From Triplophysa rosa (taxonomy: Eukaryota; Chordata; Actinopteri; Cypriniformes; Nemacheilidae), in contig NC_079900.1 of the NCBI RefSeq assembly GCF_024868665.1, positions 24,511,893 to 24,575,892 on the forward strand: a stretch of DNA of 64,000 nucleotides, given 5' to 3'. Both the position numbers and the translations under genes were made by a program. Positions 1 through 64,000 of this stretch are shown piece by piece (the first letter of the stretch is position 1; every line of letters begins with the position of its first letter). The notes below the pieces were generated by a model, which worked only from the letters and a program-made list of their open reading frames with translations, was not told the origin of the DNA and ran no database searches.

Positions 1-62
1 TGTAGCGGGTCCCGGCTAGGTCTCCGCTGGCAGATATATGTATAATCTTCTGATAGGAGTGT

Positions 63-140
63 CCTGGAAATATTGGAAATATTACACAGAAATCAGCGAC
101 GCAGGACAACAGTTGCTCATTCTCCTTTCATTCGGATTAT
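63..140. repeat. 78-bp direct repeat, copy A
   Basis: This block recurs in direct orientation at 938-1015 with a single base difference (CAGCGAC here, CAACGAC there). It starts CCTGGAAATATTGG and ends CATTCGGATTAT. The flanks on both sides of the two copies differ, so this is a bounded duplication of 78 bp. One frame stays open through the block. I do not recognise a family; it could be the end of an LTR or a duplicated fragment. Confidence 0.8.
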
Positions 141-937
141 CTTTATTTTTAACTTCATTTTAACTTTGTATCTGCAATCATGAATTATTTTCTGTTCTTT
201 TGTCTGCTTTGCATTGAAGCACAGGTTATATCCACATTTGGATAACATGAAGCCATATATTCTTCAAAGGTCTGTTTTTACATAAATGTCTCCTCACATA
301 TTTTCCAAACATTAACTTATCAAAATTTGTATGAAACCAAAAACAAACATTTTCCCTTTAACTCACATTTTCTGTCTATCTTCAATCATGTCTGCACTTC
401 TCCCTTTAAACACCTGTCATTGTCCTCTCATCAAAAGAGTATTTTTGTAATAACTGTACATTTTATAAGTGTTCACTTTATATGACAGAATAAATCTCAT
501 TTGCAGTTAAACTGTATTACATTTACACTATATGAACACAAACTTAAATAATAAACATGTCTGCCTCATAACTTGGTGCCCAGTCCTATGAACTGAGACT
601 GTATCATTGTCTAATATTAACACGTGCGCCGTAAAACAAGGCTGCTGCCGTAACTGGTCTTACTCGGTACATTAGCATTAACTTACTACCCTTTGAACAT
701 TGTATCACACACACAGCTGCTTTCCACACACAGCAATAACCCACAAATGCCCGGGAGCCACAGGGAACAAACAAAAGATATCAATTGATGCGGACGTCGG
801 CCGCCATTTTCTCAACTACGTACCATCAGACTTAACCGTTTACACACTTTACATACTTTTAGCTTACAGACCACACATCACCGGAGATTAATATTAGTTT
901 ATAAACATCTGTACTTACACAAAAGGTGTGTAACTAA
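141..937. other. Unassigned AT-rich stretch between the 78-bp repeats
   Basis: This is AT-rich sequence with no recognisable coding frame, RNA gene or terminal repeat. The short open frame at 700-891 is low-complexity in its start and has no family resemblance. The only structure is its position between the two 78-bp direct repeats. Confidence 0.5.
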
Positions 938-1015
938 CCTGGAAATATTGGAAATATTACACAGAAATCAACGACGCAGGACAACAGTTGCTCATTCTCC
1001 TTTCATTCGGATTAT
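938..1015. repeat. 78-bp direct repeat, copy B
   Basis: This is the second copy of the block at 63-140, with 77 of 78 bases identical. It is preceded by TAACTAA and followed by GAGCTCACC, neither of which flanks the first copy. Confidence 0.8.
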
Positions 1016-1227
1016 GAGCTCACCTTGCTCTGCGCATTGCTAAGGGTCCCAGAGTGACGCTGCTGGTGGGTGCTGCCACCCTGTGTCCATTTTATGAAAC
1101 AGCATGTCATTATGTGCTTCTTTGTAATCTCTTTAGTATTCAATTTTATAAGTCAGCATAAAATAAAATTGCAATAGAAGGAAAGGAAACAAAAAGTAAT
1201 AATCTCAACAAAACATTTATTTTGTGA

Positions 1228-1590
1228 GTATCACACGAGCGGGGTAACGTGTGCTCTCTACGGCTCATTAAAGACCAATCTTGCCGCTGCATTCTGGATC
1301 ATTTGCAGAGGTTTGGTTGTACAAGCTGGAAGGTCAGTCAGGAGAGCATTACAATAGTCCAGTCTTGACAGGACTAGAGCTTGTACCAGGACTTGCGTAG
1401 CATGCTCTGCTAGGAAAGGTGTAATTGTCCTAATGTTGTACAGGACATATGTACATGACCGGGTCGTGCTGGCAACGTGATCCGTGAAGCTTAGCTGATC
1501 ATCAATTACCACTCCAAGGTTCCTGGCTGTCCTGGAAGGTGAAATGGTTGATGAACATAGTTGAATTGAGAGTTGTTGAAAGTAATTCGC
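1228..1590 (-). pseudogene. L2-like LINE reverse transcriptase C-terminal fragment
   Basis: On the minus strand the frame contains the motifs TARNLGVVIDD, SRLDYCNALL and LQMIQNAAARLVFN in the expected order. These mark the thumb and post-palm part of L2/CR1-type LINE reverse transcriptases in fish. The frame hits a TAG just after VFNEP (near 1258) and the homology (RAHVTPL) continues a few codons before ending near 1228. The catalytic FADD part is absent. It is therefore a short, dead LINE fragment. It could be a separate insertion from the L2-like element at 8165-10393, which lies on the same strand. Confidence 0.85.
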
Positions 1591-3240
1591 CTAGAGGTAC
1601 TAAAAGTAAAAGTGTCTCTTTCAAGCTGATAATGACAGAAACCCTGATATTTGAGGACATAAACAAAAAAAGTCACCACACAATAAGTGAAACTGACTGC
1701 ACATACAGTTTACTGCAGTTTACAGTAGGATCCATCAGTGAGTGAAGCTTTACTGCACAGTACATCTGATCGCTTTGACTCAGATCAACACTGAGTCATT
1801 ATATCGATCCCTCATATCTTATTTCTCCTTATCTTCTCCAACGGCGACTGTGCGTCATAGCTCGGTGTGAGTCTATAGAGAAAATATGATCTCGGATGAC
1901 TCTTCTCGGCAGACTGCAGGTCCTGCGTCATTATCTTCTCATTCATGTAGGAGGCAATAATTATTTATTTATTTACTGTCGGTTTTTTGTGTACAAAATG
2001 AGAAAGAAACAGTCTCTCGGGTGCTTGTGTATTGGAATGGCATTGCTAATTAAAGAAGACACTAATTTGGGTTTGTTTCAAACCATTGAGGACATGTCAA
2101 CTTCAAAGAAACACTATCGCTGTATTCAGAAACACACACAGAACGCTGTTGAACAAATGCTTACAATTTAATAGTCAATCAATTTAATTAGATGTACTTT
2201 GGAGAAGTCTTTCGTACACATGCAGCTTGTTGACAGTTACTGTATCTCAAGTCTCGATTTAAAGAGTGCAGTATGTCATTGGTAAAACATCTATAAAATA
2301 TGTAGGTAGTCAACTAGAATACATATTACCACAGTGTTTACAGCTGTATTGAGGCCTTGGCGGTAAATATTTACATGTAATTTTACATTTAAATAGATAG
2401 TTTGCACCTTTGTTAAGTATAACCAACATCCGTTACAGAAGTCGTGCCACTCGGCGGCCATGTTTGAAACGCTTCTGTGCACAGAATCCTTAGTCCTATC
2501 TACTTGAATTGGGAAAGGCAGATATTTTTTAAATTGCTGGCAAAAATCACAACTAAGCATATTTCCTATCAATAATTAAACCTGACATGAACTGTACCAC
2601 AACTTGGGTTTGCTAAGCATAAATTGCGCAAAAAATCTAAATTTTTCGAGTTCGCTTCATCTACTGTTGATTAACGGTTGATTGACGACTGGCTCGTTTC
2701 ACTGGAAGGCGGGACTTCCTTCGCTAGAGTGGCCATATTGAGCGTTGCATTCCTCCCCATTCTCTGTAATAGAGGCGTATCTTGTTTTTAGTAATATCTT
2801 TTATATAACGTTGTTATCCTTTGTTTAGTATAAAAATATTTTCTACTTTTAAAATGGCTATTAAAAACAAACCCTGATCCCTTGGGACAATAATACAGTA
2901 CTGATGGTGTCCCAGATAATACCATGATCCTGAATGACTATGATTTTTATGCTTCATGCTATTTACATGATACTTCAATGATATTGCTTACAAAAACATG
3001 GAAGTATAGAACTTTTCATTTATTTTGGTTAATGTCTGAGAAATGTGTGATTCATCTGAATCCTGAAGTCCTCTGTGGTTTATTCTCTGCAGTGGAGAGA
3101 TGACTCAGGGTAGTCAAGCTGAAGGAAACAGGAAATGAGATGGAAACATTGGCCCTCAAAGCATTAAATGCTAAGTGGCCCTTCAGCTCACTTAGGCATG
3201 TTTTTGTTTGTGTGAGTCTAAACAAGGGTTATATTACAAG
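1591..3240. other. No recognisable feature
   Basis: This stretch is AT-rich and carries only short open frames (for example 1896-2171) with no motifs I recognise. I see no terminal inverted repeats, RNA gene or conserved exon in it. Confidence 0.5.
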
Positions 3241-3250
3241 CACACAAACA

Positions 3251-3289
<39 letters not shown>
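3241..3289. repeat. (CA)n microsatellite
   Basis: This is a run of CA dinucleotides about 49 bp long with two early CAAA interruptions. Confidence 0.95.
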
Positions 3290-3291
<2 letters not shown>

Positions 3292-3340
3292 GTAGATGGG
3301 CACAAGCCATGATTAATTTGTGGCTACCATGGTCATAGCC

Positions 3341-3760
3341 CAACCCAGTCTCATGGCAGTTCCTGGCATAGACACGAAATTTGGAATCTATTTATGCGTG
3401 TTCTTGGACACGAATATCCCCATTTTTTCGTGTCAGTGAGCATAACTTTTTTGTCACTCAGCACGACTTTCTTTTCGTGTCACTCAGCACGACTTTCAAT
3501 ACACAGACTGCGTGTGTATTTACATTTATATGTTTATAACCTGATATATATATAATAAGAAGTCGTACATATTTTAGGATGTGGCTAACCAACACCTTAC
3601 TTCACCCCAAACCCTAAAATCACAGCCGCAAATTTTGCTAAAAAAACGAGTTTCACTTGGTGGCAAAACAATGATAAATGGCTCCCCTAAACCTAACGTC
3701 ACAGTGGAAAAGTCAAATCATAACAAAACATACCAATGCGATCGCAGGAAATAGGAATTT
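3341..3760. mobile_element. CAACCCAGTCTCATG-type MITE, left-end copy
   Basis: The sequence begins CAACCCAGTCTCATGG, the same terminus as the complete element at 25388-25824 and the fragment at 62437. The interior has repeated TGTCACTCAGCACGACTTTC-like stretches near 3455-3500 and an AACCCTAAA-rich segment, which the complete copy also has. No right terminal repeat (CATGAGACTGGGTTG) was found, so the right end is truncated or diverged and the end coordinate is approximate. Confidence 0.5.
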
Positions 3761-3828
3761 ACATGAATGAGCCACCTTGTAAAGTAGGTATGAAATTCCA
3801 TCAGATTGCGTTGACATACTGTACACTG

Positions 3829-3868
3829 TTAAGGGCTGTTCACATTATAACGATAACTGTAACTATAA
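3829..3868. mobile_element. AAGGGCYGTTC MITE end (truncated)
   Basis: The stretch TTAAGGGCTGTTCACATT followed by ATAACGATAACTGTAACTATAA matches the left terminus of the element at 40835-41386 and is similar to that at 22819-23426. It runs directly into a different repeat at 3869, so only the terminal 40 bp survive. Confidence 0.6.
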
Positions 3869-4145
3869 CTCAACTCAACTTTATTTATATAGCGCTTGTA
3901 ACAATTTTCATTGTTACAAAGCAGCTGTACATAAGACATATTGACTATAAGCAAAACAATTAAAGTTGTACCTGTAAAACAAGAAAAAGGTGAAAACACA
4001 GAAGACAGACATACCCACATACAAAACAGGATGAAGCAGTTGTACACTGTGCCTTTTGAGAGGAACTCTGACTGAGTCAAGCAACTCAGGAACCAATATG
4101 TCCAGGTAAAGTGACCATAAAATACAGAACAATTTTTTAAATGCA
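3869..4145 (-). repeat. Interspersed repeat with TTTATTTATATAGCGC motif
   Basis: The segment ACTTTATTTATATAGCGCTT followed by GTAACAATTTTCATTG is a sequence I know as widely dispersed in teleost genomes, usually as the tail of a retroposon. Orientation and family are uncertain. The open frames on the minus strand here (3829-4156) are shadows with no protein motifs. Confidence 0.5.
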
Positions 4146-4238
4146 CCCAAAGACATGTTTTAGGTGTAATATATATGTTACTGTACTGTAATATACTTAT
4201 TCTTCTGTTGCCTTCTGGGTTACGTAATTTAGAGAGTC

Positions 4239-4892
4239 ATGGAGATTGAAAGCAGGCAAACCCCACACGTTTTTATCTTTGTGGATGAGGCTGGTTTCAA
4301 CTTAGCCAAAACACAGAGGCGAGGAAGGAACCTGATTGGGAAAAGAGCCACGATGGATGTCCCAGGCCAGAGGGGTGCTAACATCACAATGTGTGCTGCA
4401 ATATCCACTAATGGACTGCTGTTACACAAACCGCTAATTGGGCCATACAACACTGAGCGCCTTCTTTCATTCCTCGATGACCTCTATGGAAAGGTTGTGG
4501 TAGGTGAGGAAAGGGATGCAGTGAGGAGAAATCAGCCAACATTTATAATTGTATGGAACAATGTGGCATTTCATCACTCTCGTGCAGTCACAGAGTGGTT
4601 TGTAGCCCATCCCAGGATGGTGTCACTTTTCCTCCCACCTTATTCTCCATTCCTCAACCCCATAGAGGAATTATTTTCCTCGTGGAGGTGTAAGGTTTAT
4701 GACCACCATCCCCATGATCAAATGTTCCTTCTGGACACAATGAATGCGGGATGCCTGGGCATCTCAGCAGAAGATTGCCAGGGATGGATCAGGCATGCCA
4801 AAAGATTCTTTCCTAGGTGTATTGCCCTGGATTACATAAAATGTGATGTGGATGAGAATCTGTGGCCAAATGCAGAGAATCGAGTTGACTAG
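4239..4892 (+). pseudogene. Tc1/mariner-like (DD35E-spaced) transposase, last exon, catalytic Asp replaced
   Basis: The 217-residue frame is the DDE integrase domain of an IS630/Tc1/mariner transposase. Visible motifs are VDEAGFN (first Asp, residue 16), VWNNVAFHH (second position, residue 107) and PPYSPFLNPIE (Glu 143), with 35 residues between positions two and three. The second catalytic residue, Asp in WDN of the family, is Asn here, which should abolish catalysis. No helix-turn-helix DNA-binding half precedes it. The codons AGA GTC just before the ATG continue the family-like sequence, and they follow a pyrimidine-rich TTATTCTTCTGTTG...TTTAG. I therefore infer a splice acceptor at about 4232, which makes this a downstream exon and the ATG internal. 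The stop is TAG. Confidence 0.85.
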
Positions 4893-5226
4893 CATTCCTA
4901 CCATATCTGTGGATGGTGTGAATTTTTGTATTTGGCAATAACTTCTAAAAACAAATAAAAAAAACATACAGCATCATGTCTGATTACTGTAATTCCTGTA
5001 ACATATAATGCAGTAAACAGTAGAAAGGTGTTTTTCTTTTACAGAAAAATCTGTGTTTACCGTAATGCTACCTGTTGTTACTGTTTTTTAGGCCATTGTT
5101 TTATAGATGACCATGTGTGTTTGTTGACTGAGAACCTTTGCTAGTGTTATGAAAGAATGACCTGATTTGAGACATGAATGATGTGTTTTGATAGTGTAGG
5201 GTATGGTCGGATCAAAGTTTACCATC
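4893..5226. other. 3' flank of the transposase element
   Basis: This is probably the untranslated 3' part of the transposon at 4239-4892 (AATAAA-like AACAAATAAA at about 4949), followed by AT-rich sequence. I could not locate its terminal inverted repeats. Confidence 0.35.
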
Positions 5227-6278
5227 TGTGATCGTAAAACACAGTAACCTCTCAGCAGGACTACGACCAGGCACCAACAAGTCTGGCCAAATGTCCTATT
5301 CTCAACACCTTCATCACTGACCAGTACAGATTCGGATACTCTCCCCTAGACTTCAAAGGAGGTTCTTGGGGGAGGACAGAACTGTTCACCAAAGTGAGAA
5401 AAGCCATGTGGCCCCCAGGGACTGAGAGCCTCAAATTCTTCCAAAAGAATGTCTCTTTCTCTTTCCTTAGCCACAAAAGACTGGTTTAAAGTGTATACAC
5501 ATGAATCTCCACATTGTATGCTTGTCTCTATGTTATTCTCCTTCACCTGTAACCTCAAAGGCATATGTGCTTAGTCGTATTCTGTGCATATTTACATTCT
5601 TGTCCAAACTACATGTCAATGTAATTGTAACCCCTTTATGTTTCATATCTACGTGTTTCCCTTTTCATGTCTTAGAATATGGTGTATAGCACAGTAATGT
5701 ATTTTATACCATACTCATTTTATTCTATTCTAAGTCTATTCCTGCTCCAAACTCCCAGGCGACCATAAATGCAAATGAGTTAGTGTGCTGGACAAAGAAA
5801 TATGTTTTCGCGCCCAAAACTATCTCATCACATTGGATCGCCCACCTTGGAGAGGCATGACGCCCTCTGTGTTAAAACATCTGAACACGCAGGAAAGCTC
5901 GCTCTTTTGTGTATGTTCGTTCGCTTGTGTGCGTTTGCACTCATGCGCATTCGCATTCTTTCAACCTCTCGAGACCTGTCTCTCCTCAGAGATAGCCTCT
6001 TCCAGCAGTTTGTGTCAGCTAAATCCAACGGACTCACGGCTCGCTCTGAACGCATCAGGACCCTTTGATACGCGCGCCAGTACGTGTCCCGAGAAACAAA
6101 GAAGCCAATGCAAGTATCTGAACTATTGCTAACCAGTTGCGTATAAGCTTTGCCCCTTTTTAAATATGGAGTTTGTCCTCGACTGTGTTAGCTAGTTGAT
6201 TTTAGTTCCCCCGTAGTGTAGATAAATAAACCACATGTGTATCCACGCTCGAATTGTTTCTGTGTTTATTTATCACAT
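5227..6278 (+). mobile_element. Possible solo LTR
   Basis: The segment starts TGTGAT and ends ATCACA, the short inverted ends expected of an LTR. Near the right end are a TATA-like TTTTTAAATATGG (about 6158) and, 60 bp on, a polyadenylation signal AATAAA (about 6224), followed by a 50-bp U5-like tail. No matching target-site duplication is visible and no second copy occurs in the window. The frames at 5785-6132 and 5802-6068 are not convincing genes. It could equally be unrelated sequence; boundaries are inferred. Confidence 0.35.
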
Positions 6279-6666
6279 ATCAATGTCACTTAAACTGCTT
6301 GATTTCTTTAAGATTTCTGAAGTGGTACTGTACTACAGTAAGAATATTGTTTTTCCAGGCCAGGGGAGTAATATTTCTTAGAGTTGATATACGATCTGCT
6401 GATCACTCGGTGGACGAGTGTATTTAGTTTGTCGCTGTTATTAGCTCTGCTGCATCAGGTAAAGTGTATAAAATAATTAATGGTTAATCACCATTAATTA
6501 TTTGTAGGTTACTGTGTTTAAACTCATAGTTTACCAGAAATACACTACAATAGTTTTAGTGAATTTTGAATGTGAAATTAACTGCTGTGCCAAGATGAAA
6601 GTTTGTTAGGAGAGCTGTGTGAAGAGTTTTGCAAAAGTCACCAAAGTATGGAGAAATGTGTCCTAC

Positions 6667-6860
6667 ACTGTAAAAATTAAAGGTACTTTGAGGAACCATT
6701 TGGGGTTCTTCACATTGCCACGCCGGCGGAACCCTCAGGGGAAACTCAAGGCACCGCTTAATGAAGGGCAGTTCTCTGAGGAACCCTCCAAGGCTTCTTG
6801 GGGATCCCTTTTATTAAAATGGTCTGGAACCATCTTGGGTGCTTCAACGCACCATTTCAC
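6667..6860. mobile_element. CACTGTAAAAA-ended MITE (partial)
   Basis: The terminus CACTGTAAAAATTAAAGGTA and the following GAACCATTTGGGGTTCTTCA and GGAACCCTC motifs match a very common fish non-autonomous DNA transposon pattern. The expected opposite end (TTTTTACAGTG) was not found downstream, so the right limit is arbitrary. Confidence 0.55.
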
Positions 6861-8164
6861 ATTTTATTTGCTATTCACAATATTTTAATAAGCAGAAATA
6901 CTAAATCAAATACAACAGTTTATTGATAAACAACAACAATTTACATTGAATAAATATTTACAGAATGGTCAATATTGAACATTACCATTCTAAATTCATG
7001 AAATCACATGTATAATTAATATTGTGTTGGTGATATTGTTATAAATGAAGTCTTTATCTTAACAAAACTAACCAAATAATTTGCCTTAATTTTAAATATA
7101 CTGTACATACAGAAATATTTCAGGTACTTTGTACAAATGTACAATTGTAAAAAAGTCCAGCAAAAAAGTAGTTTCTCATAGCAAGGCCTACACCCATGGT
7201 AAAGTTGTAATTTGCCAAAAAGCAAATCCTTGCGAGCTCGAGAAAACAATGCTGTTCTCTCCAAATGGGTTTCCTGCTATTACCAGGTGGTGTGAGGATC
7301 CATGTAGTCAAAGTCAAAATTATTTCTATAGTACATTTCACAATTTTGCATTGCTAAAGTATTTATGGCAAAAAGAGAACAGGAGCTGCGCCTGTTGGCC
7401 TTAGGTGTCCCAGGCAGTGCAAGGATGAGCATCAGGGGGGGCTGGGTCTGTTGGCCTTGGTTGCCCCTGCGAATAAGACATGGAGACCAAAAAGAGGGAT
7501 TTAGATAACGTCTCATAAAACATTACATTTAATCATTTAGCACATCACAAATTGGTTTACAAATGTAACAATAAATAAAATATTACAATGCCTGTAAGTC
7601 ACTGTTTTGGTCTATGGTTAAGGAGTAAAATAGGCTATTTATAGCACCAACTGTAATAATCCACTTTATTCAGATTTTCCATTGTCAATCAGTATTTTTA
7701 CATGTGCAAATATAACAAATAACATAATAATGAATATATCATAATAAACATAATACTTGCATTTTTTTGCTGCTCAACTGGAAAATACTGAAAATTCTGA
7801 GTTAAAAGGATAAAAACAGAACTGAATGATAAAAATATTTAATTACAGACAATTTATGTAACATGGGTGGGAAAACCATTCAACACAAACATCAATAAGT
7901 TAAAAAAGAGCTATACATTCACTAAAAGTGAACATAATAGCTAAAAGTGTCTAAAAGTCATTGTTTGTCATTTAACACTAACGTTACCCATTTAACGTTA
8001 GCCCCACAAGCTTCATCTTAACTTATTCGTTAGCATCTCTGCTAAAACATGCGCTGCCTACACTGTGTAAATAAATGGTTTAAACAGCCAAAAGCGGCCA
8101 TACAATTAGACGTGTCAGAGTATACATTTATATAAATAGTATATAGTTAGTGTATTTAAGTTAT
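6861..8164. other. AT-rich stretch without recognisable features
   Basis: Short open frames on both strands around 7016-7516 overlap one another and show no motifs. Part of this may be the interior of the MITE that begins at 6667. It also separates the LINE at 8165 from any reverse transcriptase it once had. Confidence 0.4.
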
Positions 8165-8183
8165 TTATATATTTTGACTTTAC

Positions 8184-8438
8184 TTACATCCAATGGGACA
8201 GTCGAGAGGTTGTTATAATTTTATAACAATATAAATAGTTGAGAGGATAATAAATAATAATTTCTGGGAGCATCTCTTTCAGTAGATTTGTAGGTATAGG
8301 GTCTAGCATGCATGTATAAAATAATTGCATTATCTCCTTAAGGGCGCTGTAGTTAGTTTGTTCAGCGGGTTTCACTTCTGATTGCATTGTTATAATTTTT
8401 TCTCTAATATCTTGGATTTTATATGTGAAGTTGTTCAT
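8184..8438 (-). pseudogene. LINE ORF2, start of reverse transcriptase region
   Basis: The frame holds SALKEIMQL, then LDPIPTNLLKEMLPEI, a segment that precedes the reverse transcriptase fingers in L2-like elements. It follows the endonuclease frame after a stop and a frameshift near 8438. Homology ends at about residue 55 of this frame; the rest is unrelated AT-rich sequence. Confidence 0.75.
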
Positions 8439-8542
8439 AAATCACTGTTATGCTGATATACAGGATCAGAAGTCACTGACGATTTATTTTTTGTTAATTT
8501 AGCCACTGTGTTAAATAAAAACCTAGGGTTGTGCTGGTTTTC

Positions 8543-9777
8543 TTATAGTGATGAAAAGTAGGCGGATCTAGAAGTTTTTAGGGCTTTCCTGTATTTTCGA
8601 ATACTATCCTTCCATGCTGTACGAAATACCTCTAATTTAGTTTTCTTAAAGTTGCGCTCCATTTTTCGGGCCACTTTCTTTAGAGCCTGAGAGTGTTCAT
8701 TATACCACAGTGTGGGACTGCCAATTTTAATCTTCTTTAAACGTAGAGGAGCAACTGTGTCTAGCGTTACCGAGAAGGTGGAATTAAAATTTTCAGTGGT
8801 AGTGTCAAGACCCTCAAAATTATTTCTCATGCTAGAGATTTGAGACAATTCGAGCAGATTATCGAGAAGCGCATCTTTGGTAGTTGAAGTTATTGTTCTA
8901 CCATATTTGTAACAAGGAGTTTTATTTGCAGCCGTAGGCCAGTCAAGCAAACATAATACCAGATAATGATCCGAAATGTCTTCAATCTGCTGAAGGATTT
9001 TAATGTCATCCACATTTATACCGTAAAACAGTATTAAATCTAAAGTATGATTACGAAGGTGAGTGGGTCCTGACACATGTTGACTAACGCCCATGGAGTT
9101 AAGAGTGTCTTTGAAAGCCATTCCTAAGGCATCTGTATCGTTATCTACATGGATGTTAAAGTCACCAACGACAAGGAGTCTATCTGCGGCCAGTACTAGT
9201 TCTGATAAGAACCCACCAAATTCTTTAATAAAATCTGTGTGGTGCCCTGGAGGCCTATATACAATAGCTAGAATAAATTTTTTAAATGTTTTATCCTTAG
9301 TATTAGGTGTTGAAACATGAAGTACCATGACTTCAAAATAATTGTATTTAGAGTTAGACTTCTGGGAAATGCTAAAAGAGTTATTGTAAAGTGCTGCGAC
9401 CCCCCCCCCCTGCCTTTTAGATGAGTCTCATGTTTATAATAATAATCTTGGGAGACAGATTCATTTAAAGTAATATAATCATCTTGTTTTAGCCATGTCT
9501 CTGTCAAACAGAGCATGTCTATTTTATGATCTGTTATCATATCGTTAACAAAACGTGCTTTGTTAGAGAGAGATCTAATATTTAGCAATCCGAGTCATAA
9601 CAGTTGATTATCTGTATTTTGTTCATGTTTAATTTGTTTAATATTTATTAAATTACTTTCAAGAGGTTTACGCATTATTTTATGTTTGCTAATCCGGGGG
9701 ACAGACACAGTCTCTATTTTGTGATGTTTGGGAGAACGGATTATTACATGTTGTACATTTTGTGTATTCTGCGACAT
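8543..9777 (-). pseudogene. LINE ORF2, endonuclease domain
   Basis: The N-terminal motifs LNIRSLSNKA and CLTETWL (9588-9480) and then VVGDFNIHVD, LDLIL and DISDHYLV (residues 54-62, 95-99 and 116-123 of the lower frame) identify the apurinic endonuclease that nicks target DNA. Three lesions break it. There is an in-frame TGA between NQLL and LGLLNIRS near 9595. A frameshift lies at an 11-C run (9400-9410) after KGRGGG. A TAA near 8543 follows SAYFSSL. The 11-C run is a homopolymer, so that frameshift could be an assembly artefact; the two stops are not. Confidence 0.85.
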
Positions 9778-10364
9778 GATTTGGCAAGCAAACAGTTGGT
9801 TAAGCCATTCTGTCTGCTCCCTGACCTGGGCCCCAGCGAGTCAAGCTTTAGCATTAGCATTATTAAGACTTTTGCCATATTTCTAGACAGGATGAAAGCC
9901 CCAGCCCAGGAGGGATGGAGACCATCTCGTTTCAACAGGTCAGGTCTGCCCTCAAAACTCTTCCAGTTATTTATAAAAACCATATCATTCTGCAGGCACC
10001 ACTCAGACAACCAGCCATTTAGTGATGATAATCTGCTATAAATCTCATCACCACGATAAGCAGTGAGGGGGCCAGAGAATATTACAGTGTCTGACATCTT
10101 GCTTGTGAGCTCACACACCTCTTTAATGTTATTTTTTGTGATCTCCGATTGACGTAGTCGAACATCATTTGTGTCGACTTGAATTACAATCTTACTGAAT
10201 TTACGATTAGCCTTAGCCAGCACATTTAAATTTGACTTGATGTCAGGCGCTCTGGCTCCCGGTAAACATTTGACTATGGTGGCTGGTGCCTCTATGTTAA
10301 CGTTCCAAACAATAGAATCACCGATAACTAGGGCACTAGAGTTGAGCGTGGCAAACCTGTTCAA
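9744..10364 (-). pseudogene. LINE ORF1, SGNH/GDSL esterase domain
   Basis: The frame shows the SGNH hydrolase blocks in order: VIGDSIV (Gly15-Asp16-Ser17 nucleophile), TNDVRL (Asn66, Asp67) and DGLHPSW (Asp147, His150). Esterase ORF1 proteins of this type occur in CR1/L2 LINEs and act in the retrotransposition particle. Block III reads VDTND where GxND is usual, so the oxyanion Gly is replaced. The first codon in the frame is TTG and family-like residues continue a little upstream to an in-frame TAG, so the N-terminal half is lost. The stop overlaps the start of the endonuclease frame by 34 nt. Confidence 0.8.
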
Positions 10365-10393
10365 GACTGTAATCGGAATGGTTGAATGGGACT

Positions 10394-10794
10394 ATTAACT
10401 TTAGTTTGTCAAAATATCGCATTTGAAAGTGAAATATCATACTTTTTACTCCATTACATTTATTAAAAGGTCCAAAAGTAGAAAGTCGTTTCTATGTAGC
10501 GGGTTTTCCTGTGCGCGCAATTTTTCTGGCTTGCGATCTGCCAGGACCTTTCACTGTTGCCAAGTATTTCAGTTTTTCTAAGCTTGTGGCTTTCCGGCTA
10601 GCTTTGAATGTCCATTTGGCAGATTTTTTTACGCAAATCTGGCAGCCCTGGGATCTTCCCCACTAAACTAATGTAAACGTTACTACTACACAGCTGAAAG
10701 CGCTCTAAGAAGGCAAAAATATGAAAAGGCACATGTTAAAGTGTGGTGTAATAATCTGGTAATATTAGGTTTTATTAATGTGGGATGAGTGACT
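10394..10794. other. Spacer with degenerate TACTTTTTACTCC repeat
   Basis: The stretch near 10438-10490 (ACTTTTTACTCCATTAC) resembles a common fish repeat also seen in diverged form at 16265-16385. The rest, up to the DIRS boundary, has no recognised feature. Confidence 0.4.
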
Positions 10795-10795
10795 G

Positions 10796-10979
10796 TTCCC
10801 TTTCTGTCGGTCTCTCGACGTTGTGTCGAACCGACAGATGGGGTTCGCCCTTGAGAACCTATCAACTTCTGACTATTTTGAAAAGGCCAATGAAATTGCC
10901 GAATGAAATTTGCATGCCAGACTGCGCCCCCGGATATCCGGGTATAAAAGGAGGATGGCGTGCTGCATTCATTCACCTT
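10796..10979 (+). repeat. DIRS copy 1 left inverted terminal repeat
   Basis: It begins TTCCCTTTCTGTCGGTCTCT and runs through CATGCCAGACTGCGCC to CATTCATTCACCTT. The inverted counterpart is at 15206-15362. The first 21 bases are unique to this end, as in copy 2. Confidence 0.9.
10943..10950 (+). promoter_or_regulatory. TATA box in DIRS copy 1 left terminal repeat
   Basis: TATAAAAG lies about 200 bp upstream of the gag start. Because the terminal repeat is inverted at the other end, the same box points inward from there too (15228-15235, minus strand). The core promoter role is inferred from the motif and position. Confidence 0.6.
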
Positions 10980-11158
10980 TTGTTCTTCGGAGCCTTCACA
11001 CATGATCGACTTCGAGACTTCAAACTCTACGCCGAATTACTGCTGAATTCTTACGACGTGATGACTTTCCCTTCCTGCGGCGACTTCCCCTGGGCGTCTC
11101 GGCAGTTCCAGAAGTGTTCAAGTTTTTTCTCTAAAAGAGCTAATTTCTCCAGCGTGGC

Positions 11159-12607
11159 ATGTCCCACTGTTCTCTTGGGTGCAACACACTCATCGAGGAG
11201 GGGGACGGACACGATGTCCGCCTCAAGTGTTGGGTTGCCAGCACGCTGGGGCAGCCTTTGTGGATACGTCCTGCCCACACTGCGGGCGGTTGACAATTCA
11301 GACGTTGCGTTCACGGGTGGCTGTGTTCCCACGGGACTCAGCCACCACCTTGTCTGCTTCCCGTTCCGTGACAGCAGTGGCTACGGCCCTGCCGTCCGCT
11401 ACGGCGAGCAGCGAGGGTGATATGAGGATTACTGTTAATGTTAATCCGTCAGCCACTGGCTCGCGGATCATTCGCACCTCGTCTCGCTTGTCTGACCATT
11501 CCCGAAGAGACGGCCCACCATCTTGTTCCTCAACCACATATTCGGAAACGGTGCGTGATGATGAGATGTCCCTTGAAGTATCGGAGGGTGACTTACTGGC
11601 ATCTGACTCCGACTCCGGCCCAGGAAGAGGCGGATGTCGAAATGTCAGCCATGCTTTCCCGGGCCGCCGTGAGCATTGGGTTGCAGTGCACCGCACTGCC
11701 TCTCCCAGCGCTCGCGGCTGGATACAAGCCGCGCCCGCCCCCAGTGCCGTGTTTCCCGGAAGTGCATGAGGAACTCAGTAGGACCTGGAACGCCCCCTTT
11801 TCGGTGCGTGCACGTCAAACTAGTTCCGTCGCCCTTTATTCCCTCGATGGTGGGGCAGCTAGAGGATACATCGATGTCCCCCAGGTGGAGGGTGCCGTCG
11901 CAGTGCACGTGTGCCCACATACGGCGGCCACCTGGGCGGCTCGACCTAGACTCCCGTCCAAAGCATGTAGGTTTTCGGCATCTCTGGTGTCGAGAGCTTA
12001 CACTGCTGCGGGCCAAGCTGCCTCCTCTCTCCACGCTATGGCCATCCTGCAGGTCCATCAGGCCAGGGCGTTGAGAGAGCTCCACGAGGGTAAGGCCGAC
12101 CCAACGCTATGCAGGAACTCCGTGCTGCCACCGTCCTTGCTTACGGGGGACCAAGGTGACCGTACAGGCCCTGGGTTGGACGATATCCACACTTGTGATC
12201 CAGGAGAGACACCTCTGGCCGAACCTTGCACAGATGAGTGATGCCGAGAAAGTCCGCTTTCTCGACGCACCCATCCCTCAAGGGGGGCTGTTCGGTGATA
12301 TTGTCGAGGAGCAGTTCTCGACAGTAAAGAAGCAGACAGAGGCTCCCTCTGGCCGTTGAGATCCCGTGCACCGTCTGCTTCCCAACAGACGTTGAAGAGG
12401 AGACCACCACCCCGTCAGCAGCCACGGCGGAAGCCGGAGCGGCCCTCATGGGAAGACCCCAGGGAGATCGAGAATACCTTCGGGTCGACCCCATCCATCC
12501 CATCGCTGGTTGGTCGATCCAGTACGGTTCCTGCCCCGTCCCAACAGCCCACTTCTAAGAGTTTCTTCTCTCTCTGGGTGTTTTTCACAGCCGCTTTCAC
12601 CCTCTAG
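11159..12607 (+). pseudogene. DIRS copy 1 gag
   Basis: The ATG at 11159 starts MSHCSLGC, matching the zinc-knuckle-like start of gag in copy 2 (C-x3-C ... C-x2-C). The protein then continues in other frames: LGCQHAGAAFVDTSCPHCG (about 11231), EEADVEMSAMLSRAAV (about 11623), and MSDAEKVRFLDAPIPQGGLF (about 12233). At least three frameshifts separate these pieces, so no Gag could be made. It retains the C-terminal MSDAEKVRF section that copy 2 has lost. The role, by family, is assembly of the retrotransposition particle. Confidence 0.85.
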
Positions 12608-12811
12608 ACGACGGTGTTCAGCAACTCAACGTTGTGTCATGGCGAGACCCAATGTCGAGGATAATCAACAGCCCTCAGCACTCTCAATCGACGGTGCTTT
12701 GTGCTACATCATCACCAGGCAGGTAAGTCAGCAGAGCCGATCTCCTCCCCGGGGGATTCCCCACGGTGAGGGATCCGCACTGCCACCCATCGAACCACCC
12801 CCGGGAGGTCG

Positions 12812-13904
12812 ATGAAGCAGATCGTACCCCTAGCCCTCCTGTCTCGGTCCCTGGGAGCCTGACAAGAGCTGCCCAACCCGTCTCAGTGGCTACAGGATAC
12901 GATCCGTCTCGGCTACGCGATCCAACTCGCCAGATGCCCGCCCAAGTTTCGGGGCATCCTCTCAACTTCAGTCAGAGGCAAGGACGGTCCCGTGCTTCGG
13001 GCCGAGGTCGCCAGCCCTGTGGCGAAGGAAGCGATCGTGCTCGTCCCTCTAGCCAAGATGTTCAACGGGTTTTACATACTTCATCGTCCCCAAAAAAGGC
13101 GGGGGTTGCTAGATCTGCGTACCCTGAACAGGCACCTACTCAAGCTGCCGTTCAGGATGCTCACGCAGAAGCACATCCTGGCATCTATCAGATGTCAAGA
13201 TTGGTTCATGGCAATCGACCTGAAGGACACTTACTTTCATGTCTCGATTCTCCCTCGTCATTGCCCGTTCCTATGGTTTGCTTTCGAGGGTCGGGCATAT
13301 CAGTACAGAGTCCCCCCTTTCGGTCTGTTCCTGTCCCCACGAGTCTTCACGAAGATCGTGGTAGCCACCCTCACTCCCCTCAGGGAGAGAGGTGTGCGGG
13401 TACTAAACTATCTCGACGACTGGCTCATCTTGGCACACTCGCGAGATCTGTTGTGTACACACAGAGACCTAGTGCTCCAGCACCTAGATCAATTGGGACT
13501 ACAGGTCAACCGGGAAAAGAGCAAGCTCTCCCCTATGCACAGCATCCTCTTTCTTGGTATGGAACTCAACTCTGTCTCCATGACAGCGCGACTGACTACC
13601 GAGCGCTCTCAGTCAGTGTTGAACTGCCTGAAACTTTTCAAGCAGTCAGCGGTCCCCCCTGAAACAATTTCAGAGGCTATTGGAACACATGTCATCCTTG
13701 GCGGGGGTGATACCTCTCGGGTTGATGCACATGTGACCGCTCTAACACTGGCTACAGTGTCGAGTTCCCTGGAGAGCGTGGCACACCGGCAGCAGGCGTA
13801 TGGTCATCACACATCTCTGCCGACGCACCCTAACCCGATGGTCTTAAATGAGGGGTCCCTCTAGGGCAGGTTACGAGGCATGTTGTGGTGTCAACAGATG
13901 CCAC
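12812..13904 (+). pseudogene. DIRS copy 1 reverse transcriptase (RNase H deleted)
   Basis: The ATG at 12812 (MKQIVPLALL) matches the start in copy 2. A tryptophan codon has become TGA at 12860. The same frame then stays open to 13864. It contains LRTLNRHLLKLPFRMLTQKH, MAIDLKDTYFHV (first catalytic Asp) and NYLDDWLILA, with YLDD at 13409-13420. Small compensating indels scramble the usual PYFIVPKKGGG segment near 13075-13110. At about 13904 the sequence jumps from GTCAACAGATGCC, where the RNase H catalytic TDAS begins, to ACAAGCGGAAGTACGCC. That skips roughly 520 bp present in copy 2. Confidence 0.9.
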
Positions 13905-14560
13905 AAGCGGAAGTACGCCTTCCCCCCCAGTGAGCCTCATTGCACAGGTTCTGTGCAAGGTCAGGGAAGAGGAGCATGAAGTCCTACTAGTTGCACCATA
14001 CTGGCCCAACCGGACTTGGTTCTCGGAGCTAATGCTCCTGATGACAACTCCCCCTTGACAAAATCCCCTGACAAAGGACCTGCATTCTCAGGGGAAGGGC
14101 ACATTATGGTATCCCAGACCAGACCTCTGGAACCCCCATGTCTGGCTCCTGGATGGGACAAGGAGACCCTGAGTGGCCTACCCCCTACCGTGGTTGAGTC
14201 GATCACTCAGGCCAGGAACCTTGCCAGAGGTCCTGTAGAAAGGTAGGGGGTCCTCTTCTCATCCTGGCGCTCTTCTCGAAGAGAAGACCCGTGGAGTTGC
14301 TCGATCGGGAACGTTCTGTCCTTCCAGAGACTCGAGAGTAATCTCTCCCCTTCCACACTGAAAATGTATGTAGCTGCCATTGCCGCTCATCACGACCCAG
14401 TTGCTGTTAAGTCTCGAGGACAGCACAACCTGATCATTAGGTTCCTAAGGGGTGCGAGAAGGCTACCGCCTCGTCCGCGCTCCATACCCGCTTGCGGAGG
14501 TTCTACAGCCTCCGCGTAAAACCGGTGTCAGCTCGAGTCTGGCAGGCATCAGGTAAGACC
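13905..14560 (+). pseudogene. DIRS copy 1 tyrosine recombinase remnant
   Basis: Pieces of the region between RNase H and recombinase (PPVSLIAQVLCKVREEE-like, 13925) and of the recombinase N-terminal core-binding region (STLKMYVAAIAAHH-like, about 14350) are readable in shifting frames. At about 14490 the sequence goes directly from the CTCCATACCCG of the pre-catalytic region to GGAGGTTCTACAGCCTCC, the codons around the catalytic tyrosine. The Arg and His-x-x-Arg catalytic segments found in copy 2 are deleted. The tyrosine codon itself (TAC) is intact. Confidence 0.75.
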
Positions 14561-15205
14561 GGCGGCCAGTAGGGCGTATGTCTGCGAAAGCACCTTCCCC
14601 CTCCTAGGTGGGTCAACGTGCTATTTTCGCCTCCCTTCTTTCCCCACTTGGTAAAGAACAGACATTCCATCCATCACTAAGCACCTCCTGCGGGCGAGCT
14701 GGGCAGAGCAGCCCTGCCCCCTTAGGCTGGGTACCACCTGAGTTATCTACGCATAGCTCTAACCGGACCTAGTGCTCCAGACGTAGAAACCCCCCAGCAG
14801 GGCGGTTCCGTCTGATGTTTCCTCATGACTGGTTCCCACCTTGGCAACCCATGACCTTCCCTGGGTGGACCTCTACCTTCTGGTAAACTCCTTCAGTCCG
14901 CACATTCCTCCCATGAGTTCTCCCCTAAATGGCGAGACCATGTTGGTATCTCCACTAAAACTCCTCCCTACCGTAGGAAGTGGTCTCTGTAGCGCGTCCC
15001 CCATTTGAGGAAGTAGCGCTTACCCAGTGGCCTTACGGTACCGGGCAGCTTCTCGCTGTTAGAGAAACAAGGCCGCCGCCTGTGAGGGCCGAAGGCAGGG
15101 GCTTCCCACCTTTCAAAAAGCTCTGGGACCCCTACCTTTCCACTGGTAGGTTACAATTTCTGCCCGCTGCAGCAGTCGAGAGAGGCTCTCAGGTTCCTCA
15201 GCCCA

Positions 15206-15362
15206 AAGGTGAATGAATGCCGTCTTCCTTTTATACCCGGATATCTGGGGGCAGAGTCCAGCATGCAAATTTCATTCGCCAATTTCATTGGCCTTTTCTA
15301 AACTAGTCAGAAGCTGATAGGTTCTCAAGGACGAACCCCATCTGTCAGTTCGACACAACGTC
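15206..15362 (-). repeat. DIRS copy 1 right inverted terminal repeat
   Basis: This is the inverted counterpart of 10796-10979, from AAGGTGAATGAATG to CGACACAACGTC, with several mismatches. It is followed by the right-end-specific extension 15363-15408 (TCGTTCCCTCCATCAGGG ... CCAAGACG), which matches one half of the internal complementary region of copy 2. Confidence 0.88.
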
Positions 15363-15408
15363 TCGTTCCCTCCATCAGGGAACTGAGGTTACATCCATAA
15401 CCAAGACG

Positions 15409-15636
15409 TTTCTCCACCAAGTACAAAGTTATTTTTTCTCAGGGATTAAATACTTATTTCACTGACTGAAATGCAAATCAATTTATAACCTTTATATAAC
15501 ATTTTTCCCCTCATTTTTTTATATTCTGTCTCTATCAGTTGAAATAAACCCACCATAGAAATTATAGACCCTTCATTTCTTTGTAAGCAGGCAAACTTAG
15601 AAAATCAGCAGGGGATCAAATAATTATTTCCCTCAC
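15409..15636 (+). mobile_element. Tc1-like element, one terminal region only
   Basis: The sequence TTCTCCACCAAGTACAAAG ... GGGGATCAAATAATTATTTC ... CCTCAC is the terminal region found at the left end of the Tc1 element at 24697-29215, read on the other strand. It starts abruptly at the DIRS boundary and ends at the usual CCCTCAC terminus. The rest of the Tc1 is not on the other side of the DIRS copy. Confidence 0.85.
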
Positions 15637-15835
15637 TTGTTTTCATCTTTAATGTGTTGCCTCCTGTCATGTAATAATGAATTTATCACATTGAATTTCA
15701 CTGTTTCACAGTACACAACTCTCCCTTTGCGCCTCCTGGCGGAAATTTCGCGAACTAGTTTCACATGCAAATGTTTTTTAACTTCCGCCTTTCCCCAACG
15801 GGGAAAGAGAGCATTATGGTTGACTACCTACTGTA
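15637..15835. repeat. Dispersed ~200-bp repeat, copy A
   Basis: It matches 63547-63777 in the same orientation. Shared segments include ATCTTTAATGTGTTGCCTCC, CTCCCTTTGCGCCTCCTGGC and GGTTGACTACCTA. I do not recognise the family, and it has no clear pol III boxes. Confidence 0.75.
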
Positions 15836-16014
15836 TATACAAGAACCTTACTTACTGGTAAATCGCTGATAAAATTGTTAAAGGGAATATACAAAAACAA
15901 AAAACACCTCATAAATACTTATAGACCTCGGGGAGCTAATGAGACTAATTAAGATAAATGATCATACAGGATTATATCTAAACTAAACATATATATGCTA
16001 AGCATATAAAGCTT

Positions 16015-16130
16015 TTAAAGGAGTAGCTCAGTTCAAAATTTGCCCCCATTGACTTTCCATATTAAGAATAAAAGTATTTTTTCTTAAAAGAGTCAATGGG
16101 GGCAAATTTTGGAGTGAACTATTTCTTTAA
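16015..16130. mobile_element. 116-bp hairpin MITE (Angel-like ends)
   Basis: Almost the whole element is two arms: TTAAAGGAGTAGCTCAGTTC plus AAAATTTGCCCCCATTGAC on the left, inverted on the right as GTCAATGGGGGCAAATTTTG ... CTTTAA, with a short AT-rich loop. Ends TTAAAG/CTTTAA fit the PIF/Harbinger-like group that inserts at TTA/TAA. It carries no gene. Confidence 0.8.
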
Positions 16131-16564
16131 TACCACTGATACTGTGAGCTACTCAGTTTATTCAGTAGGTTGCTTCAGAGGCATAAGGTATACCACAATA
16201 AAACAATGCACCACTGACATAAAGGAAATGTACTTTTCAAACTTGAGTGCTTTTAAAAGCACGTACTTCTGGTCTTTTACTTAAGTAAGAATCTGTCTTT
16301 TTTTACTTGTCTACTTTTACTTGTAGTGGAGTAATATTTGACGAATAGTATCTGTACTTTCACTCAAGTAAGGAAGTTGTGTACTTCGTCTGCCTCTGTA
16401 TTCTGAGGACGTCTTGGTAAAGTAATTTTTTTATCTTGGCCAAAGTCCCAGAAACGTTGTGGCCACGTTCTCAAATAACGTTGTGAATTAATTCCAAAGG
16501 GGACATTGTAGCGGCGTGTTTTACTGGTCTTCAGATAACCTGGACACTGTTACACCTTGTCATT
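16131..16564. other. Spacer with degenerate ACTTAAGTAA repeat
   Basis: Segment 16265-16385 (CTTTTACTTAAGTAAG, TACTTTTACTTGTAGTGGAG) resembles a common fish repeat and also the motif near 10440. No gene is visible. Confidence 0.4.
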
Positions 16565-17119
16565 TTAAAGAGTACATAACTAAGGATTTTTAAGGTCCTA
16601 CTTTGGTTTATGGAGTGTCCAACAACAAGTTTATGTACATAGGTGTAAAAACACAATTATTTCGTAATAATAGGCAATTATTCTTACCTTACTTCTTGAC
16701 TGACTCTCACATGATTTGTTCCGCGAGTCATCTGTCTAATCCTAAAACCTCCTTTCCGCTAGCCTAGTCTGATGTGATTGGTCAGATGGTCTAGTATGCT
16801 GTTATTGGTCTACAGCAAAATGAGGTTCACGAGCTACAGTGTTTGGGGGAGAAGAGTGAAGTTTTCACAGGCAGTCCTAGCAAAACGTAGGCGGGGACTA
16901 TACTGTATGTAGTGACGTAAATCCGTGGTGGTTTACGACTCGGACTAGGGACGACTCAATTACATGATTCAGATTCAACTCCCTTTTTTCCAAGCCAATA
17001 ACTTTGTTATTCATTCACTTTCGGATTTACAACTTTGCAGACTGCTTACTTTCAAACACGGCAATATTACACACTGCATGAAATGTAATTTTCTTGATCT
17101 TATGTTATGTACTCTTTAA
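16565..17119. mobile_element. 555-bp MITE with TTAAAGAGTACATAAC ends
   Basis: The left end TTAAAGAGTACATAAC is inverted exactly at the right end as GTTATGTACTCTTTAA. The outer TTA/TAA is typical of PIF/Harbinger-type insertion. No coding potential was seen inside. Confidence 0.82.
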
Positions 17120-17598
17120 TAATGTATCTGGAAATTTCTATATATTATGTTATAATATGGGAAATTTATGAGTAAAATCTGTTTTGTCAAGATGAATGAA
17201 ACAAATCCCACTTTTCCCCTCTGAAAATATTAAACTGCAGTTTATTAAGATGTGTGGCAAGTTAAATGAACAGACCTTGATGCGTTTGATTGTTGTATCT
17301 AAAAAATGGACATCCCGCTCAACTTATATAGTAAGACAAGGATATAATGTTAAGCCTAAAGATAATGTTTATGTCAATAATCCACATGGCTCGGTCCAGG
17401 TGCGTCTTAGGAGGTAGTCGTAAAAGTTGTTTGAATTACACAGCTTCTGGTCAAGTCATAATAGATTAGATCTAACTGATATTCATCAAGTTAACATACT
17501 AACGACATTAATAAATAAATGGCATTATCATCTCTAAACCCCTAAAACCCCTCCATTCTTTACAGTCCATAGAATATTACAATATTCACCTTGAGCAA
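17120..17598. other. No recognisable feature
   Basis: The stretch is AT-rich with one short open frame (17196-17417) that shows no motif. Confidence 0.45.
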
Positions 17599-17603
17599 GG
17601 CAG

Positions 17604-18128
17604 TGTCATGATTCTGCCTCATCTTGTCATGTCTTTTTTGATCTTGTGGCAGAATCACGGCAGGATCCCTTGTTTAATTGGAGAGAGACATTTTGACCGT
17701 TTTGGCGTTCCATACTCTCTCTCCATTTCCTCATTAGTAATTGTTAATGATTTCATGCCACGCACCTGTCCCTTCTTGATTTGCTCCCCTTTATAATGCC
17801 CTCGTGTCTATTGTCCTGTGCTCATTCATTGTGCTTGTACCTCTGTGATTCTGTGCATGTTGTTGTGAGTCTCCATAGTCTCGTATTCCTGCCCTGCCCT
17901 GCCCTGCCCTGCCCTGCCCTGCCTTGTCCGTTTATGTGAGTTTGGTTTGTTTATGATTTTTAGTTCTCATTTTGCCCCATTGTAGGAAGTTTTTGTTTAT
18001 CCTTTTGAAAGCCTTTTGTTTATAGTGTCTTGTCACCCCATCTTGGGTTTTTGTTTTATTAAATAAACCTTTTGTGTTAACCCCTTATTGGCTGCCTGCA
18101 TCTGGGTTTTTCCCACCATTTCCTGACA
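17604..18128 (+). mobile_element. Solo LTR, gypsy-like, with perfect TSD
   Basis: The 525-bp segment starts TGTCATGATTC and ends CTGACA. It is flanked by the identical 5-bp repeat GGCAG (17599-17603 and 18129-18133), which is direct proof of an LTR-type insertion. A polyadenylation signal AATAAA lies at 18061-18066, about 60 bp before the end. A (CCCTG)n minisatellite sits inside at 17889-17922. No internal region is present, so this is the product of recombination between two LTRs. The gypsy-like label is from general resemblance of the ends and is less sure. Confidence 0.88.
17889..17922. repeat. (CCCTG)n repeat
   Basis: About seven tandem copies of CCCTG lie inside the solo LTR. Confidence 0.9.
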
Positions 18129-18133
18129 GGCAG

Positions 18134-19122
18134 AGATTGAATGGAAGGTCTCCATTTTCTCTCGGGTTGACAGGTTTCATCCATGTTAAGGTGCTGTGAC
18201 AGAGCACATTTCTGGCCCGTCTGCCTTTTTTGCTTTGTCTGCATTGATCATCCTCTCAATAGCTGCCCTCATGCAGGAGGCTCAACCCCTGGGCATTTTC
18301 ACCCAAAGAGTGATCAGGGAGGATGCCACCAGCACACAAGCACTTGACATTGGAAAGTATCTTTGTGTTTTCTCTTGTGGTAATACATGTAAAAAACAGG
18401 GTTTATAATCATTCAAGAGAGCCTAACAACATTGTGTCACGTCAAGAGAAAACACAGTAAATTTAGGTAGAAATGATTGTTGGTCTTACTCGATTGATTC
18501 TAAATTCAACCCTTAATGAGTTCAAACCTGCAATGTGTTCTGTTACCAGCCCAGAATTCTCAACACTCCCATATCACATCAACCCATGTCTAATGCACAT
18601 AAATCTCTGCATTCTATAAAACATTGTAGGCTATCTACATGTGCTTTAGGTTTAAAATTAGATTTTGTGGAAGCTTCCAAAGTGTCAGCAAAAACTAGAT
18701 GAGTGATGATTCTGATTCGATTTGTCTTTGGGTTTGTGTGCTGAGAGAGCACAGCTGGTATTAGCACTACATGTAATAACAGGACTGAGCGACTCCATTG
18801 AACATGTATAATGCATGAGTTGTGTTATCTAAGTGATTAAATCTTCATCTGTATTGGCTGGCTGCTGGCTCACAGATCATCTCTCTGTAGTTTACGCTGT
18901 GGATGTGTGCGCTGGTGATGGGAACATTTAAATATATAGAAAAACATCAAGCTGGTCATAATCATAATACATTTTATACTTTTAAATTATGTTACTACAT
19001 ATAGTCAACATTTAATGCTGTGCTTAACCTGTTTTGCTTTATCCATTTGGAACTGAATGAATGGTAGAAATGTCAAGCTAGTATGGCGATGTGGAGGCAT
19101 GTAAAATAAGAGATGTGTCAGC
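18134..19122. other. No recognisable feature
   Basis: Open frames here (18196-18408 plus, 18579-18767 minus) show no family motifs and lack flanking splice or promoter context that I can defend. Confidence 0.45.
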
Positions 19123-19459
19123 TTAAAGGGACAGTTAACCCAAAAATGAAAATTCTGTCATCATTTGCTCTCCCTCAGATTGTTCCAAACCTGTATAAAT
19201 GTATTTGTTCTGCTAAACACAAAGAAAGATATTTGGAAGAATGTCACTTACCTAACAGATCTCATCCTCCATTTACTGCCATAGTATGGAAACTAAATAC
19301 TATGGAGGTCAATGGGGGATGAGATCTGTTTCGTTGCGAATATTCTTCTAAATATCTTCCTTTCCTTAGCAGAATGAAGACATTTCTACAGATTTGGAAC
19401 AATCTGAGGATGAGCAAATGATGACAGAATTTTCATTTTTGGGTGAACTGTCCCTTTAA
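19123..19459. mobile_element. Angel-type MITE
   Basis: The ends are TTAAAGGGACAGTTAACCC and GGGTGAACTGTCCCTTTAA. The next 40 bp (AAAAATGAAAATTCTGTCAT / ATGACAGAATTTTCATTTTT) also pair. Inner arms AGATCTCATCCTCCATTTAC and ATACTATGGAGGTCAATGGG pair too, so the element folds over most of its 337 bp. This is the Angel family described from teleosts. Confidence 0.92.
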
Positions 19460-19579
19460 AAGCATTGGTTTTATAGGCAAGTGATTACATTTTTAACGAA
19501 GATTTGAATGTGCAACAATGAATCGTTCACAAAGAGATATCCAATATTCTAAATAGGTTACATTTGGATTTCACATTGA

Positions 19580-19998
19580 CCATGAAGTCCCCGTGAACAG
19601 GAAGTTGCAATAGTTTTTAATTCCGTATTCTGACACATTTCCGAGTGAAAAGGAAATTAAAAGGAGAAAATTAGTGGGCATGGCTTGCGTTTTTCACTGC
19701 AAATTAATTGGATGTGTAAAAACAGCTGTTGCATTGATTTTGAAATGAAACTGGCAGCAGAATGACAGTTGAAGGGGAGGAGTTAAGGGATGCTCCGCCC
19801 AAGCCGTCTAGTTTACGTCATTTGAGATGGATAGTCATTTCAGGGCAGAAGTGCATTTTCAGATTTTAACTGAAGATTATGAGGGTATATGAAATTTAAA
19901 AAGAAAATGACCCACATTGATAAGCTATTTACTGTAAACGCTGCAATATTTCATGAAACAATAAGAATTGTCATTTTTAATTTCACTGGGACTTTAAG
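19580..19998. mobile_element. MITE with TGAAGTCCCCGTGAA ends
   Basis: The left CATGAAGTCCCCGTGAA and right TTTCACTGGGACTTTAAGG are imperfect inverted repeats bounding about 420 bp. The interior has GGGAGGAGTT and GCTCCGCCC segments often seen in such fish elements. No gene is present. Confidence 0.65.
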
Positions 19999-21764
19999 GA
20001 CAGTGCTTCAGCAAACCCCATTTGTGTAGCATTCAGGTGTGCAATGGCTAAAACACAACTGCGGCCTCTCTGACATTGTTTCAGTCAAAGTACAAAAATT
20101 GGTGGAGGGCTGGAAAGAGGGTTTTGAGAGGGAACAGTTGAAACGCACCCCCTCACCTGTGTGTGTGATACGCTAGATTCAGGCTAGATACGCTAGATTC
20201 TGGCTGGAAACAGCCAGATTCCCTGTCAGGTGCTTCACACGGATTGACATGAAAAACCACCATATACCGTGCCCTGTTTTTTCAGGTACTGTGCATAGTG
20301 TACTAATTATATTCTTCCCGAATATATAGGACAGCTAGAATGCAAATTGCATTGTAGAACTTGTCTGCCCAGTACACGGCATGACGTGACATAGAAATCT
20401 GTGTGCAGCCCATTTCGCCTACTACGCGGTGTTACACGCTTGACAAACTTGTCAGAGAAACTGCAGTGAATTCCACCTTTGTCACCGCCCGTTAAAACTG
20501 GTACAACAACACTTGTTGTTAAATAATCTGTTAAAATACACATTATCACAACATCTGCCATTAGGAACTTCATGAACAAGTAGATTTGGGTTGTGCCACT
20601 CATCTGAATGTTCTGCCATCTGTTCAACTAGGTTTCTTATGAAGTTTTGCTGTACACTGCTGCATAATGATCTTGCGTGAGAAGAGACATTACCATCACA
20701 ATAGGTCCATTATAAAATCTATGTAATCACATTCTCGTGTCTTTCATCATGAGGCCATGCACGGCACGCATAGTATCTGATATAACATCTCATCAGACAT
20801 CAAGATCCCAGCTGTAGGGGGCAGTAAAGCCCTGGGCGTCCAGCCTGGTCATGACTCATGTGGCACCAAGTTCAGGAGACCTCAGGTGGGGTAGACGGGA
20901 TTCTGATGTCCCTGTAATTCCAAGAGATTAGATCACAGCTGGACCAGCAGGGGTACGTCGGGACACGAAACAGAACATTCACGTCTAGCCGCCTGTCCCG
21001 AAAAGAAGTTCTGTACACAGCAGATGAGTGTGCAGAAACACTCATTCACACACTTCAAAGTGATTCATTTCCACTCACAGGACCAGATGGAACGTAACAG
21101 AACTTGGCCATTTTCAAGTCATTTCTCCTAAACTGGCACCAGTCTCGATTACTTTTGAGAACAGTTTGATTTGTGTAGTAGACTTTACAAAGCTCGCCGG
21201 AGCTTATTTTAGCAACCTAAATGTATTGTCATCACACTTCTTACAGATATGAGAGTGCACAGTTCCATTCAGTCTGTTAGCTTGCATACACGTCTGTGAC
21301 ACGCGGCTCCAGATCCAGCAATCATGCTTACGGTTCAGCAAGCAAATTTGTGTCAGACACTGACTCGCTGAGATGCAAACGTACACATAAATAGCAGTAT
21401 AGCTGTAAGACTTAATGACATCTCATCTGTCTGGAAAAGATACAGAGAAAATGTGCGTCTATGTTTTACAGTACTCAATCTGGAAATGTATATATTTGCA
21501 CTGGAAATGTGGCTTAAGGGGTGATTTTTTTTCATTGAAGAAGTGTCATGAACATATGCTAATGTCAAAGCATATTATTATATGCACGCATTGCACTTTG
21601 ACACTCTTTAATAAAATATCTTATAGAATTTGCATGTCCTATGTAAGATGTGATTTAAACACGTTTTATAACATGAATGCATTAAAAATAATTGTATTTT
21701 GTCATTTGTCACATACGGACATAACAATACAAACAGATATAATGTATACTATATATACATGCGC
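19999..21764. other. No recognisable feature
   Basis: Several short frames (20307-20627 minus, 21204-21386 minus) have no motifs. Segment 20790-21060 is somewhat more GC-rich than its surroundings. I could not connect it to a gene or repeat. Confidence 0.45.
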
Positions 21765-21965
21765 TGCATCCGAAATCACCTACTTCCATACTATATAGTA
21801 GGCGAAAATGAGTAAGAGTCAAGAATAGCATGTCTGAAACCTCAGTATGCAAAAAACAGTATGCGAGAAATACCCGGATGGTCTACTACTTCCACCGAGA
21901 TTTGTGAGTGTGGATTGGATGGACACTTCTCTATCCCATGATGCCACGGGAGCTGAGCAACTGTC
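21765..21965. mobile_element. TGCATCCGAAATC MITE, one end
   Basis: TGCATCCGAAATCACCTACT followed by CCATACTATATAGTAGG is a terminus I recognise from a common fish MITE. The inverted partner (GATTTCGGATGCA) was not found, so it is truncated and the right limit is a guess. Confidence 0.55.
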
Positions 21966-22297
21966 AAATTTCAAAAGTAAATCAAGTAAATATAGCGGAA
22001 AACTTTAAGGCGTACGTCCGTTTTTATATAGCCATTTACTTATATTGTGGGTAAGACACACGCTACACATAAACATATAAATGTAACTTTGTTCAATTTG
22101 ATTAAACAGTTTGTCATTCCGTTGGTCATCTCCTAAACTCTTATTTTACCCAGTATTTCCCAAAATCCCAGTGACTAGCTAGTGTGCAGTGGGAGAGACC
22201 CACACAGCTTTTCATCTGTCATACAGGATGAGTTTTGGAATGTCTGATCACTCATAATATTTCTCATTTGCATATGCACCCCTTCATTATATTCCAA

Positions 22298-22301
<4 letters not shown>

Positions 22302-22353
<52 letters not shown>

Positions 22354-22362
22354 TCTCTCTCA
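22302..22362. repeat. (CT)n microsatellite
   Basis: This is about 60 bp of CT dinucleotides with one interrupting CACT. Confidence 0.95.
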
Positions 22363-22818
22363 CCTCCAATTCCTTCATCATTAACCCCTCTTAAATATCC
22401 TCACAGCCGCCCATGTAATTACAGCTCTAACTGACCACATTATTTGCTTCTCTAACGGGTTTTGTCTGAGGTTGATTGCAGGTCTAAGTGGAGAGTTGAT
22501 AGCTCAGCATGTTCATTTGACAGCCTGTTGTTTGGTTTAAAGTTTGATAGGACAGGGTGTACAGAGATTGTATGACTTTTTTCAAATTTAAACAGCTGAG
22601 GAGGAAAGAAAGCCTGTATAATTGACCCTTCGCAAAATCCCGCCCCCCATACGTTCCCGTTGTTATGTCCAACAAGCTTTCGGTATCAGCCATGAGCTCC
22701 CAGTTTAAATGTGTGCACTCCCTGGAGAAATAGTGAAGAATTTCTGGAAAAATGACACGCTGATTTCAGACAGAAAGCATATCTGCAATATGCATTCGAG
22801 GGATAGATTCAGGATTTG
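22363..22818. other. No recognisable feature
   Basis: A short minus-strand frame (22484-22693) is open but shows no domain and no recognisable relatives. Confidence 0.4.
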
Positions 22819-23426
22819 AGATAACTATAACTATAACAATAATTATACTTATATTTGCGTCCACAAAAGTTAATTCTAAACTCGCACGATGCAGTAAGCT
22901 ACTAACGGTACTGTCACACAAATGGATGTATAGCTAACCTAAATGTGGTGTATTAAGTGTTTATATTTACTCTGAAATTTTAGAGAGAGAGTAACTTCGG
23001 GCAGAGTTTTGGTCGGCCGTGATCCTTCTTTGTGAAAACGGAAGTAAAGTTTTAAATATTAGGTCAGTATAGAAAAGAATAACAGTCCATCAGTGTCTTA
23101 ATCTTTATTTGTGTTTAACACAACAAACACAGTACAGCTGTTGCTTTACGACTTCATTACTGAAAACTTCTTTCCTTTAAAATGTCACTGCAAACGCTGC
23201 TCTCTGAAGGCTGAAGCGCTCATCACATCACAGGGACACAAAGCATTTCTTGCCATCTTGCTCATACATGTAATATGTAAGTAATATATCAATAAGTATT
23301 ATATTCCGCCTTAACCCCACTTCCCGAAAGCTTCCGTCTGTAATTCGTACATTAATGATTCCAACAATATCGTGTCTCGTATATAAAGTTATTGGTATAC
23401 TGTAGTTGTGATGTGAACTCCGCTAT
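22819..23426. mobile_element. AAGGGCYGTTC-family MITE, copy interrupted at right
   Basis: The left part (ATAACTATAACTATAACAAT, then TATTTGCGTCCACA) and the right part (TGTGAACTCCGCTATTC) match the element at 40835-41386. So does the interior, for example CTCTCTGAAGGCTGAAG against CTCTCTGAAGGATGAAG. The outermost left bases are missing. A second transposon has landed just beyond its right end at 23459. Confidence 0.75.
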
Positions 23427-23458
23427 TCTCCTTCATTTAGAATTATTTTTAAAAGTTA

Positions 23459-24644
23459 TTATGTTGGCTTGACAGAGCAAACATACTGATCTTGTATCTA
23501 AGCTTATTATTATTCTTCTGATTCTTCTTCTTCTTCTTCTGATCCCCAAAATTTCTGACTGCTACTCCTCCTAGAGCTTTCAAACTACATCCACCAAACT
23601 TTCCACAAACCTTCAGTCTGGTCTGACTTGAGTTGCAATATCTTGTCTAACTGATCCGGATTCTGGTTTTCGAAAACCGGTCTTTCAAAACCACCTAATT
23701 TCCCATAGACTTAACATTGCGACAAACTTTGATGGCTCATAACTCAAAGTGAGGATGTCGTAGAAACTTACGAGTTACCACGTTTGAAGAAGCTGGCAGG
23801 CTCTGTAAGAATTTACCTCACAATGGGGTGTAAGTTGTGCCCCTGGGGCGTAAGAGCCCCCCAAAATGGGGGTTGGTTCGTTTCACTCATAGCTTAGAGT
23901 ATCATCAAATGGCAGATGCTAAGCCACGCCCGTAGCAACCAAACAGGTTAGCCTAGCAACCATTTTGCAATACCTATATCTCTGCATCAGAACTTCGTAG
24001 AGACACAGGGGTTGGTTCATTTCACTCATAGCTTAGAGTATCATCAACTGACAGATGCTAAGCCACGCCCATAGCAACCAAACAGGTTAGCGTTGCAACC
24101 GTTTAGCAATATCTATATCTCTTCATCAGAACATCGTAGAGACACAGGGGTTGGTTCGTTTCACTCATAGCTTAGAGTATCATCAACTGGCAGATGCTAA
24201 GCCACGCCCATAGCAACCAAACAGGCTAGCCTAGCAACCGTTTTGCAATACCTATATCTCTGCATCAGAACATCATAGAGAAATGGGGTTTGGTTCGTTT
24301 CACTTATGGCTTGGAGTATAATCAATTACCAGTTACCAGGCCACGTCCATAGCAACCAAACACATGACCTTAGCAACCGTTTAGCAGGACCAATATCTCT
24401 GCTTTAGAACATTGTAGAGATATGGGGGTTGGTTCGCTTCACTTGTGGCTCAAAGTATTATCAGTTGCCAGCTGCAAAGCCACGCCCATAGCAACCAAAG
24501 CCACGCCCATGGCAACCGTTTAGCCAGACCTACACTATATCTCTGCATCAGAACAATGAGAACAAAGTTTAACGATAAGTTTAACGATAAAACCTTTCAA
24601 ACTATTTCAAACTCTTCAGGACAGGCTTTGTCAAGCCAACATAA
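23459..24644. mobile_element. Non-autonomous DNA transposon with internal tandem array
   Basis: Terminal inverted repeats TTATGTTGGCTTGACAGAGC and GCTTTGTCAAGCCAACATAA (one mismatch over 20 bp) bound 1,186 bp. The interior holds a TTC-rich run (23503-23540) and five tandem copies of a 139-bp unit. No transposase is encoded. Flanking target duplication is unclear. Confidence 0.78.
23871..24560. repeat. 139-bp tandem repeat, about five units
   Basis: Units start with GGTTGGTTCGTTTCACTC at 23871, 24010, 24149, 24287 and 24427, a spacing of 138-140 bp. Each contains AGTATCATCA, GATGCTAAGCCACGCCC and TAGCAACCAAACAGG. Units three to five are progressively more diverged. Confidence 0.9.
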
Positions 24645-25387
24645 AGTTTGTACTCGAACTTTACTTTCTAGTTACTTAGTTATCCTTTATCATTATAGTG
24701 TTGGTCCCCTGCTGATTTTGTAAGTTTGCCTGCTTAGAAAGAAATGAAGGGTCTATAATTTTTTATGGTGGGTTTATTTTAACTGATAGAGACAGAATAT
24801 TAAAAAAATCAGGGGAAAAATGTTATATAAAGGTTATAAATTGATTTGCATTTCAGTCAGTGAAATAAGTATTTGATCCCCGAGAAAGAAATAACTTTGT
24901 ACTTGGTGGAGAAACCCTTGTTGGCAAGCACAGAGGTAAGACATTTCTGATAGTTGGTCACCAGGTTTGTACGTGTGTCAGGATACATTTTAGTCCACTC
25001 CTCTGTCAATCTTAAAGGTTTCTTGGCTGTTGCTCAGCAAATTGGAGTTTTCGCCTCCTTCACAGATGTTCTATAGGACTAGGGTCTAGAGACTGGCTTG
25101 GACATTTAATGTGCTTCTCCTTAAGCCACTCTTTAGTTGTCTTGGCAATATGTTTTGGGTCTTTGTCATGTTAAAGGAACATCCACGACCAGGGGCGTAG
25201 CAAGCTTTTCAAAAGTGCGGGGGATGGATGTGGTTTGTTTGTTAACAATAAAAACGATGAATGCAATGACAGAAGGGTACAAAAGGTATAACATACAAGA
25301 TATAAAAAGCTTCCCATTTAAATAAGTGATACTAGAAAAGTATAAAAACACACTCGGTGGTAAGCTTGATAGTGACATGGGTCTGAC

Positions 25388-25824
25388 GAACCCAGTCTCA
25401 TGAATTGCGTATATGTAACACGCACTTTGCATTATCGTGAAATAAAGTAAGATTTTATTTTATCAAAGTTAGATTTTGCGTGCATATGATACGCTTATTT
25501 TTGCATGCATATGATACGCCAATTTAGCGTACATGCATATTAACCGGCAATTTGTCTTATTAACCTGTCCCCTAACCCAAACCCTAAACCTAATGTTAGC
25601 GTGCGTGCATATTATAACCTCTACCCTAACCCAAACCCTAAACCTAACAGTATTATTTTAATATTTCAGTGTTTCCTCTTCATGTACGTTTCAAAATGGC
25701 TGCTCTCCAGCAAGGTGCATGCAAACATTGGCGTATCATATGCACGCAAAATCTAACTTTGGCGTACGTATTACATGATAATGCAACAGCTTGTTATTTA
25801 TACGCAATTCATGAGACCGGGTTG
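25388..25824. mobile_element. CAACCCAGTCTCATG-type MITE, complete copy
   Basis: The arms GAACCCAGTCTCATGAATTG and CAATTCATGAGACCGGGTTG pair, as do the next segments (CATATGATACGC / GCGTATCATATG). The 7-bp GTCTGAC is repeated on both sides (25381-25387 and 25825-25831). The interior includes CCCAAACCCTAAACCTAA twice (about 25573 and 25632), which resembles telomeric repeat but is part of the element. The insertion lies inside the hAT element. Confidence 0.85.
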
Positions 25825-25927
25825 GTCTGACAGGACTGTGACTGCAAAATTTTGCTTACTTGCCCCTTGAAAAGGGGAGATATAAAAAAAATATATAAAA
25901 ATAAAACGCCCACACAAAGCTTTTTTT

Positions 25928-27376
25928 CCCCTCCAGTTTGCTTACCGAGCAAACAGGTCTGTGGACGATGCAGTAAACATGGGACTGCATTACATCCTAC
26001 AACACCTAGACAGACCAGGGACTTACGTCAGGATCCTGTTTGTAGACTTCAGCTCGGCCTTCAACACCATAATCCCAGACCTCCTCCTGCCCAAGCTTAC
26101 CCAGCTCTCTGTGCCAACCTCTACCTGTCAGTGGATTATTAACTTCCTGTCGAACAGGCAGCAGCTAGTGAGGTTGGGAAAATTTAAATCCAGCACATGT
26201 ACCATCAGCACCGGAGCTCCTCAAGGATGTGTTCTTTCTCCACTGCTATATTCACTCTACACAAACGAATGCACCTCTACAGACCCTTCTGTCAAACTCC
26301 TGAAGTTTGCAGATGACACCACAGTCATTGGCCTTATTCAAGACGGTGATGAATCTGCCTACAGAAAGGAGGTTGCTCAGCTGGCTGCCTGGTGTAGTCA
26401 AAACAACCTAGAGCTGAATGCATTCAAGACAGTGGAGATGATAGTGGATTTCAGAAGGAACCCTCCATCACTTCCTCCCCTCACCATCCTGGACAGCACT
26501 GTGGATACTGTGGAGTCATTCAGGTTCCTGGGCTCCACCATCTCTCAGGACCTGAAGTGGGAGTCCCACATAGACTCCATTGTAAAGAAGGCCCAGCAGA
26601 GGTTATACTTCCTCCGTCAATTGAGGAAGTTCAACCTACCACAGGAGCTACTGACCCAGTTCTACTCAGTGGTCATCGAATCTGTTCTGTGCACTTCAAT
26701 TACTGTTTGGTATGGCTCGGCCACCAAATCAGACCTACGAAGACTACAACGGACAGTTCGTAGTGCTGAGAAAATTATTGGTGCTCCTCTGCCCACACTT
26801 CAGGACCTGTACGATTCCAGAGTGAAAAACAGGGCAAGAAAAATCATCATTGACTCCACACACCCAGCACACAAACTCTTTGATCTGCTGCCCTCTGGCC
26901 GGCGCTTTAGAGCACCAAACACCAGGACTTCCAGACACAGAAGCAGCTTCTTCCCCCAGGCAATCTCCCTCCTAAACAGATAACTGCTCCTTAAGAGCAA
27001 TATTCCACTTCCACTACTCCTATAGTGTGCACTATAGTGCCTTATTATATCTACATCTTATGTATACATGTATATAACACTACCTCTACTTACTAAATTA
27101 TCCATTTGCACAAGTGTACATACAATCTGTTAATATGTTTATTCTACTATATACTACCCTGTACAATGTCTCTTATATGTTATTATCCCCCATTTTCTGT
27201 AAAATAGTCTTTATTTTATATATGCACAATTTAGAATCTTTTAGACTGTAAATCGTATTATATTGTATTGTCATTGTGTTGAATGTCTGTACTAGAAGCT
27301 TCCAACACCAAAGAAAATTCCTTGTGTGTGCAAGCACACTTGGCAATAAAGCTCTTCTGATTCTGATTCTGATTCT
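25928..27376 (+). mobile_element. Rex1-like LINE, 5'-truncated, inside the hAT
   Basis: The copy begins in the reverse transcriptase ([15 protein letters not shown]) and ends with a short tandem tail of TTCTGA units at 27352-27376. Such a tail is usual for this family instead of poly-A. A 3' untranslated region of about 390 bp follows the stop. Truncation at the 5' end fits target-primed reverse transcription. Confidence 0.85.
25931..26983 (+). CDS. Rex1-like reverse transcriptase, partial but open
   Basis: The frame is open from the truncation point to a TAA after about 351 codons. It shows the catalytic motifs [10 protein letters not shown] (Asp 29 counted from the GTG at 25961), [16 protein letters not shown] and [10 protein letters not shown] (FADD, 26306-26317). 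These are followed by the thumb motifs MIVDFRRNP and [12 protein letters not shown] and the C-terminal [14 protein letters not shown]. The N-terminal endonuclease is missing because the copy is 5'-truncated, so it is not autonomous. The absence of stops across more than 1 kb suggests a recent insertion, younger than the hAT that hosts it. Confidence 0.88.
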
Positions 27377-28180
27377 CTGGTGGTATATAATTGTAACAAT
27401 TTACGTTTTAACATCATAAAAAAATATAACATTTTTCTTTCATAGTTCTTCAACAGGTATGCAAACAATGAAATCATTTCTCACTTTTTTCTCCTCAACA
27501 GGTACAATCAAACACAACAGGTAAGTATCCACAAATACGTATTCAGCTAATCAACAAACAATGCTCAAAATATCAAAATCAATTGCACTGGCAATAAACC
27601 CATAAATACACTGCTTAACAATGACAATTGTCCCTCCTCCTCGTCAATTCCCTGCCTTCTTCATCACAGTTACTTTATACATTGCATGCCACATACATAA
27701 CCGAATTTAGCTAGCTGCTGAACAATATCCCAATTAGCAATTAGCATTAGTCTAAAAAATGAAATATAATACAGAAAACACTCGACATGTCAACAAAACA
27801 TAAACAGAACATCTTCCCAAACACATATCAAGCTTATTTAAAAACCTCGAAAGCATAAACACTCATTCAAAGTACCTGGAAAAGGGAGATGTAAATAACC
27901 ATAACCATAAGTTCCCACCTCCTCAGCACGAGCTGACCGATAAATCTAACACACCAAGAGAGGCGGGACTTAAGGCAGAACAGCCAATCATCAGCCGGTC
28001 ACACTCAAAGCCGGTGTCATGTTTGAGAGGGAGGGGAGGCAGCCGCAGCGAGCGCAGACACAGAGCAGCCAGAGAAACAGAGGAGCGACTGCTGTAAGGC
28101 GTTTGTGCAAAACTGCGGAAAAACTGCAGATAAAGTGCGGGTGTTGAACCCTCTCACCGGGAAAAGGGTGTGACGCCCCT
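27377..28180. other. Right part of the hAT element, non-coding
   Basis: There is no transposase motif here. GC content rises toward the right terminal repeat (about 27960-28180). Two TTTCTCCTCAACAGG-like pyrimidine tracts near 27440-27520 could mimic splice acceptors. Confidence 0.45.
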
Positions 28181-29215
28181 GTCCACGACCCATCTTCAGT
28201 GATCTAGTTAAGGGGAGGAGGTTCTCGTCCAAGTTTTTACAATACACTGGCCCGTCCCTCAGCCCCTCAATGCGGTAAAGTCATCCTGTGCCCGTAACAG
28301 AGATAAAAAGCCCTAAAGCATAATGTTTCCAACACTGTGCTTCTCTGTAGGGATGGTGTTCTTGGGGTCATAGTCAGCATTTCTCTCACTCCAAAAACAG
28401 GAGTCAATTTTGGTCTCACAGCAGTGCCAGCACTTTCGCCAAAGCCTTTTCTGAATCATCTTGATGTTCATTGTCAAACTTCAGACGAGCCAGACGGGTC
28501 TTCTTGGGCAGGAGGACCTTGCGGGTGCTTCAGGATTTCAATCTATTGTGGCATAGCGTGTTACCAATGGTTTACTTGCTAACTGTGGTCCCAACTGTCT
28601 CGAAATCATTAACAAGCTTCTTCCGTGTAGTTCTGGGCTGATCTTTAACCTTTCTCATGATCATCTTTACTCCATTGGGGAAATCTTGGAGGGACCTCCA
28701 GACCAAGGGCATTTGATAGTTATTTTGTATTTCTTCCATTTCCAAATAATCGCACCAACAGTTGTCTCCTTCTCACCAAGCTTCTAGCCTATTCAAGGTT
28801 TGTGCAGGTCTCCAATCTTGTCCCTGACATCCTTTAAAACCTATTTGGTCTTGACCATGGTGGTGGAGAGGTTGAAATGGAAGATACAGATTCTGTTGGC
28901 AGGCATCTTTTATATACATAACGCGCTGACTTAGGAGTACTTCCTTAAAGTGACAGGACTAATCTGTGGTCCATATAGGCACATAACCAATCTGTGGAGC
29001 CAGAATTCTTGCTGGTTGGTAGGGGATCAAATACTTATTTCACTGACTGAAATGCAAATCAATTTATAACCTTTTTGTAACATTTTCCCCTGATTTTTTA
29101 TATTCTGTCTCTATCAGTTAAAATAAACCTACCATAAACATTATAGACCCTTCATTTCTTTGTAAGCAGGCAAATTTACAAAATCAGCAGGGGATCAAAT
29201 AAATATTTCCCTCAC

Positions 29216-31575
29216 GGTATGTTTACTACTACAATAATGAAAAAGCAATTTATATTAATCACCAAAGCTCTACTACGGCAGGTTTGTCAGACATACTGGT
29301 TTGTTTGTCGGACAAAATGGTGGTCAGTCACAGGGGCACATAATATCGGCGTTGTTATTGGTCAGATCGCCTGTCAATCAAACTGCTTGTGAAGGGTCAA
29401 TTCTGCAGCTGCTTACTGAGTTTTACAGTAGCCTAATTCTCACACCCAACATCCCACTAAATTATGAATAAAATTACCAAGCTCTTGAGCTTCACACACT
29501 CCAGTACAGTGAATTAAAAATGCTGTTAGAAATTATCCATCAAACCTAACGTTTATGTTTTTGGTACTTAGTTTTAATAAAATGCAATGCTTTTCACAAC
29601 CATATTAAGGGCAGTACAACGAAAACAACCAATTTAAAGAAACTTTACAATTTACACTACAAATAATAAATTATTAACTAACATATAATATTATGATGTT
29701 ACTTTAGAGTAAAATATCACCTGGATGTGTTTTTGACATAAGATTCTGCCATTTAGATCAATATGACCTCTTTGCTATTACACTGCACATATTCATTTAA
29801 GAGCCTGTTTTCCTCGGGTCACTTGAAACATCGCTATGATTCAACCTCAGAGCCGAGCATCAGGTTCGAGCCCCCTTCGAGGACAGCAAGCCAAGTTTGT
29901 TTACCGTTATCTAGCAAGACTGAGTGGGCATGCGAACTAGTGAATGTGCATTTGTGTGTGTATGAGCGTGCTTCACATCATCTCTGTCTTTTGCTCACCA
30001 GATGTCACTTCCGTTAATGATTGGGCTTGCTGAGAAAAGATGAGACACAAGCAAGCAAGATTAAAACATTAACTTTCTCAGGAGAAAAATATTTGCTTTA
30101 AATGCTGTAATCTGGCTTGCTTGTGTCTCATCTACATCAGTGGTTCTCAACTACTTTTAATGTCAGACGTTGTATTTTCTATTGCTTTGAAGAGAGTGTG
30201 TTATGCAGCTGGCTGAAATTAGCATCTGTCTGTTTCTACTAAACACAATTACAGTACCAAAATACTTTAGGCTACTATAGAGATGAATTGGACAAACACT
30301 CTTTGATATCAACAACAAAGATACAGGACGTTTTTTTCTTTCCTCACTTTGAAAACTATGCGTGCTTTTATGATTAGCACAGACTCCAGGGTCACAAAGG
30401 AGATCGAGTTTACTGGAGCCTCAGAAGCCCAGAGGAAAATGTTATTGCTCAGGTGTTGCTCTTTCATAGCTCATTGACGGAGTTCTACGTTGTGTTTTAT
30501 TTAAGTATCACGAAGTCTCAAATTGCAAAAGAGACAACTGACCCAAACGCAGATGAGCCAATGGCAGTTGCATGGGGATCGGAACTCAGACAACTTTAGG
30601 TTTCAGCACCATAGAGTACAGAAACATTGTAAGATCCTCATCGGGTTTATGGTGTTTATGCTACAAAAATGATAAAGCGATGTGCCTGGGGTACTTGTTT
30701 AACACTGATTCCAGGTGTCCTGAGAGGATGAGGAATGGAATTTATTTTATTCGATTTCCCCATACAAAAAAAGAACAAAATGTGGGCACGGTAACCCTAT
30801 TCAACTCCAATCCCAGTGAAGACAAAAACTTTTAATTTCTGGTTGTCATACTTTCACTAAGTTATAGTTTTTATCTGCTCAAGCAGATCATTAATGTCAT
30901 CTTGTGCTTCGGTTTCGTATCTCTGGCTTAAACTGGTTAAGTTAGTGAGTCCATGCTAATGTACAAACCTAAATAGCTAACTTAACTGTCAAAAATGGAG
31001 GTCTACATTTCAGTTTCTCTCCATATTAAACTGGTTAAATGTAAATGAATATTACCCTGCGGTACATGAACAGTTGATCCTAGATGAGGATCATGAGGCT
31101 TCTCCCGCTTACATTCTTATCAGTAAACCCTCACTTCTAAATTAAAATCGTTATCCACCATATTTATTTTAAAATCGTTTATATATCCCTCCATGGCATA
31201 TTTAAGTCCCACTTGAATTCTCCTCGACTACAGAGTGTGTCCAAAATGTGCCAAAAACAACTTCGGACAAAGTTTTTACTGACAGCTGCCATTGAAAGAC
31301 ATGAGGAACACTCCGGTCGCTTGTCCGAGATAGCAACAGTAACTAAGGGTGGCGGGCTTACCGATAGTTAAATTGTTAAAATACATGAAAAGTTTTGAGG
31401 TATAATAATCTGGATTTGGGTAAATTTGATAATAAATGTTTGAGTTCATATTGACATTTTCAGTAATGTTGACTTTTGATCGCAGACTTTGTGAATCTGG
31501 GCTCGATTTGCGACATTGTTAAAATCTCATGTGAAACTCTAAGGGAGACATGGTTGACATTCATTTATAGCACCC
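29216..31575. other. Mostly unassigned; contains an inverted repeat
   Basis: No gene is recognised. The open frames at 29763-30017 and 30572-30835 have no motifs. CAGTGGTTCTCAAC at about 30138 is a terminus typical of hAT elements, but its partner was not seen. Confidence 0.4.
30039..30132. repeat. Hairpin of 23-bp inverted repeats
   Basis: GATGAGACACAAGCAAGC (30039) is inverted as GCTTGCTTGTGTCTCATC (about 30115), with GCAAGATTA / TAATCTGGC extending the stem. The loop is about 45 bp. It carries no gene. Confidence 0.75.
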
Positions 31576-32532
31576 TTAAAGCCACAATATGGAATAATTT
31601 TGTTATGAAATATCCAAAAATCACTTGCACAGTATGATATATTTCATGCAGTTGTGTACTTACTTTATCCCAAATGTTCCCAACAATGTGCAAATCCAGA
31701 GAAATTCCTATTTAAAATAATGGCCCATCCCTTGTCTCCCTTGTATTAATATCCGCTGCTCCGTACTACCCTGTTTCCGGTTGTAGAAACTACGGCAATT
31801 ACGCAAATGCGGAAGTGGTTATACAGCATCTGGGATGCAGCATCTGTTGTTCTGTTATTATGGATCACGATTACTCTTTGGCGAGTAAAGGAAACCCAAA
31901 AAAGCATAAACGTAGGCCAAATGAGGCAAGCAGGTTTATGGACAGACAGATTAATATCGGCATGGCATTTTCTAAATGGAGAGAGCTTCGCGACCAACTT
32001 GGACTCGACAGAGACTCCGCTCTCGCATGTGTTTTAATAGACAGGTAAGCAAATTGTTTTTTTATTGTACACGAAATACTCATGCACAGATTATTTGAAT
32101 AGTTATGAATGCAGTTACCCTATGAAATACAATATATGTCGCACAAAAATATGTAGCCAGTAACGTTACTTGTAAATACTGTGGGTTAATTCAACTTTAA
32201 TTTTTAAACGACGACTGTATGACTGTTTGAAACAGGTAATACTGTGTAGCATTATGCTACCAAATCAATTGACAAAGTCGAATATCAGTCGCGGGCTAAC
32301 GTAGCATTACATTCCACGTTTCTTGCAAGCTAATTCATTACGATGACATAAAATCAAATTCATTCATTACCTCATCCGTGAACATGATGGGCGATCTCCA
32401 TACGCCTCTGGATGGTGAAAACGGCATGTCCCATAATTCCACTCTCACGTCATTTAGCTTCGCCTTTTGTTGTTGTTTCGAAAGTGCACCATCTAGCGGT
32501 CCAAATATTCCATATTGTTGTAGCGGTTTTAA
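31576..32532 (+). mobile_element. TTAAAGCCACAATATGGAAT element with exon
   Basis: The left TTAAAGCCACAATATGGAAT and right ATTCCATATTGTTG ... GTTTTAA are imperfect terminal inverted repeats spanning 957 bp. The TTAA-type ends resemble the PIF/Harbinger-like MITEs here. It carries the exon-like frame at 31860-32044. No transposase core is present, so it is non-autonomous as read. Confidence 0.7.
31860..32044 (+). CDS. Transposon-borne first exon with WREL motif (function unknown)
   Basis: The ATG at 31860 (MDHDYSLASKG) opens 61 full codons that run to CAG|GTAAGC, a good splice donor at 32045. The frame stops right after the donor, which supports use of the donor. The sequence has a basic stretch (NPKKHKRRPNE) and then INIGMAFSKWRELRDQLGLD. 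The pattern A-[FY]-x2-W-R-E-L-[KR]-x3-G recurs in the exon at 45268-45420 in a different TTAAAGC-ended element. I do not know its function. The basic, helical look would fit a small DNA-binding or adaptor domain, but that is inference. No matching downstream exon is seen in the window. Confidence 0.5.
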
Positions 32533-32901
32533 CTAACGTTATTATATTGATGAGCAGAGCTCACCAAATATGTTCTCTACCAGATCTTTCAAGATCATAT
32601 CCATGAAATGAGTTATTTAAAACATCCATTTCAGTCAAGGAATTAGTTTAGTTTAGTGATCAAATATACATATTTTACGGTCTCTGATTAGTAATATAAA
32701 GCATAACAATACTTGTATGCATTCGTCCAGCAAATGCCTGAGCAACCATTTAAAATACTTTACTTTACATTATATCATGGCCATAAGTAACGTGACTTTA
32801 CCAAACAGGATTTCGAGCAAATGTAGCGTAAATCGAAACACAGTAAAAGGGACCAAGTCTGTGAGCGTGAATACAGAAAACCCATCACAAATGAATATAC
32901 T
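32533..32901. other. No recognisable feature
   Basis: This is a short AT-rich spacer before the LTR element. Confidence 0.45.
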
Positions 32902-33232
32902 TGTAGCGAGGAAGGCGGGACGAGAGCCGTGGGGCAGGAATGCGGGGCCGGTGGCGTGAGCGATAATGAGTATCAGCTGTACGCGCACCGGTCCCGCATG
33001 CCTCACGGGGAGCTAGGGAGCATAAGAGGACGAGCGACGGGACTGCCGAGGAGAGAGGACCGGGCCCGGAAATGTTAAGTTTTATTTATGTTTGTGTGGC
33101 CGGCAGTCGACCGTGAGGTGGCTGCCGGCCTTTTACTTCCCTGTTATTGTTTGTTTATTTTTGATTAAAGTTTATTGTTTAAATGTTCGCCGGTTCCCGC
33201 CTCCTTCCTTCCCTACATTGAACTTTGTTACA
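32902..33232 (+). repeat. Left LTR of the miniature element
   Basis: It starts TGTAGCGAGG and ends TTTGTTACA (TG...CA). It contains a GC-rich hairpin at 33098-33130 (GGCCGGCAG / CTGCCGGCC) and a polyadenylation-like ATTAAA at 33164-33169. Confidence 0.9.
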
Positions 33233-33233
33233 T

Positions 33234-33251
33234 TGGTGCCGAAACCCGGGA
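33234..33251 (+). promoter_or_regulatory. Primer-binding site
   Basis: TGGTGCCGAAACCCGGGA begins two bases after the LTR end. Its TGG start pairs with the CCA of a tRNA 3' end, and the rest would pair with an acceptor/T-stem ending GGCACCA. I cannot name the tRNA with certainty. Confidence 0.85.
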
Positions 33252-33780
33252 GGAAGGAGGGACATGCTGTCGAAGAGCCCTCGCCGCCGAGCGGCCTCGC
33301 GGTGCTGAGGAGTTCGGGCAGCCGGACGAGGGCGTCCGCCAGCGGCTGCCCGAGATCGTGGTGCTGGAACGATGGGATTCGGTGGGGACGGAGAGCCCGC
33401 GGCCGTGCTCCTGGGACGAGGTGGGATGGCGGCCATGGAGGGAGCCGGGAGTGCCGGCTGCCCTCAGCCAGAAGCCATCGCCGGCCGCCAGGAGGCGGAG
33501 GAGGATCGGGCCGTCCACCGAACGTCCAGCACCACAGCATAGCACCGCGAGGAAGAGCCTCTCGGCTGGCTGAGGACCGGCGACGGCGTGTCGGGGAACC
33601 GGACTATTTTTTTTTCCCTCTCTCCCCTCTCTCGTCCCTGTCGCTCGGGGTGCTCCCGGCTCCGTTCTCTGTCTCGTCGGTGCGTACCCCCAGGCGCTGG
33701 GGCTCTCAAGGGGGGGCCCCCCGGGGGGAGTAAGCACAGGCGCGGTGGTACCCCCCGGCCTGTGAGGGGCGATGGGGGTA
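33252..33780 (+). other. GC-rich internal domain of the miniature LTR element
   Basis: The domain is very GC-rich. A frame running out of the LTR stays open to 33573, but it has no retroviral or retrotransposon motif and is paralleled by open frames on the other strand, as expected of GC-rich non-coding DNA. It contains the palindrome GGGGGGCCCCCCGGGGGG at about 33711 and ends in the purine tract GAGGGGCGATGGGGG (33764-33778), a likely polypurine tract. Confidence 0.7.
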
Positions 33781-34108
33781 TGTAGCGAGGAAGGCGGGAC
33801 GAGAGCCGTGGGGCAGGAAGGCGGGGCCGGTGGCGTGAGTGATATGAGTATCAGCTGTACGCGCACCGGTCCCGCATGCCTCACGGGGAGCTAGGGAGCA
33901 TAAGAGGACGAGCGACGGGACTGCCGAGAGAGAGGACCGGGCCCGGAAATGTTAAGTTTTATTTATGTTTGTGTGGCCGGCAGTCGACCGTGAGGTGGCT
34001 GCCGGCCTTTTACTTCCGTGTTTTGTTTGTTTATTTTTGATTAAAGTTTATTGTTTAAATGTTCGCCGGTTCCCGCCTCCTTCCTTCCCTACATTGAACT
34101 TTGTTACA
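33781..34108 (+). repeat. Right LTR of the miniature element
   Basis: This is the direct copy of 32902-33232, about 98% identical with three single-base deletions. The hairpin is preserved at 33975-34007. Confidence 0.9.
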
Positions 34109-34289
34109 CTGTATATGTTGTGTATTTAACTCTACTCTACAATAACAAAACAATGAGATCGCATAAAAAAACAAAACAAAATGGATGGGCATGCGCGGAG
34201 GGGTGAGAGATAGAAAAGGTCTGGCTACACAAGACTACATAATCGTCTCGGTTACGTTTGTAACCTCGGTTCCCTGATGGAGGGAACGA

Positions 34290-34450
34290 GACGTTGTGTC
34301 GAACCGACAGATGGGGTTCGTCCCTGAGAACCAATCGTTTCCGACTACTTAGAAAAGGCCAATGAAAATTGGCAAATGAAATTTGCATGCCGGACTCCGC
34401 CCCGGAATCCGGGTATAAAAGGGAGACGGCGTGCATCATTCATTCACCTT
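34290..34450 (+). repeat. DIRS copy 2 inverted terminal repeat (left in window)
   Basis: It runs from GACGTTGTGTCGAACC to CATTCATTCACCTT and is inverted at 39658-39819. It is preceded by the end-specific extension 34244-34289. It includes an inward-facing TATAAAAG at 34414-34421. Confidence 0.92.
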
Positions 34451-34513
34451 AGTTCTGAGGAGCCTGAGACCTCTCACGACTGCTGCAGAGGACAGCACGT
34501 GTTGTGGCAAGAG

Positions 34514-34621
34514 GACACAACGTCTCGTTCCCTCCATCAGGGAACCGAGGTTACAAACGTAACCGAGACGTTCCCTTTCTGTCGGTCTCTCGACGTTGTG
34601 TCGAACCGACAGATGGGGTTC
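34514..34621. repeat. DIRS internal complementary region (circle junction copy)
   Basis: Bases 34514-34570 are the exact reverse complement of the left tip of the element. Bases 34571-34621 are the exact reverse complement of the right tip. The two halves meet at GAGACG|TTCCC. In DIRS elements this region templates the ends of the circular intermediate. It is present here and missing from copy 1. Confidence 0.95.
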
Positions 34622-35317
34622 CAATGGAAAACGCCATAACACTGTGCCCTGTCACAATCTCAACGAAGCGACGGTGACTGGCCTGGGCGTGTCAGCCGTG
34701 AGCGCTACCGCGAAATTGTAACCTACCAGTGGGTAGGTAAGGGGTCCCAGAGCTTTCTTGAAAGGTGGGAAGGCCCCTACCTTTGGCCTCACAGGCAGCG
34801 GCCTTGTTTCTCTAACAGCGAGAAGCCGCCCGGAACCGTAAGGCCACTGGGTAAGCGCTACTTCCTCAAGTGAGGGATGCGCTACAGAGACCACTTCCTA
34901 CCGCATGGAGGAGTCTAGTGGAGATAACAACATGGTCTCACCGATGGGGGAGAACTCATGGGAAGAAAGTGCGGCTGAAGAGTAAACCGCGAGGTGGAGG
35001 TCCACCTGGGGAGGTCATGGGTTACCGAGGTGGGAACCAGCATGAGGATACATCAGACGGAACCGCCCTACTGGGGGGTTGCAACGTCTGGTAGCAATAG
35101 ATCCGGTTAGAGCTATCTTGCGAATAACTCTGGAGATACCCGGCCTAAGGGGCAGGGCTGCTCTGCCCAGCCCGCCCCAGAAGGTGCTTGCTTAGTGATG
35201 GATGGAGTGCCTGTTCTTCGCCCAGTGGGGAAAGAAGGGAGGCTGAATCGGTATACTGACCCATTCAAGAGAGGGGGAAAAGAACTGAAAAGGCGTACAC
35301 CCTACCAGTTGCCGTTC
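34622..35317 (-). other. DIRS copy 2, non-coding segment after the recombinase
   Basis: This is shared with copy 1 (14560-15170), for example the GGTAGGTTACAATTTC and CCAGTGGCCTTACGG segments on the minus strand, so it belongs to the element. No domain is recognised in it. Confidence 0.6.
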
Positions 35318-36310
35318 CTACATGTGGCCATGCAGGACGCGGGCTGACACCGACTCTACGCGGAGGTTTAAAACCTCACGAAGGTGTTGGGTGTAGCCCA
35401 ACCCGCAGCTCTGCAAATGTCTGCGGGAGAGGCCCCCCGTGCCAGAACCCAAGAGGAGGCTACACCACGGGTGGAGTGGGCCCTCACTCCTAGGGGGCAC
35501 GGGCGATTTAGGGATTGGTAAGCTGCCTTGACAGCGTCCACAATCCAGTGGGCCAACCTCTGCTTGGAGACAGCTCTCCCCTGCTGCTGACCTACGAAAC
35601 AGACAAAGAGCTGATCCGAGCTCCTGAAGCTCTGTGTGCGGTCTAAGTAAAGGCGCAGCGCGCGTACAGTGGGGAGTGCCTGTCAATTCACCACCTGGTC
35701 CCGAAAGGGAGCGGTGGGAACCTTGGGCACGTAGCCGGACCGAGGTCTCAGGATAATGTGAGAATCCCTGGGTCCGAATTCTAGGCAGTCAGGGGACACG
35801 GAGAAAGCCTGTAGATCCCCTACCCTCTTGATGGAGGTGAGCGCCATAAGGAGAACCGTCTTCATCGTGAGATGAGGAAGAGAGGCATCCCCCTAGGGGC
35901 TCGAAAGGGGGCCTGGTGAGACCTGTCAGGGCTACATCCAGGTCCCAAGAGGGTATGGAGCGCAGACGAGGTGGGTTGCGCCTCCTCGCGCCCTTTAGGA
36001 ACCTAATGACCAGGTCGTGCTGCCCTAGAGACCTCCCAGCAACTGAGTTGTGATGAGCAGCAATGGCGGCTACATACACTTTCAGTGTGGAGGGGGAGAG
36101 GTTAGTCTCGAGTCTCTCTTGTAGGAAGGACAGCACGGACCCGATCGCACAACTCCGTGGGTCTTCTCCTCGAGAAGCACACCAGGTCGAGAAGAGGCGC
36201 CACTTGTAGGCGTACAGTCGCCTAGTGGCAGGTGCCCTAGCCTGAGAAATGGTAGCTACCACCGCCGGGGGCAGACCACTCAGGATCTCCTCGTCCCGTC
36301 CAGGGGCCAG
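35318..36310 (-). pseudogene. DIRS tyrosine recombinase, catalytic Tyr destroyed
   Basis: The core-binding part (LETNLSPSTLKVYVAAIAAH) is readable near 36110-36060. The catalytic part follows in other frames: SIKRVGDLQAFS (first Arg, about 35835) and VRAHSTRGVASS (His-x-x-Arg, about 35475), then AGWATPNTFVRF. Here the next codon should be the nucleophilic TAC, but GGTTTTAAACCTCC on the minus strand (about 35367-35378) lacks one base relative to copy 1 (GGTTCTACAGCCTCC). The result is TAA, and the frame is lost. A TGA in place of TGG after FRDQVVN (35683) and a frameshift near 35900 add to the damage. The family role is integration of the circular DNA. Confidence 0.9.
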
Positions 36311-37443
36311 ACATGGAGGTTCCAGAGGTCTGGCCTGGGATGCCATAACGTGCCCTTCCCCTGGGAAAGCAGGTCCTTCGTCAGGGGAATCGGCCAGGGG
36401 GGAGCTGTCGTCAAGAGCATTAGCTCCGAGAACCAAGTCCGGTTGGGCCAGTGTGGCGCAACGAGTAACACTTGATGCTCCTCTTCCCTGACCTTGCACA
36501 GGGTCTGTGCAATGAGGCTCACTGGGGGGAAGGCGTACTTCCGCTTGTCCCGCGGCCAGCTGTGCGCTAGGGCATCCGTGCCGAGGGGTCCCTCGGTCAG
36601 AGAGTACCAAAGCGGGCAATGGGTGGTTTCGAGGGAGGCAAACAGGTCCACCTGGGCCTGCCCGAACTGCACCCAAATGAGCTGGACTGCGCGGGGGTGG
36701 AGTCGCCACTCTCCGCGAGGCGTAGACTGACGAGAGAGCGCGTCGGCTGTCTGGTTCAGGTCGCCTGGGATATACGTGGCACGCAGGGAGCGGATCACCT
36801 GCTGACTCCACCGGAGGAGGCGTCGGGCAAGTCGTGTTAACTGCAGAGAGCGAACGCCACCCTGACGATTGATATACGCTACTGCAGTAGTGCTGTCCGA
36901 CCGGACCAGCACGTGCTTGCCCTGCACGAGAGGCTGCAGCCTCTTCAGTGCAAGTAGCACAGCCCACAACTCTAGGCAATTGATATGCCAGCGCAGGCGG
37001 GGGCCCGTCCAAAGCCCCGACACTGCGTGCCCGTTGCACACTGCACCCCAACCCTGCAGGGAGGCGTCCGTTGTCACCATGACATGCCTCGTAACCTGCC
37101 CTAGGGGTACCCCTGCCCGAAGGAAGGTCATGGAAGACCACGGGCTTAGGGTGTGTCGGCAGTGAGGCGTAATCACCATCTGCCTGCTGCCGGTGTGCCA
37201 CGCTCTCCAGGGAACTCGACTCTGGAGCCAGTGTTGGAGCGGCCTCATGTGCATCAACCCGAGGGGTATCACCGCCGCCGAGGATGCCATGTGTCCCAGG
37301 AGCCTCTGAAATAGTTTCAGGGGAAACGCTGACTGCGTGAAATGATCCAGGCAGTTCAACACCGACTGGGCGCGTACTGCGGACAGTCGCGCTGTCATGG
37401 TGACAGAGTTGAGTTCCATACCAAGATAGAGGATGCTCTGCAC
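36280..37443 (-). pseudogene. DIRS reverse transcriptase C-terminus, RNase H and following domain
   Basis: The 387-residue frame begins in the reverse transcriptase thumb (ILYLGMELNSV). It then carries all four RNase H acidic residues: TTDASLQGW (Asp 126), NCLELWA (Glu 158), RSDSTTAVAYI (Asp 183) and NQTADALSRQ (Asp 234). Past residue 260 comes VDLFASLETTHCPLWYSL, then KRKYAFPPVSLIAQTL and VLLVAPHWPNRTWF. This block lies between RNase H and recombinase, where some DIRS elements have a methyltransferase-like domain; I cannot confirm that here. RNase H itself looks intact, but upstream and downstream lesions cut it from the rest of the polyprotein. Confidence 0.88.
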
Positions 37444-38175
37444 AGGGGAGAGCTTTGCTCTTCTCTTGGTTGGCCTGTAGCCCCAATCAATCTAGGTGCC
37501 GGAGCACCAGGTCCCTGTGTACACACAACAGATCTCGCGAGTGTGCCAAGATAAGCCAGTCGTCGAGATAGTTGAGTACCCTCACACCCCTCTCCCTGAG
37601 GGGAGAGAGGGCGGCCTCCACGATCTTCTTAAAGACTCATGGAGACAGAGACAGACCGAAGGGGAGGACTCTGTATTGATATGCCCTACCCTTGAAAGCG
37701 AACCGTAGGAACGGGCGATGACGAAGGATAATCGAGACATGAAAGTAAGCGTCCTTTAGGTCGATTGCCATGAACCAATCCTGACAGATGCCAGGATGCA
37801 CTTCTGCGTGAGCATCCTGAACGGCAGCTTGTGCAGGTGTCTGTTCAGGGTACGCAGATCTTGGATGGGGCGCACCCCCCCGCCTTTTTTGGGGACGATG
37901 AAGTAGGGGCTGTAAAACCCCTTGGACATCTCGGCTAAGGGGACAGACTCGATCGCACCCTTAGCCAGAAGGGTGGCGACCTCGCCCCGTAGTACGGGAG
38001 CATCCCGGCCTCTGACCGAGGTGGCGAGGATGCCCCGAAACTTGGGCGGGTTTCTGGCGAACTGGATCGCGTAGCCGAGACGGATCGTTCTCCTCAGCCA
38101 CCGTGACGGTGTGGGAAGCTCGAGCCAAGCTCCCAGGGACCGCGACAGGGGGACTAAGGGTACGATCTGCTTCAT
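37444..38175 (-). pseudogene. DIRS copy 2 reverse transcriptase, frameshifted
   Basis: The ATG at 38175 (MKQIVPLVPLSRS) leads through FYSPYFIVPKKGGGVRP and LRTLNRHLHKLPFRMLTQK. Then a 7-bp deletion near 37785 (GTCAGGATTGG against TATCAGATGTCAAGATTGG in copy 1) shifts the frame just before WFMAIDLKD. A TGA interrupts SLSP-VFKKI near 37640. The YLDD catalytic site is still encoded near 37557-37571. The frame on this strand at 37486 and below is the shifted continuation. Confidence 0.9.
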
Positions 38176-38193
38176 CGACCCCCCGGGGGTGGT

Positions 38194-39453
38194 TCAGTGG
38201 CTGGCAGTGCGGGTCTCTTGCTGGGGGGCCCCCGGGAAGAAGACTGGCTCTGCTGGTTTGCCTGCCTGGCGATGCAGCTCCATGCACCATCGATTTGAGA
38301 GTGCTGAGGGCTGCAAAATACATTCGATGTTTCGCCTTGCCAAGACGCAACGTCGAGTGGCCGAACACCGTCTGACAGAGGGTGAGAGCGGCTGTGAAAA
38401 ACACCCAGGGAGATTGGAAACTCTTTTTGTGAAAAAGTGGGCGCTAGGCCCCTGTAGGGTCTTACCCTCGTGGATCTCTTTCAACGCCTTGGCCTGGTGG
38501 ACCTGCAGCGCCTTGGCCTGGTGGACCTCCTCTCTCCACGCCATGGCGTGGAGAGAGGAGGCAGCTTGGCCCACAGCAGTGTAGGCCTTCGACACCAGCG
38601 ATGCCGAAGTCCTACACGCCTTGGACGGGAGTTTTGGTCGACCTCTCCAGGTGGACGCCGCCTGCGGGCACAGGTGCACCGCGACTGCACGTTCCACCTG
38701 GGGCACGTCGATGTAACCCTTAGCTGCCCCACCATCGAGGGAAGAGAGAGCGACGGAACCGGTTTGACGTGTACGCGCCGAGAAAGGGGCGTTCCACGTC
38801 TTCATCAGTTCCTCATGAACTTCCGGGAAGAATGGACGCGGGGTTTGGCGCGGCTTGGAGTCGCGCTCAGAGCCCAAGAACCATGTGTCCATCCTTGAGC
38901 GCTGGGGGAGAGGCACCGGAGTGCACTCTAACCTAATGCACACGGCGGCCCGGGAAAGCATGGCCGACATCTCGACATCCGCCTCCTCCTGAGCTCGTCC
39001 CCCCTTGGGGGAGAGCTGCAGAGAGTCGTCGGTATTGGATGCCAGCAATTCGCTCTCCGATGCTGCGATAGACATCGCATCATCATCACGCATCGTGTCC
39101 GAATACGTGAAGGAGGACGCTGACGGTGTGGCACCGCCTGCTAGGGAACGGTGAGGCGAGCGAGACGGGGTGCTCGCAGAAACCCCCATATCACCCTCGC
39201 CGCTCGCCTTGGCGGACGGAATGGCCTTAGCCATCCTCGTCACAGCCCGGGAAGCCTGCGAGGTGGTGGCTGGTTCTCGGGAGAAGACAGCCACCCGTGA
39301 CCGCAACGTCTCTATGACCATCTGCCCGCAGTGCGGGCAAGATGAGTCCACGAAGGCTGCCTCAGCGTGTTGGACCCCCAAACACCTGACACAGACATCG
39401 TGCTTGTCCCCTTCCTCGACGAGGACACCGCACCCACGAGAACAGCGGGACAT
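38194..39453 (-). CDS. DIRS copy 2 gag, open but internally deleted
   Basis: The frame is open for 419 codons from ATG (MSRCSRGCGV). The N-terminus has cysteine pairs C4-x3-C8 and C21-x2-C24, with H29 and C39-P-H-C42, a likely zinc-binding knuckle. An acidic, serine-rich middle follows, and then conserved blocks PFFPEVHEELMKTWNAPFS and KGYIDVPQVERAVAVHLCP. After HEGK the frame joins directly to LQGPSAHFFTKRV. This omits the section with MSDAEKVRFLDAPI that copy 1 still has, about 450 bp. A near-perfect 24-bp tandem duplication encodes HQAKALQVHQAKAL (about 38495-38545). By family it forms the particle; with the deletion, function is doubtful. Confidence 0.85.
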   Translation of the reverse strand: MSRCSRGCGVLVEEGDKHDVCVRCLGVQHAEAAFVDSSCPHCGQMVIETLRSRVAVFSREPATTSQASRAVTRMAKAIPSAKASGEGDMGVSASTPSRSPHRSLAGGATPSASSFTYSDTMRDDDAMSIAASESELLASNTDDSLQLSPKGGRAQEEADVEMSAMLSRAAVCIRLECTPVPLPQRSRMDTWFLGSERDSKPRQTPRPFFPEVHEELMKTWNAPFSARTRQTGSVALSSLDGGAAKGYIDVPQVERAVAVHLCPQAASTWRGRPKLPSKACRTSASLVSKAYTAVGQAASSLHAMAWREEVHQAKALQVHQAKALKEIHEGKTLQGPSAHFFTKRVSNLPGCFSQPLSPSVRRCSATRRCVLARRNIECILQPSALSNRWCMELHRQAGKPAEPVFFPGAPQQETRTASH

Positions 39454-39657
39454 GCCCCGCTGGAGAAATTAGCTCTTTTAGAATGCAGACGGTGAGTCAC
39501 CGTCTGCAGGCTCGAACACCTCTGGAACTGCCGAGACGCCCAGGGGAAGTCGCTGCAGGAAGGGACAGTCCGCTGCACCACGTCGTAGAACCGGCAATGT
39601 GAAGTTTTTGCTAAGTAGCAAGAGAAGATCTTCATAACCGAAGGCTCCGAAGAACAA

Positions 39658-39840
39658 AAGGTGAATGAATGATGCACGCCGTCTCCCTTTTATACCCGGA
39701 TTTCCGGGGCGGAGTCCGGCATGCAAATTTCATTTGCCAATTTTCATTGGCCTTTTTTAAGTAGTCGGAAACGATTGGTTCTCAGGGACGAACCCCATCT
39801 GTCGGTTCGACACAACGTCGAGAGACCGACAGAAAGGGAA
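39658..39840 (-). repeat. DIRS copy 2 inverted terminal repeat (right in window, 5' end)
   Basis: This is the inverted partner of 34290-34450, plus the 21-base tip unique to this end (GAGAGACCGACAGAAAGGGAA). It lies about 200 bp upstream of the gag start on the minus strand. Confidence 0.92.
39687..39694 (-). promoter_or_regulatory. TATA box of DIRS copy 2
   Basis: TATAAAAG on the minus strand lies about 234 bp upstream of the gag ATG, at the same place as in copy 1. Promoter function is inferred. Confidence 0.6.
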
Positions 39841-40834
39841 TCATCTTTAACAAAGAGGCACAGACTTAACGCAGCTATTCTATAAATAGAAACGGATACT
39901 TGCAAGCTCTGTGCTGGACCGATATCCGTATGCGCGTGTAGAGATGGAATTGTTCAAAAGGTTTCAGAAGGCAAGTCCTGCCGAAAGTTGCGGGCCTCGT
40001 CATCGGCCCGCATGGCTTAACCAAGTGGCAGTAGAAGTCCATTGTTCCAACCCTTTCCCCAGGGGGAGAAGGGCAGTCTCTGAAGAGACCGGAGGAAGAG
40101 ACGAAGCCGGAAGAGAAGAGTGGACGACAAGACAAGAGAAGGTTTTCAGAGCAGGCTCGATATTTAACCTCATGAGAGGGCATGCCCACCTGAATTTGAA
40201 TTGACCAATCAGAGTTGAGCAGGGAAGAGGTTCTTTGTCCACTCAACAGCTAATTTGCATCTTTATGACCTCCTGGCAACTTTACAAAATATCATTCCCA
40301 ATTATAACATAATGAAAAGAAAGTGTTCTATGGTCACACAATGTATATATACAAGGAGGAATTGTAAAGACAAACATTTAGATATCAAAAATGGACAGGT
40401 TTGAATTGCAACAAGTCATGATTCATTCAGATGGAACGCATACAACCAAAGCCTGAATTAAACTTGTATATCTAACTGTGACAGACTATTTAAAATGGCA
40501 CGAGCGCCAACACACAACCTAGATAGTTAGATATATGTATAGAAAAGGACAGTTTAATCACATAAGTTCCTATTGTCAGGGACATTTCTCTGGTTAAGTT
40601 AGAGATGAGACAGAGACTTCTCACCAATGCTTTGAAGCATAGGGGTCGTAAATATCCAACAGAGAGACAAAACGTTATCAAAACTCTAAAACCAGACCCC
40701 TGGAGCCTGGTTTTTGCTATGGTCTTTTGATGATGATAGCAAAAGAAACCAGGACAAAAGGGAGTGGGGGTTGATGGCTTTTCTTTCAATGACTCCGACC
40801 ATTTGGCTTATGCTAGATTCTCTACATTGTGCTT
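39841..40834. other. No firmly recognised feature
   Basis: Segment 39841-40260 is less AT-rich and has overlapping open frames on both strands (39875-40246) without motifs; it may be an old repeat. The remainder is AT-rich. Confidence 0.4.
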
Positions 40835-41386
40835 TAAGGGCCGTTCAGATTATAACGATAACGATAACTGGAACTATAACTATATATTTGTGTCCACACC
40901 AGCGGAAGATAAAGATAACGTTATGTTTATTTTTAGCCTGCACGCTGCAGTGTTCCCAGTCAGTATAAAATGAATGTAACAGTTAGATGACCTGCTGCTG
41001 ATGCTTTCGTTTTCATTCGCGAACGTCTTTTCTCCAAAATATGACAGCAAAAGCATAGCAAAGGCTGGAGGCTCTCTCTGAAGGATGAAGGTTAGCTCGT
41101 GTCTGGGATGTAAAGCATATACTGTATTTTGCCAGCTTGCTTAGACTCATAAGCATTACATATACAGTATAATATCCTGCCGTAAACACACCACTTTCCA
41201 GCTACTACAGTCTTTAATTCAGACTCAAAACCCGCTTTGCGATAACCAATACTTAAACGTTATCCACCAGAAACTGTTGGACAGTATGTTTTATCGTTCA
41301 TCAGCTGAAAAAAATTGTTCTTAAAGTGATCCCAATGATATCGTTCTCTGTATCTTTATCGTTATAGTTATGGTGTGAACCCCGCT
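40835..41386. mobile_element. AAGGGCYGTTC-family MITE, complete copy
   Basis: The left TAAGGGCCGTTCAGATTATA then ACGATAACGATAAC, and the right TTTATCGTTATAGTTATGG then TGTGAACCCCGCT, form imperfect inverted repeats of about 33 bp. The element is 552 bp and related to those at 3829 and 22819. It has no coding content. Confidence 0.78.
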
Positions 41387-41434
41387 ATTCCCCTGAATTA
41401 AGAACGATTTTTAAAACATATTTGATTGTTTTAG

Positions 41435-41581
41435 AGGTCACATTTCCAATCAAGGTCAATGGGGGTCAATGTTCTTTGTTTAACAATGTTCTTATTTAAT
41501 GTTCTGTAGAAGAAAGAAAGTCATACAAGTTTGACATGAGGATAAATAATTGATTTCATTTTTGGGGTGTACTATCCCTCT
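41435..41581. mobile_element. Diverged Angel-like MITE fragment
   Basis: Order and motifs (CAATGGGGGTCAATG, GAAAGAAAGTCATACA, TTTCATTTTTGGGGTGTACTA, TCCCTC) match the right half of an Angel element in decayed form. Confidence 0.55.
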
Positions 41582-42713
41582 CTTGAGTACAGAATTTTTT
41601 TTCATGGATTTGCTTCAGCATTTAGAAAAAAACACAAGTCCTACGTCAATACATCGCCCCACGAGAATTGAAAACACACACAGCAACCCTGCAATTTGAT
41701 TGGAAGACAACTTAATTATGCAAATCACCCTCAGTGCAACAAGAAGGAAAGTGCTGATGTTGAGGTCTGGCTGAAGCACGTCTGTTTTATCACCGTTTGC
41801 TTTTGTTTTTCCCACAAGCCCCTGAAATAATCAGACACACTGATCACTGACTGATGGCTCAATTGTCAGCATGTTCGCCGGTTCTAGTTTTTAATAGGCG
41901 CTGTTTCGACTCGCACTCTGCAAAATCTTATCAGGTTTGACCCTCATTCTGCTGCTGTCCGTCGGAGCTTTGATGTTACCATGTTGCTTACGCCCTTGCT
42001 TGAACCTAATCTGTTTCATCCGTCTGACTGGCAGATACCTGCATACAAACAATTTCAGGAGTCAAGTCAGCGTCTGGCCTCTAGTGCGTGGTTTGCCATT
42101 ACCGTCTTCAGGAAATGACAAAAGCGCGTCCTTCATCGTGTCATTCCACCACTGAATAACAATATCCATGCTTATTTGAAGGTCATAAGCTGCTTGTAGA
42201 GCAGTGGATGCTTAATTAATTGTGTTTCTTATAGGGATGCAATAAGTGAGATTAAGAAGAGATAAGGTGAAATTTTAAAGACCCAGATGATGGTTCAGAT
42301 GAAGCCATTTGCTTTAATAGCATATCAGGACGTGTCCTTGTCAATGAACATGGACACGTGCCGATGCCAGTGTCCGTAAAGCGTGTCTCAGGAGAGAGTT
42401 TGCGGCATCTGTCCCCGTGATGAAAACCTCAATCATATTATTCCGAGAAACCTGCATGGTCGACCATTGGTCATCCTGCTGTTGCTACGATGATGAGGAT
42501 CAGACACTGCCCAACATTTTTCCAGCAAAGTACACAGTGCATGAAAAGATTTACCCTCAGTTACATAAAACAGCCTCTTTAAATGTTATTAATTTTGGTG
42601 CGGTCTCTTATTTTTTTACGTGGCTGTATCCAAACTCATCACATAGGCAAGATGTTTGTTGTGCACTTGTAATGCAGCTGTATAAGATTACAAAAGAATG
42701 TTAACCAATAAAT
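41582..42713. other. No recognisable feature
   Basis: Open frames at 41937-42155 and 42417-42704 have no motifs. No terminal repeats are seen. Confidence 0.45.
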
Positions 42714-42741
42714 CTGTCTGTCTGTCTGTCAAAAAAAAAAA
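42714..42741. repeat. (CTGT)n followed by poly-A
   Basis: Four CTGT units are followed by an 11-base A run, possibly the tail of an old retroposon. Confidence 0.7.
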
Positions 42742-42851
42742 TCTTGTTGTTCATTCTCTCCTTTGCTTACTCCAGCTTTAATCCTCCTAGTAGCATGGCC
42801 TTGTAAACTAATGGTACTGTTTAGCGTGTTGACAAAATGTTTATATGCTCT

Positions 42852-42918
42852 CCTACTTGTAAGTCGCTTTGGATAAAAGCATCTGCCAAATGAATAATTG
42901 TAAATATATGTAAATGTT
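42852..42918 (+). repeat. SINE 3' tail
   Basis: GTAAGTCGCTTTGGATAAAA followed by GCATCTGCCAAATGAATAA is the well-known 3' tail of a tRNA-derived fish SINE. The tRNA head is missing here; a copy with a head is at 58917. Confidence 0.75.
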
Positions 42919-43503
42919 ATGCAACATTTAAAAATGATAAAAACACTGAGCCTTTCACAAATCGAGGAAAAAAAACTCTGACACATCCCAGTCCTGTTAT
43001 ACCACTTTTCCAATTAGATGAAATGGCCTGAACTGACTATTTTATCCACCTTATTTTTGGCTTAAATGTGGTTGCCACAATCTTTGAGCTGTTTGTGTTT
43101 AGACTTCCGGTGAGCCGATATAGCTAATGGCAGTCGTATTGCAAATGAGACAAGTGTGCTGTTTTGACTGGCTAGTTAATATTTATTATGGAACCCAAAG
43201 GTACAAGCTTAATGTGTGCAGATAGAGGTTGCCATAATAGCCAGTACACAGCAAAAAATGTCTACAAAACATTTGTTTTTACCTTGATCCACGCACCAGA
43301 GCTGAATCTGGATGTCACGCTAAGAATATTAGCAGCAGTTAAAATTTAGCTGTTAGCATTTTTATACTTATTTAGCAGTTTAAAACTTAACAGGCTAAAG
43401 CAAACCTTCCTGCCAGTGGATCACAGCTGTATTACTAAGTTAACAGTTAAAGGACATTACATTTTCATTAATTTATCTGAATCACATTTAACAGTTTAGT
43501 TTA
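42919..43503. other. No recognisable feature
   Basis: This is AT-rich sequence with no open frame of note or terminal repeat. Confidence 0.4.
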
Positions 43504-43791
43504 CTATGTACTAGGGATGCACCGAATCTAACATTCTTGCCTGAAGCCGAACATGATGTGAAACACTTGGCCGAAGGCCGAATAATACCGAACACCGAAC
43601 ATGTTTTTTTGCATTTCTTCTATTTATTAAGCTATTTTTTCACTATTGCACAAACTGAATAGTCAAAATTTGCTTTTAAAAAATTGTCTTGCTTTTCAAT
43701 AAAATACAATACAACTTAATATAAAATTGAGCAAAACAAAATACATTAAAACAAAAAATTGAATAGCCTATATTAATTAGGCCTATAATTA

Positions 43792-44204
43792 AGCGGGTTT
43801 CCATCACTCTGGTTTTATTCGCATTATGAAGTTTCGCATCAGAAACGAGTGATGGAAACGCCAAATTTCGAATTAAAAACCCCTAATTCGCAAAAAGTTT
43901 TTACGCTTGCTTGAGGTGGTTTTTCACTTTTGCGAACTGTAACGACTGTGTTTCCCAAACAGCAGGCATCCACAAAAGCAACGCATTTATTGTGTTTCGT
44001 AATCGTCTGCTTGCGCAATTATTCTATATGAAAATAATTATATTCAGTGGCTTCTCTTACTTTTCTTACTGATATTTAGTGGCAGTTTGTTAGGAAGTGG
44101 CGGTTGACTATCTGGATGGAAACGGTGCTTATTCGAAAATGTTTTATGCGATATTCCAATTTTGCGCATAAGCTAAATTTGCAACTTTGGATGGAAACCC
44201 GGCT
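43792..44204. mobile_element. MITE with GGGTTTCCATC ends, nested in the hAT
   Basis: AGCGGGTTTCCATC at the left and GATGGAAACCCGGCT at the right are inverted repeats (one base missing at the left). Internal ATTCGCATTATGAAGTTTCG segments and TGATGGAAACG add fold-back potential. It is 413 bp with no gene. Confidence 0.75.
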
Positions 44205-44521
44205 ACTGACTGCTAAAAGAATGTAAGTTACTCTGTACCCCTACAACAAAACAGTTCATTAAAAAGTGTCATTCCACAGGCCTATAAACTAAAAATACGA
44301 ATAAACGAAAACTGTTGGATTATTATAGGATTGCAAAATGATTTTAAGAAAAAAAAACATCGAATGCAAGCAATTCTGACTGATGCTGACTGACAACCAT
44401 ATCAGTTCACGTCTCTCCTCCAAACTCCGCCCACAAAAGCTGACTGTTCTCTGGCGCACTCGTGGCCGGGATGCACAGAACATACTTTGACAAGTTGTTT
44501 AGTACAGGGAACTAAGTCTTT

Positions 44522-44523
<2 letters not shown>

Positions 44524-44582
<59 letters not shown>
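44524..44582. repeat. (CT)n microsatellite
   Basis: This is a pure CT run of about 59 bp within the hAT element. Confidence 0.95.
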
Positions 44583-44584
<2 letters not shown>

Positions 44585-44980
44585 GCTGGTTGCTATAGTT
44601 GATCGTTTCTCGAGTCATGTTCGGTAAAATTTATTCGGCCATTTCACATGTTCGGCCGAATACCGAATATGCGTTTTTTTGCTATTTTCGGCCGAATATA
44701 TTCGGTGGCCGAACATTCGGTGCATCCCTACTATGTACAGTATGTTACTATGAGGATTAAAGATGAAATAAAACAAGAGAGAGAATGAACAACACAAAAT
44801 CATTTTTATTTAATATACATAAAAATAGACAGTTATCGTATGTTTTGAGTTGTTTTTAGAAAGTTGTGATGGATGCTGCAGCTCGGTGGAGACCCGCGAT
44901 ACAAGAGTAACCAGCCGTCTCCATGCTTCCGTTATTAGTTGTAAGGATCCAGGAATGTTTGCTCCATTTTTAATCTGCTT

Positions 44981-45652
44981 TTAAAGCAACAACGAGCCGT
45001 TTTTCGACCTTAAAATAATCTCTCTAAAATTATTTTAGTGGTAGGACAACTCTTAACCGGACGAATTTTACTGCCGCTTCTACCTAAGCAGCCCTCTATC
45101 GGCTGAAATCACACTTGTAACTTTGGTTTACGGGTAGAATCCCAAGCCCCGCACATCATCTGCTTTACGGAATACGTCACGTTTTACTCATAGCCTGGGT
45201 GAAGTTAGCCAACATCTAACAATAAGACGATACCATGTAGTTCAACGCAAGTCTCCAAACCATCACCATGGCAGAGCCTGCAAAAAAACAAAGAGGCTTT
45301 TGTCGGAGGAAGCGAAGAAAAGAAAGAGAGAGAGTGATCGGACGGGCTTACACTCAGTGGCGTGAGCTGAAAGAGTCAACGGGTTGGAGATGGAGACCTA
45401 GTGGTCCTGCTACTGGATTTGTAAGTGTTATATGTAGGCTACATTTTTCTTACACTCCTGTACTTTTGAGCTTATTTGTTATTAGTTATTAGACATAGTT
45501 TCAAAACAACGTATCTGGGTATGCCGGTTACATCAACTTCTTGTGTATTGAGCTGACAACGGGGAAACTTTGCGACACACGTATCAGACAATTGCGCTTA
45601 TCAACCACATGGGGTAACCATACACCAAAACGGCTCGTTGTTGCTTTAAAAA
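44981..45652 (+). mobile_element. TTTAAAGCAACAACGAGCC element with exon
   Basis: The left TTTTAAAGCAACAACGAGCC and right GGCTCGTTGTTGCTTTAAAA are near-perfect inverted repeats of more than 20 bp. The TTAAAGC tip resembles the element at 31576 but the rest of the TIR differs. It carries the exon at 45268-45420 and no transposase core. Confidence 0.82.
45268..45420 (+). CDS. Transposon-borne first exon with WREL motif, second family member
   Basis: The ATG at 45268 lies in a good context (CACCATGGC). It opens 51 codons ending exactly at GTAAGT (45421), a consensus splice donor in phase 0. The peptide is strongly basic (KKQRGFCRRKRRKERERV), followed by IGRAYTQWRELKESTGW. The A-[FY]-x2-W-R-E-L-[KR]-x3-G pattern matches the exon at 31860-32044, at the same distance from the start and close to the donor. 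Function is unknown. The downstream exons, if any, are not in this element as it stands. Without splicing, translation would continue to a stop at 45492. Confidence 0.55.
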
Positions 45653-47676
45653 CACGAATTTGTGGTCTATGTCATGTACAAATTTCGACCGACTTTTCCA
45701 CTGTGCATGTAAGTCACTGGTAACTTACGTATCTGTGCTATTATAGTTGCGAATCAAAGACCCGTCAACTCCGAGAGAAAACGCAAAATAATTGAATATA
45801 TCTTCATATGATATATCAGGCTACTTCATCCTCCCACTATGTAATACATCACAGGTATGAAAAATATTCACCAAATTTCATTCAAACTCTCCAAGAAAGA
45901 AATGCTTTTTTGACTTTCTAGAACTCTATGTACTTCACCAAACTAGTGCACTAAATTCAAATATGGTGGCACGTCAATAACGTTAAGTCTAATTGGTTCT
46001 TGTGTGTCGTGACGAAAACACAAATATGACAAGAATCAATGAGATTCAATATAACCGATGTGCTGTCATATTTATATTTACCAGTAGATTTAGTAGTAGC
46101 TCTGGTGTTTTCTGCTTTTCAGTTTAGTTGTGCACACTTTTCTGGCACTTTTACAGTAACCAAAACAGCCTATTTATTCTTTAACATCGGCTTAAAGATC
46201 GTAAACCTAAATTATACATCTCTATAGTACATTTGTCCATAAAGCCACAGTCAGAGCCGCAGGAGGCAATGAACAGGAATGCTGCAAATACATATCGGAA
46301 GGTTTCTATAATTAATTTCTGCTATGTACCTCATTTGCTTGAAGAAAAATGCATTTCCTTCTTTCAATTACAAAGAGATGATGTTCTGTTTGAGACAATT
46401 ATGCAAATTACTGTTATTGCGATTTGCTTTCTTTGCATATTCGTGTCATCTTTTCATCCTCACAATGCTTGTCATTACTCAAATTAAATGAAGCAAAGGA
46501 ATTCTGTTTGCTTGTGAACTGTGAATAGATATCCAAATGCAAATTCTTTTCTTCCGATGTCGGACTACTGAACAGAACAAGGTGTTCCTATGTTTTCTAT
46601 CTGGGGCGTGAAATAATCGCACACACATTCACCTTGAAATGAATACCTGAGTGAAAATCATCCAAAAGCTGAAGTCAGCTTCTGTAATACCAAATCAAAC
46701 ACAGCAAAATAATGGCTTTCTTTTGCAGTCTGATGAAGATAAATATGGAAGGTGATAATAACTCCAAAAGCAAGCCTCTGTGGTCAATACAGATTTAATA
46801 TTACAGTAGAATATTTATCAGTCTTCATCTTGGTAGCGGATTACAGTATTACTAGGATGTGATGGTGTTGAGATGTTACATTGGAGAGGGACAGTCTTTC
46901 AGAGATCTTCACAGCTGTTAATAACTTGAAATGTGATGTCTCTTGGTGTTAAGTGTGTCATTTCATGCGTTAATTGACCATTAATTGAGGTGTTTTTCAC
47001 TGAGCTGTAAAAAGTATGAAAACATAATTTGGAGAGTATCTGAAAAAAGTGTTTAATAAATTATAGGCTATCTTCCAAAATAACACAATAGTCATTTTAC
47101 TCACTCAGTGATGGATTTTTTTTTTTCATTTTTAACCTAAGAAGTCTTCTGTTGTGAATCTGGAATAAAAGGCCTCACATCATTTTAATTTCTCTTGACC
47201 AATTTTAATCTTCATTTATTATTTTTTTAAATCGACTATTTATAGGTATGTGTTTAGTAAAATGATCATTTTTGTTTCATTCTGTGAACTAGTTAAAACT
47301 TTTCTCCAAATTCCAAATGAAAATATAGTTTGGTATATGCAGAATTTTGAAACGGGAAAAACTGGTTAAAATAACAAAAAAAGATGTAAAGTTTGCAGAT
47401 CTTGAATATTGGAAAAAAAAACAAGTTAATATGTTTAAACAAGTTAATAATAATGTTTTACGTGTATTTTAAATACGAATAGTTTACAATTAAAGCATCA
47501 TTACATACATCACAGTGAAGTGACTTACTTGTGATTGGTCTAATTAATTTTTTAAGCAAGATATTTATTGTGGTGCTATGTAAGATCTGTGGAGCTATAT
47601 ATGGCTTAAATTTACGACATACATTTCACATTGTTTTGTGCATTATTATGAAAGAAAGAAGGAGAGAAAAGAGACC
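45653..47676. other. No recognisable feature
   Basis: This is 2 kb of AT-rich DNA. Open frames 46039-46227 and 46233-46487 have no motifs. It may be old intronic or intergenic sequence. Confidence 0.45.
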
Positions 47677-47678
47677 GA

Positions 47679-47754
<76 letters not shown>
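47677..47754. repeat. (GAAA)n microsatellite
   Basis: About 19 tandem GAAA units. The lysine/glutamate-rich open frame across it is an artefact of the repeat. Confidence 0.95.
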
Positions 47755-48100
47755 AGCGCTGCAGAGAGAAAAAAGAGCCCAGAAGATGAGCAGTAATTTG
47801 TCTCTGTGTGTCAGTGGTGGAGTGAAGGCGATGTGATTGTGGGAGGTAGAGGACACACAGTGAGGGAGAGGCACCACTGGGCAGACGCTCTTAACACTAT
47901 ACAGCAGCATTCATTACACTCAACACGACACCTTAACACCCACTAAATATGCCCGCTCCTTGACTAAACCTTCACAAACACACACCCTGTGACAGACAAC
48001 AGAGCAGCTTTTGTTTTCTGCCCTGCTTTGTCAGCCTAGTGGTTGAGTAACTTTCCTTAACTTTAGTTAACATAACCATTACTAGAGCAAGCTATATAAA
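47755..48100. other. No recognisable feature
   Basis: This is spacer sequence; nothing was identified. Confidence 0.4.
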
Positions 48101-48180
48101 CACTTTACAATAAGGTTGTGTTTGTTAACATTAGTGACATTGGTAGTTAACACGTTGTTGGTTAATGCCAATGCAATTGT
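48101..48180. repeat. CACTTTACAATAAGG repeat fragment
   Basis: ACACTTTACAATAAGGTTGT followed by GTTTGTTAACATTAG is a motif I know as dispersed in fish genomes, likely a DNA transposon end. Its partner was not found. Confidence 0.5.
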
Positions 48181-50287
48181 ATGAATTTGGGTAACGCTAT
48201 AGAGGCAATTCACACACCTTTATCTGTGAGACTCAGATTATCAGTCATACAGTTCGATTAAAGCAAATTATCATCTTGCAGTTTCAAATAATGTTACCAG
48301 CCAGCTGTTGAGAAATGTGTCATTTATTCATCAAAGCAAATCATTTACTCTCATTTAGCATTTGGCAAATGTTTATTGTTTTACTGGAATCTTGGGTGCG
48401 TTGCCACTAACTAATGATTTTTTTGAAGGATTTTTGTTTGGCATTGCATTTGCATGTCACTGTAATAAGTTTTGCTTTTTGAGACTAAGTATCTCTTGAC
48501 ACGAGATTGATCTCGAAAAAAACAGCAAGGTTTTAACCCAACCTCAAACTGTCATATAAGCGTGTGGCCCGGGGTGAATTGATGATATCCTCTAATGCAC
48601 AGCTGTAAATGTGAATCATTAGTTTCTTCCGACTCTAATCAGAGCTATATTGATGATCCATGATCAATGTACCATTATGCCTCATTACCTGACTCTTCCC
48701 AAATATCTCCATTTTGACTTTTCTCGCTTTCTGCTCATCACATCAAAAAGCAATGAGAATGATGAGCTTTATGTAATATATCTTGTCCACCTCATGTATG
48801 TACGCTACTGGAGACACTTGAGTGATATGCTTCTCATTGTCTTAAAAAGGTTTTCATCGGAATATCTATGCTTACATGTCTGAAATAAAATGTATAGACA
48901 AAAATATAATTGTGCAAATATAAACTATTTTCATAATAATAAAATTGTATTTAATAAACAATGACTTTAAAATGGATGACTTTGACTAAATAATGAAAAA
49001 GAAGCAGTCAGTAAAAGCACACAATAGCATTTTGTGGTGAAACTCCAAGAAGCTGCTTGAGAAAATGGCTAGAGAAAATTTCTGCAAATTTTAGGCCAAA
49101 TGTGACTACATTGAAGATGATAAAAGATGTTTTTTTTTTTTTAATGGAAACATAATCATCATAGTTACCTTTGTGTTATTCTACAGTTTTGATGAGCTTA
49201 CTATTTTTCTAAAATGTAAAAAAAAGAATAAATCAGCAAGTAAGTGTCCAAAAACTTGACCTGTGTGTAAATTAAATACTAAGAGTGTCATATATTGACA
49301 AGCAGGTCGTTTTTGGTACAGTGATTGTTTAACACATCTGATTGTAATTTACATCCATTTACCCTCAATGTTTTGGCCCTGGAGATTTATATACATATCT
49401 GGGACGATAAATACATTTCTTGACAGCATTATAGGCCTACTATCACCATTTTAGGAAAATATGGGCGTAACACAAATCATCGTTGTTGATGACACTCTTT
49501 GAGATGTCTTGTTTGACGGGCAGCCAGTCTGCTCCACTTTTGCCTGATTAAAGGGACACCGGGGTGCTCAATCAAGCAGTTTGTGAGCAATCACAATCAC
49601 TTACCTTTAAAAAAAGATTTTTACCCACAATGCAATCTGCTGGCAGATTTTCACTCAGTGTACGACGCTGTCATATGCTAATCCCCCCATCAACAATTAC
49701 TGACAAAAAATTGGGATGGGTCGCTACTGTAACGCTGACAGCATGTTAAGCGATCGTGTAAAGAAAAGTCTTTTATGTCAACAGGATAATGTTTCAATCA
49801 GGATCTGTGACACTGGAACCTTCTGGGAAGATTCCTGGAAAATATTATTTGCATTTTCTCTCCAGCCCTCTTCCAGCAGCTCGATAGTTTTCGATGTATA
49901 ATTACGCCCTGATGAAACTGTCTCCATGTCATAAATATTTGATTCCACTCAACCGAACGTTCTAGATAGCATCTCGAGCCAGTTCCCCCAGTGTGACCAC
50001 AGGTTCCTCACAGGGCTGGGTGGTAATGCTGTTATCATGACAGAGCGTGTCAGGCCTGGAGCTTGGATCAGATGAACCTGACCTTGCTCACAGATTAGCC
50101 TGTGGTGGACAACCTCAGTGATGTAAAACGCTTTCATCCATGATAGCCTACTGAGCTGAATTTCTCATTAAGACTGAATCAGAACACAGAGCGATATGTA
50201 TAACGTTTGACGAATTTTGGTTGAATTCTGTCTCTTTGATTAAAAATGAACAAAAATCATTTGAGCTCGTTCATAAAAAAGTCTGTA
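48181..50287. other. No recognisable feature
   Basis: This is AT-rich sequence. The frames 48650-48883 and 49564-49749 are not supported by motifs. Confidence 0.45.
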
Positions 50288-50854
50288 TTAAAGGGGTCAT
50301 ATGGCGCGAATACATGTTTTTGTGTCTTTGGTGTGTTATAAGTTGCCCATGCATGTATTAGACATGTAAAATTGCAAAAATGAAAGTGTGGGAACAAAAG
50401 ATGCATTCTTTCTAAAAGCGAATGCTCACTCAGACCTGCCTGAAACGCCTCGTGTAACCACACCCCCACTAATCTACGTCAGTTCCTGGTATGATTTGAC
50501 TAAGACCGCCCAAATGTGTACGCAAATAAGGTGGGCGTACCTGTCAGTACAATTGCTTTGGGACCTGATGTTCCAAATATGGTAAGAGGCATTACATCTC
50601 CATCACACGCTTGCAGTATTCGACCAATTACTACGCACTGGATAACTGGCCAATCACAGCACACCTCGCTTTTCAGAGCCATGAGCTTTGTTAAAAATCA
50701 GCGCGTTTCAGAGAGGCGGAGCAAAGAGGAGATACAAACATGCTCGGTCTGTGGAAAATACAGCGTTTTTGAACCTTAAATCGTGTGTACACATTGCGTT
50801 ACATCTAAAACAAACCATAATATTCGTTTTAGCCGTGTCATATGACTCCTTTAA
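50288..50854. mobile_element. MITE with TTAAAGGGGTCATATG ends
   Basis: The left TTAAAGGGGTCATATG is inverted at the right as CATATGACTCCTTTAA (one mismatch). It is 567 bp and of TTA/TAA type. The interior contains GGCGGAGCAAAGAGGAG and a CCACACCCCCACTAA segment common in such elements. The open frame at 50516-50779 is not considered a gene. Confidence 0.85.
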
Positions 50855-51863
50855 AACGGTCTCCATTGTAATGTCTGACCGGATACTTTCTCAGTCATTG
50901 TTTTCTTGAGCAACAATACAATACTTCATAATGAAGAAAACAGTATTACATTTTTGTTGGTGTGGATTATGATTTGGGTGTGTGTCTAAAAATATCTCTC
51001 GTAGGTTATGCCCAAATCAGAAACTGGGGAACAAAGTTATTTTTCACGTAGCGTTAACTTTTGAACGCATAGGGTATGCTAGCTAACTTTGTTAGTTATA
51101 CAACTAGCAGTTAACTATCGGCCAGAAACTAAACAAAGGAAACTGTTTGTCATCTCTTTTTCTTTAGTCGTCACAAGTGCATTAGTATAAAGGGAGAGGG
51201 AACAATGAGAAGGCTCATGTTATGTATCAGGTTTTTGTTCGTAAATGCATTTGTTAACGTTTTCCACCGTTAGTACATGCAGGCATGTATAGATGTATAC
51301 GCTCTCAGTTTATCTTTACTATACAGGTTTGGTTTCTCTGTCTGGTAGGTGTAGATGTCAGGCAACTTAACTGGAGGTAATCCTGTCAGTTCGTCTCTGG
51401 ATCCACTGAGTGAGCGCGCACAGGTCGGCCAGGTTCCTTTCGTTAAAGTTAACTTTTTCAAAAACAATCGCGGTTCTAGACAGTGAGTGACCTTACATGT
51501 TCAAATTGAATCTGATTTTTTCTAGTCATTGTCAAAAAGCAGGCAAACAAAACGTGCTACCTAGCATTAGTTATGCGATCAGGGGATCTTTCTGCCTCCA
51601 CCTAAGCTCCACCCACAAAAACGTGTCACAATGTTTACTAAAAGTAAAGGCGTCTATTCACTACAAAAAATACTATTTAGCATCAGCACTATTGTATGAG
51701 CGTGTATGAAACATTGGCACATATGGTGGTTTCCTTCAGTTGATCAGATGCTGAACCAGTGCGTCGATGATGTGCAAAAAAAACATTTTCTAACCATGAT
51801 TTATTCCTTGTGAATCTTCACCTCTGTATTTCAAAGTGAAGTGTGTTATTTCTCTATCACTAA
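50855..51863. other. No recognisable feature
   Basis: Short frames only; no motif or terminal repeat. Confidence 0.4.
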
Positions 51864-52221
51864 AGCTGCGTTCAGACCACCAGCGACCGTGTCACGGTGT
51901 GTCGCTTCTCTTGCTAAGAGGTGGTTAGAAGGCATTCCTTGCTTGGTTGTCCTAGGAACATTGATAAACAAACACTGCAGTAACTGACGAGACACGGATG
52001 ATGTGAGCTCCGCTGCTGTACTCCTATTGGTTGTCGCTCCAGAAAGTCGCCCAGCATTTGCATAAAGTTGAGCAAATCTCAACTTTGTCGAGTCGCTAGA
52101 CACGCACGCCCACTTCCTGTCGTCAATGATCACCGTGGCTCGTGTCGCTGGATGTCGCTAGGCTAGCATTTAAATGAATGACATCACCTCGCTTTGTCGC
52201 TGGCGGTCTGAACGGGGCGTA
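51864..52221. mobile_element. MITE with CGTTCAGACCACCAGCGAC ends
   Basis: The left GCGTTCAGACCACCAGCGAC and right GTCGCTGGCGGTCTGAACGG form inverted repeats with one mismatch. They bound about 358 bp, with more GTCGCT motifs inside. The minus-strand frame 51846-52133 is a shadow. Confidence 0.8.
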
Positions 52222-53602
52222 AGAAGTGCCACAGTGTTTACACTCTTCAGGAAGTCAGCTTACTAATAGCTTAAATATAGCTGCATCTGCACTTTAAACT
52301 AGGATAGGAAAAAGTGTGTTCACAAATTGTTAAAGTCTCTTCCAATATTCATGAAAAACAACCTCTTTATACAGTATATTAGTGTTTGCTGTTACCTGTT
52401 TCCTCTGCAGAGATTTTGATGGATTTAAATGTACTACAGAAAGTACTACATAATAAATCCAATTAAACTATTCAGGCAAACTACCAATTTCCCTGGGGCC
52501 GAAATAACCAAAGGGTTTGTCTTTATGCATGCTTATTCTGATTAAATCTTAATCATTTTCAGTCCTTGAAAGTACTCATCTTGTCTCAAAGGGTAACTTC
52601 AAAACTCTGTAGCTGTTTTTATTTTTATATTTTCATCTGCAATATAAAAAATGGTTGTTTGTTATTTGAATAAGTGAGCTGACAACAAAAATGTGAATGT
52701 GGCTTAGTAAATAACACAAAAATAAACAGTTATTTTAACTAAATCTTTTAAAATAATTAAAATGTTTTTTTCAGTGGGCCACATAAAAATGATTAACAAT
52801 CCAACAGTTAATTTCTCAAAAATGTACATATATTATTTAAGTTTAGTTAATGAAAAAAATAAGTATATTTAATTAACAAATTATATTTTTAATATTCACT
52901 TTTGGTGAATTTAAATAGAAATATTTGAGTTACTCAGATTTACTTAATTTTTTACTTACATTTACACAATTTAAACAGTATATTTCATTGATGTCACAGC
53001 TTTAAAATTTACCCAATTATTTTGAGTGTAAATTGTTTCACGTGAATTTAAGGTAAATTTGAGTGAAGTGGATAACTCATCTAATTCCGCGTCTCCACCA
53101 GACGCGACGCGACAAAAGACATTAAAAACGCATTAGACCCCATTATAATTTTACATTCTGTTCACACCGGATGCGGACAAATTTTTATTTTTTCGTATTA
53201 AAAACTTCCCAGCAAATAGTCAGGTTTGCGTTTGTTAGTAGAATAAAAATCAAAGCGTTCCCCCAAACTAAGCATAGTGTGAGCGGAAATCGGGCAGAGC
53301 TCCCGGCGGCCCATGCTTTGACAGCTCCCATGAATTGTCGAGCTGTAGCTCGGGGCCTTACGGCTTTAAACACCCGTCTTACAGAAATAATCGACCTTCT
53401 CCCCGGGGACCCACCTCAGCACATATTGCTAAAAAGTGTGGGGCCGTGCGCGCCATTCAAGATGTGCTCTTTAAAAACCAGTTCATGGAATAGTCAAAAA
53501 TATCTTTGTCTTAGATGATGAACCTCCACCAGGGATGTTTCGTCCGCCAGGTACGCGAGGCATCGCTGCTCTATACAGGCTAACTGCTTCTGTGCTGAAA
53601 TA
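52222..53602. other. AT-rich stretch with one MITE-like terminus
   Basis: GCGTCTCCACCAGACGCGAC at 53090 resembles a fish MITE end, but no partner was found. The frame 53171-53518 shows no domain. The rest is AT-rich. Confidence 0.4.
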
Positions 53603-54393
53603 TTTAAAGGTGCATATATTTAAAGCCGTTTTTATTGTTTTATACTATTGTCTGATGTCTACTTATGACGTTCGCGTGGTTTTTACATTCAAAAACATCA
53701 AAATAGCCTAAGTAATATCTACCCTTGTTTTGAGGCCGGCTGGAGAAACACTCGGTTTTTAAGGGCGGGCCGCATAGAAGACTTGGAAGTAAACGCCCAC
53801 TGCTATGATTGGATAGCAGCTTGCGTAGTTGACTTAGTTGGAACCTTCTGTGAATTTGGTTAGACACGTAACGTTACATAACTTGATTTTACTCAAATTT
53901 ACGGACTTATTTCTCAGATGTGATGGCAAGGCTTTGCGTATAGTTTGTATAGCCTATAGTTGTATGGTGTTTAGTGATATATGACCGCACATGTCATCAT
54001 TTTAGACCCGTGAAACGGACAGAAGATCACCACAATCGCGGGTCTCAAATGTTAAGTTAGTTAGTTAGTTTTCATTATAAATAAACAAACGGTAGACTCC
54101 TGGCCAAAATGACCCAGCACCAGAAATAATATCAAAACACTTCAAAACAGCCTCTATTATTCGCAAACGGTGGATAAACCCTGAAAAATGATATATGAGC
54201 CCGCCAAATCACAGAGATGCCGATTACAATTATTACAAATGACTAGAGGTCCCCAGGTAATACTATCAGGGCATATCAAGTGATCTCTAACGAAGCAATA
54301 GTGACGCATAGTACAAATATGTTTTACTCACATAAGATTGCTGCGTCATTCCTATCGGATCCAATATTGACGACACAGCACTGCTTTTTAATT

Positions 54394-54600
54394 TTAGTCT
54401 CTCCGCAAAGACTTGTTCAAGGAATCCGCATTGAAATGAAGCGAACAAACGCTCAATGTGTTCCCCACGTGAGCTGGAACGTCTTTAAAAATGAACTTCA
54501 ACCACGCATTCCTACTGTCGGAATCCGAAGGAAGGTTATGCAGCGACTGTGTTCTTCCACAACCAGGCACTGCACAATACTTTGCGATCTTTAACGGCAT
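54394..54600 (-). CDS. THAP zinc-finger domain, single short frame
   Basis: From the ATG at 54600 the 68-residue frame has the C2CH THAP signature: YCAVPGC (Cys 9, Cys 14), NAWLKFIF (Trp 33), and VCSLHF (Cys 52, His 55). A Pro 24 follows the first pair. THAP domains bind DNA and occur in P-element-type transposases and their domesticated relatives. A TAA follows at 54396 after the last THAP residues, and no catalytic domain is nearby. This is thus a THAP-only remnant or a first exon whose donor is lost. It lies within a likely transposon. An open frame extends upstream to 54777, but the family-like part begins at this ATG. Confidence 0.75.
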   Translation of the reverse strand: MPLKIAKYCAVPGCGRTQSLHNLPSDSDSRNAWLKFIFKDVPAHVGNTLSVCSLHFNADSLNKSLRRD

Positions 54601-54720
54601 GATACTTACACTCGCTCTATCTGGTTCTGTGCAGCTTGTGTTCAGTACTGTCATGCGCGACACCTGTGGGCAGGGCTCGAGAAGTAGGCGTTGATATTCT
54701 TCTGTGGAGGCGGAGTTCAA

Positions 54721-55398
54721 CCTATCTATGACATATGCTGTCTCATTTCGTAAGGCTGCATCCTCCAGAGGTCTCATTCGAAGGCTGCTACGTCACCGAG
54801 GCTGTCTCGTTCGTAAAATCAGGTAGGACTCTCCGGAGGCACCCTTCAAATGCGACCTTCTTTGACAGGAATTTGGAGGATACATGAGCTGTATCTTTCG
54901 TTGCTAGAGATAACCCACAATTCTTTGCGTCGGCCAACGTCTGTTATTTGAATAAACGGCAACAGCTGCACATTCAATCAAATATGTGGAGTTTAAATGT
55001 TAACAGTTTACAATTTGTGTCACTTATTTTAATCTTGCAGGCATATGTAGTAAATAGGTTTACAAGTGTTTAGTGATTTTTAAACGTTTTGAAACAGTAA
55101 GGCAAAAATGTTAAATTTGTTTAACTCTTTTGGCATTGTTTAGGGTAGATAGTTACCAACTTTTTACCTCTTAAAATCATGTAGAAATCATTGTAATTCA
55201 TTTAACAGGTGTGCTAGTGCAACGTGTTGTCATAGCAACGTGGTACTTCCTGTTTCCTTTTCTGCCAGTATGTCCTACGAAGGATGTCTTGTTTAATTCT
55301 AAGTTGAGAATCCTCCGTATACCGCATCCTTTAGAGGTTGATACCTATGGAGGACACAAGGACGCAGCCTTACGAAACGAGACACAGCTATAGATAGG
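54721..55398. mobile_element. TIR element nested upstream of the THAP frame
   Basis: CCTATCTATGACATATGCTG followed by TCTCATTTCGTAAGGCTGC at the left is inverted at the right (GCAGCCTTACGAAACGAGAC ... ATAGATAGG), about 45 bp with several mismatches. Additional GGTCTCATTCG and CTCGTTCG motifs lie inside. No gene is present. Confidence 0.72.
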
Positions 55399-55533
55399 TG
55401 CATCCAGGACCTGCCGTTCGCTGAGCCTGGTGTCAATAACAGTTGTTATTTCAGTAACAAGGGCGTTTTCAGGTCTGACACTCGCTTGAATACGATTACC
55501 TATTATTGTGGTCCTAGTACACTGCACCTTTAA

Positions 55534-56957
55534 AGTCTTAATACATGTGATGGTTACAGGGCTGCTTAATATATGTGATGGTTGGTGTGCGCGAGAGAGT
55601 CCTCCGACACATTAAAGCATTAAATTTTTTAATTCATCTTGCTGGGTTTTTATGGTGCCTGCTAGCGGTTGCCTGTCATGCGTTTTCTCCCGGTAATTTG
55701 TTATGCCATTTAAGTCCTGTTTAATAACGCCTAATACTGTTTCTCTGGCTGAGCTGACATGAAAAGCTGTCCTGTTGTGAGGTTTATAGGTAGCTTAACA
55801 GCAATTAAGCTTGTCATTGTGTAGTTTGAGTACACTTACTGGATAAATCGGATGAATCCATCAAAAGTTTAGCTGCTCCGTGGAATCAATCATCTGAAGT
55901 CTTACGGGTTTACGGGAGTAAGCGTTGCTTAGATACAGAGCTATGTATATTCTCTCCGCTTGATGCTAATATTCTCTCAGCTTGATGTTAATAATAATAA
56001 CTTCACGCTTTTCTATTGCAGTCTTTGCTATTTTAAGTGCTATTCCGTATACAGCATAAATGAAAAAAGTACAGCATACTGTAGATGTGAAGTCTGCATG
56101 AGAGGTTGGACTCTTCAGTCTTCATGAAATTATGAATGTATGCTGTATGGACATTGAGAGAAATGGGTCTCATTTTTGAATCTGTAATTAACATGTTTTT
56201 TAAATGTCTGTTTGCCGAATGGTTTCCAGACGATTTGCTCTTTTACAGACGATTGCAATACACATTTCATATTGTAGTCATATCTGCTCCAGGTTGTGTC
56301 ATAATGGGTTTTCGAGCATTAACCGTGCCTCTGACATTTCCCATCACACGTTTATGCTGAGCACTCGGGAAAAGAAAAGTTCTTGCAGTTGTATTCTTTC
56401 AACTTGTTCTCATCTGGGAGGGAAACAGCTTGTGAAATCTGCTGATATTCATCATCAATATGGTTTCACACACGGGGGGCATGGAGACGTCTGTGAAGGC
56501 ATTTGATTTATCCATAAAAGAAGATTTGATGGATGTTTTTGTGTTATATTGTGGAGAAACTTTGTGATGTGCATTTTCATCTAGTTCTGATGTTGGTTTA
56601 TTCGGTGCTAATAAAGTTGCAAAGTTTCAAAGATCTTTAAAGTCTTGTCGTTGAGAGTGCTATAATACCATAGTAAAACAATAAAAAAAACTCACAAAGA
56701 TTGGTTTAGGTATAACTTCATAATGAGTCTTTTATGAGAAAAAAGTTTTAACTTTCAAGAATGAAGCTGTGGCCAAGGGCGGTGGTGGGCTAGCAGGGCT
56801 TAAAATGTAATACTGAAATATCTATGAAATTCAGCAGCCTTGTGTTTTATCTATTAAAAAACACAACTTAGTCAGTAACCTTGAAACATACATTTTTGTT
56901 TTCTTTGTACATGGATGTCTCTGGTATGGAAACTTAAGTTGCTATGCAGTAAAAATA
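55534..56957. other. No recognisable feature
   Basis: This is AT-rich sequence with short motif-free frames (56136-56360, 56204-56506). Confidence 0.45.
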
Positions 56958-57044
56958 AGTAGTATAAATGCGGGTCATAGTGTCAAAATGATTGATGGTG
57001 ACCTTTGACCTTTGCGGGGTGGTTGAATTACTTCCGGACCACCC

Positions 57045-57170
57045 ACGTAGTGAGGGACCGCCCACATCGCGTTGACCTTTTGACCGTATCCGCCCACATC
57101 GCGTTGACCTTTTGACCATATCCGCCCTCGTAGTGAGGGACCGCCCACGTTGCGTTGAACTTTTGACCAT
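57045..57170. repeat. Subterminal tandem repeats, left arm
   Basis: Three to four copies of GCGTTGACCTTTTGACC alternate with CGCCCACATC and GTAGTGAGGGACCGCCCAC. The same set occurs inverted at about 57940-58065. By analogy with other transposons these could be transposase-binding sites. Confidence 0.8.
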
Positions 57171-57362
57171 GCCCTCACATCCCATTTTTCCGGGGCATGT
57201 TTTAGGGCATGTTTTAGGATGTATTGCTACATATCTTTAGCATGAATGAAAATATGTAATTTAAAGGAGATGATGAGATCATTATTAATACGCAATCATT
57301 GGTTATTTAAACAGCGTTTAAAAATAATAATGAATAAGACAACAACTACACAAACACTGTTT

Positions 57363-57462
57363 NNNNNNNNNNNNNNNNNNNNNNNNNNNNNNNNNNNNNN
57401 NNNNNNNNNNNNNNNNNNNNNNNNNNNNNNNNNNNNNNNNNNNNNNNNNNNNNNNNNNNNNN
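57363..57462. other. Assembly gap (100 N)
   Basis: A run of exactly 100 Ns, the conventional size for a gap of unknown length. The true centre of the foldback element may be longer. Confidence 0.99.
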
Positions 57463-57612
57463 AACGTCCGACGCTGTCACCTACAGGTCGAAAACAAGTT
57501 GAAATACACCCGGTTACAATCCTCCTCTTTCAAAACAAATTTACGAGCCTTGGTGCGGACACCTCTCACTGGAATGTTATAGACTGGGTGAAAACTCTGA
57601 AAAACATCAGGT
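57463..57612 (+). CDS. Exon-like frame in the foldback core (unknown)
   Basis: A 49-codon frame runs out of the gap (RPTLSPTGRKQVEIHPV ... WVKTLKNIR). It ends at CAG|GTAATC, a possible splice donor, with the stop immediately after it. I do not recognise the protein. It is the only candidate coding sequence within the element, and it is cut by the gap, so its start is unseen. Confidence 0.35.
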
Positions 57613-58351
57613 AATCTGCATGGCCTCTCAGCCTATCCTCTCTCATATATTGAATACATTGTATAATTACTTATTTACTTCTTTACTTATTTAATAGATG
57701 CTTTATTTATTAATTTAATCACACGATTATTCATTTAAACCTGTTTGTTTATTCAAACAGTGTTTGTGTAGTTGTTGTCTTATTCATTATTATTTTTAAA
57801 CGCTGTTTAAATAACCAATGATTGCGTATTAATAATGATCTCATCATCTCCTTTAAATTACATATTTTCAATTCATTTCATTCAATACATCCTAAAACAT
57901 GCCCTAAAACATGCCCAGGAAAAATGGGATGTGAGGGCACGGTCAAAAGTTCAACGCGACGTGGGCGGTCCCTCACTACGGGGGCGGATACGGTCAAAAG
58001 GTCAATGCGATGTGGGCGGATACGGTCAAAAGGTCAACGCGATGTGGGCGGTCCCTCACTACGTGGGTGGTCCGGAAGTAATTCAAACCCCCCCGCAAAG
58101 GTCAAAGGTCACCATCAATCATTTTGACACTATGACCCGCATATATACTACTAAAATATAACCCACCACTGTATCTCTCAAAGAGATGCATCAGTTCTAC
58201 AACACTTTTATGGTGGTATTTATTTATTGTTTTAAATATATTTTATTTAATATTCATAATGAAACTTAATAGTGCCCAGGATACTCAAAATTAAACCTTA
58301 TGATTGGATTTTTTTTACTAAATTATCTGCTGCCATCTATGGCAGAAAGAT

Positions 58352-59402
58352 ACGGAGCCCCTTTAGGGACATGGTGGTTGAAAAAAAGATTTTTCATTTG
58401 CTCGCAAAACTTTTGCGTTCCCCGAGAAACATTGCGTTCCCTCGCAAAACTTTTGCATTCTCTCGCAAACATATTTGCGTCATCTCGCAAAACCTTCTGT
58501 GAGTTCAGACAAACAAGTCCTGTTGTCCCGCTCCTTACATTAACAATGAAGCGATTCATAGTAGATTCCCAGACCAAAATCGTGTGTGCTACACGTTGTA
58601 ATAACACAAATAACACATAATTCTTTAGACAAGGATCTACAACTTAGTCTTCCTCAAGATGATCTTATAATCTTATAATATAAATTGATCTCTATATGAG
58701 TAGGGGACATGAACAAGTCTGATGGGACCGTCTGCAAAGTGACAGCAAACCTGAAAAGCTTAACTACAAAAATTGTCATTTACTTCAATGTTACACACTG
58801 TAGTGTCACCAAATTCAGTATACACATCAATGTTACTCTCCTGCTGAATTGAAGCTGAATTTCGTTACACTACTGTATTTAACATTAAAGTTAATTACTA
58901 TTTTTGCATAGTAATAGCTTTCCTGTAGCTCAGTGGTAAGAGCATGGCGCTAACAATACCAAGGTCGTGGGTTCGATCCCAGGGGATTGCACATACTTGG
59001 AAACAAAAATGTATAGGATATAAAAGCGTCTGCGTAAATGTATTAGTAGCCTATGCTTTTCGGATGTTGCACTTTACAGACGGTCCCTTGTAGCTCGTAG
59101 TTTACATTACATGCAATGCGGTGTAATTTTTGTTATAACAATGTTTAGCTCACAAGTTATTGGTCTGGGAATGTACTGTATATAATGCACTTCATTGTTA
59201 ATGTACGGAGTGGGACATTAAGTGTATGTCCGAACTTGCATAAACACAAAGTTTTGTGAGATTATGCAAATATGTTTGCAATGGAACGCAATGTTTCTCA
59301 GGGAAACGTAAAACTTTTGCGAGATAACGCAAACGCTTCGAAAAATATCTTTCTCTTCCCTCTCATATTTTTTTCACCACCATGTCCCTTAAAGGGACCC
59401 GT
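58352..59402. mobile_element. TIR element with 8-bp TSD and repeated TTTGCG motifs
   Basis: The ends ACGGAGCCCCTTTAGGGACA and TGTCCCTTAAAGGGACCCGT are inverted, and the similarity continues for about 150 bp. AGAAAGAT flanks both sides exactly (58344-58351 and 59403-59410), an 8-bp target duplication. Each arm has about six spaced TTTTGCG or CTCGCAAA motifs, for example CTCGCAAAACTTTTGCG twice at the left. No transposase is present. A SINE has inserted in the middle. Confidence 0.88.
58917..59045 (+). repeat. tRNA-derived SINE
   Basis: The head has an A box (TAGCTCAGTGG, 58926-58936) and a B box (GGTTCGATCCC, 58970-58980). The tail TATAAAAGCGTCTGCGTAAAT matches the tail at 42852. The anticodon arm no longer pairs (GGCGCTAACAATACC), so it is not a functional tRNA. 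The head resembles tRNA-Ala. Confidence 0.82.
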
Positions 59403-59410
59403 AGAAAGAT

Positions 59411-60349
59411 CTACTTGTGCTGCGAATGAGTCACATAGTGGAATGAAAAATTTAATATTGGGCCTTTTGTATCAAAACATACAGTGTAGTATACTAAAAC
59501 ATATGTATATACAGCATAATAAAAACATATGTACATATATACTGTAAAGTACAATTTGATTCAAAAGTATGAGACCAAACATAAAATGATAAAACAATTG
59601 ATTTTGCTGCAGATACTCCACTGTTTCAGGATTTTAATATAAGCACATTTGTGGGATGGCTTGTTAACTATTAACAGTCAGGTTTTATTGTTTACACTGA
59701 AGGTTCTGGAATCCTATAACATGGATCATGAGGTTGTGCACATCTTGTGGAGTCAATTCCAACTGGAGCATGTGCTCTCAATGTACAGGTACTCAACCAG
59801 AATGAGCCTTCCGCCGTCGCCGTCTCCGCGGCGGTACTTTTTTAATTTGTGTTGACTCTTGTTTACCGCTGAGTGGCAGTCTATTCACAGATCTTCACTC
59901 AGTGACGCGTCAAACTCATTGCCTCACTCAGCAGACGGGCAAGAGTTAAGACATTTAGGCGTAAAAGACTGTCTAAAATATTAAAGTTACAACAACTTAA
60001 ATCCACAGGCACTAATAATTATATTTAATACTAAATTTACTCAATGCATTCAATCAATGCTTTATTCGGTTTGAATCATTTTCAGTATATAAGGAGTGTT
60101 TTCATTTAATGCTGGGTTGCATGCAGAGCTTTAATGTTTGTATTCGCTCTGTGTTTTGTGCAAATTGAGAATCAGAGTGCCTGTGCAAAACTCTGCGCGT
60201 GTTTGCTCGTGTGTATTGCGATGCACGTCATTCATAAAAAAAATGGCAAAACCCAACTCTAACATGATTTAGCTTTATTTTCTTTAAAACCGAATGTGCT
60301 CTATAATATCGTTGGGTTATCAGCATCCCCTATATGGAATAAATACCAC
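59411..60349. other. No recognisable feature
   Basis: The frame at 59649-59855 has no motif. A short GC-rich segment (CCGCCGTCGCCGTCTCCGCG) lies at about 59810. Confidence 0.4.
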
Positions 60350-60355
60350 TGCAAA

Positions 60356-61689
60356 TCAAGGCCGGCTCCAGGCATGGGCAGGGGTGGGCTGAGCCCACCT
60401 AAACGTCTGTCTTGTCCACCCAATGAGAATAAAAAACAACACCAAAAATTGCAGTATTTTCTATTGGTTGAAAGCAACGTCACTCTTCACTTACAGAGCG
60501 GCTTTAGTTTGTAACAGAGATGCTGCTGGAAGCAAAATAATGTGCAAAGGAATTTTAGGCGAACTGCACGCTTGCTTTGAGTTTATTATAAACAGCATGT
60601 AAAATTAATTGTGCAGTAAAATCAGATTCATTTATTATAACGGGAGTTTTTGCAGTCTTATTTTGTGAAGGAGAAAGACGCGTCACGCGAGTGGTAACAT
60701 TTTAGCAAACAGCTATTATTTGCTTGCAATATTTAGGCTAGATTTTAACTTATCGACCGTCAGGAATGACTGAAAGATGCATCTCAAACACCCCAATTCA
60801 TAGTGAAGGTGGTAGCGAAACACTATGCAAACGAATTTAGTTTAGGCGCACTGCGCGCTCACGGACCTCGTATACAACAGCAGATATGATGTAAAGTTCA
60901 CTGTGCACTGCAGTGTAATCAGATTCATTGATTAAAAAGGGAGTTTTTTTGCGAAATTAAACAGAAGTCAGTGATTGTTCAGTGATGGGGAATGTTCTTT
61001 AGCCCGCTTTCTTTATAGGCTTCTATTTATTTTACAGAACAGCTTTATTAATGCGTAAAACATCAATAAAATCAAACGCACACAACTACTATATAAAGGG
61101 CAACAATGAACAATAATTATTTTTGTTTTAATCTTGCAGTCTTCTGTAATGAATGTCTGTCTGTTTTATATATGTATAACATCATAAATCATTTAAATCT
61201 TGCATGTATTGAAGTCATATAATGCAGTGTTTGTTGAAAGTCACCCAACAGCAATATGAAAGACTGAGAGCATGATAATAAACTCGTTTTAAAAAAGCAG
61301 GGTTATTTCATAAATCATCTTTTTAACTTCTTTATACTTTCTTATACATGTAGGCCTACAAACATTAGTTTTGTGTTGTTTAAAACTAAATATGAACTTG
61401 TTTTTTCTTGTTGTTGTTTTTTTGCGATATTTCAGTTTTCTCCAGTTCTTTTTCGGCAAATAAATGAAAATAAAAACAACATTTTTATATGAAATTTGAG
61501 GGAAATTTTGTCAGACGTTCACAGAAATAAACAAAAACGATAATTTTACTAAAACACATTCTTATCTTATCAGAAAAAAATGAAAAAAAAAATGTTTCAA
61601 TGGTTTCTTAATTGTTTTCTGGTTGGGGTATATGCCCAACCAGGATACCTGCTAGCCCACCCTTCTGCACCTGCAGGAACCGGGCCTGA
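60356..61689. mobile_element. Non-autonomous TIR element with TCAAGGCCGG ends
   Basis: The left TCAAGGCCGGCTCC and right GGAACCGGGCCTGA are imperfect inverted repeats. The inner GGGTGGGCTGAGCCCACC and AGCCCACCCTTCTG also relate the two ends. TGCAAA occurs on both flanks (60350-60355 and 61690-61695). The interior is AT-rich with no coding frame. Confidence 0.65.
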
Positions 61690-61695
61690 TGCAAA

Positions 61696-63546
61696 CACAG
61701 CTGGGTTTCTCCGATGTTAACCCAGGATTAAGTTATAAACATTCACAGCCATTCAGGCTACATTCACATAAATTGGGGATATGTTGTCATAAATCAAGAA
61801 ATGTCTCTGCTGTAGGCTTTTCATAATGTCAGGCTTTTTAAAGTTATTTTAAATGTGGCAGCCACAGCAAGTGCTCGTTGAGAGACAAACCCCGTTCACA
61901 TATTGTATTGTCCTAAAAGCGTGGTCTGTCAAAACATATCAAAACATTAAAAATGAAACTGTTGATCCAGTTTACCAAATGAAAGCATGTTGTGAAATAT
62001 ATGCATTAAACAGGACGTGATGAGAACTTTGGATAGCACCGGAACCGCGGGTTACATAAACATTGAAGAAACTTTCTTGCTTTGTTTGACGCCTTATACT
62101 TCTTATCATTCGTTTCACGCCTCATACTTATCATTCGTTTCAGCAACTACTTTTTTACCATTAGAAAGTTAAAACTGATCATATTATTAAATCGACCAAG
62201 CAAAATGAGGTCAGTGCGGTGCGAGGCAAGATACTTATGACTTTAGCCGGTTTCTTTCTTTGTGAATATTTTTCGCATCGTCAGCCAAATATCAGAAACG
62301 GTCTATTTGTTTTGTAGCTCAACTTCTGACAAGTTCAACATCTTATTTGGAATACATTTTAAAACTGCTACGTGCCGAAATAATTTGGTTCTTGAATGAC
62401 TTGCAAGGCTCAATGTGAGAAGGCGCTTTCTTAATCAACCCAGTCTCATGAAGCAACATTTAAAAGGGTATTTCTAGCGCAGATTAAGTTTAGGATCCTG
62501 CACTTTAAATGCCTTTTAATATTCAACTCTTTGTTACTGCTCACACAACCTCCATCAACCCCCACCTCCTACTGCAGGAAGAAATCACCCTATAACACTT
62601 CAGCGAACATTCAAAAGAAGTGTCTATATTGAGAAGTTGCATATTTAAGAATAGATTGAAATGTAAACAGGGATTTTTTACCTTAATTATTTTATAAAGT
62701 GCTGTATTGATAAAGAAGATATGAAAACATTTAATTGTTTGTCATTTAAACAAGAGGTCATTACGGTGTTTTAATATGTAAAATGTAATATTAAAATAAT
62801 TGAATAGCCTATGTAACGTAAATTAGGAGGAGCATTATGATTATAAAAAGCATATTTTGGCGAAGATGTTTCGTTTATGTTTGGAGTTAAGTTTCTTATC
62901 AGTGTTACGGCGTCTTATGCTGAAACGGTCTATAAACTGCATATTTTGGCCAATATTATGTTTTTTCGTTCGCGTCTTCACACGGGCCTCTGTTCTAGCT
63001 CATTAATAATAATTTATGTTACATTTCGCCTTGTGCAGTTTACTTTCTCCGGTCCGCGTTCATTTATAATTATAAAAATAGTGATATTGTGTCACATTCG
63101 CCCTCACGTATTGGCTAAAAGACAGTGTGTAGGCCTTCTGTTGTCTGTTGACTGTTTAATGTTATTATAAAATGTAATATTGAACTTCATTGCGTTTGCG
63201 ATGTGGTGGAAATGAGATTATCCTTAAATAAAGACACATTTATTATTAAAGCTTACCCGCGAATAGGGACGTATTAAACTGTGGTTATGGAACTTTTTAA
63301 AAACAATCAAATGGTTCAACAGTTTGCTCGTATAAGGACAGAGAAGACAGTGCATGGCTATTTTTTCATGGTTAAATTTATAATTTTATTATAATAGTGT
63401 GTTCTTATAACTATCAGGCATAGTCGCTTTAGACTGGCAGAAAATCATGTGATCATAACACGTTTGTTCTAATGATTTTTGTTCTAATGATTTAATGATT
63501 ACTTTACTATGTCCTGCATTTCGCCCAATTACTCTTGTTTTAACTC
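61696..63546. other. Mostly unassigned AT-rich stretch
   Basis: CAACCCAGTCTCATGAAGC at 62437 is the left end of the MITE family seen complete at 25388; its right end was not found. Frame 62877-63170 has no motif. Confidence 0.45.
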
Positions 63547-63777
63547 TTGTTTTAATCTTTAATGTGTTGCCTCCTGGCATGCAATAATGAATTTATCACA
63601 TTGAATTTCACTGTTTCAGTACATGTGGTAAGTACTGAAAGCGCAAACTCTCCCTTTGCGCCTCCTGGCGGAGATTTCGCGATTTCACATGTAAATGTTT
63701 TTTTTTAACTGCCGCCCTTCCCCAACGGCGGCACTCAACGCGGTGGTAGAGAGCATTCTGGTTGACTACCTATTGTA
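63547..63777. repeat. Dispersed ~200-bp repeat, copy B
   Basis: This is the direct-orientation relative of 15637-15835. Copy B has two short insertions (about 63623-63640 and 63727-63745) relative to copy A. Confidence 0.75.
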
Positions 63778-64000
63778 ATGTATCATTATGTTATGCTGAT
63801 AATAAAATTTGCAATTAGAAATTTATTACACAATTATTACTTATGGGCTAGGACCAGCTGTGGAGCATCATTGCTAAAAATGGCATCACGCAGCACTCAA
63901 GAACAATGTACTTTTGTCCTTAGCATGCACTCAAAGGTTTTAAAGAGGACGTTCTTAAAGTCTTTCTCAAAAATGAATGAAAATCAGATCAGAGTCTTCT

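Follow-up and report, generated by a model that had tools for sequence, protein, structure and literature searches.

A decayed coding exon in a TTAA-flanked transposon of Triplophysa rosa is probably a remnant of a Kolobok-like transposase gene

Introduction

The DNA transposons closest to the elements described here are those of the Kolobok superfamily, which duplicate a TTAA target site. In the excerpted account of PMC9587614, ends of the form 5'-RR...YY-3' are a Kolobok feature that is set against piggyBac, for which TTAA is also the insertion site, and the Kolobok0 elements encode a ballast protein (KolX) in addition to a DDE transposase. A THAP domain is usual in the superfamily, according to an excerpt of PMC6004289.

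We have analysed 64,000 nucleotides of the Triplophysa rosa genome (the window; NC_079900.1, positions 24,511,893–24,575,892), in which an initial annotation had noted two TTAAAGC-ended elements with an exon encoding the motif WREL. Positions below are those of the window.

Results

The element under study (element B) is 661 bp long (44985–45645) and lies between two TTAA target site duplications (44981–44984 and 45646–45649). Its inverted ends are identical over all 18 tip bases compared, and the inverted-repeat search, with TTAA included, gave arms of 28 nt that are 96% complementary. The left terminal repeat, AGCAACAACGAGCCGTTTT, occupies 44985–45003 on the plus strand, the right one 45627–45645 on the minus strand. 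The WREL exon runs on the plus strand from an ATG at 45268, 283 bp from the tip, to a predicted consensus splice donor (GTAAGT, 45421–45426); comparison with the family consensus identifies it as a decayed copy (45268–45420, 153 nt versus 188 nt in the family). On its own, the 7-mer TTAAAGC occurs in the window about as often as chance would give (15 observed, 13.3 expected).

Element A (949 bp, 31580–32528, plus strand) has an imperfect terminal inverted repeat, lies between TTAA sites at 31576–31579 and 32529–32532, and holds an open WREL exon of 185 nt (31860–32044) that ends in phase 2 before a GTAAGC donor starting at 32045. Its ATG is 280 bp from the tip. As the initial annotation had stated, the terminal repeats of A and B differ beyond a shared tip (AGC is common to both), and ATG and donor are found at comparable distances; in each element the WREL motif follows the ATG and a GTAAG donor follows the motif. 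Elsewhere in the window, an inverted repeat of ∼ 596 bp overall (57261–57856) has four nested TTAA pairs, each with an 18/18 match, and two further TTAA-flanked candidates with inverted ends (16565–17119 and 50288–50854) match at 15/18 and 14/18 positions.

The similarity between the two exons is real. The piece of the B exon that is still in the family frame (45337–45384, IGRAYTQWRELKESTG) has a local alignment score of 62 against A; shuffled sequences average 22.8 (sd 4.2) and 0/20,000 reach 62, so that the chance match raised as a possible refutation of the motif did not materialize. Among 2,759 six-frame pieces from the window this one ranks highest after A itself, with the runner-up at 35. 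BLASTP aligns the window copy with A at E 2e-5 (8/16 residues), and the B family consensus scores 98 against A over 46 columns.

Other copies in the host genome define a family exon that reads MAEPAKKPKRVLSEEAKKRKRESDRTLARSRINIGRAYTRWRELKEATGCKTDGDLAVLLLD plus two bases, followed by GTAAGT, and that is longer (...RINIGRAYTRWRELKEATGCKTDGDLAVLLLD) than the window copy. Against this consensus of its own family the window exon lacks 1, 29 and 5 nt. Because of these three small deletions much of the exon as first read is out of frame and its phase is altered (phase 0, versus phase 2 both in the 188-nt family exon and in A): the family frame is retained only at 45268–45288 and 45337–45388, and most of the basic stretch and most of the end, TGWRWRPSGPATGF, are in shifted frames. 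Of the basic stretch and motif originally read here, the motif piece is thus in the family frame and the basic stretch mostly is not. The proposed parallel between two element families holds at the level of the families, where a homologous exon (INIG-x-A-[FY]-x2-WREL...) of phase 2 is placed at equal distance from the tip in A and B, and does not extend to the broken window copy. A and B have one homologous coding exon in common, which appears to be part of a larger gene.

Both exons are abundant in the 685-Mb host genome, with at least 150 matches for B (150/1,581 candidates scored) and at least 151 for A (150/1,496 candidates scored). When 34 distinct B loci were searched with a pattern that tolerated 5 mismatches, both ends were found in 25, all of them with TTAA on both sides, and these ends are common to B copies of 601–2,497 bp. 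No DDE was seen in a 2.5-kb copy (L016), whose longest frame is on the opposite strand; a 441-aa open frame at locus C245 was rejected as an assembly gap. The locus of a further B-family copy (L013, ∼ 5540–9660, minus strand) has open frames of 1,007 and 461 aa, which by their look we take to be a gypsy-type retrotransposon.

Codon changes are without sign of purifying selection in B1, the subfamily of the window copy, where N/S is 3.75 (2.96 expected) and an open in-frame exon is found in 5 of 28 copies. In subfamily B2, sampled with a bias because its copies were picked by protein match, N/S is 2.37 (3.01 expected) and the exon is open in 19 of 32 copies. Codon position 3 is the least variable among the exon copies, not the most. 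These values speak against the initial view of the exon as selected. Variation in the exon is nevertheless about half of that in the flanks or less (0.029–0.047 versus 0.092 in B1, 0.017–0.023 versus 0.055 in B2), contrary to plain neutral decay unless locus choice or flank alignment explains it; since the loci were picked with exon-containing queries and the flank alignment is less sure, we draw no firm conclusion from this difference.

The exon peptides have no match in Pfam, searches of PDB sequences and viral contigs gave nothing useful, and the A exon alone returned six candidates from the protein database, none of them significant. A query with a transposase core sequence matched 771 proteins with E values of 1e-5 or lower and a top identity of 75%. 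The WREL domain is joined to a DDE transposase in two annotated proteins of fish. P0175, a hypothetical protein of Pimephales promelas found with a composite query of which the exons formed part, begins with the WREL domain (69% identity to B, 43% to A) and continues into the transposase; it scores 25.5 bits against PF20700 (cut-off 26.5) and has no THAP match. P0215, from Salarias fasciatus, has an extra N-terminal tract and places the WREL domain before a THAP domain and PF20700. The DDE columns are present in both, with R in place of H in the DxxH of P0175, whose predicted structure resembles DDE transposases. A profile of the exon peptides matched these two among 240 proteins (120 of which were retrieved with a 462 aa length limit), the next having an E value of 1.3. 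The WREL join in P0175 falls within a stretch alignable with the last part of a THAP domain. Either protein may be a fusion of separate genes in the annotation, and both were weighed accordingly. Among the matches to P0175 listed for L001–L066 and the window, only residues 1–68 are covered.

The initial annotation could not assign the exon to a known protein. This stands as far as Pfam is concerned, but the domain does start P0175 and precede the THAP and DDE domains of P0215. The model of the WREL domain has three helices (mean pLDDT 77.6, pTM 0.39) and no Foldseek match below E 5, and by this model it is perhaps a small basic helical domain for DNA binding or dimerization. A literature search found no text that pairs 'WRELR' with 'transposase', and we make no claim that the exon is unpublished. 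On the minus strand of the window a THAP-like frame (54424–54642) resembles residues 277–357 of P0215 (32% over 81, E 5e-4) and possibly comes from another Kolobok-like element.

An autonomous parent was sought in the host genome, where P0175 has at least 94 matches (65/1,421 candidates scored) and P0215 at least 73 (47/4,664 candidates scored). At four loci with THAP-type DDE transposases (C9, C11, C5 and C4) no sense-strand WREL exon occurs in the sequence read ahead of the THAP exon (2.4–8.7 kb), which is evidence against these loci as the parent. A WREL match near C11 was rejected as a parent exon: it belongs to an antisense A-type element (L072, 918–1269) inserted near the THAP exon of that transposase locus. 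A second DDE core sequence gave 35 matches (45/45 candidates scored), the weaker ones at THAP-type loci; its matches include C7:12735437, C20:377534 and C2:22673736 on the minus strand.

The copy of this second core at C7 has neither a THAP match nor a significant WREL exon over the 1.65 kb read ahead of it. Upstream of the core, a pyrimidine-rich acceptor runs into C TAT GAG. The exon opens with a single base to finish a split codon, as required after a phase-2 donor. The reading of this exon, YERGPVTSTPVK, resembles P0215 just after WREL (YEVTTVASTPMK), a similarity reached in 4/5,000 shuffles for a piece that had been chosen by eye ahead of the test. Its WREL exon is either beyond the stretch read or lost. 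Comparison by eye of the WREL and DDE places listed found among them no same-strand pair in which WREL comes first and DDE follows at 15 kb or less. The search for autonomous copies found no host locus with WREL and DDE exons in one element and no complete element.

Discussion

We consider it likely that the exon at 45268–45420 derives from the first coding exon of a transposase of Kolobok-like type (DDE, inserting at TTAA) and persists as a remnant in a non-autonomous, internally deleted transposon. The parent would consist of the tip, ∼ 280 bp of 5' sequence, the WREL exon, ending two bases past a conserved Asp codon, an intron, an exon of the form x-YE...STPxK to which the WREL exon would be spliced, and several DDE exons. 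Internal deletion would have removed the DDE exons and left both ends; the first exon would have been retained because it lies within ∼ 470 bp of the tip and internal deletions spare the ends. The short forms, presumably mobilized in trans, would then have decayed.

Several other accounts have been weighed. The WREL exon could belong to a second, accessory transposon gene, like KolX in Kolobok0, with P0175 and P0215 as fused gene models. The join of P0175 inside a THAP-like stretch and the four THAP-type loci at which the stretches read hold no WREL exon in sense orientation are in keeping with this, and WREL copies are so numerous that one could be placed before a transposase by chance; we nevertheless think it unlikely, given that WREL precedes DDE within a single gene model in each of two fish species and that a phase-2 YE...STP exon precedes the DDE core at C7. 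Less probable still is that the exon encodes an undescribed helical domain that replaces THAP in one Kolobok-like lineage, and that the many short copies, which would retain an ATG exon near the tip with a functional donor, can be spliced to exons of the host or yield WREL peptides acting as repressors of the transposase; if it were so, the low variation of the exon relative to its flanks would be a trace of function.

That the elements are piggyBac-type MITEs with an unrelated exon is very improbable. TTAA is the insertion site of piggyBac too, but both window elements have RR/YY tips (AG...CT in B, AG...TT in A), the form contrasted with piggyBac in the excerpt of PMC9587614, and the linked transposases are of the PF20700/THAP type. 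A chance resemblance between unrelated A and B peptides, to which the 16 residues spanned by BLASTP might point, can practically be dismissed in view of the shuffle test, the longer match of the family consensus, and the equal position and (in the family) equal phase of the exons.

A first-exon remnant gives a plain account of why two transposon families share an exon: each retains the start of a transposase gene. The exon encodes a small domain without a Pfam match that may take the place of THAP in one lineage of transposases, and the numerous tip-proximal exons with donors could give rise to exon capture.

The initial annotation saw here its best candidate for an undescribed system. The TTAA sites, the RR/YY tips and the linked DDE transposase instead fit the Kolobok superfamily as described in excerpts of PMC9587614, PMC6004289 and PMC7016195, and element B is best read as a common DNA transposon in a short and decayed copy, which places it with mobile elements of a known kind and most likely not in a new system. 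With the PF20700/THAP transposases of fish and invertebrates the WREL-bearing proteins share the DDE core and the cysteine columns; 238 of the 240 retrieved are without a significant WREL match, and many have a THAP domain. Kolobok0, as excerpted from PMC9587614, resembles our elements in its TTAA target, its RR/YY ends and, in relatives, a DDE transposase with DxxH, and differs in that its additional protein is KolX whereas the exon seen in A and B is WREL. The T2-MITE/Xmix elements of Xenopus, non-autonomous members of the superfamily in the excerpt of PMC6004289, likewise combine a TTAA target, a tip beginning with AG and a high copy number. Their tip is given there as AGGRR, which the near-identical ends (AGGGACAGTTAACCCAAA, 17/18) of a 329-bp element between TTAA sites at 19123–19459 of the window resemble; A and B begin with AGC and, compared with the T2-MITEs of that excerpt, carry a coding first exon with its splice donor.
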